DNA of 64,000 nucleotides from Ornithinimicrobium tianjinense (GTDB taxonomy: Bacteria; Actinomycetota; Actinomycetes; Actinomycetales; Dermatophilaceae): positions 310,001 through 374,000 of the forward strand of contig NZ_BMEM01000003.1 of assembly GCF_014636495.1 (NCBI RefSeq), given 5' to 3'. Below are positions 1 to 64,000 of the stretch, piece after piece; the stretch's first letter is position 1, and each line of letters opens with the position of its first letter. The translations under genes and the position numbers were made by a program. The notes beneath the pieces are model-generated. The model ran no database searches. It was not told the DNA's origin and saw nothing but the letters and a program-made list of their open reading frames with translations.

Positions 1-250
1 GCACCTCAAGCCCGTCCCAGGCGAGTCCTTCGTCCGTGCTGACGTCTGCGGGACGGGTGCGAGGGTGCCAGGTGCGCACCAGGTGGTCATCGTCACGGAG
101 CACGTAGGCCGTGTACCGCGAGCGCATCAGCTCCTCCGCGGTCTCGGCGGCCCTCTCCTGACGGAGCAGCGGCCCGCAGCACACGGCATACCCGTGCCCG
201 CTGCCGCACGGGCACGGTGCATCGACGACCTGTCCCAGGGCTCCGACCAT
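1..250 (-). CDS. SEC-C motif protein, YchJ/UPF0225-like (3' end cut by window edge)
   Basis: About 83 N-terminal residues are visible, starting at the ATG read leftwards from 250. The start of the protein shows a SEC-C zinc-binding pattern: C13-P-C15-G-S-G and then C24-C25. It continues with a stretch reading AEELMRSRYTAYVL and TWHPRTRP, which is the hallmark of the YchJ (UPF0225) family of small NTF2-like SEC-C proteins. Family function is not established; SEC-C motifs bind zinc and often mediate protein contacts. It is the last visible gene of the leftward set that starts with the membrane CHAT protease, 42 bp behind the ADP-ribosyltransferase gene. The C-terminal half lies outside the window. 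Confidence 0.85.
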   Translation of the reverse strand, partial: MVGALGQVVDAPCPCGSGHGYAVCCGPLLRQERAAETAEELMRSRYTAYVLRDDDHLVRTWHPRTRPADVSTDEGLAWDGLEV

Positions 251-292
251 GCACCGATCACACCACGAGACGCGCGCCCGCCCCGCCCGCGG

Positions 293-1240
293 TCAGTCCA
301 TGGCCTCGATCCCGAGCTCGGCCAGCTCGGCGGAGCGCTCGCGGAGGTGCCGCACCACCTCGGCGGGCGCCGGCGCGAAGCCGACGACCTCCTCGACGAC
401 GCGCAGCGGCTCGGTCGTGCGGTAGGAGCGGGTCGGGTTGCCGGGGAAGCGCTTGTCCGTGACGTTGGGGTCGTCCTCGATCCGGCCCAGCGGCTCCACA
501 CGGTAGACGCGCGGCGGCCCGTCGCCGCGCGCGAGCTCCGCGGCCAGCGGCGCGCCGTTCTCCGACGCGGTCAGGTAGATGTGGTTGGCCCTGCGGCGCG
601 AGCCGTAGTTGGAGCTGAAGCCGGGCGTCAGCAGGTCGCCGGGCCGGACGTCCGCCCGCGTGCCGTGGAAGAACGGTCCCGGGTCGTCCACCACCCTCGG
701 CACCGGCGGGGGGTCGCGCAGCAGGCTGTCGAGCCGGGCCATGAGCACCGCGACGCGGTCCGTGCCCCGCGGTGGGCGGGGGTAGCGGCTCAGCACGTCC
801 AGCACCTCCGGCGGCATCCGCCTCGCCGCGCCGTCGACCATGTAGTCGGCGACGACCGCGTCACCACCCGTCGCCAGCTCGGCCGCGCGCGCCGCGTGAG
901 CACCGGCACCGAGGATGTGGCCCACCTGGGTCGGCCTGGCCAGGGGATGGAGGTATGCCGAGGCGCTGGCGTGCGCGGCGGCGCTCGCGGCATACCGGGC
1001 CGCCTCGGTCGGGGCCTCGGCCGCTGCGCGGTGCGCCTCGGTGGCTGCCTCGCGCTGCAGCCGGGACCGGGACGCCCCGTCGGCGAAGGTCCGCGCCGCC
1101 GCGAGGGCAGCCGCGGGCCGGTCGTCGTCGGGGCAGGCCCGACGGAAGATGCCCTGGACCGGCTCGGCGCAGGCGACGGCATACCGCGCCACCGCGCGCA
1201 GCTCCTCGGTGGTGAGCGGGACCTCGGGGGCGGCGTCCAT
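293..1240 (-). CDS. arr: Imm5-like helical domain fused to rifampin ADP-ribosyltransferase (Arr)
   Basis: 315 aa. Residues about 1-170 are an Ala-rich helical domain with the look of the 'putative immunity protein' (Imm5-like) family, including HASASAYLHPLARPTQVGHI. Residues about 185-315 are a full-length Arr domain: FFHGTRADV, NYGSRRRANHIYLT, IEDDPNVTDKRFPGNPTRSY. His192, Tyr222 and Asp257 have exactly the spacing of the catalytic His19, Tyr49 and Asp84 of mycobacterial Arr, which inactivates rifamycins using NAD+. Stand-alone Arr is about 140 aa, so the fusion is unusual. The start at 1240 is chosen over an upstream in-frame start because that would overlap the AlkD gene by about 175 bp. 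Neighbours: 17 bp after the AlkD gene. Real substrate (drug, protein or nucleic acid) is unknown. Confidence 0.85.
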   Translation of the reverse strand: MDAAPEVPLTTEELRAVARYAVACAEPVQGIFRRACPDDDRPAAALAAARTFADGASRSRLQREAATEAHRAAAEAPTEAARYAASAAAHASASAYLHPLARPTQVGHILGAGAHAARAAELATGGDAVVADYMVDGAARRMPPEVLDVLSRYPRPPRGTDRVAVLMARLDSLLRDPPPVPRVVDDPGPFFHGTRADVRPGDLLTPGFSSNYGSRRRANHIYLTASENGAPLAAELARGDGPPRVYRVEPLGRIEDDPNVTDKRFPGNPTRSYRTTEPLRVVEEVVGFAPAPAEVVRHLRERSAELAELGIEAMD

Positions 1241-1257
1241 CTCAGGAGTCTGGCGCC

Positions 1258-1935
1258 TCACGCCTTGCGGCGCACCATCTCCGCGATCCACGTCGGCGCG
1301 TAGGGGGACGTGCACCCCGGCGGCGTCGGGTAGTCCTTGAGCACGCCGAGCCGTTCGCCGATCGCGACCGCACGCTCCCGGTGCTGCGGGTGCTCGATGC
1401 CGATCTGGGCGAGGCAGGTGTTCATCGCCCACTGCAGCCGGTCGGGGGCGGTGCGCATCTGGCCCTCGATCGTGTCCAGCAGGTCCGGCAGGTCCAGCCC
1501 GTCCGGCTTCCGGACGACGCGGTCGCTCGTCAGGGCCCAGCCGGCGCTCGCGACCACGGGGTCCGGGTCGTCGATCCAGGCGGTCCGCAGCGCCTCCGCG
1601 TGCCGGCTCTTCTTCACGACGTAGCCGACCAGCCAGTCGTGCACCTTCGGCGTGCGCGCGTCACGGAGCATCGTGTCGAGGTCGTCCTGCGAGTATGCCG
1701 AGGGCCGGCTCACCAGGATCGCCAGCAGGCGGGCCGCGGTGTTGCCGGTCGCCCAGAGGTCGCGCGCCAGGTCCGGCTGCGTCCCGAGCCGCTTGGCCAC
1801 CGCCCGCAGAGCCCCGAGGTTGACCCCGTGGTCGTCGCCGTGCCGCTCGTTGACGGCGCGGACCCTCGGGTCCTCGAGGGCTGCCAGCTCGGCGAGCAGG
1901 TCGAGCAGCGTCGACGGAGGGGTCGGGGTGGTCAC
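1258..1935 (-). CDS. AlkD-like DNA alkylation repair protein
   Basis: 225 aa, the usual length for the AlkD family of HEAT-like-repeat DNA glycosylases that excise N3- and N7-alkylpurines. It shows the family's helical repeats with DLWATGNTAARLLAILVS and a C-terminal part ending TWIAEMVRRKA. No membrane segment or signal peptide, so cytosolic. It begins only 9 bp after the stop of the membrane CHAT gene and ends 17 bp before the Imm5-Arr gene, so it is probably cotranscribed with both. A DNA-repair enzyme in this company could respond to the same stress as the CHAT protein, or may just be an ordinary gene in the run. Confidence 0.85.
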   Translation of the reverse strand: MTTPTPPSTLLDLLAELAALEDPRVRAVNERHGDDHGVNLGALRAVAKRLGTQPDLARDLWATGNTAARLLAILVSRPSAYSQDDLDTMLRDARTPKVHDWLVGYVVKKSRHAEALRTAWIDDPDPVVASAGWALTSDRVVRKPDGLDLPDLLDTIEGQMRTAPDRLQWAMNTCLAQIGIEHPQHRERAVAIGERLGVLKDYPTPPGCTSPYAPTWIAEMVRRKA

Positions 1936-1944
1936 CGTCCCAAT

Positions 1945-4215
1945 CTAGGGCTGGAGGGTGAGCCGCCCCCACAGGTGGCGATACTTCACGTCGTTGAGCG
2001 CCCTCGCCGGGTTGTTCGACCACATCCCGTTGAGCGCGCCGGGTTCGGTGGTGAAGGCCTGCGCGTCGCTCACGTTGAGGTTCATCGCGAAGGTCGCGCC
2101 AGCGGCGGGTGCCGCATCGACGTGAAGCGCGCTCCACGGCACCGAGGCCTCGACGGTGTAGGTCTTGCCGGCGAAGTCGGTGACCACGACGGCCGTGCCG
2201 CCCCCCAGGCCGGCCGATCCCGTCCCGATGCCGCCGGCCACCGCAGGGTTGATGGCGGTCAGCTGGCTCCCGTCCGCCGTCCACCCGATGATGACGTGCA
2301 CGTCCGCCGGGTCCAGCGTCTCGGTGCTGACCTCGTCGCGCGCGGGCCCGAACTCGAAGTGCACGCTGTCGCCCCGCCACGCCCCGGTGCCCGAGGCAGC
2401 CTGTGACGGGACCGGGTCGTAGACGTGGGCCCACAGGTAGAGGTTGTCGTCGTCCCAGCCCAGTCGCCAGGACGTCTGCAGGTCCCGTGCCTCCACCGGT
2501 CCCCCTTCGGGGGCGACGAGGGTGGCTGTGTCGTAGATGCTTCCGACGGGCCACTCGCCGGCGTCACCGTCCAGGACGACGCCCTCGACGCGGTAGGCGT
2601 CCATCCAGACCGCGGGCTGGGCGGGAATCATGACCGCAGGCTGTCGCGTGGGGCCCGAGGCGGTCGGCTCGGTGACGGGCGGCTGGGACGTGTCCTCCGA
2701 CGTCTGAGGCGTGGTGCCCTCGTCGGTGGGCGAGGGGGTGGGCTCGGAGGACGCCTCGCCGCCGCTGGAGGTCGGGCCGGCGCCGGGCGGGGTCGTCCGC
2801 GTCCCGTCGTCCTCTCCGCTGAGCAGGGCCCAGGACACGGCCCCGACGACCCCTGCGGCGGCGAGTCCGCCGATGGTGAGCAGAGCCCCGCGCCGGCGCG
2901 GCGGCGGCTCCTCGTGGTGGAGCTCCAGCGCGCGCGTGTCCAGAAGGCGGGGCGGAGCGTCAGGCTGGGGCTGGGGCTGGGGCTCGGGCTCGGGCTCGGG
3001 CGCGGCCTCTGCAGGCACGGACTCCTTGTGCTCTGCCGGCTCGGGCTCGGGCACGACCTCTTCGGGCACGGCCACGGCAGGCACGGGCTCCGCCGGCGTC
3101 TCCACCTCGATGTTCTGGAAGACGAGCCCGTCAGGCGACTCCATGAAGACGGTCGGGGTGGCCCACTCCGATCCGTACGTCGCGAACAGGGCCTTGCGGG
3201 CATAGGTCACCGCCTGGTCCACGGGGTACTCGTCCGCGATGGCCCCGTAGAACTCCTCGGTGAAGGTCATCGCCGCCTTGTCCGTGATGGGGAACTGCAT
3301 CGCCACGACGGCACCCGCGCTGCGCTGGATCAGGCCCTGCGCCATCCCGGCGAACGGGTCCTGCGCGTCGCCCGAGGCGGTCCGGCACGCGTTGAGGACG
3401 ATGAGCCGCAGTGGGTCGTGATCGTTGACGTACGGCCCCAGGACCGCTGCGGTGACCGGCACGCTGCGGCCGTACCTGTCGCAGAAGTAGAGGACGCCGT
3501 CCTCCCGCGCCTCGTCGAAGTCCCCGTGCCCGATGAAGTGGAGGACGTGCGCAGTGTGCGTGCGCAGCCAGGTGCCGAGCGAGGCCAGGGTCGGCTCGCC
3601 GAGCCGGTGGAGCACGACGGTGCCCGCCTCGACCCTCTCCTTCAGCGCCGCCTGGGCCCGGGCCCACTCCGCCTCGACGTCCAGCTCCTGCAGGTCGGTG
3701 GGGGCGGAGATGATCACGAGCACGTGGAGCGCCCCGCCGACCGCGAGGGGACGCAGGGTCTGCGGCACGTCGAGGTAGCGCACGACCGGCGTGCGCTCGG
3801 ACTGGGCCAGGTAGGTGTTGTTCTCCTTGTTGAACAGGAGCTCCCACGGCAGTCCCGCGATCTGCGGGGCACCGGCGAGGGCGAGCCGCAGCCGCAGCCC
3901 CTTGCCCTGCGCACCGACGACGTCCCGGCTCCGGGACCAGGCCTGCGCGACCTCCCCGGTGAAGATCGCGTCGAAGAGGGCGGTGCCGAGCTCTCGGCCG
4001 GCCGTGACCCGAGCGTCGCCCGGGCCACGACGCACGGTCGCGCGGCCGGGGTCGAGCTTGAGCAGGAGGTTCTCCAGCTGCGTGTCACCGAACGGCAGGG
4101 TGAACCGCTGCTCGGCCGAGGCCCCGGCGGGGGAGGCGACCACCCGGGCGCGGTAGGGCCGCCCGGGGACCGCCTCGATGAGGAGGTCGAAGTTGTCGTA
4201 CGTCCGCGCGGTCAT
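1945..4215 (-). CDS. Membrane-anchored CHAT protease with extracytoplasmic CBM9-like domain
   Basis: 756 aa. Residues about 100-370 form a CHAT (caspase-like) peptidase domain; the dyad is His230 in HFIGHGDFD and Cys277 in LIVLNACRTASG, so it looks active. Residues 371-440 are a Pro/Glu/Gln-rich linker. Arg440-Arg442 precede one membrane helix at about 444-466, which predicts the CHAT domain inside and the C-terminus outside. A Ser/Thr/Pro linker follows. Residues about 545-756 resemble a family 9 carbohydrate-binding (DOMON-like) beta-sandwich: DGDAGEW, WDDDNLYLWAHVYD, GDSVHFEF. AGGAGC precedes the ATG by a good distance. Inference: ligand binding outside controls proteolysis inside. Downstream genes (AlkD, Imm5-Arr, SEC-C) are tightly spaced. 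The substrate is unknown; the soluble CHAT protein and the hydrolase across the divergent region are candidates. Confidence 0.85.
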   Translation of the reverse strand: MTARTYDNFDLLIEAVPGRPYRARVVASPAGASAEQRFTLPFGDTQLENLLLKLDPGRATVRRGPGDARVTAGRELGTALFDAIFTGEVAQAWSRSRDVVGAQGKGLRLRLALAGAPQIAGLPWELLFNKENNTYLAQSERTPVVRYLDVPQTLRPLAVGGALHVLVIISAPTDLQELDVEAEWARAQAALKERVEAGTVVLHRLGEPTLASLGTWLRTHTAHVLHFIGHGDFDEAREDGVLYFCDRYGRSVPVTAAVLGPYVNDHDPLRLIVLNACRTASGDAQDPFAGMAQGLIQRSAGAVVAMQFPITDKAAMTFTEEFYGAIADEYPVDQAVTYARKALFATYGSEWATPTVFMESPDGLVFQNIEVETPAEPVPAVAVPEEVVPEPEPAEHKESVPAEAAPEPEPEPQPQPQPDAPPRLLDTRALELHHEEPPPRRRGALLTIGGLAAAGVVGAVSWALLSGEDDGTRTTPPGAGPTSSGGEASSEPTPSPTDEGTTPQTSEDTSQPPVTEPTASGPTRQPAVMIPAQPAVWMDAYRVEGVVLDGDAGEWPVGSIYDTATLVAPEGGPVEARDLQTSWRLGWDDDNLYLWAHVYDPVPSQAASGTGAWRGDSVHFEFGPARDEVSTETLDPADVHVIIGWTADGSQLTAINPAVAGGIGTGSAGLGGGTAVVVTDFAGKTYTVEASVPWSALHVDAAPAAGATFAMNLNVSDAQAFTTEPGALNGMWSNNPARALNDVKYRHLWGRLTLQP

Positions 4216-4288
4216 CTCGTGCTCCTTCCGCCCGGCTGCTGCCGTCCTGACACCGGATCAGAGGACGTGGCAGAACACCTGATACATG

Positions 4289-4335
4289 GTCTACCCAAAG
4301 CCGTGCTTCTGGTGGAAAATGGCCGCACGCAGGTC
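4289..4335 (+). repeat. Copy 1 of a ~48-bp dispersed repeat flanking the CHAT genes
   Basis: Begins GGTCTACCCAAAGC and ends CGCAGGTC. Nearly identical to 6743-6791; the loop base and a few central bases differ. It contains an imperfect hairpin, CCAAAGC / GCTTCTGG, with a 3-nt loop and one bulge. It is less GC-rich than its surroundings. It lies 73 bp upstream of the membrane CHAT gene start and 70 bp after the end of the HTH-membrane gene. No family is recognised. Confidence 0.8.
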
Positions 4336-4405
4336 CGGGGCCCGCGGCCGGGGAGCGCCGGTGGACGAGCAGGCGCTCGCCTTTCCCGTCGGTGGGCCGA
4401 GTCGG

Positions 4406-5281
4406 TCAGCGGCCCAGCGTCGTCGCCATACCGACGACGACGGCCGTGAGCCAGCATGCCTGAGACAGGAGGCTGGACAGGACGACCTTGCGGCGCGCGC
4501 CGGGGGCCAGGCTGCGCAGCCCGTCGGACGTGGTGCCCGCGAGGTGGTGACGCAGTTGCGCCGTCGCCACGCCGTTGAGCGCCAGGACGAGGACGCAGAC
4601 CAGCTTGAGCCAGGGCAGCGGGCGGCCAAGGTCTGGCGCGAGGAGGCCGCCGGTGACGAAGAGGACGGTGAGCCCGGCCCAGATGAGCGGGGAGAGCGCG
4701 TGGCTGAGCCGGATCGACTCCTCGATCTGGCGCTGGCGCCGCTCCCACAGCAGCCCGTGCCAGTCGAGCGCCATGACAGAGCCGAAGGAGACCGTCATGG
4801 CGAGCAGGTGCAGCGTCACGAGGACGGGGCGGAGCGGCTCGGGGTCCGGCGCGACCCAGGCGAGGAGGAGGCACAGCAGCCAGCCCGCGACGACGAGGGC
4901 GTAGCGTCGGGTCATCGACAGGCTCTCGCCCCAACGGCTGATGGCGTCCCGCGGCGCGGATGCCAGGACGTGCAGCCGTTGGAGCGCGGCCGCCTGCTCG
5001 TCGCTCGGCTCTGGCTCTGGCTCTGGCTCTGGGTCGGGCTCTGGCTCGGCGTCGGGCGGATGCTCGGTCTCCTCGACGACCACCGGCTGGACGTCCGCGT
5101 CGGTCGGTGCGGACGCCTTCGGCTCGGCCGCCGTCATGGTCGGAGGGACCGTGGCTGCTTTGACCCAACGGCGCACCGTGCTCGGGTGCACGCCGACGTC
5201 GGCCGCCACGCGGGTGGCTGGCTCGCCCCCTCGCACGCGGATGACGGCCGCATCGCGGCGGTCGGCGGAGGACGTGCTCAC
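4406..5281 (-). CDS. HTH domain fused to a five-helix membrane protein
   Basis: 291 aa with a GTG start. Residues about 8-42 look like a helix-turn-helix of the transposase/Sigma70-r4 type, with VAADVGVHPSTVRRWVKAA. Residues about 70-92 are an acidic Pro-Glu repeat encoded by a hexanucleotide repeat near 5013-5050. Residues about 125-290 contain five hydrophobic segments, including YALVVAGWLLCLLLAWVAP and LPWLKLVCVLVLALNG, with a CopD/DUF2214-like appearance. A DNA-binding head tied to a membrane bundle suggests a one-component membrane sensor or a protein anchored to DNA, but neither has been shown. It lies between the membrane CHAT gene and the SPFH gene on the same strand. The shared EP-rich linkers in this protein and the CHAT protein are notable. 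Confidence 0.65.
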   Translation of the reverse strand: MSTSSADRRDAAVIRVRGGEPATRVAADVGVHPSTVRRWVKAATVPPTMTAAEPKASAPTDADVQPVVVEETEHPPDAEPEPDPEPEPEPEPSDEQAAALQRLHVLASAPRDAISRWGESLSMTRRYALVVAGWLLCLLLAWVAPDPEPLRPVLVTLHLLAMTVSFGSVMALDWHGLLWERRQRQIEESIRLSHALSPLIWAGLTVLFVTGGLLAPDLGRPLPWLKLVCVLVLALNGVATAQLRHHLAGTTSDGLRSLAPGARRKVVLSSLLSQACWLTAVVVGMATTLGR

Positions 5282-5432
5282 GGGCGAGTCCGACCTGGGT
5301 CTGGGCGTATGCCCGCCTGGTCACCTCGAGTCATCATGAGGCTCATTCGAGTGGCTGACGCCACATGCGCGAAACCCGGCCCCAGAGTCACCGGTCGCCC
5401 GCCTGCGCGCGCCGTCCGCCGGCTGCCCGGCC

Positions 5433-6419
5433 CTACGGCGAGGAGCTGGGCGCGCCGGGCCAGACCACCGTCGGCTGGTAAGGGTTGCCACCCTGGTCGA
5501 TCAACTGGGCGCGGAGGTAGTCCTCGACCGAGGGGTAGCCCTCGATCTCGGCCTGCTGCTGCAGCGCTCGCTGCTTGGCGACCTTGGTCTCGGACTCCGC
5601 GACCGCCAGGTCGGCGTCTGCGGCCTCGCGCTTGGCGTTGGCCTCGGCGACCGCGGTCTGCTCCCGGGCGATGGCCGCCTTGAGCTCGTCGTTGACCGGG
5701 TCCGGCTTGCCGACCGTGACCTGGATGTTGGTGAAGTACTCGCCACCGGTCCGGTCCTGGATGCGCTTGGGCAGCTCGGCGGCCAGGGTCTTCTCGAACT
5801 CGGCGCGGATGGTCTCGTCGTTCCAGATCTCCTGCCAGGGGTACTTCTGGGCCAGGCGGACCAGCGTCACCTCGGTGGGCTGGCCGACGGCGTAGTTGAG
5901 CAGGCTGGTCCACCCGTCGGACGGCTGGCGTTCGCTGTCCATCCACGCGGAGTACTTCGTGCCCATGTTGCGGTGGAAGTCCATGAGCGCGTCGCAGTCC
6001 TGGGTGAGGTCCATCGTCACCACCACGGGGACCGTCAGCTCCGCAGGGGCCGAGGCGTTGGACACCACGACGTAGGGCGTGCGCTCGGCCCCCTCGCCGC
6101 CGGTGGCGTCCCAGCTGATCTGGCGGGCGGGGTACCAGAAGACGTCGTTGGTGAACTGGTTCTGCGTCGTCTCCGGCGCGATGCACCCCATCAGGTTGGG
6201 GTCGGTCGGGATGAGGATGTAGCCGTTCTGCACCACCCCGACCTCGCCGGACTGCGCCGACTGGAAGGCGGTGGCGGCGGAGCCCAGGCCGACGACGGCC
6301 AGGAGGCCGGCGACCATCCCGGCGATGATCAGACCCCACCGCAGCCGACGGCGCTGAGGGGCGGTGCGGCCTTCGGTGGAGGCGGTGGTCTCGGCGGCGG
6401 CGTCTCGGCGGAGGATCAT
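5433..6419 (-). CDS. SPFH/Band 7 (prohibitin-like) membrane protein
   Basis: 328 aa. One membrane helix at about 29-49 follows an Arg-rich cytosolic start. The SPFH core includes PVVVTMDLTQDC and an acidic-basic coiled coil, roughly 245-300, reading EQTAVAEANAKREAADADL, typical of stomatin/prohibitin-type proteins that build large membrane rings or microdomains. A Pro-rich tail ends the protein. The start at 6419 overlaps the stop of the 73-aa membrane protein by ATGA, so the two are translationally coupled. SPFH proteins are recurrent partners of membrane proteases; here it may scaffold the membrane CHAT protease, which is inference from neighbourhood only. Confidence 0.8.
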   Translation of the reverse strand: MILRRDAAAETTASTEGRTAPQRRRLRWGLIIAGMVAGLLAVVGLGSAATAFQSAQSGEVGVVQNGYILIPTDPNLMGCIAPETTQNQFTNDVFWYPARQISWDATGGEGAERTPYVVVSNASAPAELTVPVVVTMDLTQDCDALMDFHRNMGTKYSAWMDSERQPSDGWTSLLNYAVGQPTEVTLVRLAQKYPWQEIWNDETIRAEFEKTLAAELPKRIQDRTGGEYFTNIQVTVGKPDPVNDELKAAIAREQTAVAEANAKREAADADLAVAESETKVAKQRALQQQAEIEGYPSVEDYLRAQLIDQGGNPYQPTVVWPGAPSSSP

Positions 6420-6637
6420 GCCTCGTCCTCTCGGGTATGGCGTGGCTCGCCCTCGTCGTCGCGCGGACGGGGGAGCGGCGGCTGCGGGGTGTCGATGCGG
6501 GGCAGGTCGTCCGGCGGTGCGGGGCGGACCGGGGGACTGTGGCGGGAGCCTGCCATCCGCCCGGCCGAGAAGACCAGCCACAGAACACCGGCCACGATCA
6601 GCATCGTGACCACGGTCAGGACGACCACCCGGAGCAT
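6416..6637 (-). CDS. Small single-pass membrane protein coupled to the SPFH gene
   Basis: 73 aa. An N-terminal membrane helix (about residues 3-25, VVVLTVVTMLIVAGVLWLVF) is followed by a Pro/Arg/Asp-rich cytosolic tail containing PAPPDDLPRI. Its stop overlaps the SPFH start in an ATGA, which supports that it is translated. No family recognised; the layout resembles small accessory subunits of stomatin-like complexes. Confidence 0.65.
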   Translation of the reverse strand: MLRVVVLTVVTMLIVAGVLWLVFSAGRMAGSRHSPPVRPAPPDDLPRIDTPQPPLPRPRDDEGEPRHTREDEA

Positions 6638-6742
6638 CGACTCACCTTCCCCCTGCGGACCAGGGCCCAGCTGCCCTGCACCCCCACGTGTGCCGCAGTC
6701 TAGAGGGTGCGCCGTGCGTGGAAAAAGCGGGAGGCCGGGGGC

Positions 6743-6791
6743 GGTCTACCCAAAGCTGTGCTTCTGGTGGAAAACTGGGCTTACGCAGGTC
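6743..6791 (+). repeat. Copy 2 of the ~48-bp dispersed repeat, just ahead of the soluble CHAT gene
   Basis: Matches 4289-4335 over its whole length with about eight differences and two extra bases. It keeps the CCAAAGC / GCTTCTGG hairpin and the GTGGAAAA box. It ends 22 bp before the ATG of the soluble CHAT gene, so it would be in that gene's leader or core promoter. Same plus-strand orientation as copy 1, although the two CHAT genes point opposite ways. Confidence 0.8.
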
Positions 6792-6813
6792 CCGACACCA
6801 GGCAGGGGTCGCC

Positions 6814-9219
6814 ATGGGTGCAGCAGTCGACGGATGGATGGCGCTGGCCGACGCCGTGGCCGCCTCGCCGGACCGATCGACCGCCGACCGGGTGGCCGCC
6901 GTGGCCCCCGGGATGGGTCTGACGGGAGAGGAGCGGGCCGCCCTCGAGCTGGCCGTGGTGGGCCGGCAGGACCCCGGCGGGGCCTGGCTCCGGCACGTCC
7001 TGGCCACGGCGCCGTCACGCCCGGAGAGGCCGGACCGCTCCCGGCCCTTCACCGACGCGGAGATGGACGAGGCGATGGCCACCGCCTCCCGGCTCGCCGA
7101 CGACCCGGGGATGCTCGAGGCGCCCGACGGCTGGGAGCACCTGTCCCGGCTCGAGGCGTTGCCCGCGCCGACCGCGGCCCAGCTCCTGGAGGGGCTCGTG
7201 ACCCGTGGCGGGCACGACGGGCTCGTGGCGGCCACCCGCGTGGCGGAGCGAGTCCCGACCGGCCGGGTCGGCGTCGACGAGCTCCTGGCGACCGCACCGT
7301 CGATGCCCCGCGAGGACCTCCTCGGGCTGGCGGTCCTGCTGGGCCGCGTGCCGCCGGAGCGCTACCTCCCGGCCCTCGCGCGGGCGCTCGCCGACCGCCC
7401 GGACCCGATCCTCGCCGAGCTCCTGCAGCTGATGGTCGAGCAGCGGGAGACCTACGCCACGGCCGGTGCGGAGCCTCCTCCTGCCGCGGCGCCGGCGCCG
7501 CCTCCTCCTGCCGCGGCCCCGGCCCCACCGTCCGAGCCGGTCTACCGCAGCGGTCCCCGGTCAGCCGGCCCCGAGGCGCCGGCAGCGACGCCGGAGGCGA
7601 CGCGCACCGCATACCCCCGCCTGGACCTGACCACCGGCACGGCGCGGCCGGACGTGGTCGTCGTCGACACCCCGTTCACCGTCACCGTGGGGCTGGCTCC
7701 GCGCAAGAGCGCCGGGCTGGTGTCGACCGGCCGGTTCGACCTCGGCGAGGACCCGATCGACATCGTGCTGACCTACGACCCCGGCTCGCTGCGCCTGGAG
7801 GGCGGGGAGCGGCACACGCTCACCGTCACCGCCGACGATCCCTACCCGACCGTCGACGTGACCGTGACCGCGCTCTACCTCGAGGACGCACCAGCGCACC
7901 GGCGGATCGGCGTGCACTACCTGCGCGGCTCGCAGGTGGTCGCGGTGGCGTGGCGGCGCTTCGTGGCGGTCGACGAGGCGTCGCTCGTGGCCGCCGTACC
8001 GGCGCCGCCGGCCGACGAGGCCGAGCTGCTCGACCTCGGCCCGGTGCTCACCGAGGAGGCGCCCGATCTCGTCCTCGCGGTATGCCGTGCCGACACCGGC
8101 TCCGGGGACCGCTGGGTCTGGTCGACGTATGCCGCGGACCCGACGCTGCCCGTCACCGACGCGCCGGACGTGGCGACGCTGGACGGCGAGGTGGCGGAGT
8201 TCGCGACGGCGACGCGGCGTGCCGTGCAGTTCTCGACCAACGCCTACTCCGACTTCCTCACGCTCGCCGGCCGCGCCGAGCGCATCGGGGCCTCCGTCCC
8301 GGCGGCCGTCCATCAGGCCGTCACCGCCCTGCTGACCCGGTCGGCCGCGGACCCGGCCGCCACGGCACCGACCGTGCTCCTCCTCACCGAGGAGCTGCAG
8401 ATCCCCTGGGAGCTGGCCGCCCTCGACCCGCCGCCGCGGACGCCGTGGGGCGGGACGTCGCCGTTCCTCGGCGCGCACGTCGCGATCAGCCGCTGGCCGC
8501 TGACCGACCGCGTCCCGCGGCCGTCCCCGCGCACCACCGTGGACGTGACGTCGGCCGCCGTGGTCACCGCCGACTACAGCGGGATCGCCGGGTGGGGGCG
8601 TCTGGAGGCCGCGCTCGCCGAGGCCGACGAGGTGGGGCAGCTCTTCGCCCCGCCGGCGACCAGGGTCGAGCCCGCGCTCACCGCCGTCATCGACCTCATG
8701 CGGGGCACGCCGCAGGCCGACATCGTCCACGTCGCCCTGCACGGGCAGTTCGACAACCAGGGGGAGCAGGAGGGCATCGTGCTCCTCGACCGGGGCGTCG
8801 ACGGGGTGGCCCGGGCGCAGTTCCTCACGCCCGTGCAGCTGGAGACCGGCACCCTGGCGTCCGGGCCGTTCGTCTTCCTCAACGCCTGCCAGGTCGGCGC
8901 CGACGAACGCGTCCTCGGCGGCTACGGCGGGTTCGCCTCCACGCTGCTGCGGATCGGGGCGAGCGGTGTGGTCGCCCCGCTGTGGAACATCGACGACGTC
9001 GTCGCCTCCGAGGTCGCCCGGGCCGTGTATGCCGCCGCGCTCGGCCCGCCCTCGGCCGGTGACGGGGACAGCCTGGTCACGGTCGCCGAGGCGGTCCGGG
9101 CGCAGCGGGCCCGCTACCAGGAGGACGCCGTCCGCTCGAGCACCCCCGGCGTCATCGCGACGCTGGTCGCCTTCCAGGTCTTCGGCCACCCCCGCCTGCG
9201 CCTGCGCAGGGCGGGCTGA
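6814..9219 (+). CDS. Soluble CHAT-domain protease
   Basis: 801 aa, no signal or membrane helix. Residues about 1-210 are helical and Ala/Glu-rich, which may be an adaptor region. Residues about 215-245 form a Pro/Ala linker. Residues about 265-400 appear to be a beta-rich domain with Val/Thr-rich strands (PFTVTVGLAP, HTLTVTADD). The C-terminal CHAT domain carries His643 in VHVALHGQFDNQ and Cys692 in FVFLNACQVG, followed by GYGGFASTLLRIGASGVVAPLWNIDD, typical of the family (quoted piecewise: GYGGFASTLL, GASGVVAPLW). The catalytic dyad is intact. The alpha/beta hydrolase gene starts 33 bp downstream and the two are probably cotranscribed. Starts further upstream would read through the 48-bp repeat, so the ATG at 6814 is preferred. 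It may act as a protease switched on by the N-terminal or beta domain. Confidence 0.85.
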   Translation: MGAAVDGWMALADAVAASPDRSTADRVAAVAPGMGLTGEERAALELAVVGRQDPGGAWLRHVLATAPSRPERPDRSRPFTDAEMDEAMATASRLADDPGMLEAPDGWEHLSRLEALPAPTAAQLLEGLVTRGGHDGLVAATRVAERVPTGRVGVDELLATAPSMPREDLLGLAVLLGRVPPERYLPALARALADRPDPILAELLQLMVEQRETYATAGAEPPPAAAPAPPPPAAAPAPPSEPVYRSGPRSAGPEAPAATPEATRTAYPRLDLTTGTARPDVVVVDTPFTVTVGLAPRKSAGLVSTGRFDLGEDPIDIVLTYDPGSLRLEGGERHTLTVTADDPYPTVDVTVTALYLEDAPAHRRIGVHYLRGSQVVAVAWRRFVAVDEASLVAAVPAPPADEAELLDLGPVLTEEAPDLVLAVCRADTGSGDRWVWSTYAADPTLPVTDAPDVATLDGEVAEFATATRRAVQFSTNAYSDFLTLAGRAERIGASVPAAVHQAVTALLTRSAADPAATAPTVLLLTEELQIPWELAALDPPPRTPWGGTSPFLGAHVAISRWPLTDRVPRPSPRTTVDVTSAAVVTADYSGIAGWGRLEAALAEADEVGQLFAPPATRVEPALTAVIDLMRGTPQADIVHVALHGQFDNQGEQEGIVLLDRGVDGVARAQFLTPVQLETGTLASGPFVFLNACQVGADERVLGGYGGFASTLLRIGASGVVAPLWNIDDVVASEVARAVYAAALGPPSAGDGDSLVTVAEAVRAQRARYQEDAVRSSTPGVIATLVAFQVFGHPRLRLRRAG

Positions 9220-9252
9220 CACGCCATACCCACCACGCGACGAGGAGTCGAC

Positions 9253-10740
9253 ATGCCCGAGCAGCTCCGCCCCGAGGGGATCCAGGTCCACGTCGGCGAC
9301 GTCGTGATCACCACGCCCGGACTGTCCGGCACCGTGGAGGTGCACCCGCCCGGCAGCCCGGGCATGCGCGCCGCCGAGGACACCACGCCGGTGCTCGCCG
9401 AGGCGCTGGTCGACGCCGGGCTCGTCGAGCAGCTGACCGTCGAGATCAGCCAGCAGAGCGAGCTCGACGGGCGGGGCGGCACGCGCGCGGGTGGCGACGG
9501 CGACCGGGTCACGGTGGAGGTGCCCGGGCCCGGCGAGGGCAACGGCCAGGTGCTCCTGTATGCCGCGGAGGACGGCTCCCTCACGTGGCACTACCCGGAC
9601 TCCGTCGCGCCCGAGCAGGTGGCCACCCGGGGCGGGGAGCGCCGGACCTACTCCATCCCGCGGGCTGTCGTGGCGCCGGAGTCCGCCGAGGGGACCTCGC
9701 GCGGGCTGCTCGGCGCCCTGGGGTCCAAGCTGCTCAAGGTGCTGGTCTTCCCGCTGGTGGAGCCGGCGCTGGGGAAGGCGGCGAACCACTTCGCGGCCCG
9801 GTGGGAGGCGAAGAGGCGGCCGGGGCTGGTGCGGTGGTACACCCCCGAGACGCGGCTCGTCCCGTCCTCCGAGGCGACGCCGCTGACGCGGGAGGAGTGG
9901 GGCCGGCTGGGGCAGGGGCCGGTGCTGATGCTCGTGCACGGGACCTTCTCCACGGCCCGGGGCGGCTTCGGGGCGCTGCCGGAGCCCGTGCTCGGCGAGC
10001 TGCACCAGCGTTACGGCGGGCGGGTCGTCGCCTGGGAGCACCCGTCGATCTCGCTCACGCCCCGCGCCAACGTGGAGTGGCTGGCCGGCCAGCTGACCAG
10101 CGTCGAGGCCCCCGACCTCACCCTGGACGTCGTCACCCACTCACGCGGGGGCCTCGTTGGCCGGGCGCTCGCCGAGCGCGGCGAGGAGCTGGGGATCGAC
10201 GGCCGGGCGAGCGTGCGGACCCTCGTCATGGTCGCCCCGCCCAACGCCGGCACCGCGCTCGCCGACGTGAAGAACGTCCGGCACCTGCTCGACCGCGTCA
10301 CCAACCTGGTGCAGTTCATCCCCGCGGCCGCGGGCGGGGACGTCCTCGGGCCGGTGCTGGAGGTCGTCAAGCAGGTCGCGGTCGGCGCCTTCTCCGGGCT
10401 CGAGGGCATCATGGCGATGGACCCCGGCGGCACCGACCTCGCGGACTTCAACACCGGAAAGGCGACGGGCACGGCATACCGGGTCATCAGTGCGGAGTAT
10501 GAGCCGCCGCACGGCAGCTCGCTCGGCCGGATCGCCCGCGACGCCGGGACGGACCTGGTCTTCGGCGCCCTCGCGAACGACCTCGTGGTGCCCACCGGGG
10601 GAGCGTGGGACCTGCCGCAGACACCCGGGTTCCCGGTCGAGGAACGCCTCGTGCTGGACAAGGCGCTCGGGGTGGACCACTCGACGTTCTTCGGGCGCGA
10701 GGACGTCACCGCGAGGTTGCTGGACTGGCTGCCCGGCTAG
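9253..10740 (+). CDS. Lipase-like alpha/beta hydrolase paired with CHAT protease
   Basis: 495 aa. Residues about 1-150 form an acidic beta-rich N-terminal domain. Residues about 165-185 are amphipathic and hydrophobic (LGSKLLKVLVFPLVEPAL). The hydrolase core has the oxyanion motif LMLVHGTFS (His229), the nucleophile elbow VVTHSRGG (Ser297), Asp443 in ANDLVVPTGG and His476 in GVDHSTFF. The elbow is H-S-R-G-G rather than the usual G-x-S-x-G. Such proteins (annotated DUF7379-type in databases, as I recall) often sit beside CHAT genes. Inference: a membrane-lipid or acyl hydrolase that is held inactive and released or cleaved by the CHAT protease. It begins 33 bp after the CHAT gene; a purine permease follows 42 bp later. 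Confidence 0.75.
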   Translation: MPEQLRPEGIQVHVGDVVITTPGLSGTVEVHPPGSPGMRAAEDTTPVLAEALVDAGLVEQLTVEISQQSELDGRGGTRAGGDGDRVTVEVPGPGEGNGQVLLYAAEDGSLTWHYPDSVAPEQVATRGGERRTYSIPRAVVAPESAEGTSRGLLGALGSKLLKVLVFPLVEPALGKAANHFAARWEAKRRPGLVRWYTPETRLVPSSEATPLTREEWGRLGQGPVLMLVHGTFSTARGGFGALPEPVLGELHQRYGGRVVAWEHPSISLTPRANVEWLAGQLTSVEAPDLTLDVVTHSRGGLVGRALAERGEELGIDGRASVRTLVMVAPPNAGTALADVKNVRHLLDRVTNLVQFIPAAAGGDVLGPVLEVVKQVAVGAFSGLEGIMAMDPGGTDLADFNTGKATGTAYRVISAEYEPPHGSSLGRIARDAGTDLVFGALANDLVVPTGGAWDLPQTPGFPVEERLVLDKALGVDHSTFFGREDVTARLLDWLPG

Positions 10741-10782
10741 TGCCAGTGTTCTCCCTGACCAGACACGACGTCGAGGAGAACC

Positions 10783-12339
10783 ATGTCCACGCATGACCCG
10801 AGCGAGGGTGGCGACGGCCGCTCCGTCGCGGACCCGCACACCGCCACCCCCGAGCAGCTGGACACGGGGACCCACGACACCGCGCGGGCCGAGCTGGCCG
10901 CGCAGCAGGCCCACCACCGCGCCGGGATGATCCACGAGCCGGGGCCGGCGGGCGGCGGCGCGGCAGTGGCGACCGAGCCGCGCAACGCGATGGACCGGTT
11001 CTTCGGGATCAGCTCCTCGGGGTCCAGCGTGCCCATCGAGCTGCGGGCGGGGCTGACCACCTTCCTGACGATGAGCTACATCATCTTCGTCAACCCCAGC
11101 GTGCTGGGCGCCGCGATCGACGTCGGCCCGACCACCTTCGTCCAGCTGCTGTCGGTGACCTGCATCGCGGCGATGGCGGGCTCGCTGTTCATGGGTCTCA
11201 TCGCGCGCTACCCGTTCGCGCAGGCGCCCGGCATGGGCCTGAACGCCTTCTTCGCGTTCACCGTCGTGCTGGGGATGGGCGTGGAGTGGCAGACGGCGCT
11301 GGGCGCGGTCTTCATCTCCGGCGTGCTCTTCGTCGTGCTGAGCGTCGTGGGTGCGCGGAAGGCGATCGTCCAGGCCATCCCGATGAGCCTCAAGCTCGCG
11401 ATCACCGCCGGCATCGGCTGCTTCCTGGCCCTGCTCGGCCTGCGCAGCGCGGGCATCGTGGTCGCCAACGAGGCGACCCTGGTCGGGCTGGGCGACCTGT
11501 CCGCACCGACCGCCTGGATCGCCGTCTTCGGCCTCATCGTCACCGCCGTGCTGCTCCAGCTCAAGGTCAAGGGCGCCATCCTGTGGGGCATCCTCGGCTC
11601 GTCGCTGCTGGCCATCGTCACCCGCGCCGAGGTGTATGCCGGTGGTGCCGACGGCGCGCTCCAGGCCTTCCCCGGCTTCACGGACGGCATCGTCGGTGCC
11701 CCGGTCTGGCCCGGCGACCTGGTCGGTCAGCTCGACATCATGGGGGCGCTCGGGCTGGGGCTGCTCAGCGTCGTGTTCACCTTCTTCTTCGTCGACTTCT
11801 TCGACGCGACCGGCACCCTGACCGGCCTGTCCCAGCGCGCCGGCTACCTCGACGACAAGGGCGACATGCCGCGCGCCAAGACGGTCTTCTCGATGGACGG
11901 CCTGGCGGCGATGTTCGGTGCGTTCATGGGCACGTCGACCACCACGGCCTACGTCGAGAGCGCGTCCGGCATCGAGGAGGGAGGCCGCACCGGCCTCACC
12001 GCCACCGTCGTCGGTCTGTTCTTCGGTCTGTCGCTGTTCATCTGGCCGCTCGCCGGTGCCGTGCCGGGTGCGGCCACCGCCCCGGCACTCATCCTCATCG
12101 GGGCGCTCATGATGGACGGCATCCGCCACGTCGACTGGGACCAGGCCTCCGAGGGCGTGCCCGCGTTCCTGACCATCATCACGATGCCGCTGACCTTCTC
12201 GATCGCCAACGGCGTCTCGATGGGCATCATCGGCTACTGCGCGATCAAGCTTCTCTCCGGCCGCGCGAAGGACGTCAGCTGGCCCCTCTACATCGTCGCC
12301 GCCCTCCTGCTCGCGCGCTACGTCTTCCTCGACGAGTAA
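10783..12339 (+). CDS. NCS2 family guanine/hypoxanthine (AzgA-type) permease
   Basis: 518 aa. The core resembles AzgA/PbuG permeases that import guanine and hypoxanthine: RAGLTTFLTMSYIIFVNP near the start of the membrane part, FAQAPGMGLNAFFAFTVV, and VDFFDATGTLTGLSQRAG (the conserved FFDxxGTL box). There are about 12 membrane segments. The N-terminus has about 65 extra hydrophilic residues before NAMDRFFGI, a longer leader than usual. GAGGAG lies just before the ATG. It is 42 bp behind the hydrolase gene on the same strand, but the function suggests an ordinary purine-salvage gene rather than a CHAT system part. Confidence 0.9.
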   Translation: MSTHDPSEGGDGRSVADPHTATPEQLDTGTHDTARAELAAQQAHHRAGMIHEPGPAGGGAAVATEPRNAMDRFFGISSSGSSVPIELRAGLTTFLTMSYIIFVNPSVLGAAIDVGPTTFVQLLSVTCIAAMAGSLFMGLIARYPFAQAPGMGLNAFFAFTVVLGMGVEWQTALGAVFISGVLFVVLSVVGARKAIVQAIPMSLKLAITAGIGCFLALLGLRSAGIVVANEATLVGLGDLSAPTAWIAVFGLIVTAVLLQLKVKGAILWGILGSSLLAIVTRAEVYAGGADGALQAFPGFTDGIVGAPVWPGDLVGQLDIMGALGLGLLSVVFTFFFVDFFDATGTLTGLSQRAGYLDDKGDMPRAKTVFSMDGLAAMFGAFMGTSTTTAYVESASGIEEGGRTGLTATVVGLFFGLSLFIWPLAGAVPGAATAPALILIGALMMDGIRHVDWDQASEGVPAFLTIITMPLTFSIANGVSMGIIGYCAIKLLSGRAKDVSWPLYIVAALLLARYVFLDE

Positions 12340-12378
12340 AGAGCCACCCCCTCCCACCGGGCGTGTGGAGTGGTTGCT

Positions 12379-12452
12379 CCTGGCCCGACCGAACGCGCAA
12401 GGTGGTTGGCGGGGAGACTTCGGGTATGGCGTTCGCGTTCGGTCTGGGCAGG
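12379..12452. terminator. Inverted repeat after the purine permease gene
   Basis: Arms 12379-12397 and 12434-12452 pair at 17 of 19 positions (core GACCGAACGCG) around a 36-nt loop that itself contains a GGGTATGGCG word. It begins 40 bp after the permease stop. It could end transcription, though no T tract follows. The left arm overlaps a copy of the 24-bp dispersed repeat. Confidence 0.45.
12386..12409 (-). repeat. 24-bp dispersed repeat, copy A
   Basis: Reads CCAACCACCTTGCGCGTTCG on the minus strand. It matches 12695-12718 and 32700-32723 at about 20 of 24 positions. Confidence 0.55.
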
Positions 12453-12616
12453 ACGCCGCACAGGCGCATCTCCACGATGAGCCGGATCACTTGACGCGTC
12501 TGGCGGTGGAGGCGACCACTGGACGCGCTCGCTGGGTCTTGGGGACGCCGTCGGCAGACGGCACGGCGCAATCTCCGTGACCCGCGACTGCCCCGGTGAC
12601 CCGAGCCCCGCACCCG

Positions 12617-12653
12617 CTACGGATCTGCATCCCCACAGGAGGCACATCCGTAG
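12617..12653. repeat. 37-bp palindromic repeat, copy 1
   Basis: CTACGGATCTGC and GCACATCCGTAG form a 12-bp stem with one mismatch around the 13-nt loop ATCCCCACAGGAG. Copy 2 is at 38358-38394. The stem and loop are conserved, which suggests a structured RNA or terminator-like element. Confidence 0.7.
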
Positions 12654-12694
12654 TCAGTGCCGCCAGCCTTATTGCCCCAGTCGCACGGCAAGGG

Positions 12695-12718
12695 CCAACC
12701 ACATGGCGCGTTCGGTGG
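12695..12718 (+). repeat. 24-bp dispersed repeat, copy B
   Basis: Begins CCAACCACATGGCGCGTTCG on the plus strand, 8 bp before the DUF3806-type stop at 12726. A weaker fourth relative may lie at 12484-12506. Confidence 0.55.
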
Positions 12719-12725
12719 CGCGTCG

Positions 12726-13223
12726 TCAGGGGCGGCGGGCGCGGAGGTTCAGGAGGTGGCCGACGACGCGTGGGATCCAGCCGGTCTCGCGACGCATCCA
12801 GCGGACCGCGACCAGGTTGCCCGGGACGACGACGAAGTCACCGGACGCGAGACCGAGGTCGGTGCCGAAGACGTCCGTGACCACCTGCCAGGACAGGTCG
12901 GTCCGGCGCGCGAGGTGCTCGCCGATCCCGATGGAGTACCGCTCCACGATCGCGTCGTGGTCGGTGCCGCCGCTGCTGACCCACCCGGTCAGCGCCCGGT
13001 CGAAGCCTGCGCTGATGGACGCCAGGTCGTCGACGTCCACCCCGTCGGCCTCGAGGGCCGCGAGGCCGGCCGCGATCCGGTCGCGCTCCTCCTGCCCGAG
13101 GCGGCGTGCCTCCGGCTTGAGCGGCAGGTCGCCCACCGCGGTCCCGCCGGGGTTGGGCAGGGTTCTGACGCGCGGCTCGTCCGCCGCGTGACCACGGTCG
13201 CGAAAACGGTCGAGCAGACCCAT
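12726..13223 (-). CDS. DUF3806-type protein
   Basis: 165 aa. The C-terminal part (about 80-155: GEHLARRTDLSWQVVTDVFG, GDFVVVPGNLVAVRW) resembles DUF3806, a small domain of unknown function seen in actinobacteria and proteobacteria. No signal peptide or membrane segment. The ATG at 13223 follows a TACCCT box by 6 nt, so the transcript is probably leaderless. Function is unknown. Confidence 0.75.
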   Translation of the reverse strand: MGLLDRFRDRGHAADEPRVRTLPNPGGTAVGDLPLKPEARRLGQEERDRIAAGLAALEADGVDVDDLASISAGFDRALTGWVSSGGTDHDAIVERYSIGIGEHLARRTDLSWQVVTDVFGTDLGLASGDFVVVPGNLVAVRWMRRETGWIPRVVGHLLNLRARRP

Positions 13224-13229
13224 CCGGCC

Positions 13230-13235
13230 AGGGTA
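13230..13235 (-). promoter_or_regulatory. -10 box for the DUF3806-type gene
   Basis: TACCCT on the minus strand, 6 nt before the ATG at 13223; implies a leaderless mRNA. Confidence 0.5.
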
Positions 13236-13261
13236 GCCCCGGGTCGGCGCGGCTCGCCTCC

Positions 13262-15019
13262 TCAGGACCTACCCTGTCGGCGCCGGCGAGCGGCCGTCCG
13301 CCACCGCTGCACCTGGCGGAAGATCCAGGCGGTCGCGACCTCCCGACCGGTCGCGACATACTCCACCGCGGAGTCGTGGAAGAGCGTCGCGCGCACGACG
13401 AGGAGGTCCTGCTCCCGACCGAGGAGCAGCAGGCTGTCGCCCTCGCGCAGCGGGAGGTCGAGGTCGGGAGTGAAGATGCGTCGACCGTCTCGGACCAGCA
13501 CCGCGGCATAGGCCGCCAGCCGGGTGTCGCGGTCGTCCGGGTCGCGCAGGATGTCACCCACGGTCAGCTCCTGCGAGCGCATCCACCGGACCGCCGCCGG
13601 GGCCTGGTGGAACTCGAGGTCCACCCGGCTGCTCGAGGGCGTCTCGTCGCCGACCACGGACACGATCTCCTGCATGACCCGCTCGTCCCAGTCGTCGTCC
13701 TCGTGCAGCACGTGGTCGATGAAGGACCAGTAGTTGGGCGAGGTGATCCGCGCCACCGCTTCGCGCGCGAGCAGCTCGGTCGGCACGAAGACGGAGTCGG
13801 CGTCGAAGGCGCGCAGCGGTGCCTCGTTGACGGCGGAGTTCTGCCGGACCGCGATGAAGAGCTGGTCGTTCTCGATGCGGGCGTGGGCCGCCATGGCCAT
13901 GTTGGTGATGTCCGACTCGGCGCCGGCGATGAAGCCGACCGCCTCGCTGACGTCCGGCCGCCCGTCGCGCGGGTCGACCAGCACGACGTCCAGGCCGGCG
14001 CTCTCCAGGTCACGGGTGACCTCGAGACCGAAGTCGCCGTCGGCGCACACCACCCAGTGGCCCTCGGCGAGGTGCTCCAGCCGGTGCGGCAGCTCGGTCC
14101 CCCGAGGGCTCATCAGCCACGACGCCAGCCGGAAGCCGGCGGGGCGACGCAGCGCCATGACGAGGTACGCGCCATACCGGTCGAAGGGGTTGATGATGAC
14201 GTCCGCGGCGAAGTCGTGCATCTGCTGGGCGTGCTCCCGGTCGCTGGAGCGCGCGATGACCATCAGCTCGGGCCGCAGCAGGTTGACGCTCATCACGATC
14301 GACAGGTTGGTCTCGTCGCTGTCGGTGAGCGCGAGCACCGCCTCGCAGTAGTCGTGGCCGAGCCCGGCCATCCCGAGGATCCGCGGGTCGCGTCCGCTCG
14401 CGGCGAAGCCGGCGATGTCGCTGGTGTACCCGTCCAGCGCCAGCTGCTCGATCCGGGAGGGGTCGCTGTCGAGCACGACGAACTCGCGCCCCTGGTCCTC
14501 CAGCGCACGGCAGACGGCCTCGCCCGCCTGGCCGTAGCCGACCACCAGCACGAACGGCGCCTGGATGTGGCGCACCCGGCGGCTGAACCGCTGCAGCGCG
14601 ATGGCGTCCCGGAAGGTCTTCTCCTGCGCGATCGCGAGCAGCACGGCGAGGGAGTAGCTCCACGCGACCACGCTGGCGTAGATCGTCAGCGTCACCCAGA
14701 GGCGCTGCGCGTAGGAGTAGGCGTGCGGGACCTCGCCGTAGCCGATGGTCAGGCCGGTGTAGCTGATGACGTAGAAGCTGTCGAAGACGCTGAGCGGCTC
14801 CGGGTTCTCCTCGGTGCCGGGCATGAGCGAGAGCCCGAAGGTCATCAGCGCGAAGACGCTCACCACGACGACCAGCGGCGTGCGGATGCGGCGCAGCACC
14901 AGGAAGACCGCGTCCGTGGTGGGCGGCTCCGCCGGGACGTCCACCCGGACGCGCCGCAGGCTGTCGGGCCGGGTCAGCGCGGGTCGTCCCCGTTGCAGCA
15001 GCTGGAGGAGGTTGACCAT
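13262..15019 (-). CDS. Ion channel with two TrkA/RCK regulatory domains
   Basis: 585 aa. A pore module (about 45-130) has two membrane helices and the selectivity loop YTGLTIGYGEVP, a TIGYGE variant of the potassium-channel TVGYG filter. The first TrkA-N (Rossmann) domain starts with FVLVVGYGQAGEAVCRALED and a second with HWVVCADGDFGLEVTRDLES. A C-terminal TrkA-C-like part ends with REGDSLLLLGREQDL. Likely a nucleotide- or ligand-gated K+ (or related cation) channel in the cytoplasmic membrane. A DUF6394-type membrane gene lies 37 bp upstream on the same strand (ends at 15057), so the two probably form a unit. Confidence 0.85.
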   Translation of the reverse strand: MVNLLQLLQRGRPALTRPDSLRRVRVDVPAEPPTTDAVFLVLRRIRTPLVVVVSVFALMTFGLSLMPGTEENPEPLSVFDSFYVISYTGLTIGYGEVPHAYSYAQRLWVTLTIYASVVAWSYSLAVLLAIAQEKTFRDAIALQRFSRRVRHIQAPFVLVVGYGQAGEAVCRALEDQGREFVVLDSDPSRIEQLALDGYTSDIAGFAASGRDPRILGMAGLGHDYCEAVLALTDSDETNLSIVMSVNLLRPELMVIARSSDREHAQQMHDFAADVIINPFDRYGAYLVMALRRPAGFRLASWLMSPRGTELPHRLEHLAEGHWVVCADGDFGLEVTRDLESAGLDVVLVDPRDGRPDVSEAVGFIAGAESDITNMAMAAHARIENDQLFIAVRQNSAVNEAPLRAFDADSVFVPTELLAREAVARITSPNYWSFIDHVLHEDDDWDERVMQEIVSVVGDETPSSSRVDLEFHQAPAAVRWMRSQELTVGDILRDPDDRDTRLAAYAAVLVRDGRRIFTPDLDLPLREGDSLLLLGREQDLLVVRATLFHDSAVEYVATGREVATAWIFRQVQRWRTAARRRRQGRS

Positions 15020-15056
15020 GAGGTATGCCGTGGACGTGCCGGATAGGCGGTCGCGG

Positions 15057-15455
15057 TCAGCGGCGCCGGTAGGAGACGGTCTCCACGACGAGCAGGATGA
15101 CCGAGACGATGTTGGCCAGCAGCGCGCCGGCGGCGATGGAGACCACGCTGGCCATGTGCGTCGGGGTGAGGCCGGCCGGGTCGACGTGCGACGCCCAGAT
15201 CCAGACCAGCGCGGCGATGATGAGCTGGATGCTGGCCACGAGGCTGGTCGCCAGGTGCACGGCGCCGATCTGCGTGCGGTCCCCGAACTTGAGGATCGTC
15301 GCGATGATGTTGACGGCGACGGCGGCGTAGAGCTCGTAGACGTTGTGCAGCTGGACGTCGTCGATCTCGCCGATGACGTAGCCGAAGTTCAGCGTCGCCG
15401 CCAGCAGGACGAAGAAGCCGAAGACGACCTTCTCTAGGTTCACACGCACGACCAT
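15057..15455 (-). CDS. DUF6394-type four-helix membrane protein
   Basis: 132 aa with four hydrophobic segments, including VVFGFFVLLAATLNFGYVIG and IVSVILLVVETVSYRRR. It resembles a small actinobacterial family (DUF6394) that I recall next to TrkA-linked channels. The ATG at 15455 is used. It precedes the channel gene on the same strand, so it may be a channel subunit or modulator; that is inference. The opposite strand start (SprT-like gene) is 42 bp away, so the two genes have divergent promoters in this gap. Confidence 0.7.
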   Translation of the reverse strand: MVVRVNLEKVVFGFFVLLAATLNFGYVIGEIDDVQLHNVYELYAAVAVNIIATILKFGDRTQIGAVHLATSLVASIQLIIAALVWIWASHVDPAGLTPTHMASVVSIAAGALLANIVSVILLVVETVSYRRR

Positions 15456-15484
15456 AACGCCGAGGACGTGTCGGAGGTCCCTTC

Positions 15485-15490
15485 TAGGAT
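15485..15490 (+). promoter_or_regulatory. -10 box deciding the SprT-like start
   Basis: TAGGAT, 7 nt before the GTG at 15498. It favours that start over the upstream in-frame GTG at 15468, which lies in front of the box. Confidence 0.5.
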
Positions 15491-15497
15491 CGTGGTC

Positions 15498-16025
15498 GTG
15501 GACCTGGGTGCGGCCCTGCGACTGGCGCGGGATCTGATGGACGAGCACGGGCTGTCCGGCTGGGACCTGGCGCTGGACCGGGCCAAGGTGCGGGCGGGCG
15601 CGTGCCACTTCCGCGAGCGCCGGATCACGCTGAGCCGCCACCTCACCGCCGCGCACGCTCCCGAGCAGGTGCGCGAGACGGTGCTGCACGAGGTCGCGCA
15701 CGCGCTCGTCGGGCCGCGCCACGGCCATGACGAGGTATGGCGTGCCCGTGCCCGCGCGATCGGCGCGACCGGGGACCGGTGCTACTCCGCGGACCTGCCG
15801 TCGGTGCCTGGGCGGTGGCAGGGTCGGTGCGCCGCCGGCCACGAGGTGCAGCGGCACCGGCGCCCGACCACCGTGCTGCTGTGCACCCGGTGCCGCGGGG
15901 TGGCGACGCTGGACCGCGTGATCGAGTGGCGCCTGGACGGCATACCGGTGCCCGAGCGGGCGCTCGGACCGAAGGTCCGGACCCTGATGGCGCACCTGCG
16001 CGCCCGGACCGAGACGCAATCGTGA
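15498..16025 (+). CDS. SprT-like zinc metallopeptidase
   Basis: About 175 aa. HEVAHALVGPRHGH contains the HExxH zinc site with the third ligand region downstream. The C-terminal part has a Cys4-type zinc ribbon (CAAGHEVQRH, LLCTRC). SprT/Spartan-like domains bind DNA and may cleave DNA-protein crosslinks, but bacterial function is poorly known. The upstream GTG at 15468 is also in frame; 15498 is chosen because of the TAGGAT box. The gene contains two of the window's iterated TATGSCG words, one of them forcing an ATA isoleucine codon. Confidence 0.8.
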   Translation: MDLGAALRLARDLMDEHGLSGWDLALDRAKVRAGACHFRERRITLSRHLTAAHAPEQVRETVLHEVAHALVGPRHGHDEVWRARARAIGATGDRCYSADLPSVPGRWQGRCAAGHEVQRHRRPTTVLLCTRCRGVATLDRVIEWRLDGIPVPERALGPKVRTLMAHLRARTETQS

Positions 16026-16141
16026 TGAAGAAAAACCTGCGCGGCGATGTGATCTGGATTACGTTCGTGTCCTGATGTGTGCCGGGTCCCTCGCCCCTCC
16101 TCGCCCGAGGACGGTGGCGCCGGCCGAGGAAGGAGCCAGCG

Positions 16142-17518
16142 GTGGCGAACTCACGGTGGCGGCGTCTCGGAGCGCCGACGATGGCTGTGGCGGCGGCGAT
16201 CACCCTGACCGGATGCCTGCAGAACCCCGACTCGGGTAGTGGAGGAGGCTTCGCCTCCGACGCCGAGCCCGAGGAGGGCGACGGCGCCGTGACGGTGATG
16301 GGAGCCTTCGGTGGCGCGGAGGAGGCAGCCTTCCTCGAGTCGATCAAGGCGTTCGAGGACGAGTCGGGCATCGACGTGCAGTACACCCCCGACCAGGACT
16401 TCACGACCAACATCCTGATCAAGGTCAACTCCGGGGACGCGCCGGACATCGGCCTCTTCCCGCAACCGGGTGGCGTGCTGCAGATGGCCGAGGCGGGCGA
16501 GGTCGTCCCGATCGACCAGTACCTCGACTACGAGACCCTCGACTCGACCCTCGTCCCGGGCTTCCTCGAGGCCGCCCGCTACGAGGGCCGGGTCTACGCC
16601 GCGCCCATGCGCATGGCCGTCAAGTCGATCGTCTGGTACCCGAAGGCGGCCTACGAGGAGGGCGGCTGGAACAAGGAGCCGGCCAACCTCGACGAGCTGA
16701 GCGAGCTGGCCGACCAGATCAAGGCCGACACGGGCAAGGCACCGTGGTGCATCGGCTGGGAGTCGGCCCAGGCCACCGGCTGGGTGGGCACCGACTGGAT
16801 CGAGGAGTACATGCTCCGCCTCCACGGGCCCGACGTCTACGACGACTGGGTGGCCCACCGCATCCCCTTCAACGACGAGCGGGTCGTCCAGGCCTTCGAG
16901 GCCTACGGCGAGCTGGCCAACAAGGAGGGCAACGTCCTCGGCGGCGCGACCGGCATCCTGTCCACCCCGTTCGCCGAGGCCATGACGCCCGCCTTCCAGG
17001 AGGACCCCGACTGCTACCTCATGCGGCAGGGCAACTTCGCCACCGGCTTCTTCCCCGAGGACGTGCAGAGCAACCTCGACGAGGAGGTCGGGCTGTTCGT
17101 CTTCCCGCCGGCGGCCGACGGCTTCAAGGGTCAGCCGATCCTCGGTGGTGGCGACCTCGCGACCGCGTTCAGCTACGACACCGACACGATCGAGTTCATG
17201 AAGTTCCTGACCTCGGACAAGTTCGGCGGCGAGTGGGCCGCGGCCGGCGGCTGGCTGAGCCCCCACAAGACCTTCGACGCGAGCCAGTACCCCGACGAGA
17301 CGACGCGGCAGATCGCCGAGATGGCCACGACCGCCGACGTCTTCCGGTTCGACGCCTCCGACCTCATGCCCAAGGAGGTCGGCTCGGACTCCTTCTGGAA
17401 GGGCATGGTGTCCTTCCAGAGCGGTGACCAGACGGCCCAGGAGGCGGCCGACGCCATCGAGAAGTCCTGGCCGCAGACGGACGGTGACACGGCGACGGAG
17501 ACGGGTTCAGGGCGATGA
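16142..17518 (+). CDS. ABC transporter substrate-binding lipoprotein, alpha-glucoside type (AglE-like)
   Basis: 458 aa. The GTG at 16142 sits after GAAGGAG. A signal peptide ends in a lipobox with Cys25 (ITLTGC), so it is a lipoprotein on the outer face of the membrane. The mature part is a cluster B binding protein: PDIGLFPQPGG, WYPKAAYEEGGW, PWCIGWESAQATGW; the last is typical of AglE-like alpha-glucoside binders. It heads an operon with two permeases (start overlap ATGA at 17515) and amylosucrase. An AT-richer stretch at 16018-16076 just ahead probably holds the promoter. No ATPase gene is present here, so a shared MsiK-type ATPase elsewhere is likely. Confidence 0.85.
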   Translation: MANSRWRRLGAPTMAVAAAITLTGCLQNPDSGSGGGFASDAEPEEGDGAVTVMGAFGGAEEAAFLESIKAFEDESGIDVQYTPDQDFTTNILIKVNSGDAPDIGLFPQPGGVLQMAEAGEVVPIDQYLDYETLDSTLVPGFLEAARYEGRVYAAPMRMAVKSIVWYPKAAYEEGGWNKEPANLDELSELADQIKADTGKAPWCIGWESAQATGWVGTDWIEEYMLRLHGPDVYDDWVAHRIPFNDERVVQAFEAYGELANKEGNVLGGATGILSTPFAEAMTPAFQEDPDCYLMRQGNFATGFFPEDVQSNLDEEVGLFVFPPAADGFKGQPILGGGDLATAFSYDTDTIEFMKFLTSDKFGGEWAAAGGWLSPHKTFDASQYPDETTRQIAEMATTADVFRFDASDLMPKEVGSDSFWKGMVSFQSGDQTAQEAADAIEKSWPQTDGDTATETGSGR

Positions 17519-18714
17519 CGTCCTCGCACTCCCAACCGCCGCTGAGCGACGACACCACCGTCATCGAGGCCGATCCCCGGGCCGACGACGCCCCGCCCAC
17601 GGCGGCGGTGCCCAACGACCAGGGCCTGCAGCCCGTCAAGCTGCTCATCGGTGTCCTCGGCGTGGCGCTGACCATCTGGGCGATGGGCAACCTCTTCCTC
17701 GCGTTCGCCTACTACCCGGAGTGGTTCTTCAACTCCAAGATCCTCATGGGGATCCTGGGTCTCGTGGTGGGCGTCGGCGGTGCCGCCGTCCTGTTCTGGT
17801 TCATCAACGTCGCGGTCGAGGCCCTGCCCCGGCGGCTGGAGCACGGGCTCATCCCCTACGCCTTCCTGCTGCCCGGGTTCACCCTCATCGCGGTGACCCT
17901 GCTCTACCCGACGATCCAGAGCATCAACTACTCCTTCGCCAACGCCGACAGCACCGAGTACATCGCCCTGGACAACTACGTCCAGCTCTTCGGCGAGCGC
18001 GCCTTCTGGGACGCCGTCATCAACAACGTGCTGTGGATCGCGATCGTCCCGGCCATCACCGTCGCCCTCGGCGTCGTCGTGGCCGTGCTCGCCGACAAGC
18101 TGTCGGCCAGCAGCGAGAAGTGGGCCAAGAGCTTCATCTTTCTGCCGATGGCGATCAGCTTCGTGGCGGCGTCCGCGATCTGGCTGACGACGGTCTACGC
18201 CTACCAGGCGCCCGGTCGTCCCCAGACCGGGGCGCTCAACGCCATACTCCAGCAGCTCGGGGGCACCCCGCAGAACTGGCTGGCGATCGACACGGCCCGT
18301 CTCAACAGCATCCTGCTGATGGTCATCCTGGTCTGGCTGCAGACCGGCTTCGCGATGGTGCTGCTGAGCTCGGCGATCAAGGGCGTGCCGGAGGACACCA
18401 TCGAGGCCGCGCGGATCGACGGCGCGACCGAGCTGCAGATCTTCTGGAAGGTGGTCATCCCGCAGATCAAGGGCACGATCATCACGGTCTTCATCACGGT
18501 GCTGATCCTGGTCATGAAGGTCTTCGACATCGTCTACGTGCTGACCAACGGCCGCGACAACACCGACGTCATCGCCAACAAGTTCTTCAACGAGATGTTC
18601 GCCCGTGGCCAGGCCGGCCGGGCCACCGCGATCGTGACGATCCTGCTCGTCGCCGTGATCCCGATCCTGGTCTACCAGATCAAGCAGTTCCGTGAGCAGG
18701 AGGCCATGCGATGA
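17515..18714 (+). CDS. ABC transporter permease, AglF-like
   Basis: 399 aa. Two extra N-terminal membrane helices (about 40-65 and 80-105) precede the six-helix MalF-type core. The EAA loop reads EAARIDGATELQIFWKVVIP. It overlaps the binding-protein gene by ATGA and the second permease gene by ATGA at 18711. Together these form an importer for alpha-glucosides or sucrose, judged from the amylosucrase neighbour. Confidence 0.85.
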   Translation: MTSSHSQPPLSDDTTVIEADPRADDAPPTAAVPNDQGLQPVKLLIGVLGVALTIWAMGNLFLAFAYYPEWFFNSKILMGILGLVVGVGGAAVLFWFINVAVEALPRRLEHGLIPYAFLLPGFTLIAVTLLYPTIQSINYSFANADSTEYIALDNYVQLFGERAFWDAVINNVLWIAIVPAITVALGVVVAVLADKLSASSEKWAKSFIFLPMAISFVAASAIWLTTVYAYQAPGRPQTGALNAILQQLGGTPQNWLAIDTARLNSILLMVILVWLQTGFAMVLLSSAIKGVPEDTIEAARIDGATELQIFWKVVIPQIKGTIITVFITVLILVMKVFDIVYVLTNGRDNTDVIANKFFNEMFARGQAGRATAIVTILLVAVIPILVYQIKQFREQEAMR

Positions 18715-19619
18715 GCGCCACGACGACCCACGACGTCGCCACCACCCCCACCGCCGAGCGGGTGCGCGGCTCGGGCCGCCTCAAGGACGGTCGCCAGCGC
18801 AGCCCCTTCTCGATGGTGGTCATGCTCCTGCTGGCGGTGCTGTGGAGCCTGCCGACCCTCGGGCTGCTCATCACCAGCCTGCGCACCCGCGAGGCGGCCG
18901 CGACGAGCGGCTGGTGGGCGGCTCCCTGGGAGGGCGGGTGGACCCTGTCCAACTACTCCCGGGTCTTCGAGCAGGCGGACCTGGGCAACGCCTTCCTCAA
19001 CGGGATCCTCGTCGCCGTGCCGGCGACGGTCATCCCCATCATGTTCGCGGCGTTCGCGGCCTACGCCTTTACGTTCATGGACTTCAAGGGCAAGGACTTC
19101 CTGTTCATCATCATCGTCGCGGTGATGGTGATCCCGATCCAGGTGGCCTTCCAGCCGCTCCTGGACCTGCTCGGTCCCCGCGGCCTGGGCATCTCCGGGC
19201 AGTACCTCGCGGTCTGGCTGCTGCACACCGGGTTCGGTATGCCGTTGTGCATCTACACGCTGCGCAACTACATGGCCTCGCTGCCCTACAGCGTGGTGGA
19301 GTCGGCGCGCATCGACGGGTGCTCCAACTTCCAGATCTTCTGGAAGCTCATCGCCCCCATGGCGATGCCGGCGATGGCGGCGTTCGCGACCCTGCAGTTC
19401 CTCTGGGTCTGGAACGACCTGCTCATCGCCAAGCTGTTCCTGTCCAACGACAACACCACGGTCATCGTCAAGCTGCAGCAGCTGCTGGGCACCCAGGGTC
19501 AGGGCGCCGAGCTGCTGACCGCCGGGGCGTTCATCTCGATGGTGCTCCCGATGATCGTCTTCTTCGCGCTCCAGAACTTCCTGGTCCGCGGGATGACGTC
19601 GGGTGCGGTCAAGGGCTGA
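18711..19619 (+). CDS. ABC transporter permease, AglG-like
   Basis: 302 aa, six membrane helices. The EAA loop is ESARIDGCSNFQIFWKLIAP and the C-terminus ends LVRGMTSGAVKG, standard for MalG-type carbohydrate permeases. Start overlaps the previous gene. The amylosucrase gene starts 45 bp after its stop. Confidence 0.87.
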   Translation: MSATTTHDVATTPTAERVRGSGRLKDGRQRSPFSMVVMLLLAVLWSLPTLGLLITSLRTREAAATSGWWAAPWEGGWTLSNYSRVFEQADLGNAFLNGILVAVPATVIPIMFAAFAAYAFTFMDFKGKDFLFIIIVAVMVIPIQVAFQPLLDLLGPRGLGISGQYLAVWLLHTGFGMPLCIYTLRNYMASLPYSVVESARIDGCSNFQIFWKLIAPMAMPAMAAFATLQFLWVWNDLLIAKLFLSNDNTTVIVKLQQLLGTQGQGAELLTAGAFISMVLPMIVFFALQNFLVRGMTSGAVKG

Positions 19620-19664
19620 CACCGGCGTCCGGGCAGGCCTGAGCGGGTGTGGTGGGATGACTCC

Positions 19665-21680
19665 GTGAGCATCCCGACCTCGCGATCGCTTCCCTGGCCG
19701 GCCGCCCTGCCCGCGTCCTCGCGGCAGCGGGTCGAGGCCACCCTCGACCCGCTGCCCGAGCACCGGCGGACCACCTTCGCCCTGCGGGTGGCGCGCTGGT
19801 GGGACGACCTGCTCGAGGGCCTGGCGCCCTACCCGCACCCCGCAGAGGTGGGGGCGCGCGTCGTCGAGCTGGCGGCCGCGGCATACCTCGCGCGCGACGA
19901 GGACCTGCACCTGCTGGACGAGCGCCGCTCGCTGGAGCCGGACTGGTTCCAGCGCCCCGAGATGGTCGGGTATGCCGCATACGCCGACCGGCTCGCCCCG
20001 CCCGGCACCGGCCTGGCCGGCATCGCCCAACGGGCCGAGCACCTGCGCGAGCTGGGGGTGCGCTACCTGCACCTCATGCCGCTCCTGCGGCCGCGCCCGG
20101 CTCCCAACGACGGCGGCTACGCCGTGGCCGACTACCGGCAGGTCCGCGAGGACCTCGGCACGATGGAGGAGCTGCGCGAGCTGGCGCGGACGCTGCGCGG
20201 GCAGGGGGTCAGCCTGTGCCTCGACCTGGTGCTCAACCACGTCGCCCGGGAGCACCCCTGGGCCGCTGCGGCGCGGGCCGGCGACGAGCGCTACCTCCGC
20301 TACTTCCACGTCTATCCCGACCGCACCGTGCCCGACCGCTACGAGCGCACGCTCCTGGAGGTCTTCCCCGACTTCGCGCCCGGCAACTTCACCTGGGACG
20401 AGGAGCTGGACGGGTGGGTGTGGACGACCTTCAACAGCTATCAGTGGGACCTCGCGTGGCACAACCCCGACGTCTTCTGCGAGATGGTCGACGTCATCCT
20501 CTTCCTGGCCAACCACGGCGTCGAGGTGCTCCGGCTGGACGCGATCGCCTTCCTCTGGAAGCGCATGGGCACCCAGTGCCAGAACGAGCCGGAGGTCCAC
20601 CAGCTCACCCAGGCGCTGCGCGCCGCCGCCCGGATGGTCGCGCCTGCGCTCATCTTCAAGGCCGAGGCGATCGTCGGGCCGAACGAGGTGGTGCACTACC
20701 TCGGCCAGGGGCGCCACCACGGCAAGGTGTCCGACCTCGCCTACCACAACAGCCTCATGGTGCAGATCTGGTCGATGCTCGCCAGCCGGGACTCACGCCT
20801 GGCCACGCACGCACTCGGGCGCTTCCCGGCCGTGCCGTCGACGACCGCCTGGATCACCTACCTGCGCTGCCACGACGACATCGGCTGGGCGATCGACGAC
20901 GCCGACGCGCGCGCGGTGATGATCGAGGGCTGGCGGCACCGTCAGTTCCTCTCCGAGTACTACTCCGGCGAGTTCGCCGGCTCCTCGGCCGAGGGGCTGG
21001 TCTTCCAGGCCAACCCGGCCACCGGCGACGCGCGGATCTCCGGGAGCGCGGCGAGCCTGGCCGGGCTCGGTGCGGCGCTGCACCAGCTGGCTGCGGTCGA
21101 GCAGGCGGGCGACCGGGAGCAGCGGCGGGTGGCGGCCATGGCGGTCGACCAGGCGGTGGCGCGGGTGCTGCTGGGCTACGCCGTCATCTACGGCTGGGGC
21201 GGCATCCCGGTCCTCTGGTCCGGCGACGAGGTCGCCGCCCTCAACGACGAGCGGTGGGCCGAGGTGCCCGAGCACGCCGACGACAACCGGTGGGCCCACC
21301 GGCCGCGCCTGGACTGGGCCGCGGTCCTCGAGGCGCGCGAGGACCCCTCCTCCGCGACGGGCCGCGTGTATGCCGGTCTCCGCCAGCTGGCGCGCGTGCG
21401 GGCCGAGCTGCCCCACCTGCACGCCAGCGCGGCCGCCGAGACGGTCGCCAGCCCGGACCCCGGGGTCTTCGCGGTCGTCCGCCGCCACCCGGTCGGCCCG
21501 ATGCTCCAGCTCTACAACGTCACCGAGCAGCCGCGCACGGTCCCCGGGTGGTGGGTGAGCGAGCTCGGGCTGCCTGCGGAGCAGTCGGTCGACGCCCTCA
21601 ACGGCTACCCGCCCAACCTCACCGACGACGGGTCGGTCTACCTCTCGACCTACCAGCCGGTCTGGCTCGTCCGTCCCTGA
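19665..21680 (+). CDS. Amylosucrase (GH13 subfamily 4)
   Basis: 671 aa, close to the ~630-650 aa of known amylosucrases. These transfer glucose from sucrose to a glucan, or hydrolyse sucrose (EC 2.4.1.4). Diagnostic parts: NDGGYAVADYRQV, VLRLDAIAFLWKRMGTQCQN with nucleophile Asp292, FKAEAIVGPNE with acid/base Glu334, and RCHDDIGW with Asp404. These match the D286/E328/D393 set of Neisseria amylosucrase in order and near spacing. Start uncertain: GTG at 19665 is used, but an in-frame GTG at 19647 exists. No signal peptide, so it acts on sugar already imported by the ABC system just upstream. Convergent repeats follow. Confidence 0.9.
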   Translation: MSIPTSRSLPWPAALPASSRQRVEATLDPLPEHRRTTFALRVARWWDDLLEGLAPYPHPAEVGARVVELAAAAYLARDEDLHLLDERRSLEPDWFQRPEMVGYAAYADRLAPPGTGLAGIAQRAEHLRELGVRYLHLMPLLRPRPAPNDGGYAVADYRQVREDLGTMEELRELARTLRGQGVSLCLDLVLNHVAREHPWAAAARAGDERYLRYFHVYPDRTVPDRYERTLLEVFPDFAPGNFTWDEELDGWVWTTFNSYQWDLAWHNPDVFCEMVDVILFLANHGVEVLRLDAIAFLWKRMGTQCQNEPEVHQLTQALRAAARMVAPALIFKAEAIVGPNEVVHYLGQGRHHGKVSDLAYHNSLMVQIWSMLASRDSRLATHALGRFPAVPSTTAWITYLRCHDDIGWAIDDADARAVMIEGWRHRQFLSEYYSGEFAGSSAEGLVFQANPATGDARISGSAASLAGLGAALHQLAAVEQAGDREQRRVAAMAVDQAVARVLLGYAVIYGWGGIPVLWSGDEVAALNDERWAEVPEHADDNRWAHRPRLDWAAVLEAREDPSSATGRVYAGLRQLARVRAELPHLHASAAAETVASPDPGVFAVVRRHPVGPMLQLYNVTEQPRTVPGWWVSELGLPAEQSVDALNGYPPNLTDDGSVYLSTYQPVWLVRP

Positions 21681-21736
21681 CGCTCATCACGCGGACTCAC
21701 GACACCCTCCTCGCCAGCCGCACTGGCGTGCCGGGG

Positions 21737-21764
21737 CCACTCGGGTGAGTGGGTTGTGCCCGCC
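21737..21764 (+). repeat. 28-bp direct repeat, copy 1
   Basis: CCACTCGGGTGAGTGGGTTG onward to CCCGCC. Copy 2 at 21789-21816 differs at one base. Each copy contains a small CCACTC/GAGTGG stem. Confidence 0.7.
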
Positions 21765-21788
21765 GTCTGGGGGTATGGCGTGCGCGTG

Positions 21789-21816
21789 CCACTCAGGTGA
21801 GTGGGTTGTGCCCGCC
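21789..21816 (+). repeat. 28-bp direct repeat, copy 2
   Basis: Separated from copy 1 by 24 bp that include a GGGTATGGCGTG word. Lies directly before the long palindrome at 21825-21893. Confidence 0.7.
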
Positions 21817-21824
21817 CTCACCCC

Positions 21825-21893
21825 TTGACGCGAACGTCCGTGTGGACTCCTGGCCCTCATGGGGCCAGAAGTCCACACGGACGTGGCGGTCAA
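21825..21893. terminator. Long near-perfect inverted repeat between convergent genes
   Basis: The left arm begins TTGAC at 21825 and contains CGTCCGTGTGGACT; the right arm ends GTCAA at 21893. The arms pair over about 32 bp with five mismatches around a loop of about 4 nt. It lies 144 bp after the amylosucrase stop and ends 7 bp before the surface-protein stop at 21901, so it could act as a bidirectional terminator. Size and symmetry also fit a small mobile palindrome. Confidence 0.6.
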
Positions 21894-21900
21894 CCTGGGT

Positions 21901-22581
21901 TCAGCTGCGAGCGGCCGCGCGGCGACGAGCGCCCGCCACGACCACGGCGGCCCCGGCCAGGGCCATGGCCGCGAGGCCGGTGACGACGTACGGGTCCGGG
22001 CCCTGGACCGGACGGTCGGTCTGGACGACCGGGCCGATCGGGGTGCCTGCGTCGTCGCCCTCGCCACCCGGCGTCGTGGGCTCCTCGTCGACGGGCTCCT
22101 CGTCGACCGGCTCCTCGTCGACCGGCTCCTCGTCGACCGGTGCGTCGTCAGGGACGAGGCCGTCGCAGAGGATAAGGTGCGAGATCTCCTTGCCGGACTC
22201 GTGGGCCAGGGACTCGCCCGGCTCCACGAACAGCGCGAGAGCGTTCTCCTCCTCGACCGACGCGGCCGCGCCGGCCTTGAGCACGACGGCCAGCCACGGG
22301 TCGTCGGTGGTGAAGACCCACTCCAGGACGCCGTCGCCGTCCATGTCCACGTTCTCGTACGTACCGAACTCGGTGTAGGCGGTGGCCGGCTCGACCTTGA
22401 AGCACTCGACCTCGGTCAGCCCGAGCTCGCCGAAGTCGCCCTCCGGGTCCATCAGCAGATCGGCCCAGAACTGCGGGTCGTTGGTGTCGGACGCGATGGT
22501 CTGGGCGGCGGCGGTGCCGGCGCCGGCGAGCATCATCAGGCCGGCAGCGAGCGCTGCGGCGCCACGACGGAACGTGGTCAT
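21901..22581 (-). CDS. Surface protein with sortase-like C-terminal signal (paralog B)
   Basis: 226 aa. Signal peptide at residues 1-26 (LAAGLMMLAGAGTAAA). The ectodomain has VECFKVEPA, VVLKAGAAA and HESGKEISHLILCDG. It is followed by four PVDEE repeats (the DNA repeat unit is 15 bp), then GTPIGPVVQTDRP, a hydrophobic segment (VTGLAAMALAGAAVVVAGA) and an Arg-rich tail. It is a paralog of the 23449-24078 protein. Arrangement next to a class F sortase suggests cell-wall attachment through a VVQTD-type motif. Function of the ectodomain is unknown. Confidence 0.75.
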   Translation of the reverse strand: MTTFRRGAAALAAGLMMLAGAGTAAAQTIASDTNDPQFWADLLMDPEGDFGELGLTEVECFKVEPATAYTEFGTYENVDMDGDGVLEWVFTTDDPWLAVVLKAGAAASVEEENALALFVEPGESLAHESGKEISHLILCDGLVPDDAPVDEEPVDEEPVDEEPVDEEPTTPGGEGDDAGTPIGPVVQTDRPVQGPDPYVVTGLAAMALAGAAVVVAGARRRAAARS

Positions 22582-22683
22582 GAATCCCTTTCACGAGGAG
22601 CTGGCGCCGCGCGGGAGTCCCCTGGAGGCCGCGCGGGGCAGTGAGATCTCCCGGCGCCGTCGCCGGGAGTCGCGCGTAACGTA

Positions 22684-23439
22684 TCAGCCCTCGGCGATGA
22701 CGACGTAGTTCGCGGCGGTGTGGCCGTCGGGCTGGAAACCCTGGGTGTCGTCGCAGGTGATGATGGCCAGGCGCGGGTGGTCGGGGTGGTCTCCCCAGAC
22801 CGTCAGCGAGCGGGCGAGCTGGTCCTTGTCGACCGGGACCGCCTGGGTCACGGTGAAGGACCTCGACGTCCCGTCGTCGTACCCCACCTCGACGACGTCC
22901 CCGGGGCCTACGGCCGTGAGGTTGACGAAGGCGTCGGGCTGGCCTTCCCAGGTCACGTGCGCGGCGATGACTGCCGTGCCGACCTGGCCGGGAGAGACCC
23001 GGTTGCTGCCCGTGAACCAGATGACCTCGTTGCGGCCCGGGTTGATGGTCCCGTCAGGAGCCAGGCCCTGAGGGACCAGCGGCGCGTCGACCCCGCCCGC
23101 GGTGATGCGGATCCACGCTGGGGCGCCCTGCGCCTGGCCTGCGTTGCCTGACGGGGACGGGGACGGGGACGCGGTCGGCGTCGGTGACGGTTCGGCGGAG
23201 CGCGAGGCCGTCGTGGCCGATGGCGACGCCGACGCCGACGGGGTGGGCTCGGCCGTCTCGACACTCAGCTCCACGGTGGGGCTGGTCGACGCCGCAGCGT
23301 CGTCGTCGGACCCGCCGCCGGACTGGAGGACCAGGGCCAGCACGGCGACGGCTGCCACCAGCAGGCCGCCGATGATCAGGACGAGCGGGGGGACCGCGCC
23401 ACGTCCGGCGCGGTCCCCCTCGGGACGGTTCAGCGTCAT
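22684..23439 (-). CDS. Class F sortase
   Basis: 251 aa. An N-terminal membrane anchor (about 17-40) is followed by a Ser/Pro/Thr-rich spacer up to about 100 and the sortase beta-barrel. Catalytic His161 (VIAAHVTW) and Cys229 (LAIITCDD) are clear. The C-terminal strand after Cys229 reads GHTAANYVVIAEG; no Arg is seen where many sortases carry the third catalytic residue. It starts 9 bp after the end of surface-protein gene A and ends 102 bp before gene B begins, so it is cotranscribed with at least A. It probably anchors both neighbours. Confidence 0.8.
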   Translation of the reverse strand: MTLNRPEGDRAGRGAVPPLVLIIGGLLVAAVAVLALVLQSGGGSDDDAAASTSPTVELSVETAEPTPSASASPSATTASRSAEPSPTPTASPSPSPSGNAGQAQGAPAWIRITAGGVDAPLVPQGLAPDGTINPGRNEVIWFTGSNRVSPGQVGTAVIAAHVTWEGQPDAFVNLTAVGPGDVVEVGYDDGTSRSFTVTQAVPVDKDQLARSLTVWGDHPDHPRLAIITCDDTQGFQPDGHTAANYVVIAEG

Positions 23440-23448
23440 CCCTGGAGC

Positions 23449-24078
23449 TCAGCCCTCCTGGCCGCGACGACGCAGGCCGTAACCTGCGACGGCCAACCCG
23501 GTGGCCGCCAGAGCGGCGAGCGGCAGTGCGGGGTTCACGCCCTTGGCCGGGACGTCGGTCTGCACGATCGGCCCGATCGGGGTCCCGGCGTCGTCGTCCT
23601 CGTCGCCGGGCGTGCCGGGCTCCTCGGGGGTGCCGGGCTCCTCGGGCTCCTCGGGGGTGCCGGGCTCCTCGGGCTCCTCAGGAGTGCCGGGCTCCTCCGG
23701 CTCCTCCGGCTCCTCCGGGGTGGTGGGCTCCTCGCCGTTGCACGCGATGACGTGGGAGATGTCCTTGCCGCTCACGTGCTCGAGCACGTCGCCAGCGGCG
23801 ACGTCCCAGTGCAGGTCGTTGGAGGTCTCGGTGGCCTGGTCGGAGCCGGCCTTGAGCACGACGAGGTCGTAGTCGACATCCGCGGTCCAGGTCGCGTCCT
23901 CGTAGTCGTCCGCGACCTTGCTGCACTCGACCTCGGTGTAGCCCTGCGACTCCAGGTAGGCCTCCCAGTACTCCGGGTGGTTGGCCTCCGACGGGTTGGC
24001 GCTGGCGCTGCCGGCACCCCCGAGCACCACGACACCGGCGGCCAGCGCGGCCGCGCCACGGCTGAGCGTCCTCTTCAT
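23449..24078 (-). CDS. Surface protein with sortase-like C-terminal signal (paralog A)
   Basis: 209 aa. Signal peptide at about 1-27 (GAAALAAGVVVLGGAGSASA). The ectodomain has VECSKVADD, LVVLKAGSD and HVSGKDISHVIACNG, matching paralog B. It is followed by GTPEEPEEP repeats, GTPIGPIVQTDVP, a hydrophobic helix (LPLAALAATGLAVAGYG) and the tail LRRRGQEG. Two conserved Cys residues could form a disulfide. A GAAGGGG ribosome-binding site precedes the ATG. First gene of the sortase cassette. Confidence 0.75.
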   Translation of the reverse strand: MKRTLSRGAAALAAGVVVLGGAGSASANPSEANHPEYWEAYLESQGYTEVECSKVADDYEDATWTADVDYDLVVLKAGSDQATETSNDLHWDVAAGDVLEHVSGKDISHVIACNGEEPTTPEEPEEPEEPGTPEEPEEPGTPEEPEEPGTPEEPGTPGDEDDDAGTPIGPIVQTDVPAKGVNPALPLAALAATGLAVAGYGLRRRGQEG

Positions 24079-24248
24079 CTGTTTCCCCTTCTCGACAACT
24101 CGCCAGACGGACCCCTCGTCGGCGCCGACCCACGACTCTCGCGAGCCACAGGCGAATCTATCAGCGGCCGCACGTGACCGCGCGCGGGAGCGAGCCGGGT
24201 GGGGACAAGGACCACCCTGCGCCCGGCGACTCGGTGGGTACGCCTCGG

Positions 24249-24254
24249 TAGGCT
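24249..24254 (+). promoter_or_regulatory. -10 box for the MurE-like gene
   Basis: TAGGCT, 6 nt before the ATG at 24261; no Shine-Dalgarno fits in the gap. Confidence 0.5.
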
Positions 24255-24260
24255 GCGGTC

Positions 24261-25769
24261 ATGAACCTCGCTGACCTCGTCGAGGCCCTCGACGCCGAGC
24301 TTGTCGACACCGCGGAGCACCCCAGCGGTGTGGTGGTCACCGGGGTGAGCCACCAGGCGGCCTGGATCCGACCGGGGGACGTCTTCGTCGCGATCCGGGG
24401 GGCGCGCTTCGACGGGCACGGTTTCATCGACGAGGCGATCGAGCGTGGTGCCGTGGCCGTGGTCGGCGAGGGCCTGCCGGGACGCACCACGTGCAACGTC
24501 CCCTACCTCAAGGTGCCCAGCGCCCGCGCCGCCCTGGCCGACGCCGCGACCGCGGTCATGGGCCGTCCCAGCGACCGGATGACCGTGCTCGGCGTCACCG
24601 GCACCGACGGCAAGACGACGACCAGCTGCCTGGCCCTGCACCTGCTGCGCAGCGCGGGGAGGAGCACCGGGCTGCTCAGCACCATCGGCTACCAGCTGCC
24701 CGACGGCCAGCTGCGCCAGCCGCCCTCGCACTTCACCACCCCTGAGGCGCCGCAGGTGCAGCAGATCCTGCGCGACATGCTCACGCACGGTGCCGAGGCG
24801 GCGGTCGTCGAGAGCTCCAGCCACGCCCTCGCGCTCGACCGCGTCCGCGGCGTGAGCTACGACGTCGGGATCTGGACCAACCTCACCGGCGAGCACCTCG
24901 ACTTCCACGGCACCATGGAGCAGTACTTCGCCGACAAGGCCAAGCTGGTCCAGCGCGCCGGGCACAGCGTCCTCAACGCCGACGACGCGCCGTGGTTCGA
25001 GAAGCTGGTCCCGCTGGCGACCGAGGGAGGGCGCGCGTTCACGTCATACTCAGCGGAGGGGCGCGAGGCCGACTGGCGCGCGAGCGAGGTCGAGGAGCTG
25101 CCCGAGGGCCTGAGGTTCACCGTGGACAGTCCGCTCGGCCGGGCGCAGGTCCGCCTGCCGATGGTGGGCCGGTTCAACGTCGCCAACGCGCTGGCGGCGA
25201 TGGCGGGCGTCGCGGCGACGGGCGTGGGTCTGGAGGAGCTGGTGACCGCCCTGGCGACCTTCCCGGGCGTGGCCGGCCGGATGGAGATCCTCGACCGTGA
25301 GCCGGGCGACCCCCGGGTCATCGTCGACTTCGCGCACACCGCACCGAGCCTCGACAAGGCCCTCGCCACCGTCCGCGTCACCACCGAGGGGCAGCTGTGG
25401 GTCGTCATCGGCTCCGCCGGAGGTCCCCGTGACCCCTCCAAGCGCGCACCCCTGGGTGACGTCGCGACCAGGCTGGCTGACCACGCGGTCTTCACCGAGG
25501 AGGACCACCGCACCACGCCCCTCCAGGACATCCTCGACGAGATGGAGCGCGGCGCGCGGCAGTCCGGCCGCGACAACTTCGTCTCCATCGGCGACCGCAC
25601 CGAGGCCATCCGGTATGCCGTGCGCGAGGCCGGCCCCGACGACACCGTGGTGCTCGCCGGCAAGGGGCCGGAGGAGACGATGGAGCGCGGCAGCGAGCTC
25701 GTCCCGTGGGACGAGATCGAGGAGGCCCGCGAGGCGCTGCGGCTGCGGCGGGCCGGCGTCCTGAGGTAG
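24261..25769 (+). CDS. MurE-like Mur ligase
   Basis: 502 aa with the three Mur ligase domains. The P-loop is [12 protein letters not shown]; other family blocks are [29 protein letters not shown] and [15 protein letters not shown]. MurE adds the third residue of the peptidoglycan stem. The meso-DAP-selective DNPR motif is not present; the equivalent place reads [10 protein letters not shown]. It stands alone rather than in a dcw cluster, so it may be a second MurE-like ligase with another substrate, or the sole MurE of an organism using a different diamino acid. Leaderless-type start. Not distinguishable further from this window. Confidence 0.8.
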
Positions 25770-25791
25770 GCGAGGAGGGCGGCATACCCCG

Positions 25792-25853
25792 GTCTGAGGT
25801 AGGGGTGACCGCAGAGATAGGGCACCCGTCCGATGTGGACGCCCACCTCAGAC
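25792..25853. other. Inverted repeat upstream of the 51-aa ORF
   Basis: GTCTGAGGT at 25792-25800 pairs perfectly with ACCTCAGAC at 25845-25853 across a 44-nt loop. It lies 22 bp after the MurE-like stop and 54 bp before the small ORF. It could be a terminator or a regulator site. Confidence 0.4.
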
Positions 25854-25907
25854 GACGACTCTCGAAGGGTCGGACCCGATCCGCGGGTCCACGTCGAGAG
25901 GACAGTC

Positions 25908-26063
25908 ATGAACATCACCGTCGTGCCGACCTTCCTCCGGGCCGAGACCGACTACCGCCGCCAGCAGCTCACCCGCGACTGGCAGCACGGCTCGCGCGAG
26001 CACCGGAGCACCACCGCGCGTCGCCGCGCACAGTCGCGCCAGGTCATCGCCCCCATCCGATGA
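25908..26063 (+). CDS. 51-aa basic small protein coupled to the LAL regulator
   Basis: Starts after GAGAGGAC and reads [18 protein letters not shown], then an Arg/Gln/His-rich tail ending VIAPIR. Its TGA overlaps the ATG of the regulator gene (ATGA at 26060), so translation would be coupled. No family recognised. It may be a real small protein or a leader peptide. Confidence 0.5.
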
Positions 26064-29000
26064 CCGGCGGGAGCGTGCCTTCGTCGGACCTCGGGGTCAT
26101 GATGGGGGACGTGACACCGGAAGAGCGGGCCGCGACGCCCCTGCTGGGGCGCGACGACGAGCTCGCGCAGCTGGTCGACCTGGTCGGCCTCGGGAGCGAC
26201 CCGAGGTCGACCATGGTCGTGCTCGGGGGAGACGCGGGGGTGGGCAAGACCCGCCTCCTGCGGGAGCTGGGGGCGCGGGCGGAGCAGGCCGGCTGGCGAA
26301 TGCTGGCGGGCCACTGCCTGGACTTCGGCGACAGCGCGGTGCCGCTCATGCCCTTCCGTGAGGTGCTGGGGCGCCTCGACGAGGATGCGCGCCGCGCGAT
26401 GGTGCCCGTGGTCGCGAGCCATCCGGCGTTGGCGCGGCTGGCCCCGACGCGGCACCTGCCCGCCCCCGGCGAGGGCGAGGACGGCACGGACGGGGGTATG
26501 ACGCTGCCGGCACCTCAGCGGGTGCCCGGCGGCGCGCCCTTCGGCAGCGCCGGCGACGCGGGCGACGTCGCCGGGCGGGGCGAGCTCTTCGAGGGGATCT
26601 ACGCCGCGCTGGAGACCCTCGGTGAGCAGGGCCCGGTGCTCCTGGTCGTCGAGGACGTCCACTGGGCCGACCGGTCCACCCGCGACCTGCTCTCCTTCCT
26701 CTTCGCGCGCGGGCTGCGCGCGCCCGTCTCGGTCGTGGTGTCCTACCGGGCCGACGACCTGCACCGGCGGCACCCGCTGCGGACGACCCTGGCCGAATGG
26801 GGACGCCTCTCGGCGGTCGCCCGCCTGCACCTCGACCGGCTGGCCGACGCCGACGTGCGCGAGCTCGTGCACGTGGTGCGGCCCGAGCTGACCGACGTGC
26901 GCGCGGTGGAGGGCATCGTCCGGCGCGCGGAGGGCAACGCCTTCTTCGCCGAGGAGCTGCTCAACACCGAGTGTCCGGGCGGCGAGGCCCTGCCGTGGAA
27001 CCTCGCCGACGTCCTCCTCGTCCGCCTGGACCGACTGCCCGAGGCGACGAGGGTGGTCGTGCGCGCTGCCGCGTGCGTGGGGCGGCGGGCCTCGCACGCC
27101 CTGCTGGCCGCCGTGGTGGACCTCTCCGACGCCGAGCTCGACGAGGCGCTGCGGGCGGCCGTCGAGGCGCAGGTCCTGGTGACCGGGTCAGACGCGAGCT
27201 ACACCTTCCGCCACGCGCTGCTGGCGGAGGCGGTCTACGACGACCTCCTCCCGGGGGAGCGGGCCCGGATCCACGCCGCCTGCGCCCTCGCGCTGCGGGA
27301 GGGGAGGGCCAGCGGGACGGCGGCCGAGCTGGCCCGGCACGCGCGTGCCGGTCACGACCCGGTCACGGCCGTGCACGCCTCAGTGGAGGCCGGGCAGGAC
27401 GCGATGGCGGTCGGTGGGCCCGACGAGGCCGCCCAGCACTTCCTCAACGCCCTCGAGCTGCTCGACCTGCCGGGCGTGGCGGCCGAGGCGGGTCTGCGGC
27501 GCAGTGCTCTTGTGCTGGACGCCGCGCAGGCGCTGCTCACCTCCGGGCACAGCTCGAAGGCCGTCACGCTGCTGCACCGTGAGGTGGGCGAGGTGCGCGG
27601 CGCGGACGGGGGCGCCGGGGACGCAGCCTCCACGCCGGAGGAGGGTGAGCGCGCGGAGCTGCTGACCGCCCTGGGGTATGCCGTGTGCGCGGTGGACGAC
27701 GCCCGGGTCAGCGCCGGGGACGCGACCGACGAGGCGCTCGCGCTGCTGGGCGAGGAGCGCTCGGCGCGCCGGGCGCGGGCCCTCGCGGTGAGCGCGCTCG
27801 TCGCCTACGGGTCCGGTGACGACGACGGCGCCCGGCGGGCGGCGCAGGCGTCCTACGACCTGGCCTCCGAGCTCGGCCTGGAGCGGCTGCGCTCCGATGC
27901 CGCGACGACCCTGGGCCGGCTCACCTCGAGCGGCGACCCCGATGCGGCACAGCGGGCGATCAAGGAGGTCGTCGAGCGGTCGCGGGCGACCGGCGACATC
28001 GACGGCCTGATCCGCGGCCTGCACCAGCTGGGCGGCATCCTCTTCGAGCTGGGGCGCTACGAGGAGGCGCGGCCGCGCTACCGCGAGGCCGCCGAGCTGG
28101 CCCTGCGCCACGGGCGTCAGTGGGGCCCCTACGGGTTCGACGCCCGGGTGCTCGCCGGCCTCGTCTCCTACCACCTGGGGGACTGGGAGGAGGTGGACCG
28201 GATCGTCGACGTGGATCAGCAGGCCCCTCCGCCGGTGCCCGGCGCGCTCCTGCGCGCGCTGGCGCTGCATACCCTCGCCGGGCGGGGAGACCCGGCCGCA
28301 CCTGCGGCGCTCGCCGCCTCGCCGGAGGCCACCGACCGGGACGGCTGGGCCGTCATCCTGCGCGCCGTCGCAGCGGTCGACGTGCTCGGCGACGTCGGTG
28401 ACCTGGCGGGCGCGGTCGAGACCTACGACCGGGCGAGCGAGGCCGTGCGGCTGCTGTGGGGGGTGCGGTCGTTCGCCGCGCAGGTGCGCCTGGCCGCACT
28501 CGTCGTCGGTCACCTCGCCACGCGCGCAGCTCTGGCCGCCGGACCCGAGCGTGAGGAGCTGGTCCGGACCGCGGCGCGGCTGGCGGAGGACGTCGAGCGC
28601 ACCGTGGGGTCGTCGGCCGCGCGTGGACGGTCGTTGGGTCCTGAGGGGCTCGCGTGGTCGGCCCGGCACCGGGCCGAGCAGCTGCGGCTGCGCTGGCGGG
28701 CCGGCCTGGAGGCGCCCGAGCTCGAGGAGCTGGTGGCCGCCTGGGAGGAGGCGGTCGAGCGGTTCGAGCGGCTGGGCCATGCCTTCGAGACGGCCCGGTC
28801 CCGGGCCCGGCTGGCCGCCGTGCTGTCCGCCGCCGGCGCCGAGCACGCGACCAGGGTGGCCGCGCTGGTGGCCCAGGCCCGCGCCGTCGCCGAGCGGCTC
28901 GGGGCGCTTCCTCTGCTGTCCGAGCTGGCCGCGGTCGACGGTGGACCCGTGCGGTCGGCTGCCGCGACCGGGCCGGCGCCCGCGCAGCTCACGCGTCGGG

Positions 29001-29176
29001 AGGCCGAGGTGCTGCGGCTGGTCGCCGCCGGACGCAGCAACGGCGAGATCGGCCGGCAGCTGTTCATCGCCACGAAGACCGTGAGCGTCCACGTCTCCAA
29101 CATCCTGGGCAAGCTGGGCGTGACCAGCCGCACCGAGGCGGCCGCCGTGGCGCGCGAGCGCGGGCTGCTGGGGTGA
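26060..29176 (+). CDS. LAL-family LuxR regulator with AAA ATPase domain
   Basis: 1038 aa, typical for large ATP-binding LuxR regulators (MalT-like). Walker A is [12 protein letters not shown] at about residue 60 and Walker B is [18 protein letters not shown]. The middle is TPR-like and Ala-rich. The C-terminal LuxR HTH contains [20 protein letters not shown] and [16 protein letters not shown]. The start at 26060 is chosen because it overlaps the preceding small ORF; later ATGs at 26098 and 26101 are possible. Likely a ligand- and ATP-dependent activator. Targets are unknown; a strong terminator hairpin follows. Confidence 0.87.
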
Positions 29177-29183
29177 GAGCGAC

Positions 29184-29214
29184 GTGCGGCCAGGGCCACC
29201 GGCCCTGGCCGCAC
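29184..29214. terminator. Bidirectional terminator hairpin
   Basis: Perfect 14-bp arms, GTGCGGCCAGGGCC and its complement, with loop ACC, between the convergent LAL regulator and subtilisin genes. Confidence 0.7.
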
Positions 29215-29252
29215 GCCACGGAGTCCGTCAGGCGGACGGCTCCGTCACACGC

Positions 29253-30845
<1,593 letters not shown>

Positions 30846-30928
30846 GGTGCTCCTCTCTTCCCGCGTCGTCGGTGACGCGGTGCCGACCACACTGGCCAGC
30901 CGGTCACGAGGTCCACAAGGCTTAACTT

Positions 30929-31897
30929 TTAGACGGGGCCGGCCTGGGGTATGCCGTCGCTCGCGCTTGACCCGACGTCCGCCGGCTCGTTCTGCGGCCA
31001 CTCCCAGCGGGCTCCCACGACCCCTGGCCGACCGTCGAGCTCGACGACGAGAAAGCTGTGGTCGGCCGGGTCGAGGGAGATCTCCTCAGTGGTCGTCGAG
31101 CCGTCCACGGGCGTGACGTAGCGCTCGCAGCGGCTCGGCAGAGCGTCCGGGTGGAAGCGGACCTCGAGCACGTACTGCCGGTTGTTGAAGCGCCGTCGAC
31201 GCTCGTAGCGCTCCGCCGGCGGGTAGGGCGGGCGAGGGCACAGGTCGTAGGCCACCTCGACCAGCTCCCCCCGGCGCAGCGGCCGCAGCAGCAGCATCTC
31301 CGCGGTGATGACGCCGGTCTCCTGGTTGGCGACCACGCGCCCGACCGTGCACCGCACGGCGGGTCGGATCTCCGGCAGAGGGAAGGCCGGGTCGTCGAGG
31401 CCGTGCATGACGACGAACCGGTCGACGCCGTCGCGCTCGGCGCGCATCACCTGCTGGATCCGGCAGCCGCGCTCGGTGCCGTCGGGACCGACGTGGACGG
31501 TGTCGTGGTGGCTCACGCGCGTGAGGTGGTCGTCGTCGCTCTGGTCGACCAGGTCGAAGGCCGCTGCGATCTGCGGGACCTCGCTCCACAGCGCGCCCCA
31601 CGTCGGAGGGGCCTGGTTGCGGCCCCGCGGCGCTGGGCGTCCGAGCTGGCCCACCAGCGATCCGGGCTCGACGCGGAGCACCTTCTCGAGCGTCGCCAGG
31701 CAGGTCAGTGACGTCTGGCGGCCGGGGCGGCTGCGTCCGGACCGCCAGTAGCTCAACGTGGCGGTGCTGACCGGTGTCCCGGCCTCCTCCAGGCGCGCGG
31801 CGATCCGGCCCAGCCCCAGCCCGCGCCGCTCGATGGCTGTGCGCAGGGCGGTGGCGAAGGGCGAATCCTCTGGCTGGTCTGCCTGTGGTGCGGGCAT
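30929..31897 (-). CDS. XRE-type HTH regulator
   Basis: 322 aa. Residues about 12-80 are an XRE/Cro-type helix-turn-helix (GLGRIAARLEEAGTPVSTAT, SYWRSGRSRPGR). The remaining 240 residues have no domain I recognise, with PPYPPAERYERRRRFNNRQY and HHDTVHVGPDGTE. GGGAGGAC precedes the ATG at 31897. It lies directly upstream of the subtilisin gene on the same strand; its TAA is in an AT-richer stretch that may hold the subtilisin promoter. It may control that gene or its own. Confidence 0.75.
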   Translation of the reverse strand: MPAPQADQPEDSPFATALRTAIERRGLGLGRIAARLEEAGTPVSTATLSYWRSGRSRPGRQTSLTCLATLEKVLRVEPGSLVGQLGRPAPRGRNQAPPTWGALWSEVPQIAAAFDLVDQSDDDHLTRVSHHDTVHVGPDGTERGCRIQQVMRAERDGVDRFVVMHGLDDPAFPLPEIRPAVRCTVGRVVANQETGVITAEMLLLRPLRRGELVEVAYDLCPRPPYPPAERYERRRRFNNRQYVLEVRFHPDALPSRCERYVTPVDGSTTTEEISLDPADHSFLVVELDGRPGVVGARWEWPQNEPADVGSSASDGIPQAGPV

Positions 31898-32093
31898 GCT
31901 GACGTCCTCCCGAGTGACGGCGCTCCCCGACCTGTCCCTCAGTCCGGGCCGGCCGCGGCACATGTGGCCGGGAGACTACCGGCGGGTAGCCGGCCTCACA
32001 AGGGGAAGAGGACACCCCCTGCCGCGAGGGGCTCCGATGAGTCCGCAGAGGGAGCGTGGTCTGCCCTGAGGACAGACTCAGAGGAGGACGACC

Positions 32094-32693
32094 ATGGCCA
32101 CGACCTACACCATCGACATCTTCTCCAGCCTCGACGGCTTCGGCTCCTACGGGCCCGGCGGGGACTGGGGCGGCTACTGGGGCAAGCAGGGACCAGAGCT
32201 GCTCGAGCACCGGGCGCGGCAGCTGGCCGAGCCGCAGCGCATGGTCCTCGGCGCCACGACCTTCCGGGAGTTCGTCCAGATGCTGGGCTCGGCGGACGAC
32301 GGCTCCGAGGTGCGCGACGCCTGGGTGACGCGGATGGTCCACCTGCCGGCCACCGTCGTCTCCTCCACCCTGGTCGAGCCCCTCGACTGGCCGGACGCCA
32401 CCGTGGCCACCGGCGACGGAGTGGAGGTCGTGCGCCGGCTCAAGGAGGAGTCCGACGTCCCGCTGCGCTCCCACGGCAGCCTCTCGCTCAACCGGGCCCT
32501 TCTCGACGCCGGACTCGTGGACCGGTTGCAGGTGACCACCTTTCCCGTCCTGACCGGGCGGAGCGGCACCGGCCGGATCTTCGAGGGGATCGGTGACTTC
32601 GACCTCGAGCTGCTGGACTCCCACGTGCTCGACGGCCGCACGGTGGAGTCGGTCTACCGGCCCACGGTCCACCGCTCAGCGAGCGCGGGCTGA
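32094..32693 (+). CDS. Dihydrofolate reductase/RibD C-terminal domain family protein
   Basis: 199 aa. It begins TTYTIDIFSSLDGFGSYG, then VLGATTFREF, LRSHGSLSLNRALLDAGLVD and VTTFPVLTGRSGTGRIFEG, the pattern of the YwjB/YyaP-like reductases related to RibD. These are cytosolic NADPH-binding proteins of mostly unknown substrate. GAGGAGGA precedes the ATG. No partner gene nearby. Confidence 0.85.
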   Translation: MATTYTIDIFSSLDGFGSYGPGGDWGGYWGKQGPELLEHRARQLAEPQRMVLGATTFREFVQMLGSADDGSEVRDAWVTRMVHLPATVVSSTLVEPLDWPDATVATGDGVEVVRRLKEESDVPLRSHGSLSLNRALLDAGLVDRLQVTTFPVLTGRSGTGRIFEGIGDFDLELLDSHVLDGRTVESVYRPTVHRSASAG

Positions 32694-32699
32694 CCCACC

Positions 32700-32723
32700 C
32701 CACCGGACGCGCCAGGTGGTTGC
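32700..32723 (-). repeat. 24-bp dispersed repeat, copy C
   Basis: Minus strand reads GCAACCACCTGGCGCGTCCG, directly after the RibD-like stop. Same family as 12386-12409 and 12695-12718. Confidence 0.55.
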
Positions 32724-32791
32724 TCACCCGTAGGGACCACGGGTCAGGGGTCGCGAGTCAGGGCTGTCGCGGACTGACGGCGCCGCTGACG

Positions 32792-33880
32792 TCAGGCCTC
32801 GCCGAAGGCCGCCAGCACCTGGTCGCGCGAGACGTCGGCGACCGACCCGTCCGCCCACCGGGGCTCTCGGTCCTTGTCGACCACCTGGGCCCGCACACCC
32901 TCGGCGAAGTCGGGGTGCCGGGCGAAAGCCGCCCCGAGCAGGGTGTCCTGCTCGAGCACCTCGTGCACGTCCATCGAGGCGGCCCGCCGGACCGCCTCGA
33001 GCGTGACGGCCACCGAGTGCGGGGACCGGGCCGCCACGAGCGCGCCGGCCTCACGCGCCTCCGGGCTCTCGTGCCCCAGCAGCCGGTCCAGGATGACCTC
33101 GGCGTCGTCGCCCGCGTAGCACTCGTCGATCCAGCTCCGGTTGGCCTCGAGCCACGACCCCTCCACGGGCAGGTCGCCGTCCCCGTCGCGTCCCTCCTCC
33201 GCGCGCTCGGCCAGCGCCGTCGCACCCGCCTGCGGGTCCGCCCGCAGCGCCTCCAGCACGACCTCCTTGGTCGAGGAGGGCACCACCACGTCGGCCATCC
33301 CGAGCACCACGGCGTCGGCCGCGCCCACCGGCGCGCCGGTCAGCGCCACGTGCGTCCCCAGCTCTCCCGGTGCGTGGGCCAGGAACCACAGCCCGCCCAC
33401 GTCGGGGAAGAACCCGATGATGACCTCGGGCATGGCCAGCCGGGTGCGCTCCGTCACCAGCCGCACGGATCCGTGCGCCGACACACCGACGCCGCCGCCC
33501 ATCACGATGCCGTCCATCCACGCGACGTACGGCTTGGGGAAGTCGACGACCTGCCGGTCCACGGCATACTCCACCTCCCAGTAGTGCTCCGCGGCGGCGT
33601 GGTCGCCGCCCTGCACGGCGTCGCGCAGCGCCCGCACGTCACCACCGGCGCACAGCCCTCGCTCCCCGGCCCCGTCGAGGAAGACCGCCTCGACCGCCGG
33701 GTCGTCGGCCCACGCGGCCAGCTGGGCCCGCAGCGACTCGACGGCGGCGAGGTCGAGCGCGTTGATCGCCCGCGGCCGGTGGAGCCGGACCCGCCCGAGG
33801 GGACCGTCCACGGCATACAGGACCTCGTCGCCGTGCCCCGGCGCCGGGGCCCAGCTCAGCTGCTCGTCGCTCTCGCTCAT
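32792..33880 (-). CDS. 3-hydroxyisobutyryl-CoA hydrolase-like enoyl-CoA hydratase family enzyme
   Basis: 362 aa. The crotonase core has GLCAGGDVRALRDAV, GIVMGGGVGVSAHGSVRLVT and MPEVIIGFFPDVGGLWFLA, and the C-terminal extension contains HPDFAEGVRAQVVDKDREPRW. This longer form is typical of HIBCH (valine breakdown) rather than a plain hydratase. Leaderless-type start with TAGAGT 8 nt upstream. Divergent from the DUF5926-type gene; the -10 boxes are only 10 bp apart. Confidence 0.85.
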   Translation of the reverse strand: MSESDEQLSWAPAPGHGDEVLYAVDGPLGRVRLHRPRAINALDLAAVESLRAQLAAWADDPAVEAVFLDGAGERGLCAGGDVRALRDAVQGGDHAAAEHYWEVEYAVDRQVVDFPKPYVAWMDGIVMGGGVGVSAHGSVRLVTERTRLAMPEVIIGFFPDVGGLWFLAHAPGELGTHVALTGAPVGAADAVVLGMADVVVPSSTKEVVLEALRADPQAGATALAERAEEGRDGDGDLPVEGSWLEANRSWIDECYAGDDAEVILDRLLGHESPEAREAGALVAARSPHSVAVTLEAVRRAASMDVHEVLEQDTLLGAAFARHPDFAEGVRAQVVDKDREPRWADGSVADVSRDQVLAAFGEA

Positions 33881-33888
33881 GCTCCGGC

Positions 33889-33894
33889 ACTCTA
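33889..33894 (-). promoter_or_regulatory. -10 box for the HIBCH-like gene
   Basis: TAGAGT on the minus strand, 8 nt before the ATG at 33880. Confidence 0.4.
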
Positions 33895-33904
33895 ACGGCG
33901 CACG

Positions 33905-33910
33905 TAGACT
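33905..33910 (+). promoter_or_regulatory. -10 box for the DUF5926-type gene
   Basis: TAGACT, 7 nt before the ATG at 33918. Faces the HIBCH promoter with overlapping upstream regions, so the two may compete. Confidence 0.5.
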
Positions 33911-33917
33911 CCCCCGC

Positions 33918-34817
33918 ATGGGTAAGGCTTCACGCAAGAAGGGCGCCGACAAGGCCGCCGCCAAGGAGCAGCGCGCTCCCTACGTCGCGCGGCCGTTCGA
34001 GGGCCTCGCGAAGGAGACGGACTGGGTTGCGATGCGGGAGATCCTCCCCGCGGCGACCGCGCCGGTGACCGTCGTCGTGCCGGAGGGCACCGAGGTCGAC
34101 GGCCGTGCGGTGCCTGCCGGCGAGCACGCCGTCACGCTCGTGACGATCCTGCCGGGCGCGATCCCCGCGCTGCACCGCGACAACGGTGAGGTGCTCGTCG
34201 CGCTCCAGTCCCGCACCTCCAGCGGTGACGCCTCCCGCGACGTCGCGCAGGCGGTCCTCACGGCGCTGGCCGCGGCGCCGGGCACGTCGGTCAACTCGGT
34301 GCGCCCCGCGACCGCCGCGACCCCGCGCCTCCAGGACCTGCTCGCGGACGGCACCGAGCTTGACGTCCAGGTCCACCAGGACTTCGGCTTCTGGCTCTCC
34401 GACGACGCGACCGAGGAGCAGCGCGCCGCGCTCGAGCAGATGAACGACACCGCCGTCCCGATGCAGCGGGTCGACGGCGCCCCGTCCGCCTACTGGACGC
34501 ACATGACCGGCCGCTCCTACGTCCGCTGGATCCTCGGCGAGGACGAGGACACCGCGGTCCGGGCGATGGCGCGCCTCCAGGCGGCCGGCGAGCACACGCT
34601 GGGCGAAGGCACCGAGCTGCTCGGCGCCTTCCGCGCAGCCGGCCTGCTCGTGCCGGTCATCGAGGTGGACGCCGCGGCCGAGGCCGCCAGCTTCGCCGAC
34701 GCGCTGACCGAGCTCCAGGCCCGCTACGAGAAGGCGCTGACCAGCGACGAGCCGCTCACCGCCGACGAGCGGCGGGCCCGCGACGGTCTGGTCTCCCGCC
34801 AGGTCACCCTGCGCTGA
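33918..34817 (+). CDS. DUF5926-type protein
   Basis: 299 aa. A basic N-terminus (MGKASRKKGADKAAAKEQR) is followed by a cytosolic protein with PSAYWTHMTGRSYVRWILGE (shown as PSAYWTHMTGRSYVRW). It resembles the actinobacterial DUF5926 family, which has no assigned function. It is followed at 34833 by a glycosyltransferase gene on the same strand, 15 bp away. Leaderless-type start. Confidence 0.75.
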   Translation: MGKASRKKGADKAAAKEQRAPYVARPFEGLAKETDWVAMREILPAATAPVTVVVPEGTEVDGRAVPAGEHAVTLVTILPGAIPALHRDNGEVLVALQSRTSSGDASRDVAQAVLTALAAAPGTSVNSVRPATAATPRLQDLLADGTELDVQVHQDFGFWLSDDATEEQRAALEQMNDTAVPMQRVDGAPSAYWTHMTGRSYVRWILGEDEDTAVRAMARLQAAGEHTLGEGTELLGAFRAAGLLVPVIEVDAAAEAASFADALTELQARYEKALTSDEPLTADERRARDGLVSRQVTLR

Positions 34818-34832
34818 CCTGAGAGGTATGCC

Positions 34833-35633
34833 GTGAGCGTGCCGGTCGGTCGGTCCGAAGAGGTCGTGGCGATCGTCCCCGCCAAGGACGAGGAAGAGCG
34901 CATCGCCGGGACAGTCGCTGCGCTGCAGCGGATCCCGGCGGTCACGCACGTGGTGGTCGTCGACGACGGATCGGCGGACCAGACGGCGGCGGTGGCCGAG
35001 TGGGCCGGCGGCGTCGACGTCGTCCGGCACGCCCGCAACCGGGGCAAGGCGGCCGCGATGGAGACGGGCGCGGCCCGGGCGGCCGAGCTCGCGCCGGGCG
35101 CCGCCCTGCTCTTCGCCGACGCCGACCTGCAGGACTCCGCGGAGAACCTCGCGCCGCTGGTCGCGCCGGTGCTCGCCGGCGCGGCCGACATGACGATCGC
35201 GGTCCTGCCGCCCCAGGACCGTCCCGGCGGCGGCTTCGGGATCGTGGTGCGGACCGCCCGCGAGGGCATCGCGCGCCTGACCGGCTGGGCACCGCAGCAG
35301 CCGCTCTCGGGCCAGCGGTGCCTGAGCCGGGCCGCCTTCGACCGGTCGCTCCCGCTCGCCCCCGGCTGGGGCGTCGAGGTGGGGCTGACCCTCGACGTGC
35401 TGCGCCGTGGCGGCACCATCCAGGAGGTGCCGTGCGAGCTGCGGCACCGGGTGACCGGCCGCGACCTCGCCTCCCAGCTCCACCGGGCGCGGCAGCTGGC
35501 CGACGTCACGCGGGCGCTCGCCGACCGCTCGCCGGTCGGTGACCGCCTCCAGCAGACGCGGGGCCGTGTCCTGCAGGCGCGAGGTCGGGTCCGGCGCAGC
35601 CTGGGCCGGGAGTGGAACCAGCTCGGCGACTAG
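34833..35633 (+). CDS. Family 2 glycosyltransferase
   Basis: 266 aa. The GT2 fold is clear: VVAIVPAKDEEERI, VVVVDDGSADQTA, RGKAAAMETGA and the DxD-like ADADLQD. No membrane domain, so it is a soluble or peripheral sugar transferase like those related to DPM/GpgS. Starts with GTG after GAGAGG; a copy of the TATGCCG word overlaps the ribosome-binding region. Its TAG overlaps the convergent DUF4446 stop (CTAG). Confidence 0.8.
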   Translation: MSVPVGRSEEVVAIVPAKDEEERIAGTVAALQRIPAVTHVVVVDDGSADQTAAVAEWAGGVDVVRHARNRGKAAAMETGAARAAELAPGAALLFADADLQDSAENLAPLVAPVLAGAADMTIAVLPPQDRPGGGFGIVVRTAREGIARLTGWAPQQPLSGQRCLSRAAFDRSLPLAPGWGVEVGLTLDVLRRGGTIQEVPCELRHRVTGRDLASQLHRARQLADVTRALADRSPVGDRLQQTRGRVLQARGRVRRSLGREWNQLGD

Positions 35634-36079
35634 TCCGTCGAGCCCGTCCGCGCCGAGTCGAGCGCCTGCCGCTCCTCGGGCGTCAGCACCACCTCGGAGT
35701 CGCCGCCGACGATGCCCTTGGCGTAGGTGCGGCTCTCCCCGCGCGCGTGGATCGAGCTGATGACGAGCCCGTCGCCGTCGTCGTCGACCACCGCCGCGCT
35801 GAAGCTCATCCGCCCACCCATGTCGCCGAACGCGTCATACCGGACGACGGCCACGTGCCGCAGCGCCTGGGTGAGGTCCGTGCGCACCCGCTCCAGACCT
35901 GCCTCGAGCTCCACGATGCGGTCGAGCGGCGGCTCCGTGGGCACTCCCGCGTCCACCAGCCGGGCCAGCTGCCGGTCGACGACGCGCAGCCGTCGCACCG
36001 CGACCGCCGCGACGACCAGCGCGAGCAGGGCCAGGCCCACCGCTCCCCACGCCAGCAGGGTCGGGTCGAGTCGGTCCAC
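35630..36079 (-). CDS. DUF4446-type membrane-anchored protein
   Basis: 149 aa with a GTG start. One N-terminal helix (LLAWGAVGLALLALVVAAVAV) is followed by a coiled-coil stretch and then VVRYDAFGDMGGRMSFSAAV and SSIHARGESRTYAKGI, the signature of DUF4446. Function unknown. Start at 36079 is supported by a TACCCT box 6 nt upstream. Confidence 0.8.
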   Translation of the reverse strand: MDRLDPTLLAWGAVGLALLALVVAAVAVRRLRVVDRQLARLVDAGVPTEPPLDRIVELEAGLERVRTDLTQALRHVAVVRYDAFGDMGGRMSFSAAVVDDDGDGLVISSIHARGESRTYAKGIVGGDSEVVLTPEERQALDSARTGSTD

Positions 36080-36085
36080 CCCCCG

Positions 36086-36091
36086 AGGGTA
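36086..36091 (-). promoter_or_regulatory. -10 box for the DUF4446-type gene
   Basis: TACCCT on the minus strand, overlapping a GGTATGCCG word; 6 nt to the GTG at 36079. Confidence 0.4.
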
Positions 36092-36172
36092 TGCCGTGCC
36101 GCCCCCCACCCGCCCCCACCCCGCCGTGACACGATGCCGGGGACCGCAGTGACACACCAGACGGGAGCGGGT

Positions 36173-38344
36173 ATGCCGAGGCACCAGCCGGGCGCGTGGG
36201 CGTTCGTGGTGATGGTGCTGGCCGCGTGGGTCGCGGCCGTGCTGCTCGCGCCCGGCGGCCGGGTCCCCGCCCCGGAGGGCGACAGGCCCGCGCTCGCCCC
36301 GGTGGGGGACGCGCCGGTGGTGCTCGTCGGCATACCAGGCCTGACGTGGGACCTCGTGGGGGAGCGGACGCCGACGCTGAGCGCGTTGGCCGAGGACGGC
36401 GCGGTCGCCGCGCTCGTGGTGCGGGGCGCGCACGAGGTGACCTGCCCGGCCGACGCGTGGCTGACCCTCGGTGCCGGACAGCGGGCCGGGACGGCCGTGT
36501 CAGGGTGCGGTGACGCGGAGGGTGCGGAGGGTGCGGAGGGTGTGGGGGCTGCGGCGGGGACGGGCCCGGTGCTCGACGACGTGGTGGTGGACGGCCGGGT
36601 CGCCCCGGACGCCTGGGGCCGTTGGCGCGCCGCTGCCGACCGGCGGGCGCTCGGGCCGCAGCTGGGCTCGCTCGCGCGGCTGGTGGAGGGCGCGGGCGGG
36701 TGCGTGGCGGCCTACGGACCGGGTGCGGTCCTGGGAGCGGCCGGCACGGACGGCGCAGCCTCCGTAGCGCGGCCTGACGGCCTCGTGGGTCTGGCGGCGC
36801 TGGACGGCCCCTGCGACGTGCACCTGGTGAGCGGGCCGGCTCTGCAGGACGACGCGTCGTCGGACCTGGCCGACGCGGACGCGGCGCTCGGCCGGCTCAT
36901 GCTCGGACTGCCTGCGGGCAGCCGCCTCGTCGTGGCCGGGCTGGGGCACACGGCGGGTCGCGCGGAGACCACCGTCCTCGTCGAGGCGGTCGTCGGCGCG
37001 GACGGTGCGGCCGTGCGCGACGGGGGCGGCGGCCTCCTCGGGTCTGCCTCGACCCGGCAGGTCGGGCTCGTGCAGCTCACCGACCTGACGACTGCTCTGG
37101 TCGAGGCGGCCGGCGCGAGTCCCGACGACGCCCTGGCCGGGGGGCCGGTGGTGGAGGTGGCGGACGGAGGCGGCACCGGAGCCACCGCTGGCGCGACCGA
37201 CGTGGTGACGAGTGCGCGCGACCTCTCGGCGGCCGTGTCCGGTGCCAAGCGGCTGGCGCCCTGGGTGCTCGGCGCCCTCGCGGCGCTGCTGCTCCCGCTC
37301 CTGGGAGCGGCGGTGCTGCTGCGGCGGCCCCGTCTGGTCCGGGCGGTGGCGCTCACCGCGATGTCGGTGCCGGTGGCCACCTGGCTGGCCGGCCTGCTGC
37401 CCTGGTGGCGCTCCTCCTCGCCCGGTCCGGCGCTCGTGGTGGCCACGCTGGGGGCCGCCCTCGTGGTGGCTGCCTACGCCGGGCTCGGCCCGTGGCGGCG
37501 CGACCCCCTGGGGCCGCCGGCCGCGGTGGCGGCGGTGACGATGGCGGTCGTCGGGGCCGACGTGATCGGATCGGCGCGGCTCGGGCTGGTCTCGGTGCTC
37601 GGCCTGCAGCCGGTGACCGCCGGCCGGTTCTTCGGGCAGGGCAACGTGGGCTTCGGGCTGGTGCTCGGCGCGCTGCTGGTCGTGTGCGCGGTCCTGCTCT
37701 CGCGTCTGCCGCGGCTCCAGGCCATGGCCGGGGTGCTCGTTCTCGGCGTGGCGACCTTGGTGCTCGACGCCGCCCCGCAGTGGGGCGCCGACTTCGGCGG
37801 CGTCCCCGGCACGGTGCTGGCGGTGGGGCTGCTCACCCTGGCCGCGCTCCGGGTCCGCTGGCGACCGTCGACGGTGGCGCTCCTGGTCGGGGTCGGCGGG
37901 CTCGTGGCCGCCGCCGTGATGGTGGCCGACTGGGCGCGGGGGCCTCGCCGGACGCACCTCGGAGACTTCGTGCAGAGCGTCCTCGACGGGGAAGCCGGCG
38001 GGATCGTGGTGCGCAAGCTGTCCCAGGGCGTGGGCATCCTGGTGACCTACCCCCTGTCGTGGCTCGCGGTGCTCGCGCTCGTGGGTATGGCGGCGGTGGT
38101 GCTCACCCGACGCCCCGGCTGGACCGGGCCGCTGTGGCGTGAGGCCGGCGTCCGTCCCGCGCTCCTCGCAGGTCTGGTGGCGATGGTGTTGACGTGGGTG
38201 CTCAACGACTCAGGGATCGCGGCCGTCGCGCTGACCCTGGCGATGCTCATCGGCCTCGGTGTCTTCGTTCTTGCTGCGGCCCCTGAGGACCGCGGCCGGT
38301 CCGGCGCTCCCCGGCCGTCTCAGAGCCGACCGCCGGCGGGGTAG
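36173..38344 (+). CDS. Large membrane protein with N-terminal phosphatase-like domain
   Basis: 723 aa. One N-terminal helix (about 8-28) leads to a periplasmic-side domain (about 45-345) with VVLVGIPGLTWDLVGERTPT and CPADAWLTLGAGQRAG, reminiscent of alkaline-phosphatase-superfamily folds. About ten membrane helices follow (about 355-705). The motif GRFFGQGNVGFGLVLGALL, in the membrane part, is conserved in this actinobacterial family as I remember it. Function not assigned. GGGAG precedes the ATG. A palindrome follows the stop after 13 bp. Confidence 0.75.
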   Translation: MPRHQPGAWAFVVMVLAAWVAAVLLAPGGRVPAPEGDRPALAPVGDAPVVLVGIPGLTWDLVGERTPTLSALAEDGAVAALVVRGAHEVTCPADAWLTLGAGQRAGTAVSGCGDAEGAEGAEGVGAAAGTGPVLDDVVVDGRVAPDAWGRWRAAADRRALGPQLGSLARLVEGAGGCVAAYGPGAVLGAAGTDGAASVARPDGLVGLAALDGPCDVHLVSGPALQDDASSDLADADAALGRLMLGLPAGSRLVVAGLGHTAGRAETTVLVEAVVGADGAAVRDGGGGLLGSASTRQVGLVQLTDLTTALVEAAGASPDDALAGGPVVEVADGGGTGATAGATDVVTSARDLSAAVSGAKRLAPWVLGALAALLLPLLGAAVLLRRPRLVRAVALTAMSVPVATWLAGLLPWWRSSSPGPALVVATLGAALVVAAYAGLGPWRRDPLGPPAAVAAVTMAVVGADVIGSARLGLVSVLGLQPVTAGRFFGQGNVGFGLVLGALLVVCAVLLSRLPRLQAMAGVLVLGVATLVLDAAPQWGADFGGVPGTVLAVGLLTLAALRVRWRPSTVALLVGVGGLVAAAVMVADWARGPRRTHLGDFVQSVLDGEAGGIVVRKLSQGVGILVTYPLSWLAVLALVGMAAVVLTRRPGWTGPLWREAGVRPALLAGLVAMVLTWVLNDSGIAAVALTLAMLIGLGVFVLAAAPEDRGRSGAPRPSQSRPPAG

Positions 38345-38357
38345 CGGTCCTCGGCCG

Positions 38358-38394
38358 CTACGGATCTGCATCCCCACAGGACGCAGATACGTAG
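38358..38394. repeat. 37-bp palindromic repeat, copy 2
   Basis: CTACGGATCTGC and GCAGATACGTAG form a stem with one mismatch around ATCCCCACAGGAC. It overlaps a second hairpin (GTAGCGG/CCGCTAC, 38341-38361) at the gene end. Likely terminator-like. Confidence 0.7.
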
Positions 38395-38515
38395 CGCGCC
38401 CCCGTCCCGAGGGTCGGTGTGGGGTGATCTGTCCCGGCGACACGCCCAGCTGGCTCCGGCCCGCGCGTGCACGTGCAGGCTCTGGTCGGTCCTTGTCGGG
38501 CATGTCGTCGGGACG

Positions 38516-38645
38516 GATGGCCAGGTCGCCGTGCTCGGGGCCGTCCTCCTGCTCGGCGGATGGCCCGGGCGCCGTGCTCGGGGCCGTCCTCCTGCCAGGA
38601 CGGATGGCCCGGGCGCTGTGCTCGGGGCCGTCCTCCTGCTCGGCA
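38516..38645. repeat. Three-copy tandem repeat, period 42-44 bp
   Basis: Units start with GGATGGCC at 38516, 38558 and 38602 and share CGTGCTCGGGGCCGTCCTCC-like cores. Length variation between units is 2 bp. Confidence 0.7.
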
Positions 38646-38688
38646 GCGGCGAGGGGATCGCCGGCGATCCCTACCGCCAGCCGCCCTG

Positions 38689-39747
38689 TCAGGACAGCGC
38701 GTCGATGCTGTCCCCTGAGGTGCCGGCGACGCGGACGACCAGGGAGCCCGGCTGCACGACGACGCGCATCGCGATCGCCGTGCCGAGGGTGTCGCCGTCG
38801 ACCTCCAGCTCGACCGGCTTGTCGGAGACGACCCGCACCTCCTGGCCCTGGAGGTGGTCGACCCGCGAGTGCCCGATGCGCCGACGGGTCGCGAGCTGGG
38901 CGAAGGTCGCCCCCCACCCGACGACGCCCTCCGGCGAGAGCAGGACGGCGTCGACGCTGCCGTCGTCGGCGAGCGCGTCCGGCAGCAGGTCCATCCCGCC
39001 CATCAGCTTGCCGACGTTGCCCACCATGACGCTGCGCACGCGCCGCCGGAACGGGGCGCCCCCGTCGACCTTGACCGCCACCGTGAACTGCGGCCCCTTG
39101 AGGTGGCGCAGCCCGGCGACCAGGTAGGCCAGCCAGCCGACGCGGGCCTTGAGCCCCTCGGGGGCCCCCGCCATGACCTCCGCGTCGAAGCCGAGCCCCG
39201 CCATGACCAGGAAGGTGTGCTCCTCGCGCACCTCCGAGCTTGAGCGGTCGTCGACGGCGTCGTCCAGGTCGACGTTCTCGGAGGGGTCCTCCTCGTCGGC
39301 CAGGCGCGCGGCGAGCTGGGCGCTCGTCGGCCGGACCAGGTCCAGGCGGCAGGTGTCGATCCGCGTGTCCACGCCGGTCAGCGCGATGTCGAGGCAGCGC
39401 TCGAGCGAGTCGACAGGCAGGTCGAGGTTGCGGGCGAGCAGGTTGCCCGTGCCGCCGGGGAGCAGCCCCATCGGCACGTCGCCGCCGGCCAGCACGGACC
39501 CGACGGTCCGCACGGTCCCGTCGCCACCCAGCGGGCAGACGAGGTCCACGCCCGCCTCGAGGGCCTCGCGCGTCTGCCCCTCGCCGGTGTCCTCGGGCGT
39601 CGTCTCGAGCCAGAGCGGCTCGTCCCACCCGTGCCGTCGGCAGGCCTCCGCGACGAGGTGGTGGACCCGGTCCACGCGGTCGAACTTCGTGGGGTTGACG
39701 ATCACGGCCGCCCGGCGCGGGCCGGAGGCGGTGGGATGGGTCGACAT
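38689..39747 (-). CDS. Diacylglycerol/sphingosine kinase-family lipid kinase
   Basis: 352 aa. N-terminal VIVNPTKFDR and the ATP-binding PLGGDGTVRTVGSVLAGGD with GLLPGGTGNLLARNLDL identify the DAGK catalytic domain. The C-terminal half is the usual beta-rich lobe. A middle insertion rich in Asp/Ser (about 155-180) is longer than in YegS. Phosphorylates a lipid head group, substrate not identifiable. Confidence 0.88.
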   Translation of the reverse strand: MSTHPTASGPRRAAVIVNPTKFDRVDRVHHLVAEACRRHGWDEPLWLETTPEDTGEGQTREALEAGVDLVCPLGGDGTVRTVGSVLAGGDVPMGLLPGGTGNLLARNLDLPVDSLERCLDIALTGVDTRIDTCRLDLVRPTSAQLAARLADEEDPSENVDLDDAVDDRSSSEVREEHTFLVMAGLGFDAEVMAGAPEGLKARVGWLAYLVAGLRHLKGPQFTVAVKVDGGAPFRRRVRSVMVGNVGKLMGGMDLLPDALADDGSVDAVLLSPEGVVGWGATFAQLATRRRIGHSRVDHLQGQEVRVVSDKPVELEVDGDTLGTAIAMRVVVQPGSLVVRVAGTSGDSIDALS

Positions 39748-39754
39748 GCCTCCT

Positions 39755-39760
39755 ACCGTA
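39755..39760 (-). promoter_or_regulatory. -10 box for the lipid kinase gene
   Basis: TACGGT on the minus strand, 7 nt before the ATG at 39747; AGGAGG also fits in the gap, so both leaderless and led translation are possible. Confidence 0.4.
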
Positions 39761-39820
39761 TGTCGTGCGGCCGGGTCGGTCCCAACGCGTCGCCGCTCGG
39801 GTCCGCGGGTCAGCCCCGGC

Positions 39821-41107
39821 TCAGGCGCCCGGCGGCACCACCGGTCGGAGCTCGTCCACGCCGCCGAGGAAGGGGCGCAGCGCCTCGGGCACGTAGACCG
39901 ACCCGTCCTGCTGCTGGTGGTTCTCCAGCAGGGCGATGATCGGCCGGGTGCTGGTCAGCGCGGTGCCGTTGAGCGTGGCCACGATCCGGGTGCCGGACTC
40001 CGTGCGCTCACGGGTGTTGAGCCGGCGCGCCTGGAACGTCGTGCAGTTGGAGGTGGACGTCAGCTCGCGGTACTTCCCCTGCGTGGGGATCCACGCCTCG
40101 CAGTCGAACTTGCGCGCGGCCGGCCCGCCGAGATCGCCCGCGGCGACGTCGATCACGCGGTAGGGCAGCTCGAGGGCGTCGAGCACCCGCCGCTCGATGC
40201 GCAGCAGGTTCTCGTGCTCCTCCGGCGCGTCCTCGGGGCGGCAGTAGACGAACATCTCGGTCTTGGTGAACTGGTGGACCCGGAAGATGCCGCGGGTGTC
40301 CTTGCCGTAGGACCCGGCCTCGCGGCGGTAGCAGGTGGAGGTCGCGGCATACCGGAGCGGACCGGCGGACAGGTCGACGATCTCGTCGGCGTGCAGCCCG
40401 GCGAGCGCCACCTCGGAGGTGCCGGTGAGGTAGAGGTCGTCGGCCTCGAGGCGGTAGACCTCGTCCGCGTGGGCGTCGAGGAAGCCGGCGCCGGCCATCG
40501 TCTCCGGACGCACCAGCGTCGGGGCGACGACGGGCACGAACCCCTCGTCCTGCGCGATCGCCTGCGCCAGGCCCATGAGGGCGAACTCCAGCTGCGCGCC
40601 GACGCCGAGCAGGTAGTAGAAGCGCGCGCCGGAGACCTTGGCCCCGCGCACGGTGTCGATCGCGCCCAGCAGCTCACCGAGCTCGAGGTGGTCCTTGGGC
40701 TCGAAGCCCTCGGCCGCGAAGTCGCGCGGGACGCCGACCTCCTCGAGCACGACGTAGTCGTCCTCACCCCCGACCGGCACACCCTCGACGACGATGTTGC
40801 CGATGCGGCGCATCGCGGCGTCACGCTCCTCGGCCGCGGCGCCGGCCTCGGCCTCGAGCTGCTTGACCCGGGCGGCCAGGTCCTTGACCTGCGCGAGCAG
40901 CGCCTGCTTCTCCTCGCCCTGCGCCTGCGCGACGGTCTTGCCGAAGGCCTTCTGCTCGGCCCGGGAGGTCTCGAACTGGGCCAGCGCGGCGCGGTGCCGC
41001 TCGTCCGCGGACAGCACCTGGTCGACCAGGCCCGGGTCCTCGCCCCGGGCCTGCTGGCTCGTGCGGACGCGGTCGGGGTCGGCGCGGAGCTCGCGGATGT
41101 CGATCAT
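39821..41107 (-). CDS. serS: Seryl-tRNA synthetase
   Basis: 428 aa. An N-terminal coiled-coil arm ([17 protein letters not shown], then Glu/Ala-rich helices to about 110) precedes the class II core: [12 protein letters not shown] (motif 2), [15 protein letters not shown], and [20 protein letters not shown] (motif 3; ends at the proline region). Charges tRNA-Ser in the cytosol. Full length and intact. Start by TAGGCT 7 nt upstream. Confidence 0.97.
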
Positions 41108-41114
41108 GCGGGTC

Positions 41115-41120
41115 AGCCTA
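41115..41120 (-). promoter_or_regulatory. -10 box for serS
   Basis: TAGGCT on the minus strand, 7 nt before the serS ATG; leaderless mRNA likely. Confidence 0.5.
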
Positions 41121-41188
41121 CTTCCGGGGGAGGGTATGCCGTCGCGGCCTCCGCCCGTGGTGGGAGGCCTGCCCCGGCCCTGGCTGCC

Positions 41189-41194
41189 TACGCT
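41189..41194 (+). promoter_or_regulatory. -10 box for the histidine kinase gene
   Basis: TACGCT, 6 nt before the ATG at 41201. GGAGGG fills the gap but is too close to the start for a normal Shine-Dalgarno. Confidence 0.45.
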
Positions 41195-41200
41195 GGAGGG

Positions 41201-42589
41201 ATGAGCGTGATGGACCGGTGGACCGGCGCCGACGAGGGGTGGGAGCGTCCGTCGCCGGGCCCCGCGCAGCGGCGGCGCGACGTCTGGCTCGCCGTGGGCG
41301 CGCTCGTCACGGTCAGCGTGGGCGCGGAGCTGATGCGGAGCATGGGTGGCTTCGAGGAGGAGCCGCACGGCGTGCCGTGGCAGTACGTCGCGATGACCAG
41401 CCTGGCCCTCCTCGTGCCGTTCCGCCGGACCCACCCGGCTCTCGTCACCGCGCTCGCCGGGATCCACATGCTGGTCGTGGGGCTGGTGCTGCCGATGACG
41501 ATGAGCACCCTGCCGATGCAGGCCCTCTACTTCTTCCTCATCTTCTCCGGCGTCGCCTGGGCGCGGGACCGGCGGCTGCTGACCGCCGCGCTCGCGCTGG
41601 TGCTCGTGCTCATGGCCGCCTGGATGGCATGGACCTTCGCCATCGGCAGCGGGGTGAGCCAGCTGGCGGGGATGTTCGCCGAGGACCTCCCCGAGCAGGT
41701 GGGCCTGTTCCCGCTCACGACGGCGGTCGTCGGCTTCATGCTCCTCAACAACGTGCTCTTCTTCGGCGGTGCGATCGTGCTGGGCCAGCTGGCGTGGAAC
41801 GGTGCCCGCCGGACCGCGCAGGTCGTGGCGCAGGCGGCGACGATCGAGGTGCAGTCCGGGCGGCTGCGCGACCAGGCGGTCGTGGCCGAGCGGCTGCGGA
41901 TCGCCCGCGAGCTGCACGACGTGGTCGCGCACCACGTCTCGGTCATGGGCGTGCAGGCGGCAGCGGCCCGGCGGGTGATGGACCGCGACCCGGCAGCGGC
42001 GGCCCTGGCCCTGTCCGCCGTCGAGCGCTCCTCCCGCGATGCCGTCGGCCAGATGCGCGACCTGCTCGGCACCCTGCGCAGCGACGACGTCGACCCCGGT
42101 ATGCCGCTCCCGCCCGCCGAGGCGGTCCCCGGCGACCGCAGCCCCCAGCCCACGCTCGCCGAGCTCCCGGCGCTGGCGGAGCGGGCGAGCACCCCGACCT
42201 GCACGGCGACGGTCACCGTGGTCGAGTCGTCTGCCGGTGCCGCCGGCCGGGTGCCCCCGCCCGTGCAGCTGTCCGCCTACCGGGTGGTCCAGGAGGCGCT
42301 GGCCAACGTGCACCGGCACTCGACGGCGCGCAGCGCGTCAGCGGTCGTGCGCGTCGACGAGGGCGCCGGGGTGCTGGAGGTGGAGGTCGTCGACGACGGC
42401 ACGCCACGCACGGGGACGTCCGGGACGGGACTGGGGCTGCGCGGCATGCGTGAGCGCGCGCAGCACCTCGGTGGCGGGATCGAGGCCGGCCCGCGCGTCG
42501 GCGCCCGGGGCTGGCGGGTGAGGGTGTGGTTCCCGACCCACGGACCGGTGCAGCGCGACCCGGAGCCGGCAGGCAGGATGGGCGCGTGA
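41201..42589 (+). CDS. Sensor histidine kinase (HisKA_3, NarL/DesK type)
   Basis: 462 aa. About six membrane helices in residues 28-200 make a membrane-embedded sensor without a clear extracytoplasmic domain. The dimerisation box is [18 protein letters not shown] with His239. The ATPase part has [11 protein letters not shown] and [14 protein letters not shown]. Its stop overlaps the start of the response regulator (GTGA). It partners that regulator; the ABC exporter just after may be the target. Confidence 0.92.
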
Positions 42590-43281
42590 ACGGGGCGAGG
42601 GTGAGGGTGCTGCTGGTCGACGACCAGCCGCTGCTGCTGCAGGGGTTCGCGATGATCCTCTCGGTCGAGGACGACCTCGAGGTCGTCGGCCAGGTGGGGG
42701 ACGGGGCCCAGGCGGTCGAGGCGGTCGCGCGGCTGCGGCCCGACGTCGTCCTGATGGACGTGCAGATGCCGGTGCTCGACGGCGTGGAGGCGACCCGCCG
42801 GATCATCGCCGACCACCCGGACGTCCGGGTCGTGGTGCTGACCACCTTCGACCGCGACGACTACCTCTTCGACGCGCTCGAGGCCGGGGCGAGCGGCTTC
42901 CTGCTCAAGAACGCCGACCCCGACGACCTCGTCCAGGCCGTGCGCGCCGCGGCCGACGGGCACGCGCTCCTGGCGCCCGAGGTGACGATGCGCGTCATCA
43001 CCCGGATGACCGGCGCCGGGCCGTCCGAGGGAGAGGGGGAGGAGCGCGGCATACCCCTGCCCATGCTGACGGGGCGCGAGCGCGAGGTGCTGGAGCAGGT
43101 GGCGCGGGGCATGTCCAACGGCGAGATCGCCCGGGCCTTCTTCGTGACCGAGGCGACGGTGAAGACGCACGTGTCCAACGTGCTGGCCAAGCTCGGGGTG
43201 CGCGACCGGGTGCAGGCGGTCATCGCGGCCTACGAGGCCGGCCTCGTCTCCCCGCGCCCGCTGAGCAGGGACCGCGCCTGA
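42586..43281 (+). CDS. NarL/FixJ-family response regulator
   Basis: 231 aa. Receiver domain with VDDQPLLLQG, phosphoacceptor Asp58 (VVLMDVQMPVLDG) and FLLKNADP. LuxR-type HTH with LTGREREVLEQVARGMSNGE and EATVKTHVSNVLAKLGV. Coupled to the kinase gene by overlap. Terminator hairpin follows at once; the ABC exporter starts 88 bp later with its own promoter. Confidence 0.95.
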   Translation: MNGARVRVLLVDDQPLLLQGFAMILSVEDDLEVVGQVGDGAQAVEAVARLRPDVVLMDVQMPVLDGVEATRRIIADHPDVRVVVLTTFDRDDYLFDALEAGASGFLLKNADPDDLVQAVRAAADGHALLAPEVTMRVITRMTGAGPSEGEGEERGIPLPMLTGREREVLEQVARGMSNGEIARAFFVTEATVKTHVSNVLAKLGVRDRVQAVIAAYEAGLVSPRPLSRDRA

Positions 43282-43286
43282 GGTCT

Positions 43287-43314
43287 CCGGCCTCCGACGA
43301 GGGACGGAGGCCGG
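43287..43314. terminator. Terminator hairpin after the response regulator
   Basis: CCGGCCTCCG and CGGAGGCCGG make a perfect 10-bp stem with an 8-nt loop, 5 bp after the stop. Confidence 0.6.
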
Positions 43315-43356
43315 ATCTCCCGCCCGGGCCCGATGCGCGGGCCCGAGCCCGCTGCC

Positions 43357-43362
43357 TAGCGT
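43357..43362 (+). promoter_or_regulatory. -10 box for the ABC exporter genes
   Basis: TAGCGT, 7 nt before the ATG at 43370. Confidence 0.5.
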
Positions 43363-43369
43363 GGGACCC

Positions 43370-44251
43370 ATGTTGCAGATCTCTCACCTCACGCGCCGGT
43401 TCGGCGACGTGGTGGCCGCCGCCGACGTCTCCTTCGAGGTGCCCGCGGGGCAGATGGTCGGCTTCGTCGGGGGCAACGGCGCGGGCAAGACCACGACGAT
43501 GCGGATGATCATGGGCGTGCTCGCGCCCACGTCCGGCGAGGTGCTGTGGGACGGCGCGCCGACCACGCGCGAGGTGCGCGCCCGGTTCGGCTACATGCCC
43601 GAGGAGCGCGGCCTCTACCCCAAGCAGCCGGTGCTCGGGCAGCTGGTCTACCTCGGCCAGCTGCACGGCATGACCGCCTCGGCCGCCCGGCAGCGCGCGA
43701 CGGAGCTGCTGGGGCGCTTCGGGCTGGGCGACCGACTGGACGCCAAGGTCGAGACGCTGTCGCTGGGCAACCAGCAACGCGCCCAGATCATCGCCTCCGT
43801 GCTCGGCGACCCAGTCGCCCTCGTCCTCGACGAGCCCTTCTCCGGCCTCGACCCGGCGGCGGTCGACCAGATGAGCGAGCTGCTCCGCGAGCACACGGCC
43901 CGCGGGGTGCCCGTGCTCTTCAGCTCCCACCAGCTCGAGCTCGTGGACCGCCTGTGCGACTCGATCGTCGTGCTCCACCACGGGCGGGTCGTCGCCAGCG
44001 GCAGCTCCGAGCAGCTGCGCGCCACCGCGCCGCTGCGCTACCGGCTCACCACCACCGGCGACACCGGCTGGGTGCGCGGCGCCCCCGGCATCACGGTCGT
44101 CGACCTCGACGGGCCGAGCGTGCTGGTCGAGCCCGCGGACGAGGACGCCGCCCAGCGGCTCCTCGCGGACGCCGCGGCGCGCGGCCCGGTCCGGGAGTTC
44201 AGCCTGATCCGTCCCAGCCTGTCCGAGATCTACCGGGAGGTGGCGGCATGA
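43370..44251 (+). CDS. ABC exporter ATPase
   Basis: 293 aa. Walker A GGNGAGKTTTMR, signature LSLGNQQRAQI and Walker B ALVLDEPFSGLD. Pattern of the NatA/CcmA-type exporters, with GYMPEERGLYPKQPV. The C-terminal 70 residues are an extra regulatory tail. Overlaps the permease gene by ATGA. The two form an ABC-2 exporter, probably of a peptide, drug or sodium; the upstream two-component pair may control it. Confidence 0.92.
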   Translation: MLQISHLTRRFGDVVAAADVSFEVPAGQMVGFVGGNGAGKTTTMRMIMGVLAPTSGEVLWDGAPTTREVRARFGYMPEERGLYPKQPVLGQLVYLGQLHGMTASAARQRATELLGRFGLGDRLDAKVETLSLGNQQRAQIIASVLGDPVALVLDEPFSGLDPAAVDQMSELLREHTARGVPVLFSSHQLELVDRLCDSIVVLHHGRVVASGSSEQLRATAPLRYRLTTTGDTGWVRGAPGITVVDLDGPSVLVEPADEDAAQRLLADAAARGPVREFSLIRPSLSEIYREVAA

Positions 44252-45417
44252 ACCGCGCCTGGTCCGTCGTCGCGCTCCGCGAGATCATGGTCCGTCTGCG
44301 GGACCGCAACTTCCTGATGTCCACCGGCTTCACGCTGGTCTTCCTGCTGGGCGCCATCCTCGCCCAGCAGTTCTTCGGCAACCGCGCGATGTCCTACGAC
44401 ATCGGGGTGGAGGGCCCCGAGGGCGCGCGGATCGTCGCGCAGGCCCAGGAGCTCGCGCGCGCCGAGGACCCGGAGGTCCGGCTGACCAGCACCGAGCTGG
44501 GCGACGCGGCGGCGGTGGAGGAGGCGGCTCGGGTCGACGACGTCGACTACGGCCTGCTCGCGACCGCCGACGGGTGGGAGCTCGTCGACGAGGGACCCAC
44601 CGCCGGCGACCTGCAGATGCTCGTCGGCGAGGTGGTCCGGGAGGACGCGCTCGGCCGCAACGCCGAGGCCGCCGGCACCGACCTGGAGTCGCTCCTGGCG
44701 GGCTCGGCCGTCACCGCGCGTGACCTCGCCGAGGGCGACGGCGGCAGCACCTTCCTCGCCTTCGTCCTGGGCCTCGTCTTCGCGATGCTCTTCTACATGT
44801 CCTCGTTGCTGTTCGGGATGCAGATCGCCAGCAGCGTGGTCGAGGAGAAGCAGTCGCGGCTCGTCGAGATCCTGGCCGCCGCGATCCCGGTGCGGACGCT
44901 GCTCCTCGGCAAGGTCGTGGGCAACACCGTCCTGGCGCTGGGCCAGCTGGTGCTCATCGTCGCCGTCGGGCTCGTGGGGCTGGCGTTCACCGACTACGAC
45001 GTGGCGCTGCCGGGCCTGGCCGGGGGCATCGCGTGGTACGTCCCGTTCTTCGTCGTCGGCTTCCTCGCGCTCGCCTGCATCTGGGCCGCCGCGGGGTCGC
45101 TCGCCTCCCGCACCGAGGACCTGCAGTCCACGACGATGCCGCTGACGATGCTGCTCGTGGTCGTCTTCGTGGTGAGCCTCAACCTCGAGGGGGTATGGCG
45201 CGTGGTCGCCTCCTACGTCCCGATCACCTCGACCATCCTCATGCCGATGCGCGTCCTCGAGGGCGAGGCAGCCTGGTGGGAGCCGTGGGTCGCGCTCGTG
45301 GTGGTCCTGGCGTTCTCCCTCGTCACCGTCCGCCTGGGGGCGCGCCTCTACCAGCGCTCGCTGCTGCATACCTCCGGGGCGTTGTCCTGGCGCCGGGCGA
45401 TGACGCTCACCGACTGA
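44248..45417 (+). CDS. ABC-2 type exporter permease (NatB-like)
   Basis: 389 aa. One N-terminal helix (about 22-42), an extracytoplasmic domain of about 150 residues, and then about five membrane helices. LFGMQIASSVVEEKQSRLVE is the conserved block before the helical bundle in NatB-like permeases. Partner of the ATPase upstream. Confidence 0.9.
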   Translation: MNRAWSVVALREIMVRLRDRNFLMSTGFTLVFLLGAILAQQFFGNRAMSYDIGVEGPEGARIVAQAQELARAEDPEVRLTSTELGDAAAVEEAARVDDVDYGLLATADGWELVDEGPTAGDLQMLVGEVVREDALGRNAEAAGTDLESLLAGSAVTARDLAEGDGGSTFLAFVLGLVFAMLFYMSSLLFGMQIASSVVEEKQSRLVEILAAAIPVRTLLLGKVVGNTVLALGQLVLIVAVGLVGLAFTDYDVALPGLAGGIAWYVPFFVVGFLALACIWAAAGSLASRTEDLQSTTMPLTMLLVVVFVVSLNLEGVWRVVASYVPITSTILMPMRVLEGEAAWWEPWVALVVVLAFSLVTVRLGARLYQRSLLHTSGALSWRRAMTLTD

Positions 45418-45441
45418 GGGGGGCGTGGCGGCGCCCCGGCG

Positions 45442-47190
45442 TCACAGGCTCAACGGGTCGATGCCGTAACGCCGCAGCTTGCGGTACAGCGTCGAGCGCG
45501 CGATCCCGAGATCGCGCGCGGTGCGGCTCACGTTTCCGCTCCGGTCCTGGAGCCCTCGCAGGATCGCATCGCGCTCGATCGTCTCGAGCTGGCGGAGGAC
45601 GAGCCCGGTGACCAGCGAGTCCGGAGGCAGGTCGGTCACGTCGATGCGGTCGGGGTTGCTCGCGCGACGTGCGGTGGCCCGCATCGTCTCCTCGAGCTGA
45701 CGGACGTTCTTCGGCCACGTCATCCGGGCCAGGGCGGTCTGGGCAGAGGACGTCAGGACGTGCTCGCCACGAGGGAGGTGCTGCCTGAGGAGGTGGCCGG
45801 CCAGCGCGAGCAGGTCACCCTGGCGGTAGCGGAGAGGCGGCAGCTCGCATCTGGTCCGGCACAGGCCCAGCAGCTCGTCCTCGGGTGGCACCGCCTCGGG
45901 GTCGGCGGTGATCGCCACCCGCGAACGGTCTCCGGGCGGAGGGGCGAGGAGACGGTCGACGAGCGCGGTGCGCAGCCGGGGGCTCAGCCAGTGCGAGCGC
46001 CGGATGACGACGAGGTTGCGGGGGTCGGAGCTCGCCCCGTCGAAGGAGGTGAGCCATGCGTCCTCGTCACGTGAGAGCTCCGGTGGTGAGAAGACGACGG
46101 GGTTGATGCCGGCGTGCCGACGGTGCAGAGCCGCCAGCAGGTGGCTCTTGCCAGTGCCAGGTTCTCCGAGGACGGCGAGGAGGTCGCGCCGGAGGTATGC
46201 CGCTTCCGCCTCCGCCACCGCCCGCAACCACGCCGCGTCGCCGCCAACCAGGCCGGGGATGGTGGCCGTGGCCGGGACGGGTGAGGTGCGTCCGCGCGAG
46301 GCACTGACGACCCGCACCGCCACGACGTGGCCCGAGTCGTTCTGACCGTCCTGGACCATGGAGATCTCCACGAGCTGACCTGACGGCAGGGTCGTCTTCC
46401 GTGCTGCCCCGGACCTCAGGTCGCCCTCCCGCACGAAGGCCAGCAGCGCTCCCTGGTCGACGCTGGTCAGGACGGCCCTGAGCCGGTCGTTCATCATCAG
46501 GCACTCGGAGTTGAAGGCGAGCACCGGCAGGTGCCGCAGCCGACGGCATACCTCGAGATAGCGTCCGAAGAGGCGGAACTCGCGGTGGGAGGAGATGCGT
46601 GCCAGCTCGGCCTGGATCTGCTGCGCGGCAGAGCTGGCCAGGGCCATGGCCATGGGGCCGGAGGTGCTGGCCAGCGTCGTGAGGTTGAAGGTCCCCAGCA
46701 CGGTGCGGCGAGTCGGGTGCACCACCGGGACCGCTGCGCACTGGAACGGCCGCAGATCCTCGACGAAGTGCTCGCTGCCGTCGATGCACACCGCGCGCTG
46801 GCTCGCCAGGGCGGTGCCGATGCCGTTGGTCCCCACCGAGGCCTCCGAGAAGACGTGGCCAGGAGCCAGCTTGACGCGGTTGAGGCGGGTGGCCATGCCT
46901 GGATGGGTGAGGCGACGGGTCAGGATCACCCCGTTGTGATCGGTCAGCATGAGCCCCACCGGTTCGTTGGAGAGCTGCTCGTGCAGGGCGTCGATGATGG
47001 GCATGGCGGCCGACATGAGGGGCGACTCCAGCTCCGCCCCGTCGACGTACCGAGGGGTCAGGTGCTGCATGTCGATGCGGTGCTCCATCGAACGTTGCCA
47101 GGAGGCGACGACAAAGGGTCTGACCGTGCCCGCGGACCCCCGCACGTCGCGAAGGGTGGCGCGTGCCAGCTCCAGGGTTGCGTCGGTCAT
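45442..47190 (-). CDS. AcoR-type GAF-AAA-Fis transcriptional activator
   Basis: 582 aa. A GAF-like sensor (about 60-200: LTDHNGVILTRR, ASVGTNGIGTALAS) is followed by an AAA domain with Walker A AVLGEPGTGKSHL and a C-terminal Fis HTH reading ARDLGIARSTLYRKLRRYGI. The GAFTGA loop used to contact sigma-54 is not visible, in line with actinobacterial members working without sigma-54. GAGGAGG lies before the ATG at 47190. Divergent from the alcohol dehydrogenase cluster, which it likely activates in response to a small molecule. Confidence 0.87.
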   Translation of the reverse strand: MTDATLELARATLRDVRGSAGTVRPFVVASWQRSMEHRIDMQHLTPRYVDGAELESPLMSAAMPIIDALHEQLSNEPVGLMLTDHNGVILTRRLTHPGMATRLNRVKLAPGHVFSEASVGTNGIGTALASQRAVCIDGSEHFVEDLRPFQCAAVPVVHPTRRTVLGTFNLTTLASTSGPMAMALASSAAQQIQAELARISSHREFRLFGRYLEVCRRLRHLPVLAFNSECLMMNDRLRAVLTSVDQGALLAFVREGDLRSGAARKTTLPSGQLVEISMVQDGQNDSGHVVAVRVVSASRGRTSPVPATATIPGLVGGDAAWLRAVAEAEAAYLRRDLLAVLGEPGTGKSHLLAALHRRHAGINPVVFSPPELSRDEDAWLTSFDGASSDPRNLVVIRRSHWLSPRLRTALVDRLLAPPPGDRSRVAITADPEAVPPEDELLGLCRTRCELPPLRYRQGDLLALAGHLLRQHLPRGEHVLTSSAQTALARMTWPKNVRQLEETMRATARRASNPDRIDVTDLPPDSLVTGLVLRQLETIERDAILRGLQDRSGNVSRTARDLGIARSTLYRKLRRYGIDPLSL

Positions 47191-47275
47191 GAGCGAACCT
47201 CCTCGGGCCACCACCGCGGCCCACGTTGGCGGCAACTGTACGGGCGCACCGGTGCCCACGGAAGGGCCTGGACCC

Positions 47276-47290
47276 GTCTCACTCTGAGAC
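47276..47290. promoter_or_regulatory. Palindromic operator between the AcoR-type gene and the dehydrogenase
   Basis: GTCTCA-CTC-TGAGAC is a perfect 6+3+6 palindrome; a half-site-like GGGACAC follows at 47310. Likely binding site of the AcoR-type activator. Confidence 0.5.
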
Positions 47291-47402
47291 ACCTCCGGGA
47301 CTCGCAATGGGACACCCGCCCTGCGACTGCCCGCGGTGTGCTGGTGCTCCCCGACCGGAGCGTCGACTCCGGGCCCAGGTTTCAGCCGCCGAAAGGACCG
47401 CC

Positions 47403-48446
47403 ATGAAGGCAGTACAGCTCGTGGAGTACGACCAGCCTCCACGCCTGACCGAGGTGCCGGATCCGGTCATCCAGGACCCGCACGACGTCATCGTCCGTAT
47501 CGGAGGGGCCGGTGTCTGCCGGACAGACCTCCACATCATCGAGGGCCAGTGGCAGGCCAAGTCGGGCGTCGCGCTGCCCTACACGATCGGGCACGAGAAC
47601 GCCGGATGGGTGGAGGCCGTCGGGTCTTCGGTCACCCACGTCGGTGTCGGCGACCCGGTGATCCTCCACCCCTTGGTGACCTGCGGGCTCTGCCGGGCCT
47701 GCCGCTTCGGCGACGACGTGCACTGCGAGAACTCGAGATTTCCCGGGATCGACAGCGACGGCGGTTACGCCGAGTACCTCAGGACGTCCGCGAGATCTGT
47801 CGTGCGTCTCGACGACGGCCTCGAGCCGGCCGCGGTCGCGGCCCTGGCGGACGCCGGTCTGACCGCTTACCACGCGGTCGCGAAGGCGGCCCGCATGCTG
47901 CGGCCGGGTGACACAGCGGTCTCCATCGGTGCTGGCGGACTCGGTCACATCGGCATCCAGGTCTTCAAGGCGTTGAGCTCGGCACGCCTCGTCGTCGTGG
48001 ATCGCTCACCGGAGGCCCTGGCGCTGGCTGCGGGGATGGGCGCCGACGAGACCCTCCTCGCAGACGGCACCCAGCGCGAGCAGCTCCTCGAGCTCACGGG
48101 CGGTCAGGGAGCCCATGCGGTCCTGGACTTCGTCGGCGAGGGCGGGGCCGTCGAGGACGGTATGGCGATGCTCCGTCGCGCGGGGAACTACTTCGTCATC
48201 GGGTACGGCGGCGCCATCAACGTTCCGACGATCGACGTCATCTCCACCGAGATCAACTTCGTGGGCAACCTCGTCGGGTCCTACAACGACCTCGTCGAGC
48301 TCATGACCCTGGCCGCCGAGGGCAAGGTCACGCTCCATACCCAGCGGTACGCGCTCGACGACTTCGCGCGCGCACTGGACGACCTCGACCACGGACTGGT
48401 CCGTGGCCGCGCGATCCTCATCCCTACCCAGTCCCAGGAGTCCTGA
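47403..48446 (+). CDS. Zinc-dependent medium-chain alcohol dehydrogenase
   Basis: 347 aa. Catalytic zinc ligands GVCRTDLHIIEG and GHENAGWV; structural zinc cluster CGLCRACRFGDDVHC; NAD-binding VSIGAGGLGHIGIQ. Full length. It probably oxidises an alcohol to an aldehyde or ketone with NAD(P)+. Its stop overlaps the start of the binding-protein gene (TGATG), so it belongs to the same operon as the importer. Substrate is unknown; see the transporter genes. Confidence 0.92.
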   Translation: MKAVQLVEYDQPPRLTEVPDPVIQDPHDVIVRIGGAGVCRTDLHIIEGQWQAKSGVALPYTIGHENAGWVEAVGSSVTHVGVGDPVILHPLVTCGLCRACRFGDDVHCENSRFPGIDSDGGYAEYLRTSARSVVRLDDGLEPAAVAALADAGLTAYHAVAKAARMLRPGDTAVSIGAGGLGHIGIQVFKALSSARLVVVDRSPEALALAAGMGADETLLADGTQREQLLELTGGQGAHAVLDFVGEGGAVEDGMAMLRRAGNYFVIGYGGAINVPTIDVISTEINFVGNLVGSYNDLVELMTLAAEGKVTLHTQRYALDDFARALDDLDHGLVRGRAILIPTQSQES

Positions 48447-50035
48447 TGAAGCGCAACCTGACCGCAACCGTCCTGCTTGTCGGCAGCCTGGTGCTGACGA
48501 CGGCCTGCAGCGGCACCGGGGGGTCGTCCGCGGCCAAGGAGAAGGAAGCCACCTTCCCAGCAGGTGGCGACGTCTCCTACTCGAAGTACGGTGACTACCC
48601 GCAGACCACGACCAAGGACGTCGAGGGACCCTGCAGCTGGCATGCGACGAGCGCCAAGGACTACTCCGGCGTGACGCTCAAGGTCATCTCGCACGCCGTC
48701 CCCGTCCTCGGCGAACCCACCGTGCTGCACGCGAAGCAGTTCTCCGAGCTCACCGGAGCCAAGGTGGACGTCGTCAACGTCCCCTTCGGCGAGCTCTACC
48801 AGAAGCTGATCACGCCGCTCCAGGCCGGACAGCCGGCCTACGACGTGATGTTCTACCCTTCGCTGTGGATCGGTGACATGGCCCCGTACCTCGAGCCTGT
48901 GCCGCAGCAGTACCTCGACACGGCGGGTATGAAGGACGTCACGAAGGCCTTCATGGACGTCGCGACCTGGGACGGCAAGGTCGTCCAGTACCCCGTCGAC
49001 GGAGACCGTCACTACCTGAAGGTGCGGACGGACCTGCTGACCGACCCGAAGAACATGGCCGACTACAAGGCCGAGACCGGGGACGACCTCCGCGTCCCCA
49101 CGACCTGGTCCGAGTACCAGCAGGTCGCCGAATTCCTCACCGGCCGCAAGGGAGCGCAGGGCGAGGCCGTCTTCGGCTCCGCCGAGGTCACCAAGCGCGA
49201 CGACCTGACGTTCTCGGCCTTCATCAGCCGTGCCGCGGCCTACGCCAAGCACCCGGATGCCAAGGGCGGCTTCTTCTTCGACGCGGAGACGATGGAACCG
49301 CTCATCAACACGCCCGGCTGGGTGAAGGCGCTCGACGACTTCGTCGCCATCGCTCCCAGCCTGCCGCCGGGCGGGACCAACTTCGGTCTGGGCGACGAGA
49401 TCCTCTCCTTCGGGGGCGGGCAGGCGGCCATGTCCTACAGCTGGGACGACGCGTTCATCCAGGCGCAGCAGCCGGACAGCCCGATCCGCAACGAGGTCGC
49501 GGCCGCGCAGCTTCCCGGTACAGACGAGGTGTGGAACCCCGAGACCGGTCAGTGGGACAAGCAGCCGAACCAGGCCGCCTACTTCACCTGGGGCTGGACC
49601 TCGGCTGTCGCCGGGTCCTCGAAGAACACCGAGGCAGCCTTCGACTTCCTCTGCTTCTTCAGCAACGAGGCCAACACCGCCCTGGACCTGCAGATCGGAC
49701 GCTTCGGCATCAATCCCTACCGCAACGCCCACTTCGACGCCGCCTTCTGGGAGGAGCAGGGCTGGAGCGCGGAGGCCGCGACGTCCTACGTCGAGACGCT
49801 GGCCGACATGGAGACGAACCCCAACCGGGTCTTCGACCTGCGGGTCCCTGGCGTGAACCAGTACATGTCCTCCCTCGCCACCGGGGTGGCGGCTGCCATG
49901 GCCGGCCAGAAGTCCTCGCAGGAGGCGCTTGACGGCGTCGCCCAGGAGTGGAAAGCCATCACCGAGCAGGTCGGCAAGGACGAGGTGCAGGCGGCCTACC
50001 GCAACGTCGTGAAGCTGGAGAACGGCGAGGGCTGA
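48446..50035 (+). CDS. ABC transporter substrate-binding lipoprotein (GlpV-like)
   Basis: 529 aa. Lipobox LVLTTAC with Cys21. The mature protein is long and has YDVMFYPSLWIGDMAPYLEP and YFTWGWTSAVAGSSKN, as in the binding proteins of two-ATPase GlpSTPQV-type importers. It delivers a polyol or similar small substrate. The gene is followed by a 14-bp perfect hairpin before the permease, as expected if the binding protein is made in excess. Confidence 0.8.
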   Translation: MKRNLTATVLLVGSLVLTTACSGTGGSSAAKEKEATFPAGGDVSYSKYGDYPQTTTKDVEGPCSWHATSAKDYSGVTLKVISHAVPVLGEPTVLHAKQFSELTGAKVDVVNVPFGELYQKLITPLQAGQPAYDVMFYPSLWIGDMAPYLEPVPQQYLDTAGMKDVTKAFMDVATWDGKVVQYPVDGDRHYLKVRTDLLTDPKNMADYKAETGDDLRVPTTWSEYQQVAEFLTGRKGAQGEAVFGSAEVTKRDDLTFSAFISRAAAYAKHPDAKGGFFFDAETMEPLINTPGWVKALDDFVAIAPSLPPGGTNFGLGDEILSFGGGQAAMSYSWDDAFIQAQQPDSPIRNEVAAAQLPGTDEVWNPETGQWDKQPNQAAYFTWGWTSAVAGSSKNTEAAFDFLCFFSNEANTALDLQIGRFGINPYRNAHFDAAFWEEQGWSAEAATSYVETLADMETNPNRVFDLRVPGVNQYMSSLATGVAAAMAGQKSSQEALDGVAQEWKAITEQVGKDEVQAAYRNVVKLENGEG

Positions 50036-50042
50036 CGGGTTC

Positions 50043-50078
50043 CGGGTACGGCGCCGCGGTCCGTCGGCGCCGTACCCG
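50043..50078 (+). terminator. Intercistronic hairpin after the binding-protein gene
   Basis: CGGGTACGGCGCCG and its exact complement CGGCGCCGTACCCG with an 8-nt loop. No T tract; partial terminator or mRNA stabiliser. Confidence 0.6.
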
Positions 50079-50113
50079 TCCGCGGCCGTCCCCCTCACGA
50101 TCGGAGTGGCTCA

Positions 50114-50995
50114 ATGACTGCACTACGGCGCTACAAGGTCCTCTTTCTCGCACCTGGTCTGCTCACGCTCTTCCTCATCATCATCTTCCCCCTGCTCTTC
50201 ACGGTCCGGGTGGCGTTCTCGAGCTGGAACGTCGCCAGCCCGCAGATGGACTGGAACGCAGGCGCCAACTTCGTGCGCATGGTGCACGACGGGCGCTTCT
50301 GGTCCTCGGTGCTGCACCTCGTGGTGCTCGCGGGAGGCACGGTGCTGGTGGAGTACGTGATCGGCTTCGCGCTTGCCCTGGCCGTATGGCGTGAGGTGCG
50401 GGGACGTCGGCTGCTGCGCGTCCTCTTCCTGGTGCCGATGATGACCACCCCGGTGGTCATGGCGGCGGTCTGGCAGATGATGTTCCACGAGTCGCTCGGC
50501 CCGGTGAACGACCTGCTCGGCAGGATCGGGATCGCGCCGGTTCCCTGGCTGACCTCGCCCGGTCCCGCGTACGTCGCGCTGATGACGGTGGAGATCTGGC
50601 AGTGGACGCCGTTCATGATGCTCCTCATGCTCGCCGGGCTGCTCAGCCTGCCGCGGGAGCCCTTCATGGCCGCGGCCATCGACGGCGCGGGTCCGCTACG
50701 CACCTTCCGGCGAGTGACCTTCCCCCTCCTGGCCCCCGTGTCGGTGACGGCCCTCATCATCCGGCTCATCGAGGCCTCCAAGATGTCCGACACCGTCTAC
50801 GTCCTCACCTCTGGCGGGCCCGGCTCCGCCACCGAGACCCCCGGTTACTACCTCTACATCCGCGGTCTGAAAGAGCAGCAGACCGGCTATGCCGGCTCGC
50901 TCTCCCTGACCTATCTCGTCCTGATGATCGTGGCGCTGACGATCATCTCCGCGCTGCTCGTGCGGGCATTCCGTTCTCAGGAGGAACTGCGATGA
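50114..50995 (+). CDS. ABC transporter permease (GlpP-like)
   Basis: 293 aa, six membrane helices, EAA-type loop at AAAIDGAGPLRTFRRVTFPL. Starts ATG at 50114 and overlaps the next permease (ATGA). First permease of the importer. Confidence 0.87.
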   Translation: MTALRRYKVLFLAPGLLTLFLIIIFPLLFTVRVAFSSWNVASPQMDWNAGANFVRMVHDGRFWSSVLHLVVLAGGTVLVEYVIGFALALAVWREVRGRRLLRVLFLVPMMTTPVVMAAVWQMMFHESLGPVNDLLGRIGIAPVPWLTSPGPAYVALMTVEIWQWTPFMMLLMLAGLLSLPREPFMAAAIDGAGPLRTFRRVTFPLLAPVSVTALIIRLIEASKMSDTVYVLTSGGPGSATETPGYYLYIRGLKEQQTGYAGSLSLTYLVLMIVALTIISALLVRAFRSQEELR

Positions 50996-51834
50996 GCCGT
51001 TGGCCCAGACGTGCCCAGTATCTGTTGTTGATCGTGTGGGCGGTGTTCACCGCCATGCCCTTCCTCTGGGCCATCACCACGAGCTTCAAGGACGTCAACG
51101 CTGTCCAGGGTCATGTGACCTACGTGCCGTGGCTGGAGTTCGAGCCGACGCTCGAGGCCTGGCGACAGATCTTCGGCGGCGCCGGCGGCGTGAATCTCGT
51201 CGGCCCCTTCGTCAACAGTCTCATCATCACGGTGTGCGCGTCGGCGATCGCCATCGTCCTCGGCGCGCTCGCTGCCTACGGACTGTCCCGGTTCCGTTAT
51301 CGGATCGGCCCGGCGAAGAACAAGGACATCGTCTTCTTCTTCGTCTCCCAGCGCATCATGCCTCCGGTGGTGCTCGTCATCCCCTTCTTCTTCCTGCTGC
51401 AGATGCCCGGTCTGCTCGACACCCGTCTCGGGCTGATCATCGTCACGGTCGCCCTGCTGCTGCCCATCGCGGTCTGGGTGATGGTCGACTTCTTCGACAA
51501 CATCCCCCGTGAGATCGACGAGATGGCGATGCTCGAGGGCTGCACGCCGATGCAGGCCTTCCTGCGGGCCATCGTCCCGAACAGCGCACCTGGCCTCACC
51601 GTGGCGGCGATGTTCTGCGCGGTGTTCGGCTGGAACGACTTCTTCTTCGCCTTCCGGCTGACGTTCACGCAGGTGCAGACGCTGCCGCAGGCCGTGGTCG
51701 CGCTCAACTCCTCGATCCCACCCTGGTGGACGTTGTCCGCCGCGGCGCTGTTCGGGATCATCCCGCTGCTGGTGCTTGCCGTGCTCGTCGAGCGCTACCT
51801 CTCGAAGGGCAACCTGGCAGGTGCGGTCCGATGA
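50992..51834 (+). CDS. ABC transporter permease (GlpQ-like)
   Basis: 280 aa, six helices; EAA loop DEMAMLEGCTPMQAFLRAIV; the block FFFVSQRIMPPVVLVIPFFF is typical of this permease group. GGAGG before the ATG. Overlaps both neighbours. Confidence 0.87.
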   Translation: MSRWPRRAQYLLLIVWAVFTAMPFLWAITTSFKDVNAVQGHVTYVPWLEFEPTLEAWRQIFGGAGGVNLVGPFVNSLIITVCASAIAIVLGALAAYGLSRFRYRIGPAKNKDIVFFFVSQRIMPPVVLVIPFFFLLQMPGLLDTRLGLIIVTVALLLPIAVWVMVDFFDNIPREIDEMAMLEGCTPMQAFLRAIVPNSAPGLTVAAMFCAVFGWNDFFFAFRLTFTQVQTLPQAVVALNSSIPPWWTLSAAALFGIIPLLVLAVLVERYLSKGNLAGAVR

Positions 51835-52907
51835 GCGTGGTCGCGCAGTCGCTGACGAGCTGGGTCGACGGTGAGGCACACCTCGACGACGTGACCCTGA
51901 CGCTCGAGCCGGGCCGGATTCACACGGTCCTGGGACGCACCGGTGCGGGCAAGACCTCGTTGTTGCGCGTGCTCGCGGGCCTGAGCGACGTCGACTCCGG
52001 TGACGTCCTGCTCGACGGAAGGTCGCTGCGGGAGGTCCCGCCGTGGCGGCGGGAGACGGCGATGGTCTACCAGCAGTTCATCAACTATCCCCACCTGACC
52101 GCGCTGGAGAACGTCATGTTTCCCCTCAGGCGGGCCAAGGTGCCGGCGGCCGAGGCGCAGCGACGGGCCAAGGAAGCGTTGGAGCAGGTGGGCCTGACCC
52201 ACCTGTCCGACCGGCGACCCGGCGCGCTGTCCGGTGGCCAGCAGCAGCGGGTCGCCATCGCCCGTGCTCTCGCCCGACGCGCCCGCATCCTCCTGCTGGA
52301 CGAGCCGCTCGTGAACCTCGACTTCAAGCTGCGCGAACAACTTCGTGAGGAGCTGCGCGGGCTGTTCTCCGGGGTCGGCGAGACGGTCGTGGTCTACACC
52401 ACCACCGAGCCGGCCGAGGCGCTCATGCTGGGCGACGAGGTCATCGTCATGCACGAAGGGCGCGTCGCTCAGGTCGGTTCACCGGCGGTGATCTTCGAGA
52501 CCCCCGCGACCACGGCGGTGGCCCGCGTGGTCAACGACCCACCGATGAACGTGATCCCGGGCACGCTCCAGGGCGAGCACGTGGCCGTCCGCGGTCTCGA
52601 CCTCCTGCCCAGGGCGAGCCACCTCGCCGGGTTTGCCGACGGTCCCTACCTCGTGGGGATCCCCGCTCCGAGCCTGACCTTCGGTACCGGTCCCGGGGTG
52701 CTGGCGACCATCACCTTCGTCGAGATCTCGGGATCGGAGACCTTCGTCCATGTCGACCTCCAGGGCACCGAGCTCGTCGTCCGGGCCGAGGGCATCCACG
52801 ACGTCTCCACGGGTGACCGAGTCTCGATGACCGTCGACCCTTCCCGTCTCTTCCTCTTCACCGAGGACGGCACCCTGGCGGCCGCACCGCCGCACGGCAG
52901 GAGCTGA
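51831..52907 (+). CDS. ABC transporter ATPase 1 (GlpS-like)
   Basis: 358 aa. Walker A LGRTGAGKTSLL, full signature LSGGQQQRVAIARAL, Walker B ILLLDEPLVNLDFKLRE. The block VVYTTTEPAEALMLGDEV is typical of GlpS-type ATPases in two-ATPase importers. C-terminal TOBE-like regulatory domain. Two bases separate its stop from the second ATPase start. Confidence 0.85.
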   Translation: MSVVAQSLTSWVDGEAHLDDVTLTLEPGRIHTVLGRTGAGKTSLLRVLAGLSDVDSGDVLLDGRSLREVPPWRRETAMVYQQFINYPHLTALENVMFPLRRAKVPAAEAQRRAKEALEQVGLTHLSDRRPGALSGGQQQRVAIARALARRARILLLDEPLVNLDFKLREQLREELRGLFSGVGETVVVYTTTEPAEALMLGDEVIVMHEGRVAQVGSPAVIFETPATTAVARVVNDPPMNVIPGTLQGEHVAVRGLDLLPRASHLAGFADGPYLVGIPAPSLTFGTGPGVLATITFVEISGSETFVHVDLQGTELVVRAEGIHDVSTGDRVSMTVDPSRLFLFTEDGTLAAAPPHGRS

Positions 52908-52909
52908 CC

Positions 52910-54016
52910 ATGGCCACGCTCACCCTCGAGAACGTCGCGCAGACCTACAACCCGGGAGAGGACCCGGACCGCTGGGCCCTCAAGCCTCTGGAGCTGACCC
53001 TGGAGTCGGGGCGGACCTACGCCCTCGTCGGCCCGTCGGGCTGCGGCAAGACGACGTTGCTCAACATCCTCTCCGGGTTGGTGACCCCGTCGCACGGGCG
53101 GGTCACCTTCGACGGCGTCGACGTCACCAGCACCCCGACCCGTCTGCGCAACATCGCCCAGGTGTTCCAGTTCCCCGTGATCTACCGGTCGATGACCGTC
53201 CGCGACAACCTGGCGTTCCCGCTGGAGTGCCGCGGCTGGCCGAGGTCTCGTATCGAGGAGCGGGTGCGTGCGGTGGCCGAGGCGCTCGGCCTGGCAGACG
53301 GCCTCGACGTCCCAGCGTCGCGGCTCTCGGCCGACGAGAAGCAGCTGATCTCCCTGGGCCGTGGCCTCGTGCGCGACGATGTCGCGGCCGTCCTCATGGA
53401 CGAGCCCCTCACCGTCATCGACCCTCAGCTCAAGCTCTCCCTGCGGCGCAAGATCCGCCAGCTCAGCGACGAGTTCGCCCCGACGGTGATCTATGTGACG
53501 CACGACCAGTACGAGGCGATGACCTTCGCGCAGGAGCTCCTTGTCATGAGCGAGGGACGACTGATCCAGCGTGGGACACCCGAGCAGCTTTTCGAGTCGC
53601 CCAGCTCGACGTTCGTGGGCTGGTTCGTGGGATCACCCTCGATGAACTTCCTCCGCGGCACCCTCGAGCGCGGGGCGGCCCGGGTGGGTGAGCACCTCAT
53701 CGATCTGGCGTGGTCGCCGCCGGTGCCGCATGGCTCGGAGGTCACCGTCGGGATCCGCCCCGAGTACATCCGCATCGTCGACGGCGGCAGCCATCCCGGA
53801 GACGCTTCTGAGACCTCTGTTCACGGGCGGTTGGTGGCCGTCCAGGACCATGGCGAGTCTCGGGTGTGCGAGATCCAGGTGCGGGAGCAGCAGGTGGCGG
53901 TCAAGGTCAGGCGTGAGGTGCACGTGCCGAAGGTCGGATCGTTCGTCGACCTTGGGCTGCCTCGATCCAAGTGTCTCCCGTATGTCGAGGGAAGGCTGGC
54001 GACCTGCGGTGACTGA
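52910..54016 (+). CDS. ABC transporter ATPase 2 (GlpT-like, altered signature)
   Basis: 368 aa. Walker A GPSGCGKTTLLN is intact; the usual LSGGQ is replaced by LSADEKQLISLGRGLVR, followed by VLMDEPLTVIDPQLK. That divergent signature and the following segment match the second ATPase of glycerol GlpSTPQV importers as I know them. Pairs with ATPase 1 as a heterodimer. The TOBE-like tail is about 130 aa. Confidence 0.83.
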   Translation: MATLTLENVAQTYNPGEDPDRWALKPLELTLESGRTYALVGPSGCGKTTLLNILSGLVTPSHGRVTFDGVDVTSTPTRLRNIAQVFQFPVIYRSMTVRDNLAFPLECRGWPRSRIEERVRAVAEALGLADGLDVPASRLSADEKQLISLGRGLVRDDVAAVLMDEPLTVIDPQLKLSLRRKIRQLSDEFAPTVIYVTHDQYEAMTFAQELLVMSEGRLIQRGTPEQLFESPSSTFVGWFVGSPSMNFLRGTLERGAARVGEHLIDLAWSPPVPHGSEVTVGIRPEYIRIVDGGSHPGDASETSVHGRLVAVQDHGESRVCEIQVREQQVAVKVRREVHVPKVGSFVDLGLPRSKCLPYVEGRLATCGD

Positions 54017-54078
54017 CGGTCCGATGCAGCGAGGACCGCAAGCCCCTTCCCCGGGGTGAACCCGTCGGTCCGGCGGAC

Positions 54079-54084
54079 TACTGT
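54079..54084 (+). promoter_or_regulatory. -10 box for the HAD phosphatase gene
   Basis: TACTGT, 7 nt before the GTG at 54092; supports that start over an upstream in-frame one at 54056. Confidence 0.45.
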
Positions 54085-54091
54085 CGTGGGG

Positions 54092-54952
54092 GTGACGACC
54101 ACCGAGCGGGCGACCACCGACCAACGGCACCCGGTCCGCGACGCGGGGCTGCTCGTGGCCCTCGACGTCGACGGGACCGTGGTGCACCACGACGGGCATC
54201 TCTCGCCCCGGGTCGTGGACAAGGTCCGCGCGCTCGACGCCCTGCCGCACGTGTCGGTCGTCATCGCGACCGGGCGGTCGGTGGTCGCGACCCTGCCCGT
54301 GATGGAGCAGCTGGGCCTGCTGACCCCCGGGCGTCCGGCCGTGTGCTCCAACGGTGCCGTGACCGTGTCGGTGGACCCGGACGCCGACGGCGGCTTCCGG
54401 CTCGACGACGTGGTGACCTTCGACCCGGCCCCGGCGATCGCCGTGGTGCACCAGGAGCTGCCGCACGCGCTCGTGGCGGTGGAGGAGATCGGGGTCGGCT
54501 TCAAGGTGAGCACGCCCTTCCCGCCCGGTGAGCTGTGGGGCGAGGAGGCCGTGGTCTCCTTCGAGGAGCTGGTGGCCGACCCGGTCACCCGCGTCACCTT
54601 CCGCGACCCGCACTCCACGTCGGAGGAGTTCCGCGAGATGGTCGAGCGGATCGGTCTGCACGGCGTCACCTACGCCGTCGGCTACAGCGCCTGGCTCGAC
54701 CTGGCCCCCGAGGGCGTGTCCAAGGCGTCCGCCCTGGAGCAGGTGCGCCGCCGCCTGTGCGTCGAGCCGCACCGCACCGTGGCTGCGGGCGACCAGCGCA
54801 ACGACCTCGAGATGCTGCAGTGGGCCTCCCGCAGCTACGCCATGGGCCAGGCCCCGGCCGAGGTCATCGCCGCCGCGGACCGGGTGACCGGCACGGTCGA
54901 GGAGGACGGCCTCGTCGACGCGCTGGACGAGGTGCTCGCCGAGCTCGCCTGA
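54092..54952 (+). CDS. HAD-superfamily Cof-type phosphatase
   Basis: 286 aa. Motif I LLVALDVDGTVV, motif II ATGRSVVA, and motif IV region AAGDQRNDLEMLQWA, with the type IIB cap in between. Cytosolic phosphatase of sugar phosphates or related compounds; substrate not identifiable. GTG start at 54092. Confidence 0.87.
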   Translation: MTTTERATTDQRHPVRDAGLLVALDVDGTVVHHDGHLSPRVVDKVRALDALPHVSVVIATGRSVVATLPVMEQLGLLTPGRPAVCSNGAVTVSVDPDADGGFRLDDVVTFDPAPAIAVVHQELPHALVAVEEIGVGFKVSTPFPPGELWGEEAVVSFEELVADPVTRVTFRDPHSTSEEFREMVERIGLHGVTYAVGYSAWLDLAPEGVSKASALEQVRRRLCVEPHRTVAAGDQRNDLEMLQWASRSYAMGQAPAEVIAAADRVTGTVEEDGLVDALDEVLAELA

Positions 54953-54968
54953 GGTCCTCCCGGGACGC

Positions 54969-55412
54969 TCAGCGGCGTGTCGACCCGACTCGCTCCGGCT
55001 CCTCGGCAGGGCGCGCCAGGAAGCGGTCGACCGCCGCCGCGATCAGCACGACCATGAGCAGCGTGCTCGACAGGGTCAGCACCATGCCGACGTAGGGCGC
55101 GACCACCTGGGCCCACAGCGGGTCCATCGGCCCGAGGGCCAGCCGCAGCAGCTCGGCGACGACCACGCCGGAGTGGCGGGCCAGGACGAGCACCAGGCAC
55201 AGCGTCACCATCGGTACGAGACCGGCGCGCAGCAGCGTGAGCAGCCCTCGGCCGAGGTTGGCGAACCGTTCGGTCACGCTGGTCACCGGCGCGGCGACCC
55301 AGTCGCGCAGCCAGGGCGGAAGATGCTCGGCGCGCGCCCGGGCGCGGGTGGCCCGCAGGCGAGCCCGCTCCAGCCTCGCGAGCGCGCGCTCGTCCTCGAC
55401 CGAGGACAGCAC
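54969..55412 (-). CDS. Small membrane protein, hypothetical
   Basis: 147 aa with a GTG start. An Arg/Ala/Glu-rich helical region (residues 5-30) is followed by two hydrophobic segments, LVPMVTLCLVLVLARHSG and YVGMVLTLSSTLLMVVLIAA. The reading frame stays open a little upstream (to about 55475) but offers no other start. No family recognised. Convergent with the HAD gene; divergent from the TrmH gene. Confidence 0.6.
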   Translation of the reverse strand: MLSSVEDERALARLERARLRATRARARAEHLPPWLRDWVAAPVTSVTERFANLGRGLLTLLRAGLVPMVTLCLVLVLARHSGVVVAELLRLALGPMDPLWAQVVAPYVGMVLTLSSTLLMVVLIAAAVDRFLARPAEEPERVGSTRR

Positions 55413-55491
55413 CCGACCGGTGACCTCGCTGAACCGCGGCGCCGGGGCCGGGGCACCGATCTCCCGGCCGCGCGTGGGTCACACTTGTCGG

Positions 55492-56310
55492 GTGCACACC
55501 CCCCTGCTCATCACCTCCCCGGCCAACCCGCGCCTCAAGGCGCTCGTCGGCCTGCGCCGGCGCCGCACGCGCGAGCAGGAGGGGCGCACCCTCATCGAGG
55601 GGTATGACGAGCTGGGGCTCGCCCTGGACGCCGGCGTGGTCCCGCACGCCCTCTTCTACTGCCCCGACCTCATGGGGGAGGCGGCGCTCGCCGACGACCT
55701 CGTGGTGCGGGTCGGGCAGCTGGGTTCCGAGCTGGTCGAGGTCTCGAGGGCGGCGTTCGAGAAGGCGGCCTACCGGGAGGGGCCCGACGGCTTCCTCGCC
55801 GTCGTCGACGCCGTCGACCGGCGCTGCGCCGACCTCGAGCTGCCGGTCGACCCGCTCGTTCTGGTCTGCCAGGGCGTGGAGAAGCCGGGCAACCTGGGAG
55901 CCATGCTGCGCACGGCCGACGCGGCGGGGGTGGACGCCGTCGTCGCCGCCGACCCGGTGACCGACTGGGGCAACCCCAACACGGTGCGCGCCTCCAAGGG
56001 CACGGTCTTCTCGGTGCCGGTCGCCAGCGACATCACGGCGGTCACGCAGGACTGGCTGCGCGCGCACGGCATACCCCTCATTGCGGCGACGCCGGACACC
56101 GAGACCGAGCACACCGAGATCGACTACCGCGGCCCGGTCGCGATCGCGGTCGGCACGGAGAAGACCGGGCTGACCGACGAGGTCCTGGACGCCGCCGACG
56201 CCCGCGTGCGGATCCCGATGGTCGGGCGCGCCAACTCGCTCAACGTCGCGACCTCCGCCGCGATCATCGTCTACGAGGCGGTGCGGCAGCGCTCGGGCGG
56301 GGCGCGCTGA
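55492..56310 (+). CDS. TrmH/SpoU-family RNA 2'-O-methyltransferase
   Basis: 272 aa with a GTG start. The substrate-binding N-terminal domain begins ITSPANPRLKALVGLRRRR; the SPOUT domain has LVCQGVEKPGNLGAMLRTAD, VGTEKTGLTDEV and GRANSLNVATSAAIIVYEA (shown to 19). These are the three SpoU motifs of rRNA/tRNA ribose methylases. Full length. Target nucleotide is not identifiable. Confidence 0.92.
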   Translation: MHTPLLITSPANPRLKALVGLRRRRTREQEGRTLIEGYDELGLALDAGVVPHALFYCPDLMGEAALADDLVVRVGQLGSELVEVSRAAFEKAAYREGPDGFLAVVDAVDRRCADLELPVDPLVLVCQGVEKPGNLGAMLRTADAAGVDAVVAADPVTDWGNPNTVRASKGTVFSVPVASDITAVTQDWLRAHGIPLIAATPDTETEHTEIDYRGPVAIAVGTEKTGLTDEVLDAADARVRIPMVGRANSLNVATSAAIIVYEAVRQRSGGAR

Positions 56311-56372
56311 CCGCCGAGCAGCGCGGCAGGGGCGGTTTCAGGACGGGGGGACCCGTGTGCCACGATGCCCGT

Positions 56373-57017
56373 ATGCGCATCGACCACGTGAGTTACGCCG
56401 CCGGCCCCGAGGGTCTGCTGGCGACCGCCGAGCGGCTGGCGGCTCAGCTCGGCGTCACGCCCCGTGACGGCGGGGTGCACCCGCGCTTCGGCACCCGCAA
56501 CATCATCCTTCCCCTCGCCGAGGGCCGCTACGTCGAGATCGTGGAGTGCCTCGAGCACCCGTCCTCGGACAAGGCGCCGTTCGGCCAGGCCGTCAAGGCC
56601 GCGTCCGAGCGCGGTGGCGGCTGGATGGCCTGGGTCGTCGCCGTCAGTGACCTCGCCCGGGTCGAGGAGCGTCTGGGCCGCCAGGCCGTCGACGGCCACC
56701 GCGTCACGCCGGAGGGCACCGACCTGCAGTGGCGCCAGATCGGCATCCGCGACGTCATCGACCACGGCAACCTGCCCTTCTTCATCCGCTGGGACTCCCC
56801 GGAGACCCAGCACCCCTCCCACCTCGAGGAGTCGGCCACCCGTCTGGTCGGTCTCACCCTCGGCGGCGACGTGCCCGGCGTGCGTGAGTGGCTGGGGATC
56901 AGCGACGCGCCGGAGGGCGAGTTCGAGCCGGGCGTGGAGTTCGGCTTCGTCGAGGAGGACGACGAGCGTCTCTACGAGGTGATCTTCGAGACCCAGCAGG
57001 GCCCGGTCACCATCTGA
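56373..57017 (+). CDS. VOC/glyoxalase-like domain protein
   Basis: 214 aa. MRIDHVSYAAGPEGL and the GRYVEIVECLEHP block identify a glyoxalase_3-type VOC fold, which usually holds a metal ion and acts on small molecules. Cytosolic. ATG at 56373 preferred to a GTG 18 bp upstream. A strong terminator follows. Confidence 0.82.
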   Translation: MRIDHVSYAAGPEGLLATAERLAAQLGVTPRDGGVHPRFGTRNIILPLAEGRYVEIVECLEHPSSDKAPFGQAVKAASERGGGWMAWVVAVSDLARVEERLGRQAVDGHRVTPEGTDLQWRQIGIRDVIDHGNLPFFIRWDSPETQHPSHLEESATRLVGLTLGGDVPGVREWLGISDAPEGEFEPGVEFGFVEEDDERLYEVIFETQQGPVTI

Positions 57018-57026
57018 CCGCGCACG

Positions 57027-57058
57027 ACGAAGGCCCCCGCCGAGGCGGGGGCCTTCGT
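57027..57058. terminator. Bidirectional terminator hairpin
   Basis: ACGAAGGCCCCCGCC at 57027-57041 pairs perfectly with 57044-57058, between the convergent VOC and copA genes. Confidence 0.75.
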
Positions 57059-57080
57059 GCGTCCCGGGGACGGGCTCGGC

Positions 57081-59348
57081 TCAGCGCCGCCCGTAGCCCT
57101 TGAGCCGCAGGCTGTTGAGCACCACGAGCACGCTGGACATGGCCATCGCGCCGCCGGCGATCATCGGCGTCAGCATGCCGAAGGCTGCCAGCGGGATCGC
57201 CAGGGTGTTGTAGCCGAACGCCCAGACGAGGTTCTGCTTGATGACCTGCAGGGTCGTGCGGGACAGGCCGATGGAGTCGGCCACCGTGTCGACGTCGGGG
57301 CGCATGAGCACGATGTCGGCGGACTCGGCGGCCACGTCGGTGCCCGTGCCCATCGCCATCCCGAGGTCGGCCTGGGCCAGCGCCGCGGCGTCGTTGACGC
57401 CGTCGCCGACCATCGCGACGACCTTGCCCTGCTCCTGCAGCGCCTTGACGTGCGCGAACTTGTCCTGCGGCAGGACTCCCGCGTCGACGTTGGCCGGGTC
57501 GATGCCGACCTCCTCGGCGACGCGGCGCGCGGTGTGCTCGTTGTCGCCCGTGAGGAGGTATGGCGTGAGCCCCAGCTCGCGCAGGCGTGCGATCGCGGCC
57601 CGGCTGGACGCGCGCGGGGTGTCGGCGACCGTGATCGCCGCGCGGGCCGTGCCGTCCCAGCCGACGAGGACCGTCGTGCCCTTGCCGGCGTCCAGCTCGG
57701 CCCGCAGCTCGGCGGGGACCTCGGTGAAGAGGTCCGCCTTGCCGACCGTGACCTCGACGTCCTTGATGGTGGCGCGGGCGCCCTGGCCGGGCAGGTTGGT
57801 GAAGCCGGTGATCGGGCTGACGTCGATGCCGCGCTCGCGCGCGCCGTCGACGATCGCGCGGGCCACGGGGTGCTCGCTGCCGGCCTCCACGCTGGCGGCC
57901 GCCTTGAGCGCGGCCTCGTCGGCCAGGCCGGTGCTGGTGACGACCTCGGTGAGGACGGGCTCGCCGGTGGTGATCGTGCCGGTCTTGTCCAGGACGACGG
58001 TGTCGACCTTGCGGGTGGACTCGAGGATCTGCGGGCCCTTGATGAGGATGCCCAGCTCGGCGCCGCGGCCGGTACCGGTCAGCAGCGCCGTGGGCGTGGC
58101 GAGGCCGAGGGCGCAGGGGCAGGCGATGATCAGCACGGCGACCGCGGGGGCCAGGGCCTCGGCCATCGAGTGGCCGGTGACCAGCCACAGGACGAAGGTC
58201 AGCAGGGCGATGACCAGCACGGCGGGCACGAAGACCGCCGAGATCCGGTCGGCGAGCCGCTGGACGGGTGCCTTGCCCGTCTGGGCCTGCTCGACGAGCT
58301 GGGTGATGCGGGCGAGGGTCGTCTCGGCGCCGACCCGGGTGGCCTCGACCACGAGGCGGCCCTGGCCGTTGACGGTGGCGCCGGTGACGTCGTCACCCGG
58401 GGAGACCTCGACCGGCATCGACTCGCCGGTGACCATGCTGGCGTCGATCGTGCTCACGCCGTCCAGGACGCGGCCGTCGGTGGCGACCTTCTCGCCCGGG
58501 CGGACGACGAACTGCATACCCGCCTCGAGCTCCTCGATCGGGACGCGGACCTCCGTCCACGCACCGCTGCCAGCCTCGTGGCGCAGGACGGCCACGTCCT
58601 TGGCGCCCATCTCCATGAGCGACTGCAGCGCCGAGCGGCCCTGGGCCTTGGCGCGCGCCTCGATGTAGCGGCCGATGAGGAGGAAGGCGGTGACGACCGC
58701 GACGACCTCGAAGTACATGTCGTGGGAGAAGCCGGTGAAGAGCGCGACGACCGACCAGCCCATCGCCGCGGTCGTGCCGAGCGAGACGAGGGTGTCCATC
58801 GTCGACGCGCCGTGGCGGGCGTTGACGGCCGCGGCGCGGTGGAAGGGCCAGGCGGCCCAGAGGTAGACGGGCAGCGTGAGGAAGAACTGCAGCCACATGC
58901 CGCGCATGCCGAGGGCGTCCTCGACCGGCGGCACCATGTGGAGCACGGCCACGATCGCCCCGAGCACGCTGGCCACGATCATCCGCAGGCGCAGCGAGCG
59001 CTGGCCGACGACGTCGTGGGTCATGACGGGCGCGCGACCGCCGCGGTCCTGCTCAAGGGGCGTGGCGCCATACCCGGTCTTCTCCACGGTCGCGACGATG
59101 TCGGCGACGGTGAGCGCGGACGGGAAGCTGACGGAGGCCTTCTCGGTCGCGAGGTTGACGCTCGCCTCGACCCCGTCGATCTTGTTGAGCTTGCGCTCGA
59201 TCCTGGCCGAGCAGGAGGCGCACGTCATCCCGGTGATGGCGAGGTCGACGTGCTGCAGGTCGGTGCCCGTGCTGGTGTCGGCGCCGGTGCCGGTGCCGGT
59301 GCGGGTGCCGGTGTCGGTCGTGCTCGTGATCGGGGTGGAGGTGGTCAT
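57081..59348 (-). CDS. copA: Copper-exporting P-type ATPase
   Basis: 755 aa. A Thr/Gly-rich N-terminus (about 1-30) leads to one heavy-metal domain with Cys43-x-x-Cys46 (GMTCASC). Eight membrane helices; the ion site is [10 protein letters not shown]; phosphorylation motif [17 protein letters not shown] hinge. Exports Cu(I) from the cytosol. The start at 59348 is chosen because a farther in-frame start would read through the 22-bp tandem repeat. Operon with copZ and csoR. Confidence 0.94.
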
Positions 59349-59365
59349 CTCAGGCTTCCTTCTCA

Positions 59366-59475
59366 ACCGGACAGGCGTTCCTGCCGGACCGGACAGGCGT
59401 TCCTGCCGGACCGGACAGGCGTTCCTGCCGGACCGGACAGGCGTTGCTGCCGGACCGGACAGGCGTTCCTGCCGC
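59366..59475 (-). repeat. Five-copy 22-bp tandem repeat between copZ and copA
   Basis: Units start at 59366, 59388, 59410, 59432 and 59454; the core is GGACAGGCGTTCCTGCC, with a palindromic CAGG/CCTG. One copy has GCTG instead of CCTG. A sixth partial copy in inverted orientation lies at 59508-59523. The array is in the 190-bp gap before the copA start. Confidence 0.85.
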
Positions 59476-59538
59476 TCATGGCCGGCCGGCCTGTGGACAA
59501 CTGACACGAACGCCTGTCCGGTCGGTGGTGGGTGTCAG

Positions 59539-59757
59539 TCAGACGCGGGCGGTGTAGCCGGCCTCGGCGACGGCGGCCTTGGCGGCCTCGAGGTCGAGCG
59601 CGCCCTCGGAGTCGACGAGGACCTCGGAGTCGCCGCCCTTGACGAGCTCGGGGACGCGCACGTCGGTGACGCCGGCGACCTCCTTGAGCTCCTCGGTGAC
59701 GGACGCGACGCAGTGACCGCAGGTCATGCCGTTGACGATGAGGGTGGTGGTCTCCAT
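59539..59757 (-). CDS. copZ: Copper chaperone CopZ
   Basis: 72 aa, one heavy-metal-associated domain with GMTCGHC (Cys13, Cys16). Binds Cu(I) and hands it to CopA. 42 bp after csoR. Confidence 0.92.
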   Translation of the reverse strand: METTTLIVNGMTCGHCVASVTEELKEVAGVTDVRVPELVKGGDSEVLVDSEGALDLEAAKAAVAEAGYTARV

Positions 59758-59799
59758 GGTTTCCTCCAGGGATGGTGGGGGTATGCCGTTGCCGGCGGT

Positions 59800-60087
59800 T
59801 CAGCTGCGCACGAGCCGGGCGATCGCGTCGGCGGCCTCGCGGACCTTGGCGTCCTTGGCCTCCTCCGACTCGGCCGCCGCCTCGACGACGCAGTGGCTGA
59901 TGTGGTCCTCGAGCAGCCCGAGGCTGACCGCCTGCAGCGCCTTGGTGACCGCGCTCACCTGGGTGAGCACGTCGATGCAGTAGGTGTCCTCCTCGACCAT
60001 GCGCGCGATGCCGCGCACCTGGCCCTCGATGCGGCTGAGCCGCTTGAGGTAGGCGTCCTTGGAGCCGGTGTAGCCGTTCACAGCCAT
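59800..60087 (-). CDS. csoR: Copper-sensing repressor CsoR
   Basis: 95 aa, all-helical. The Cu(I) ligands Cys37, His62 and Cys66 have the canonical C-x24-H-x3-C spacing. RIEGQVRGIARM is the conserved family block. Represses the operon until copper binds. Its operator overlaps its own -10 box. Confidence 0.94.
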   Translation of the reverse strand: MAVNGYTGSKDAYLKRLSRIEGQVRGIARMVEEDTYCIDVLTQVSAVTKALQAVSLGLLEDHISHCVVEAAAESEEAKDAKVREAADAIARLVRS

Positions 60088-60093
60088 GTCAAC

Positions 60094-60099
60094 ACGATA
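60094..60099 (-). promoter_or_regulatory. -10 box for the csoR operon
   Basis: TATCGT on the minus strand, 6 nt before the csoR ATG; it overlaps the CsoR operator. Confidence 0.55.
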
Positions 60100-60113
60100 C
60101 CCCCAAGGGGTAT
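60097..60113. promoter_or_regulatory. CsoR operator
   Basis: ATACCCCCAAGGGGTAT, the pseudo-palindromic G/C-tract operator of the CsoR family, overlapping the -10 box of csoR. Confidence 0.85.
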
Positions 60114-60135
60114 TCCCTCCGGGGGCTGGGGGTCC

Positions 60136-60417
60136 TCAGACGCGCGCGTCCACGGTCAGCGCCGGCTGCGCGTCCAGGAGGACCGCGTCGGCGGTGAGCA
60201 GCTGGCGGCCCTCGGACCTCGCCTGCGCCAGCAGCATCCGGTCGAACGGGTCGTGGCGAGCCAGCTCCGGGAAGTGCGCCAGCGCGGCAGCGTGCGCTCC
60301 GCTGAACGCGAGCTCGTGCAGGCCTGCGCTGGCGGCCGCGGCGAGCGGGTCGCCGGGCAGCGAGAACTTGCCCAGGAGCCAGAGCAGTGCGTTGGTGTCG
60401 AGAAGGAGCCCGCTCAC
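60136..60417 (-). CDS. Shortened VapC-like PIN domain protein
   Basis: 93 aa with a GTG start; relatives of this PIN_Sll0205-type are about 125-130 aa. The start (LLLDTNALLWLL, Asp7) and end (RHDPFDRMLLAQA, Asp59; LLTADAVL, Asp77) are family-like. The middle, where the conserved WEIxIK-type acidic helix should be, is missing: LLWLL runs straight into GKFSLPGDP. Reads like an in-frame deletion, so nuclease activity is doubtful. Its start overlaps the 35-aa ORF stop (GTGA). Confidence 0.65.
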   Translation of the reverse strand: MSGLLLDTNALLWLLGKFSLPGDPLAAAASAGLHELAFSGAHAAALAHFPELARHDPFDRMLLAQARSEGRQLLTADAVLLDAQPALTVDARV

Positions 60418-60521
60418 GCGTCCGCACCGTAGAAGAGGGCGTCGATCGCGGGGTCGTGCTCGTCCAGTCGGGCGAGATCCACGGGCTCCCCGCGCCAGCC
60501 GTCGACGCCGACCTGGATCAC
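60414..60521 (-). CDS. 35-aa ORF, possible antitoxin remnant
   Basis: GTG start. Ends DALFYGADA and overlaps the VapC-like start by GTGA. A TACGAT box lies 6 nt upstream, so expression is plausible. Too short for a normal VapB; it may be the remaining C-terminal toxin-binding part. Confidence 0.5.
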   Translation of the reverse strand: MIQVGVDGWRGEPVDLARLDEHDPAIDALFYGADA

Positions 60522-60527
60522 CCGACG

Positions 60528-60533
60528 ATCGTA
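60528..60533 (-). promoter_or_regulatory. -10 box for the 35-aa ORF/VapC-like pair
   Basis: TACGAT on the minus strand, 6 nt before the GTG at 60521. Confidence 0.45.
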
Positions 60534-60578
60534 GGTGGGTTGGCTAAGTCTGGCTATGCCAAGCCGCGAGAGGCGGTC

Positions 60579-61052
60579 TCAGGGCGCGAACTCGCAGAAG
60601 CTCTCGTAGTGGTCGTCGGTGTAGTACCAGACCTCGGGATCGGTCTCACCACCGCCGGTGACGATGCGTCGGGCTCCGCGGTCGGGGGAGCCCGGCGTCT
60701 CGACGGTGTACTCCCGGTAGTAGCCGCGCGCCTCGTCCGGCAGCAGCCCCTCGCGGTTGCCGAACGTCGACCCGTCCTTGCCGGCGTACTCGAACGGCCC
60801 CCCGGCCTCGACGTCGTCCGCGACGTCCTCCAGCTCCGGCGGCAGCACGTCGCTCCCACACGCGTCGATCTGGTCCCAGTCGCGGGTGTCCGTGCCGGTC
60901 GGTCCTGCCGCGCCGCTCTCCTGCGGGTATGCCGTGCCGCTCGGCCCGGGCGAGGTCTCGCCGTCGGCGGTGACCGTCTGCAGCACCAGCCACAGCACCA
61001 CGAGCGCGCACAGGACCAGCAGTCCCAGCTGCACCGGGCGGGAGAGCCTCAT
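60579..61052 (-). CDS. Secreted or membrane-anchored guanyl-specific ribonuclease (RNase Sa/barnase type)
   Basis: 157 aa. One N-terminal helix (QLGLLVLCALVVLWLVLQTV) as signal or anchor, a linker, and a microbial RNase (N1/T1-like) domain from about residue 65: LPPELEDVADDVEAGGPFEY, YYREYTVETPGSPDRGARRI, VWYYTDDHYESFCEF. The catalytic Glu, Arg and His are in the expected places. Start overlaps the barstar stop (ATGA). Cytosolic barstar would protect the producer. Confidence 0.85.
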   Translation of the reverse strand: MRLSRPVQLGLLVLCALVVLWLVLQTVTADGETSPGPSGTAYPQESGAAGPTGTDTRDWDQIDACGSDVLPPELEDVADDVEAGGPFEYAGKDGSTFGNREGLLPDEARGYYREYTVETPGSPDRGARRIVTGGGETDPEVWYYTDDHYESFCEFAP

Positions 61053-61432
61053 GCCTGCTCCTCCTCGGCCGGCGCCGGCGCGGCACCGACGCTGGCCTCG
61101 CCGAGCGCGACGACGGTCAGGTCGTCGGCGTCGTCGAGGATCTCGCCGAGGATCCACCAGGCCCGACCGTCCTCGCCGGCGAGCCGTCCGGCGTCCTCCC
61201 ACACCATCGCGACCTTCTCGCTGCCCCAGATCTGCGGCAGGTCACGCAGCGCGTCGGCCATCGCGTCGAGGTTGGTCGCCGCGTTGCCGGGCAGTCGCAA
61301 CGCGCGGGCGATCTCCGCCTGGGCCGACCGCAGACCGGCCGGCGCGGGCGTGACCGCGCGCGCGACGGCATACCCGGACGTCTGGAGGTGGCCCAGGACG
61401 GACTCGAGCCGGTCCGCGGGGAGCAGGTGCAT
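61049..61432 (-). CDS. Barstar-family ribonuclease inhibitor
   Basis: 127 aa, slightly longer than barstar (about 90). LRLPGNAATNLDAMADALRD is the barstar core, followed by WGSEKVAMVWED. It overlaps the purB stop (TGATG) and the ribonuclease start (ATGA). Binds and inhibits the ribonuclease in the cytosol, by family knowledge. Confidence 0.85.
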   Translation of the reverse strand: MHLLPADRLESVLGHLQTSGYAVARAVTPAPAGLRSAQAEIARALRLPGNAATNLDAMADALRDLPQIWGSEKVAMVWEDAGRLAGEDGRAWWILGEILDDADDLTVVALGEASVGAAPAPAEEEQA

Positions 61433-62871
61433 CAGCGGTCCAGGTGCGCGACCAGCGAGGCGGCGATGCCGGTGTAGCCGGCCGGGGTGAGGGCGACGAG
61501 ACGCTCCTCCTCCTCGGCGGGCAGGCCCAGCCCGCGGACGAACTCGACGAGCTCGACCTGCCCGATGCGGCGCCCGCGGGTGAGTTCCTTGAGCCGCTCA
61601 TAGGGGTTGGTCATGCCCTCGACCCCGCGCGCCGCGAGCGCCCGCATCACCGACTGGATCGGCTCGGCGAGCACCTCCCAGTTGGCGTCGAGGTCCTTGG
61701 CCATCGCCTCCGGCACGGCGTCGAGGCCGGCGAGCCCGCGGGAGACGTTGTCGAGCGCCAGCAGGCTGTGGCCGAAGGCGGTGCCGATGTTGCGCTGCAT
61801 CGAGGAGTCGGTGAGGTCGCGCTGCAGGCGGCTGGTGACCAGGGTCGAGGCGAGCACGTCGAGGAGGGCGTTGGAGACCTCGAGGTTGGCCTCGGCGTTC
61901 TCGAAGCGGATCGGGTTGACCTTGTGCGGCATCGTGGACGAGCCGACGGTGCCCTGGCCGCGGACCTGGGCGAAGTAGCCCATCGAGATGTAGGTCCACA
62001 TGTCGGTCGCGAGGTTGTGCAGGATCCGGTTGAAGCGCGCCAGGTCGGCGTAGAGCTCGGCCTGCCAGTCGTGGCTCTCGATCTGGGTGGTGAGCGGGTT
62101 CCACGTCAGGCCGAGGTGCTCGACGAAGCTGCGGCTGACCTGCTGCCAGTCGGCGGAGGGGACCGCCTCGACGTGCGCGCCGTAGGTGCCGGTGGCCCCG
62201 TTGAGCTTGCCGAGGTATGCCGTGCCAGCCACCCGGTCGAGCTGGCGGGTGAGCCGCCACGCCAGCACCGCGAGCTCCTTGCCCATGGTGGTCGGGGTCG
62301 CCGGCTGGCCGTGGGTGTGGGCCAGGAGCGGGACCTCGGCGAGGTCGCGCGCCATACCGGAGAGCTGGTCGACGAGGGCCCGGGCCTTCGGCAGCCAGAC
62401 TTCGGTCACGGCACCCTGCACCATCAGCGCGTAGGAGGTGTTGTTGATGTCCTCGCTGGTGCAGGCGAAGTGGACGAGCTCGCCGAGGGAGACGGCCCTG
62501 TCGGCACCGACGATGTCGACGAGCCGGCGGCGCAGGTAGTACTCGATGGCCTTGACGTCGTGGACGGTCTCGGCCTCGATGTCCCTGAGCTCGGCGATCG
62601 CCGCGGCGTCGAAGTCGAGGACGAGCGCGCGCAGGGCGTCCTGCTCGCCGGTCGAGAGCTCGTCGGCGCCCGGGACCACGCCCTGGGTCGTCAGGTGGAT
62701 CAGCCACTCCACCTCGACGTGCAGGCGGGCGCGGTTGAGCGCGGCCTCGGAGAGGTGGTTGACCAGGGGTGCCACGGCACCTCGGTAACGACCGTCGAGC
62801 GCGCCGAGGGCGATCGCGGGGTCGAGGTCGGCCAGGGGCGTGCGGGCGGCAGGCATCGGCATGGCCGTCAT
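61432..62871 (-). CDS. purB: Adenylosuccinate lyase
   Basis: 479 aa, close to the usual 430-480. The signature GSSTMPHKVNPIRFENAE, the catalytic HTHGQPATPTT and FACTSEDINN are intact. It works in purine synthesis (two steps, fumarate release). ATG at 62871 is used; ATG at 62862 is also possible and better spaced from GAGAG. Head of a coupled run with barstar and ribonuclease. Confidence 0.94.
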   Translation of the reverse strand: MTAMPMPAARTPLADLDPAIALGALDGRYRGAVAPLVNHLSEAALNRARLHVEVEWLIHLTTQGVVPGADELSTGEQDALRALVLDFDAAAIAELRDIEAETVHDVKAIEYYLRRRLVDIVGADRAVSLGELVHFACTSEDINNTSYALMVQGAVTEVWLPKARALVDQLSGMARDLAEVPLLAHTHGQPATPTTMGKELAVLAWRLTRQLDRVAGTAYLGKLNGATGTYGAHVEAVPSADWQQVSRSFVEHLGLTWNPLTTQIESHDWQAELYADLARFNRILHNLATDMWTYISMGYFAQVRGQGTVGSSTMPHKVNPIRFENAEANLEVSNALLDVLASTLVTSRLQRDLTDSSMQRNIGTAFGHSLLALDNVSRGLAGLDAVPEAMAKDLDANWEVLAEPIQSVMRALAARGVEGMTNPYERLKELTRGRRIGQVELVEFVRGLGLPAEEEERLVALTPAGYTGIAASLVAHLDR

Positions 62872-62912
62872 TCTCTCAGGCTCAGCGGGCCCCCTGCGCG
62901 CCGCCGGGCCGG

Positions 62913-63257
62913 CTAGCGCCCGTCGCCCTTGACGTCCGGGTCCACCTCGTCGGCGCGCAGGTAGTCGTCGGTGACGCGGTCGCGGTGGTCGCGGGCCTGC
63001 TGGGTGGCGTCGTCGGCCTGATGACGGAGCTGCTCGGCGCGCGCCTCGGCCTCCCGCGCGCGCTCCTGCAGCTCGCGGGCGCGGTCCTCCGCGCCGGAGA
63101 CGTAGGTCTCGCCGGCCGCGGCGCGCTCGCGGATCTGCCCGGCCTCCGCGCGGGCCGCGTCGACCTTCCGGCGGCGGGAGGCGGCGACGACCGCGGCGAT
63201 GATGGCCAGCAGGACGAGGGCCGCGACGACCCACCAGATCCAGGTGTTGTCTTCCAT
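62913..63257 (-). CDS. Membrane-anchored coiled-coil protein, hypothetical
   Basis: 114 aa. One helix (IWWVVAALVLLAIIAAVVAA) leads to an Arg/Glu/Ala-rich coiled coil (REAEARAEQLRHQADDATQQ). GGAGGT precedes the ATG. No family beyond this simple architecture. Confidence 0.75.
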   Translation of the reverse strand: MEDNTWIWWVVAALVLLAIIAAVVAASRRRKVDAARAEAGQIRERAAAGETYVSGAEDRARELQERAREAEARAEQLRHQADDATQQARDHRDRVTDDYLRADEVDPDVKGDGR

Positions 63258-63293
63258 GGTGACCTCCTCGGTCGGGTCGGTACTGCCCTCAAC

Positions 63294-64000
63294 CTAGGTC
63301 CGAGGTCCGACAACCTCCACCGGAACAGCGTCTCGGCTGAGCGCCCGCGGCCGCACCGGGACCTCGTCCCACCCGGCCAGGTCCTCGGGGCGGTGGCTGA
63401 CCATGACGTGGGTCCGTCGCCGCTCCGGGTCGGCTGCGAGGAGCCCACCCAGCGCCCGTCCGGCGGTGGCGTCGTCCAGGTGCGCGGCCGGCTCGTCGAG
63501 GAGCAGGACCGGTCGACCGGACAGGAGCGCCCGGGCCATCGACAGGCGGGCGCGTTCGCCCCCGGACAGACCGGTCAGCCGCGTGTCCAGCCCGTCCGGC
63601 AGCGTGCGGAGCCACCAGCCCAGGTCGACCGCCTTGAGCGCCGCGACGATCTGCGCGTCGTTCGCGTCCGGCCGGGCGAGCGTGAGGTTGGCGCGGACGG
63701 TCCCTGCGAACGCGTGGGGCTCGTCGTCCACCAGCGCCAGCCCGGCGCGCACCGCGTCGACATCGAGGTCGCGCGCGTCGGTGCCGGACACGGCATACCG
63801 GCCGGCGAGGGGGTCGAGGTGCCGCGCGAGCACCGCGAGGGCGGTCGACTTGCCGACCCCGTTGGGCCCGGTCAGGGCGACGCGGCTGCCCGCCGGCAGG
63901 TGCAGGTCGAGTCCCGTCAGGGCCGGGGTATGCCGTGCGCTGCCCGGCTCCCACGTCGCCGAGACCGCGTCGAGGTCGAGCGCCGGGGTGCCGGGCTCCG
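63294..64000 (-). CDS. CydC-like ABC exporter subunit, C-terminal ATPase part (5' end outside window)
   Basis: About 235 residues visible, frame open to the window edge. Walker A GPNGVGKST, then AFAGTVRANLTLARPDAND, signature LSGGERARLSMARAL and Walker B VLLLDEPAAHLD. The pattern of the ATPase half of CydC, which with CydD exports thiols needed for cytochrome bd assembly. The membrane half lies outside the window, so CydC rather than another exporter is a judgement from the sequence style. Confidence 0.75.
   Translation of the reverse strand, partial: EPGTPALDLDAVSATWEPGSARHTPALTGLDLHLPAGSRVALTGPNGVGKSTALAVLARHLDPLAGRYAVSGTDARDLDVDAVRAGLALVDDEPHAFAGTVRANLTLARPDANDAQIVAALKAVDLGWWLRTLPDGLDTRLTGLSGGERARLSMARALLSGRPVLLLDEPAAHLDDATAGRALGGLLAADPERRRTHVMVSHRPEDLAGWDEVPVRPRALSRDAVPVEVVGPRT

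Follow-up and report, generated by a model that had tools for sequence, protein, structure and literature searches.

Gene content of the locus

The window analysed here is a stretch of 64,000 nucleotides from Ornithinimicrobium tianjinense, in which gene calls and a Pfam scan located all of the genes named in the original prediction. The inventory put forward there, namely Imm5_like-Arr, DNA_alkylation, CHAT-TM-CBM9, HTH_23-membrane, Band_7/SPFH, a second CHAT and a DUF7379 hydrolase, is present in full, and the small membrane partner attributed to the SPFH protein corresponds to a single-TM ORF of 73 aa (6416-6637, minus strand). Three genes, CHAT1, CHAT2 and HYD, are treated here as the core, and the features of the locus are as follows.

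293..1240, minus strand: Imm5_like-Arr protein (rifampin ADP-ribosyltransferase); local neighbour, non-core
1258..1935, minus strand: AlkD-like DNA_alkylation protein; local neighbour, non-core
1945..4215, minus strand: CHAT1, core gene; CHAT-TM-CBM9 protein
4288..4319, plus strand: left 32-bp direct repeat, 72 bp upstream of the CHAT1 start
4406..5281, minus strand: HTH-membrane protein (HTH_23-like domain and several membrane segments); between the repeats, non-core
5433..6419, minus strand: SPFH/Band_7 protein (Band_7 1.1e-5); between the repeats, non-core
6416..6637, minus strand: small single-TM protein, 73 aa, with no Pfam match; between the repeats
6743..6774, plus strand: right 32-bp direct repeat, 31/32 identical, 39 bp upstream of the CHAT2 start
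6814..9219, plus strand: CHAT2, core gene (Pfam CHAT 1.1e-17)
9253..10740, plus strand: HYD, core gene (Pfam DUF7379 9.4e-53)

Three start sites were corrected from relatives and domain limits: CHAT2 begins at ATG 6814 (not 6688), the SPFH gene at ATG 6419 (not GTG 6581) and Imm5-Arr at ATG 1240 (not 1432). The stop of the 73-aa ORF overlaps the SPFH start codon (ATGA). Searching the window for Rfam families and tRNA genes yielded no matches.

Architecture of the three core proteins

CHAT1 carries its CHAT protease domain at the N-terminus (aa 75-344; Pfam CHAT 8.3e-27), followed by a Pro/Glu-rich linker, one TM helix (aa 443-461, bases 2833-2889) and an extracytoplasmic CBM9-like domain (aa 570-755; CBM9_1 5.7e-11). 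It scores 94.8 bits, and CHAT2 64.9 bits, against a cut-off of 24 bits for the CHAT family (PF12770), and the intact His-Cys dyads originally described for both proteins hold at the sequence level. In CHAT1 the dyad consists of H230 (3526-3528) and C277 (3385-3387), and its columns are invariant in 16/16 rows of alignment A3 and in 57/57 further CHAT1-type rows; A3 comprises 16 CHAT1 rows, including L074, L114 and both L072 copies and omitting the cut L098 and L105. Lys and Arg residues are more numerous before the TM helix than after it in 14 of 15 CHAT1 rows, with one tie, a count made without L114, which falls short of the hydrophobicity threshold, the cut L105 (<520 aa) and L074. Because of this charge bias, an N-in/C-out topology is supported for CHAT1, with the CHAT domain predicted to lie in the cytosol and the ectodomain outside. 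The ectodomain is swapped among relatives, being CBM9 in 10/16 and a PD40 propeller in 5/16 rows of A3, and this variability suggests a role in recognition. The membrane CHAT protein had been predicted to sense an outside signal; the charge bias and the CBM9/PD40 ectodomains support the topology, while the sensing step itself is something that we infer.

CHAT2 consists of a helical N-terminal domain, a disordered linker, a beta-sandwich and a C-terminal CHAT protease, and was modelled by AlphaFold with a mean pLDDT of 84.2; both the model and alignment A6 start at 6823, three codons inside the gene. Its dyad (His 8740-8742, Cys 8887-8889) is intact and the corresponding columns are invariant in 21/21 CHAT2 rows. 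An origin from phage was rejected, as 50,697 phage records contained no match to CHAT2.

HYD combines an N-terminal beta-rich region with a DUF7379 alpha/beta-hydrolase whose triad, S297/D443/H476, is intact and invariant in 19/19 rows. The predicted model is of moderate confidence (pLDDT 74) and matches lipases in Foldseek, although the best matches, thioesterases included, reach query TM-scores of only ~0.25-0.36. HYD is fused to a CHAT domain in relatives L157 and L158, and of eight plasmid records that match HYD, six label the matching protein as a CHAT-domain protein. Within the genus, HYD occurs in 2/31 genomes and the second copy is only 38% identical; this sporadic distribution fits an accessory defence gene. 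The HYD frame of L070 is interrupted and lies in two pieces.

Linkage in relatives and the intervening block

Gene neighbourhoods were compared across the 80 loci, out of 232, whose CHAT1 most resembles that of the window, a selection that favours trio-type relatives. CHAT2 and HYD adjoin CHAT1 in 14/80 of these, a count that includes short or cut loci, and CHAT2 stands beside CHAT1 without HYD in one more; the remaining 65, some of them short or cut contigs, contain neither full-length CHAT2 nor HYD. Several loci represent the same records (L070=L052, L075=L051, L077=L049, L115=L050, L114=L053, L091=L054), and L138 and L149 overlap the places of L057 and L031; the count of 14 is independent of these duplicates. 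A further count, 8/297, is a lower bound, only five candidates having been scored per genome. The trio is found in divergent (8 loci and the window), convergent (2) and co-directional CHAT2-HYD-CHAT1 (4) order, and its loci fall in three well-supported CHAT1 lineages: Intrasporangiaceae/Nocardioides, Micropruina and Acidimicrobiia. Janibacter sp. HTCC2649 (L075) and Micropruina glycogenica (L110) carry it on long contigs. Supported CHAT1 branches force four changes of trio label, a number as low as which was reached in 0/500 shuffles; one of the four rests on L074 (58% CHAT1), which has 522 bp upstream only and cannot be judged. Distances for CHAT1, CHAT2 and HYD are congruent (Mantel r 0.93-0.95, 0/2000 permutations; host tree not corrected for). 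Because the three genes recur side by side in distant actinobacteria and in three gene orders, the trio probably constitutes one death or defence switch.

The bond between CHAT2 and HYD is not confined to loci with CHAT1. The pair occurs without CHAT1 in the examined stretch of L064, L065, L153, L154, L155 and L166, and L156 has a HYD gene with neither CHAT gene in the examined stretch; CHAT1 may on this account be an optional add-on to CHAT2-HYD. Taken further, CHAT2-HYD would be the functional module, as in VMAP systems, and CHAT1 a separately joined protein that may sense or cleave something else. That both partners are missing from 65/80 of the best CHAT1-type loci agrees with this, as does the caspase and alpha/beta-hydrolase pairing set out in PMC7159879. 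CHAT1 is nevertheless found with the pair in three lineages of CHAT1 and in as many gene orders, and tight co-directional clusters exist, such as L100 with a gap of 9 bp between HYD and CHAT1, and we regard a pair acting independently of CHAT1 as fairly unlikely.

The other genes of the window fared differently. The original prediction joined all of them into a single system, with SPFH as scaffold and the HTH-membrane, AlkD and Imm5-Arr proteins as members, and proposed that co-occurrence be sought beyond close relatives. Linkage was found there for CHAT1, CHAT2 and HYD, but not for the rest: a phmmer match (E <= 1e-5) to SPFH, HTH-membrane, AlkD or Imm5-Arr was present in 0/80 of the best CHAT1 loci, and an SPFH homologue was found in 1/58 relative genomes, namely its own. 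SPFH proteins can organise membrane complexes, and the genes lie physically close, AlkD starting 9 bp past the end of CHAT1. A ten-kilobase system in which all four were functional is nonetheless largely refuted by these counts and by the arrangement of the SPFH block, which is bounded by repeats here and missing from eight other divergent loci; we consider it very improbable. All four were accordingly rejected as working parts and look like local neighbours outside the core.

In the window the SPFH/HTH block separates CHAT1 from CHAT2, whereas in the eight other divergent trio loci the two CHAT genes are directly back to back. Because the block is flanked by the 32-bp direct repeats and absent from these loci, it looks, together with the small TM gene, like a late insertion that is dispensable for the trio. 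Its GC content (0.721 vs 0.724 for the window) gives no sign of foreign origin, and no further copy of the repeat was found in the 3.31-Mb assembly. An empty-site comparison through the purine-permease neighbour in two same-genus genomes gave matches only 40-43% identical and was dropped. Alternatively, the block may have been gained as a regulator or insulator of the trio, the repeats being a duplicated promoter or operator, one per CHAT gene. Their positions shortly upstream of both CHAT starts suit such a role, and similarity around the two copies runs somewhat past 32 bp; however, the 700-bp region upstream of CHAT1 contains no such element (<=12/32 mismatches) in any of the eight divergent relatives, and both copies share one orientation though the genes diverge, which leaves this explanation unlikely.

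Known systems and a proposed cascade

Two elements of the arrangement are already known: the pairing of a caspase-fold protein with an alpha/beta-hydrolase (VMAP) and the CHAT-TM topology (HetF). According to Kaur et al. (2020; PMC7159879), an alpha/beta-hydrolase gene always goes with the VMAP caspase-superfamily domain, and the vWA-component caspase nearly always comes with the VMAP caspase and hydrolase. The trio resembles this MoxR-vWA ternary system in having two caspase-fold domains and a hydrolase, CHAT2 and HYD being adjacent here and fused in L157 and L158. It differs in that the upstream position belongs to a transmembrane CHAT protein and that no MoxR or vWA was seen, either among the 18 window genes scanned (to base 30716) or, for the neighbours of the 14 trio loci (101 of 103 neighbour genes scanned), among the 25 commonest of their 126 families. 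The same paper describes EACC1-caspase as a membrane-associated two-gene system with an N-terminal caspase-superfamily domain and variable C-terminal parts; some of its proteins, like CHAT1, have a TM and an extracellular binding domain, but the system as described there has two genes, without CHAT2 or HYD. A search by name, which presumes that Pfam models EACC1, gave no match in the window genes scanned or the listed neighbour families.

Among solved structures and defence models the likenesses are confined to parts of the proteins. SAVED-CHAT of type III CRISPR starts a protease cascade. Of the solved structures, PDB 8tl0, named SAVED-CHAT in PMC11417357, comes nearest to the CHAT1 profile (E 5.6e-18); CHAT1 differs in being membrane-anchored, and Pfam calls only CHAT and CBM9 in it, so that a role as CRISPR accessory protein was rejected for want of a SAVED domain. 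In structure, the CHAT2 model comes closest to Craspase TPR-CHAT/Csx29 (7zoq, 8.9e-9) and separase (5fby, 4.1e-8), at query TM-scores of ~0.3; these have other N-terminal domains and another gene context. DdvA (PDB 8rot), a transmembrane anti-sigma factor with a CHAT domain, is the one PDB sequence that the CHAT2 profile hits at E <= 0.1 (2.2e-9); it is an anti-sigma protein, and it matches CHAT2, which has no predicted membrane role. In PADLOC-DB 2.0.0 CHAT1 matches SAVED_CHAT (5.7e-10) and BovA (4.5e-4) in its CHAT part only, the HTH-membrane protein weakly matches mad1 (0.006) and AlkD DrmMII (0.09), and CHAT2, HYD, SPFH and Imm5-Arr have no match; no specific full-length match to a known defence system was obtained at the locus.

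HetF, a CHAT-TM-TPR protein of cyanobacteria (PMC8406250), is the sole NCBIfam match of CHAT1 (78 bits, aa 75-372), and in both proteins the CHAT domain is N-terminal and a single TM comes after it, but CHAT1 has CBM9 or PD40 where HetF has TPR, and the partner genes differ; orthology was rejected at 78 bits against an equivalog cut-off of 1200 bits. Function could still be analogous, with CHAT1 monitoring wall or septum and tuning CHAT2 and a lipid-remodelling hydrolase outside any death or defence role. PMC8406250 places HetF, which has one predicted TM, in the divisome, and CBM9 could bind wall glycans. A division role is ill-suited, however, to the sporadic distribution of HYD (2/31 genus genomes) and of CHAT1-type proteins (27/99 family genomes), and the low score and variable ectodomains likewise speak against it; we hold such a regulator to be quite unlikely.

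We instead give modest preference to a three-gene signalling and effector unit in which CHAT1, CHAT2 and HYD form a cascade ending in membrane attack, with growth arrest or death as defence. CHAT1 would be a single-pass receptor with a cytosolic protease and an exchangeable outer CBM9/PD40 module, as its predicted topology and the domain swapping suggest. An event at the envelope, such as damage to it, the adsorption of a phage or an attack by a rival, would cluster or alter CHAT1 and switch its protease on; active CHAT1 would then cleave or activate CHAT2, as initiator to executioner, and CHAT2 would release or activate HYD, to which it is adjacent, or fused in relatives. HYD, finally, may attack the cell's own membrane lipids. 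In keeping with two proteases in series, a second caspase-fold protease recurs: a caspase gene adjoins the HYD-CHAT fusions, the same-genus genome G376 has a different CHAT protein next to CHAT2-HYD, and CHAT1-type receptors with a caspase neighbour but without HYD occur in L131, L138, L146 and L149. To our knowledge, the characterised CHAT systems (Craspase, SAVED-CHAT) react to RNA or nucleotide signals inside the cell. If correct, the proposed cascade would, unlike these, let a signal from outside cross the membrane and set off a caspase-type response in bacteria. No description of the CHAT-TM-CBM9/CHAT/hydrolase trio was recognised in the open-licence literature, and the combination of receptor-CHAT, CHAT and lipase, in which no MoxR-vWA was seen, appears to represent a variant not described before. 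With three genes it is compact and directly testable through the three catalytic residues and swaps of the CBM9/PD40 outer domains.

A broader and rather doubtful generalisation is that membrane CHAT proteases with swappable outer modules (CBM9, PD40 and PQQ propellers, perhaps FGE-type) act as bacterial 'death receptors'. Each would be coupled to one more caspase-fold protease, which may be CHAT2, a different CHAT protein or a Peptidase_C14 caspase, and in many cases also to an executioner with a lipase fold. An extracellular signal would then lead to a two-protease cascade and membrane breakdown, much as animal death receptors engage initiator and executioner caspases.

Gene content and linkage of the locus

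All of the genes that the original prediction had joined into one system of about 10 kb are present in the window, with the starts of CHAT2, the SPFH gene and Imm5-Arr amended.

Genes of the locus
293-1240, Imm5-Arr, downstream of CHAT1, start corrected; predicted fusion of an Imm5_like domain with one of rifampin ADP-ribosyltransferase type
1258-1935, AlkD, downstream of CHAT1
1945-4215, minus strand, CHAT1; N-terminal CHAT domain, Pro/Glu-rich linker, one TM helix, C-terminal CBM9-like domain
4406-5281, minus strand, HTH-membrane gene between CHAT1 and CHAT2
5433-6419, minus strand, SPFH gene between CHAT1 and CHAT2, start corrected
6416-6637, minus strand, 73-aa single-TM gene, its stop overlapping the SPFH start
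6814-9219, plus strand, CHAT2; C-terminal CHAT domain, start corrected
9253-10740, plus strand, HYD, a DUF7379 alpha/beta hydrolase

The catalytic dyads of both CHAT proteins and the HYD triad are intact. A third CHAT gene lies elsewhere in the genome (G000:C1:848567-849226; L002, L067).

Among 99 same-family genomes searched for CHAT1 orthologues and their neighbours, four (G007, G087, G065, G096) have CHAT2-HYD lying back to back with the orthologue, and their CHAT1 stretches hold no match to SPFH, HTH, AlkD or Arr; in G071 CHAT2 precedes CHAT1 and there is no HYD, and G082 has CHAT1 without either. A CHAT1-alignment scan, taking one genome per species, detected 232 relatives, the best 80 of which were analyzed as loci. 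Full-length CHAT2 and HYD occur within a few kb of CHAT1 in 14 of these 80, and CHAT2 alone in one more (L114); about 0.4 in 80 would be expected by chance for one randomly placed HYD per 4-Mb genome and a 20-kb locus, by our own arithmetic, which ignores relatedness. SPFH, HTH-membrane, AlkD and Imm5-Arr matches were found at none of the best 80 loci (phmmer, E <= 1e-5). The predicted co-occurrence in relatives thus holds for CHAT1, CHAT2 and HYD and fails for SPFH; the candidate was drawn too wide, and the real conserved unit within it is this trio.

Linkage of the trio extends beyond close relatives, in three gene orders: divergent in Intrasporangiaceae (Lapillicoccus, Janibacter, Nostocoides, and another MAG) and four Nocardioides species, CHAT1 convergent with HYD-CHAT2 in two Acidimicrobiia MAGs, and CHAT2-HYD-CHAT1 on one strand in four Micropruina genomes. 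In a maximum-likelihood tree built from 86 CHAT1 domains, trio loci fall into three separate well-supported groups, and supported branches force four label changes, one owed to L074, whose sequence reaches just 522 bp upstream of CHAT1. The association is either ancient and often lost or has arisen repeatedly; either way, linkage survived rearrangement. The three proteins have congruent pairwise distances, both overall (r 0.93-0.95, 0/2000 permutations) and inside the divergent group (r 0.65-0.77, 0 to 3 of 2000); being uncorrected for the host tree, these distances indicate co-inheritance, not interaction.

The SPFH block

The HTH-membrane, SPFH and small-TM genes look like an insertion in this lineage, judging from distribution and flanking sequence. 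The SPFH protein was found in one of 58 relatives searched, its own genome (31 of the 58, own genome counted, are same-genus members). The block is flanked by direct repeats, GGTCTACCCAAAGC[C/T]GTGCTTCTGGTGGAAAA, at 4288-4319 and 6743-6774 (31/32 identical), beyond which weaker similarity continues. No further copy was found in the 3.31-Mb genome (23-bp core query, 3 mismatches allowed), and in eight divergent relatives the 700 bp preceding CHAT1 showed no recognisable version of the element (up to 12 mismatches). Block GC (0.721 vs 0.724 for the window) counts against foreign origin; none of the block's genes was recognised as a transposase, and the HTH protein has transposase-type HTH similarity that is weak and below cut-off. 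The repeats are possibly the footprint of some unrecognised insertion mechanism.

A putative receptor and its effector-like partners

Lys/Arg residues are commoner before the TM helix than after it (54 vs 13 residues) in 14 of the 15 CHAT1 rows from trio loci, the remaining row being a tie. Overall, 49 of 54 TM-bearing rows show this bias, which probably places the CHAT side in the cytosol. CBM9 forms the outer part in 10 of 16 aligned rows and a PD40 propeller in 5, whereas L054 has a PQQ propeller; in a further 57 CHAT1-type rows the outer part is FGE-sulfatase (10), CBM9 (8), or others including TPR and propellers, several lacking a predicted TM. Against solved structures, the CHAT1 profile matched xylanase CBM9 domains (1i82, 2e-7) and SAVED-CHAT (8tl0, 5.6e-18). 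With this predicted topology and exchange of ectodomain, both read from sequence, CHAT1 looks like a receptor. Nocardioides ganghwensis (L072, 10001-13958) carries two tandem CHAT1 copies beside one CHAT2-HYD pair, one with PD40 and the other without a called outer domain.

CHAT2 and HYD appear effector-like. The CHAT2 model (pLDDT 84.2) comprises a helical N-terminal domain, a beta-sandwich and the CHAT domain, with Csx29/TPR-CHAT and separase as best solved matches (query TM-scores ~0.3); for the HYD model (pLDDT 74.0) the matches, with low TM-scores, were to lipases and thioesterases from bacteria. We infer that the trio may couple sensing to a protease relay and lipase activation, in a death or defence role.

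Its parts and pairing are of a known kind. Kaur et al. (2020; PMC7159879) describe an alpha/beta-hydrolase neighbour as always present with caspase-type VMAP proteins, a caspase on the vWA component as nearly always accompanied by a VMAP caspase and hydrolase, and EACC1-linked caspases that may bear TM and extracellular binding domains. HetF has the CHAT-TM order of CHAT1 (PMC8406250), and a metacaspase that carries an extracellular receptor domain has been noted (PMC3501461). A CHAT-bearing hypermutation target has also been noted (PMC10907252). The trio with its transmembrane CHAT, in which no MoxR-vWA was seen, had no counterpart in PADLOC and no description recognised in the open-licence literature searched.

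Other combinations and partners

L157 and L158 each encode HYD and CHAT as one fusion protein with an adjoining caspase-type match (Pfam-confirmed in L157), and HYD matches are labelled CHAT-domain protein in six of the eight plasmid records having one. The fusions (L157 7137-10706, L158 7481-11212) read DUF7362-DUF7379-DUF7363-CHAT, the caspase-type gene lying immediately downstream. In G376, of the same genus (L166 7092-13191), CHAT2 and HYD are followed by a different 825-aa CHAT protein with a C-terminal CHAT domain. A lipase plus two caspase-fold proteases thus occurs in at least three combinations, a claim limited by CHAT2-HYD pairs without CHAT1 in the stretch examined (L064, L065, L153-L155, L166) and by HYD alone in L156.

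Outside the trio, a Peptidase_C14-type caspase gene adjoins the CHAT1-type gene in L131, L138, L146 and L149, as in L057-L063 (7/7 by clustering, Pfam scan on two), with weaker caspase matches in L141; in Intrasporangiaceae and relatives, a CHAT-TM-CBM9-type receptor plus caspase thus makes up a second pairing of receptor and protease. At these loci (L057-L063, L131, L138, L146, L149) the caspase is of ~650 aa in most, and some of the receptors are tandem copies. A SIR2-like gene lies near the CHAT1-type gene in L130, and a Trypco1 gene directly upstream of it in L084, L104 and L145, despite that name referring to trypsin partners. One receptor type thus has varied conflict-type partners. In Chloroflexota (L094 7853-9979, L127 6857-9175), different long CHAT proteins of 708 and 772 aa, which clustering places in one family, directly follow the CHAT1-type gene, another two-CHAT neighbourhood but without HYD.
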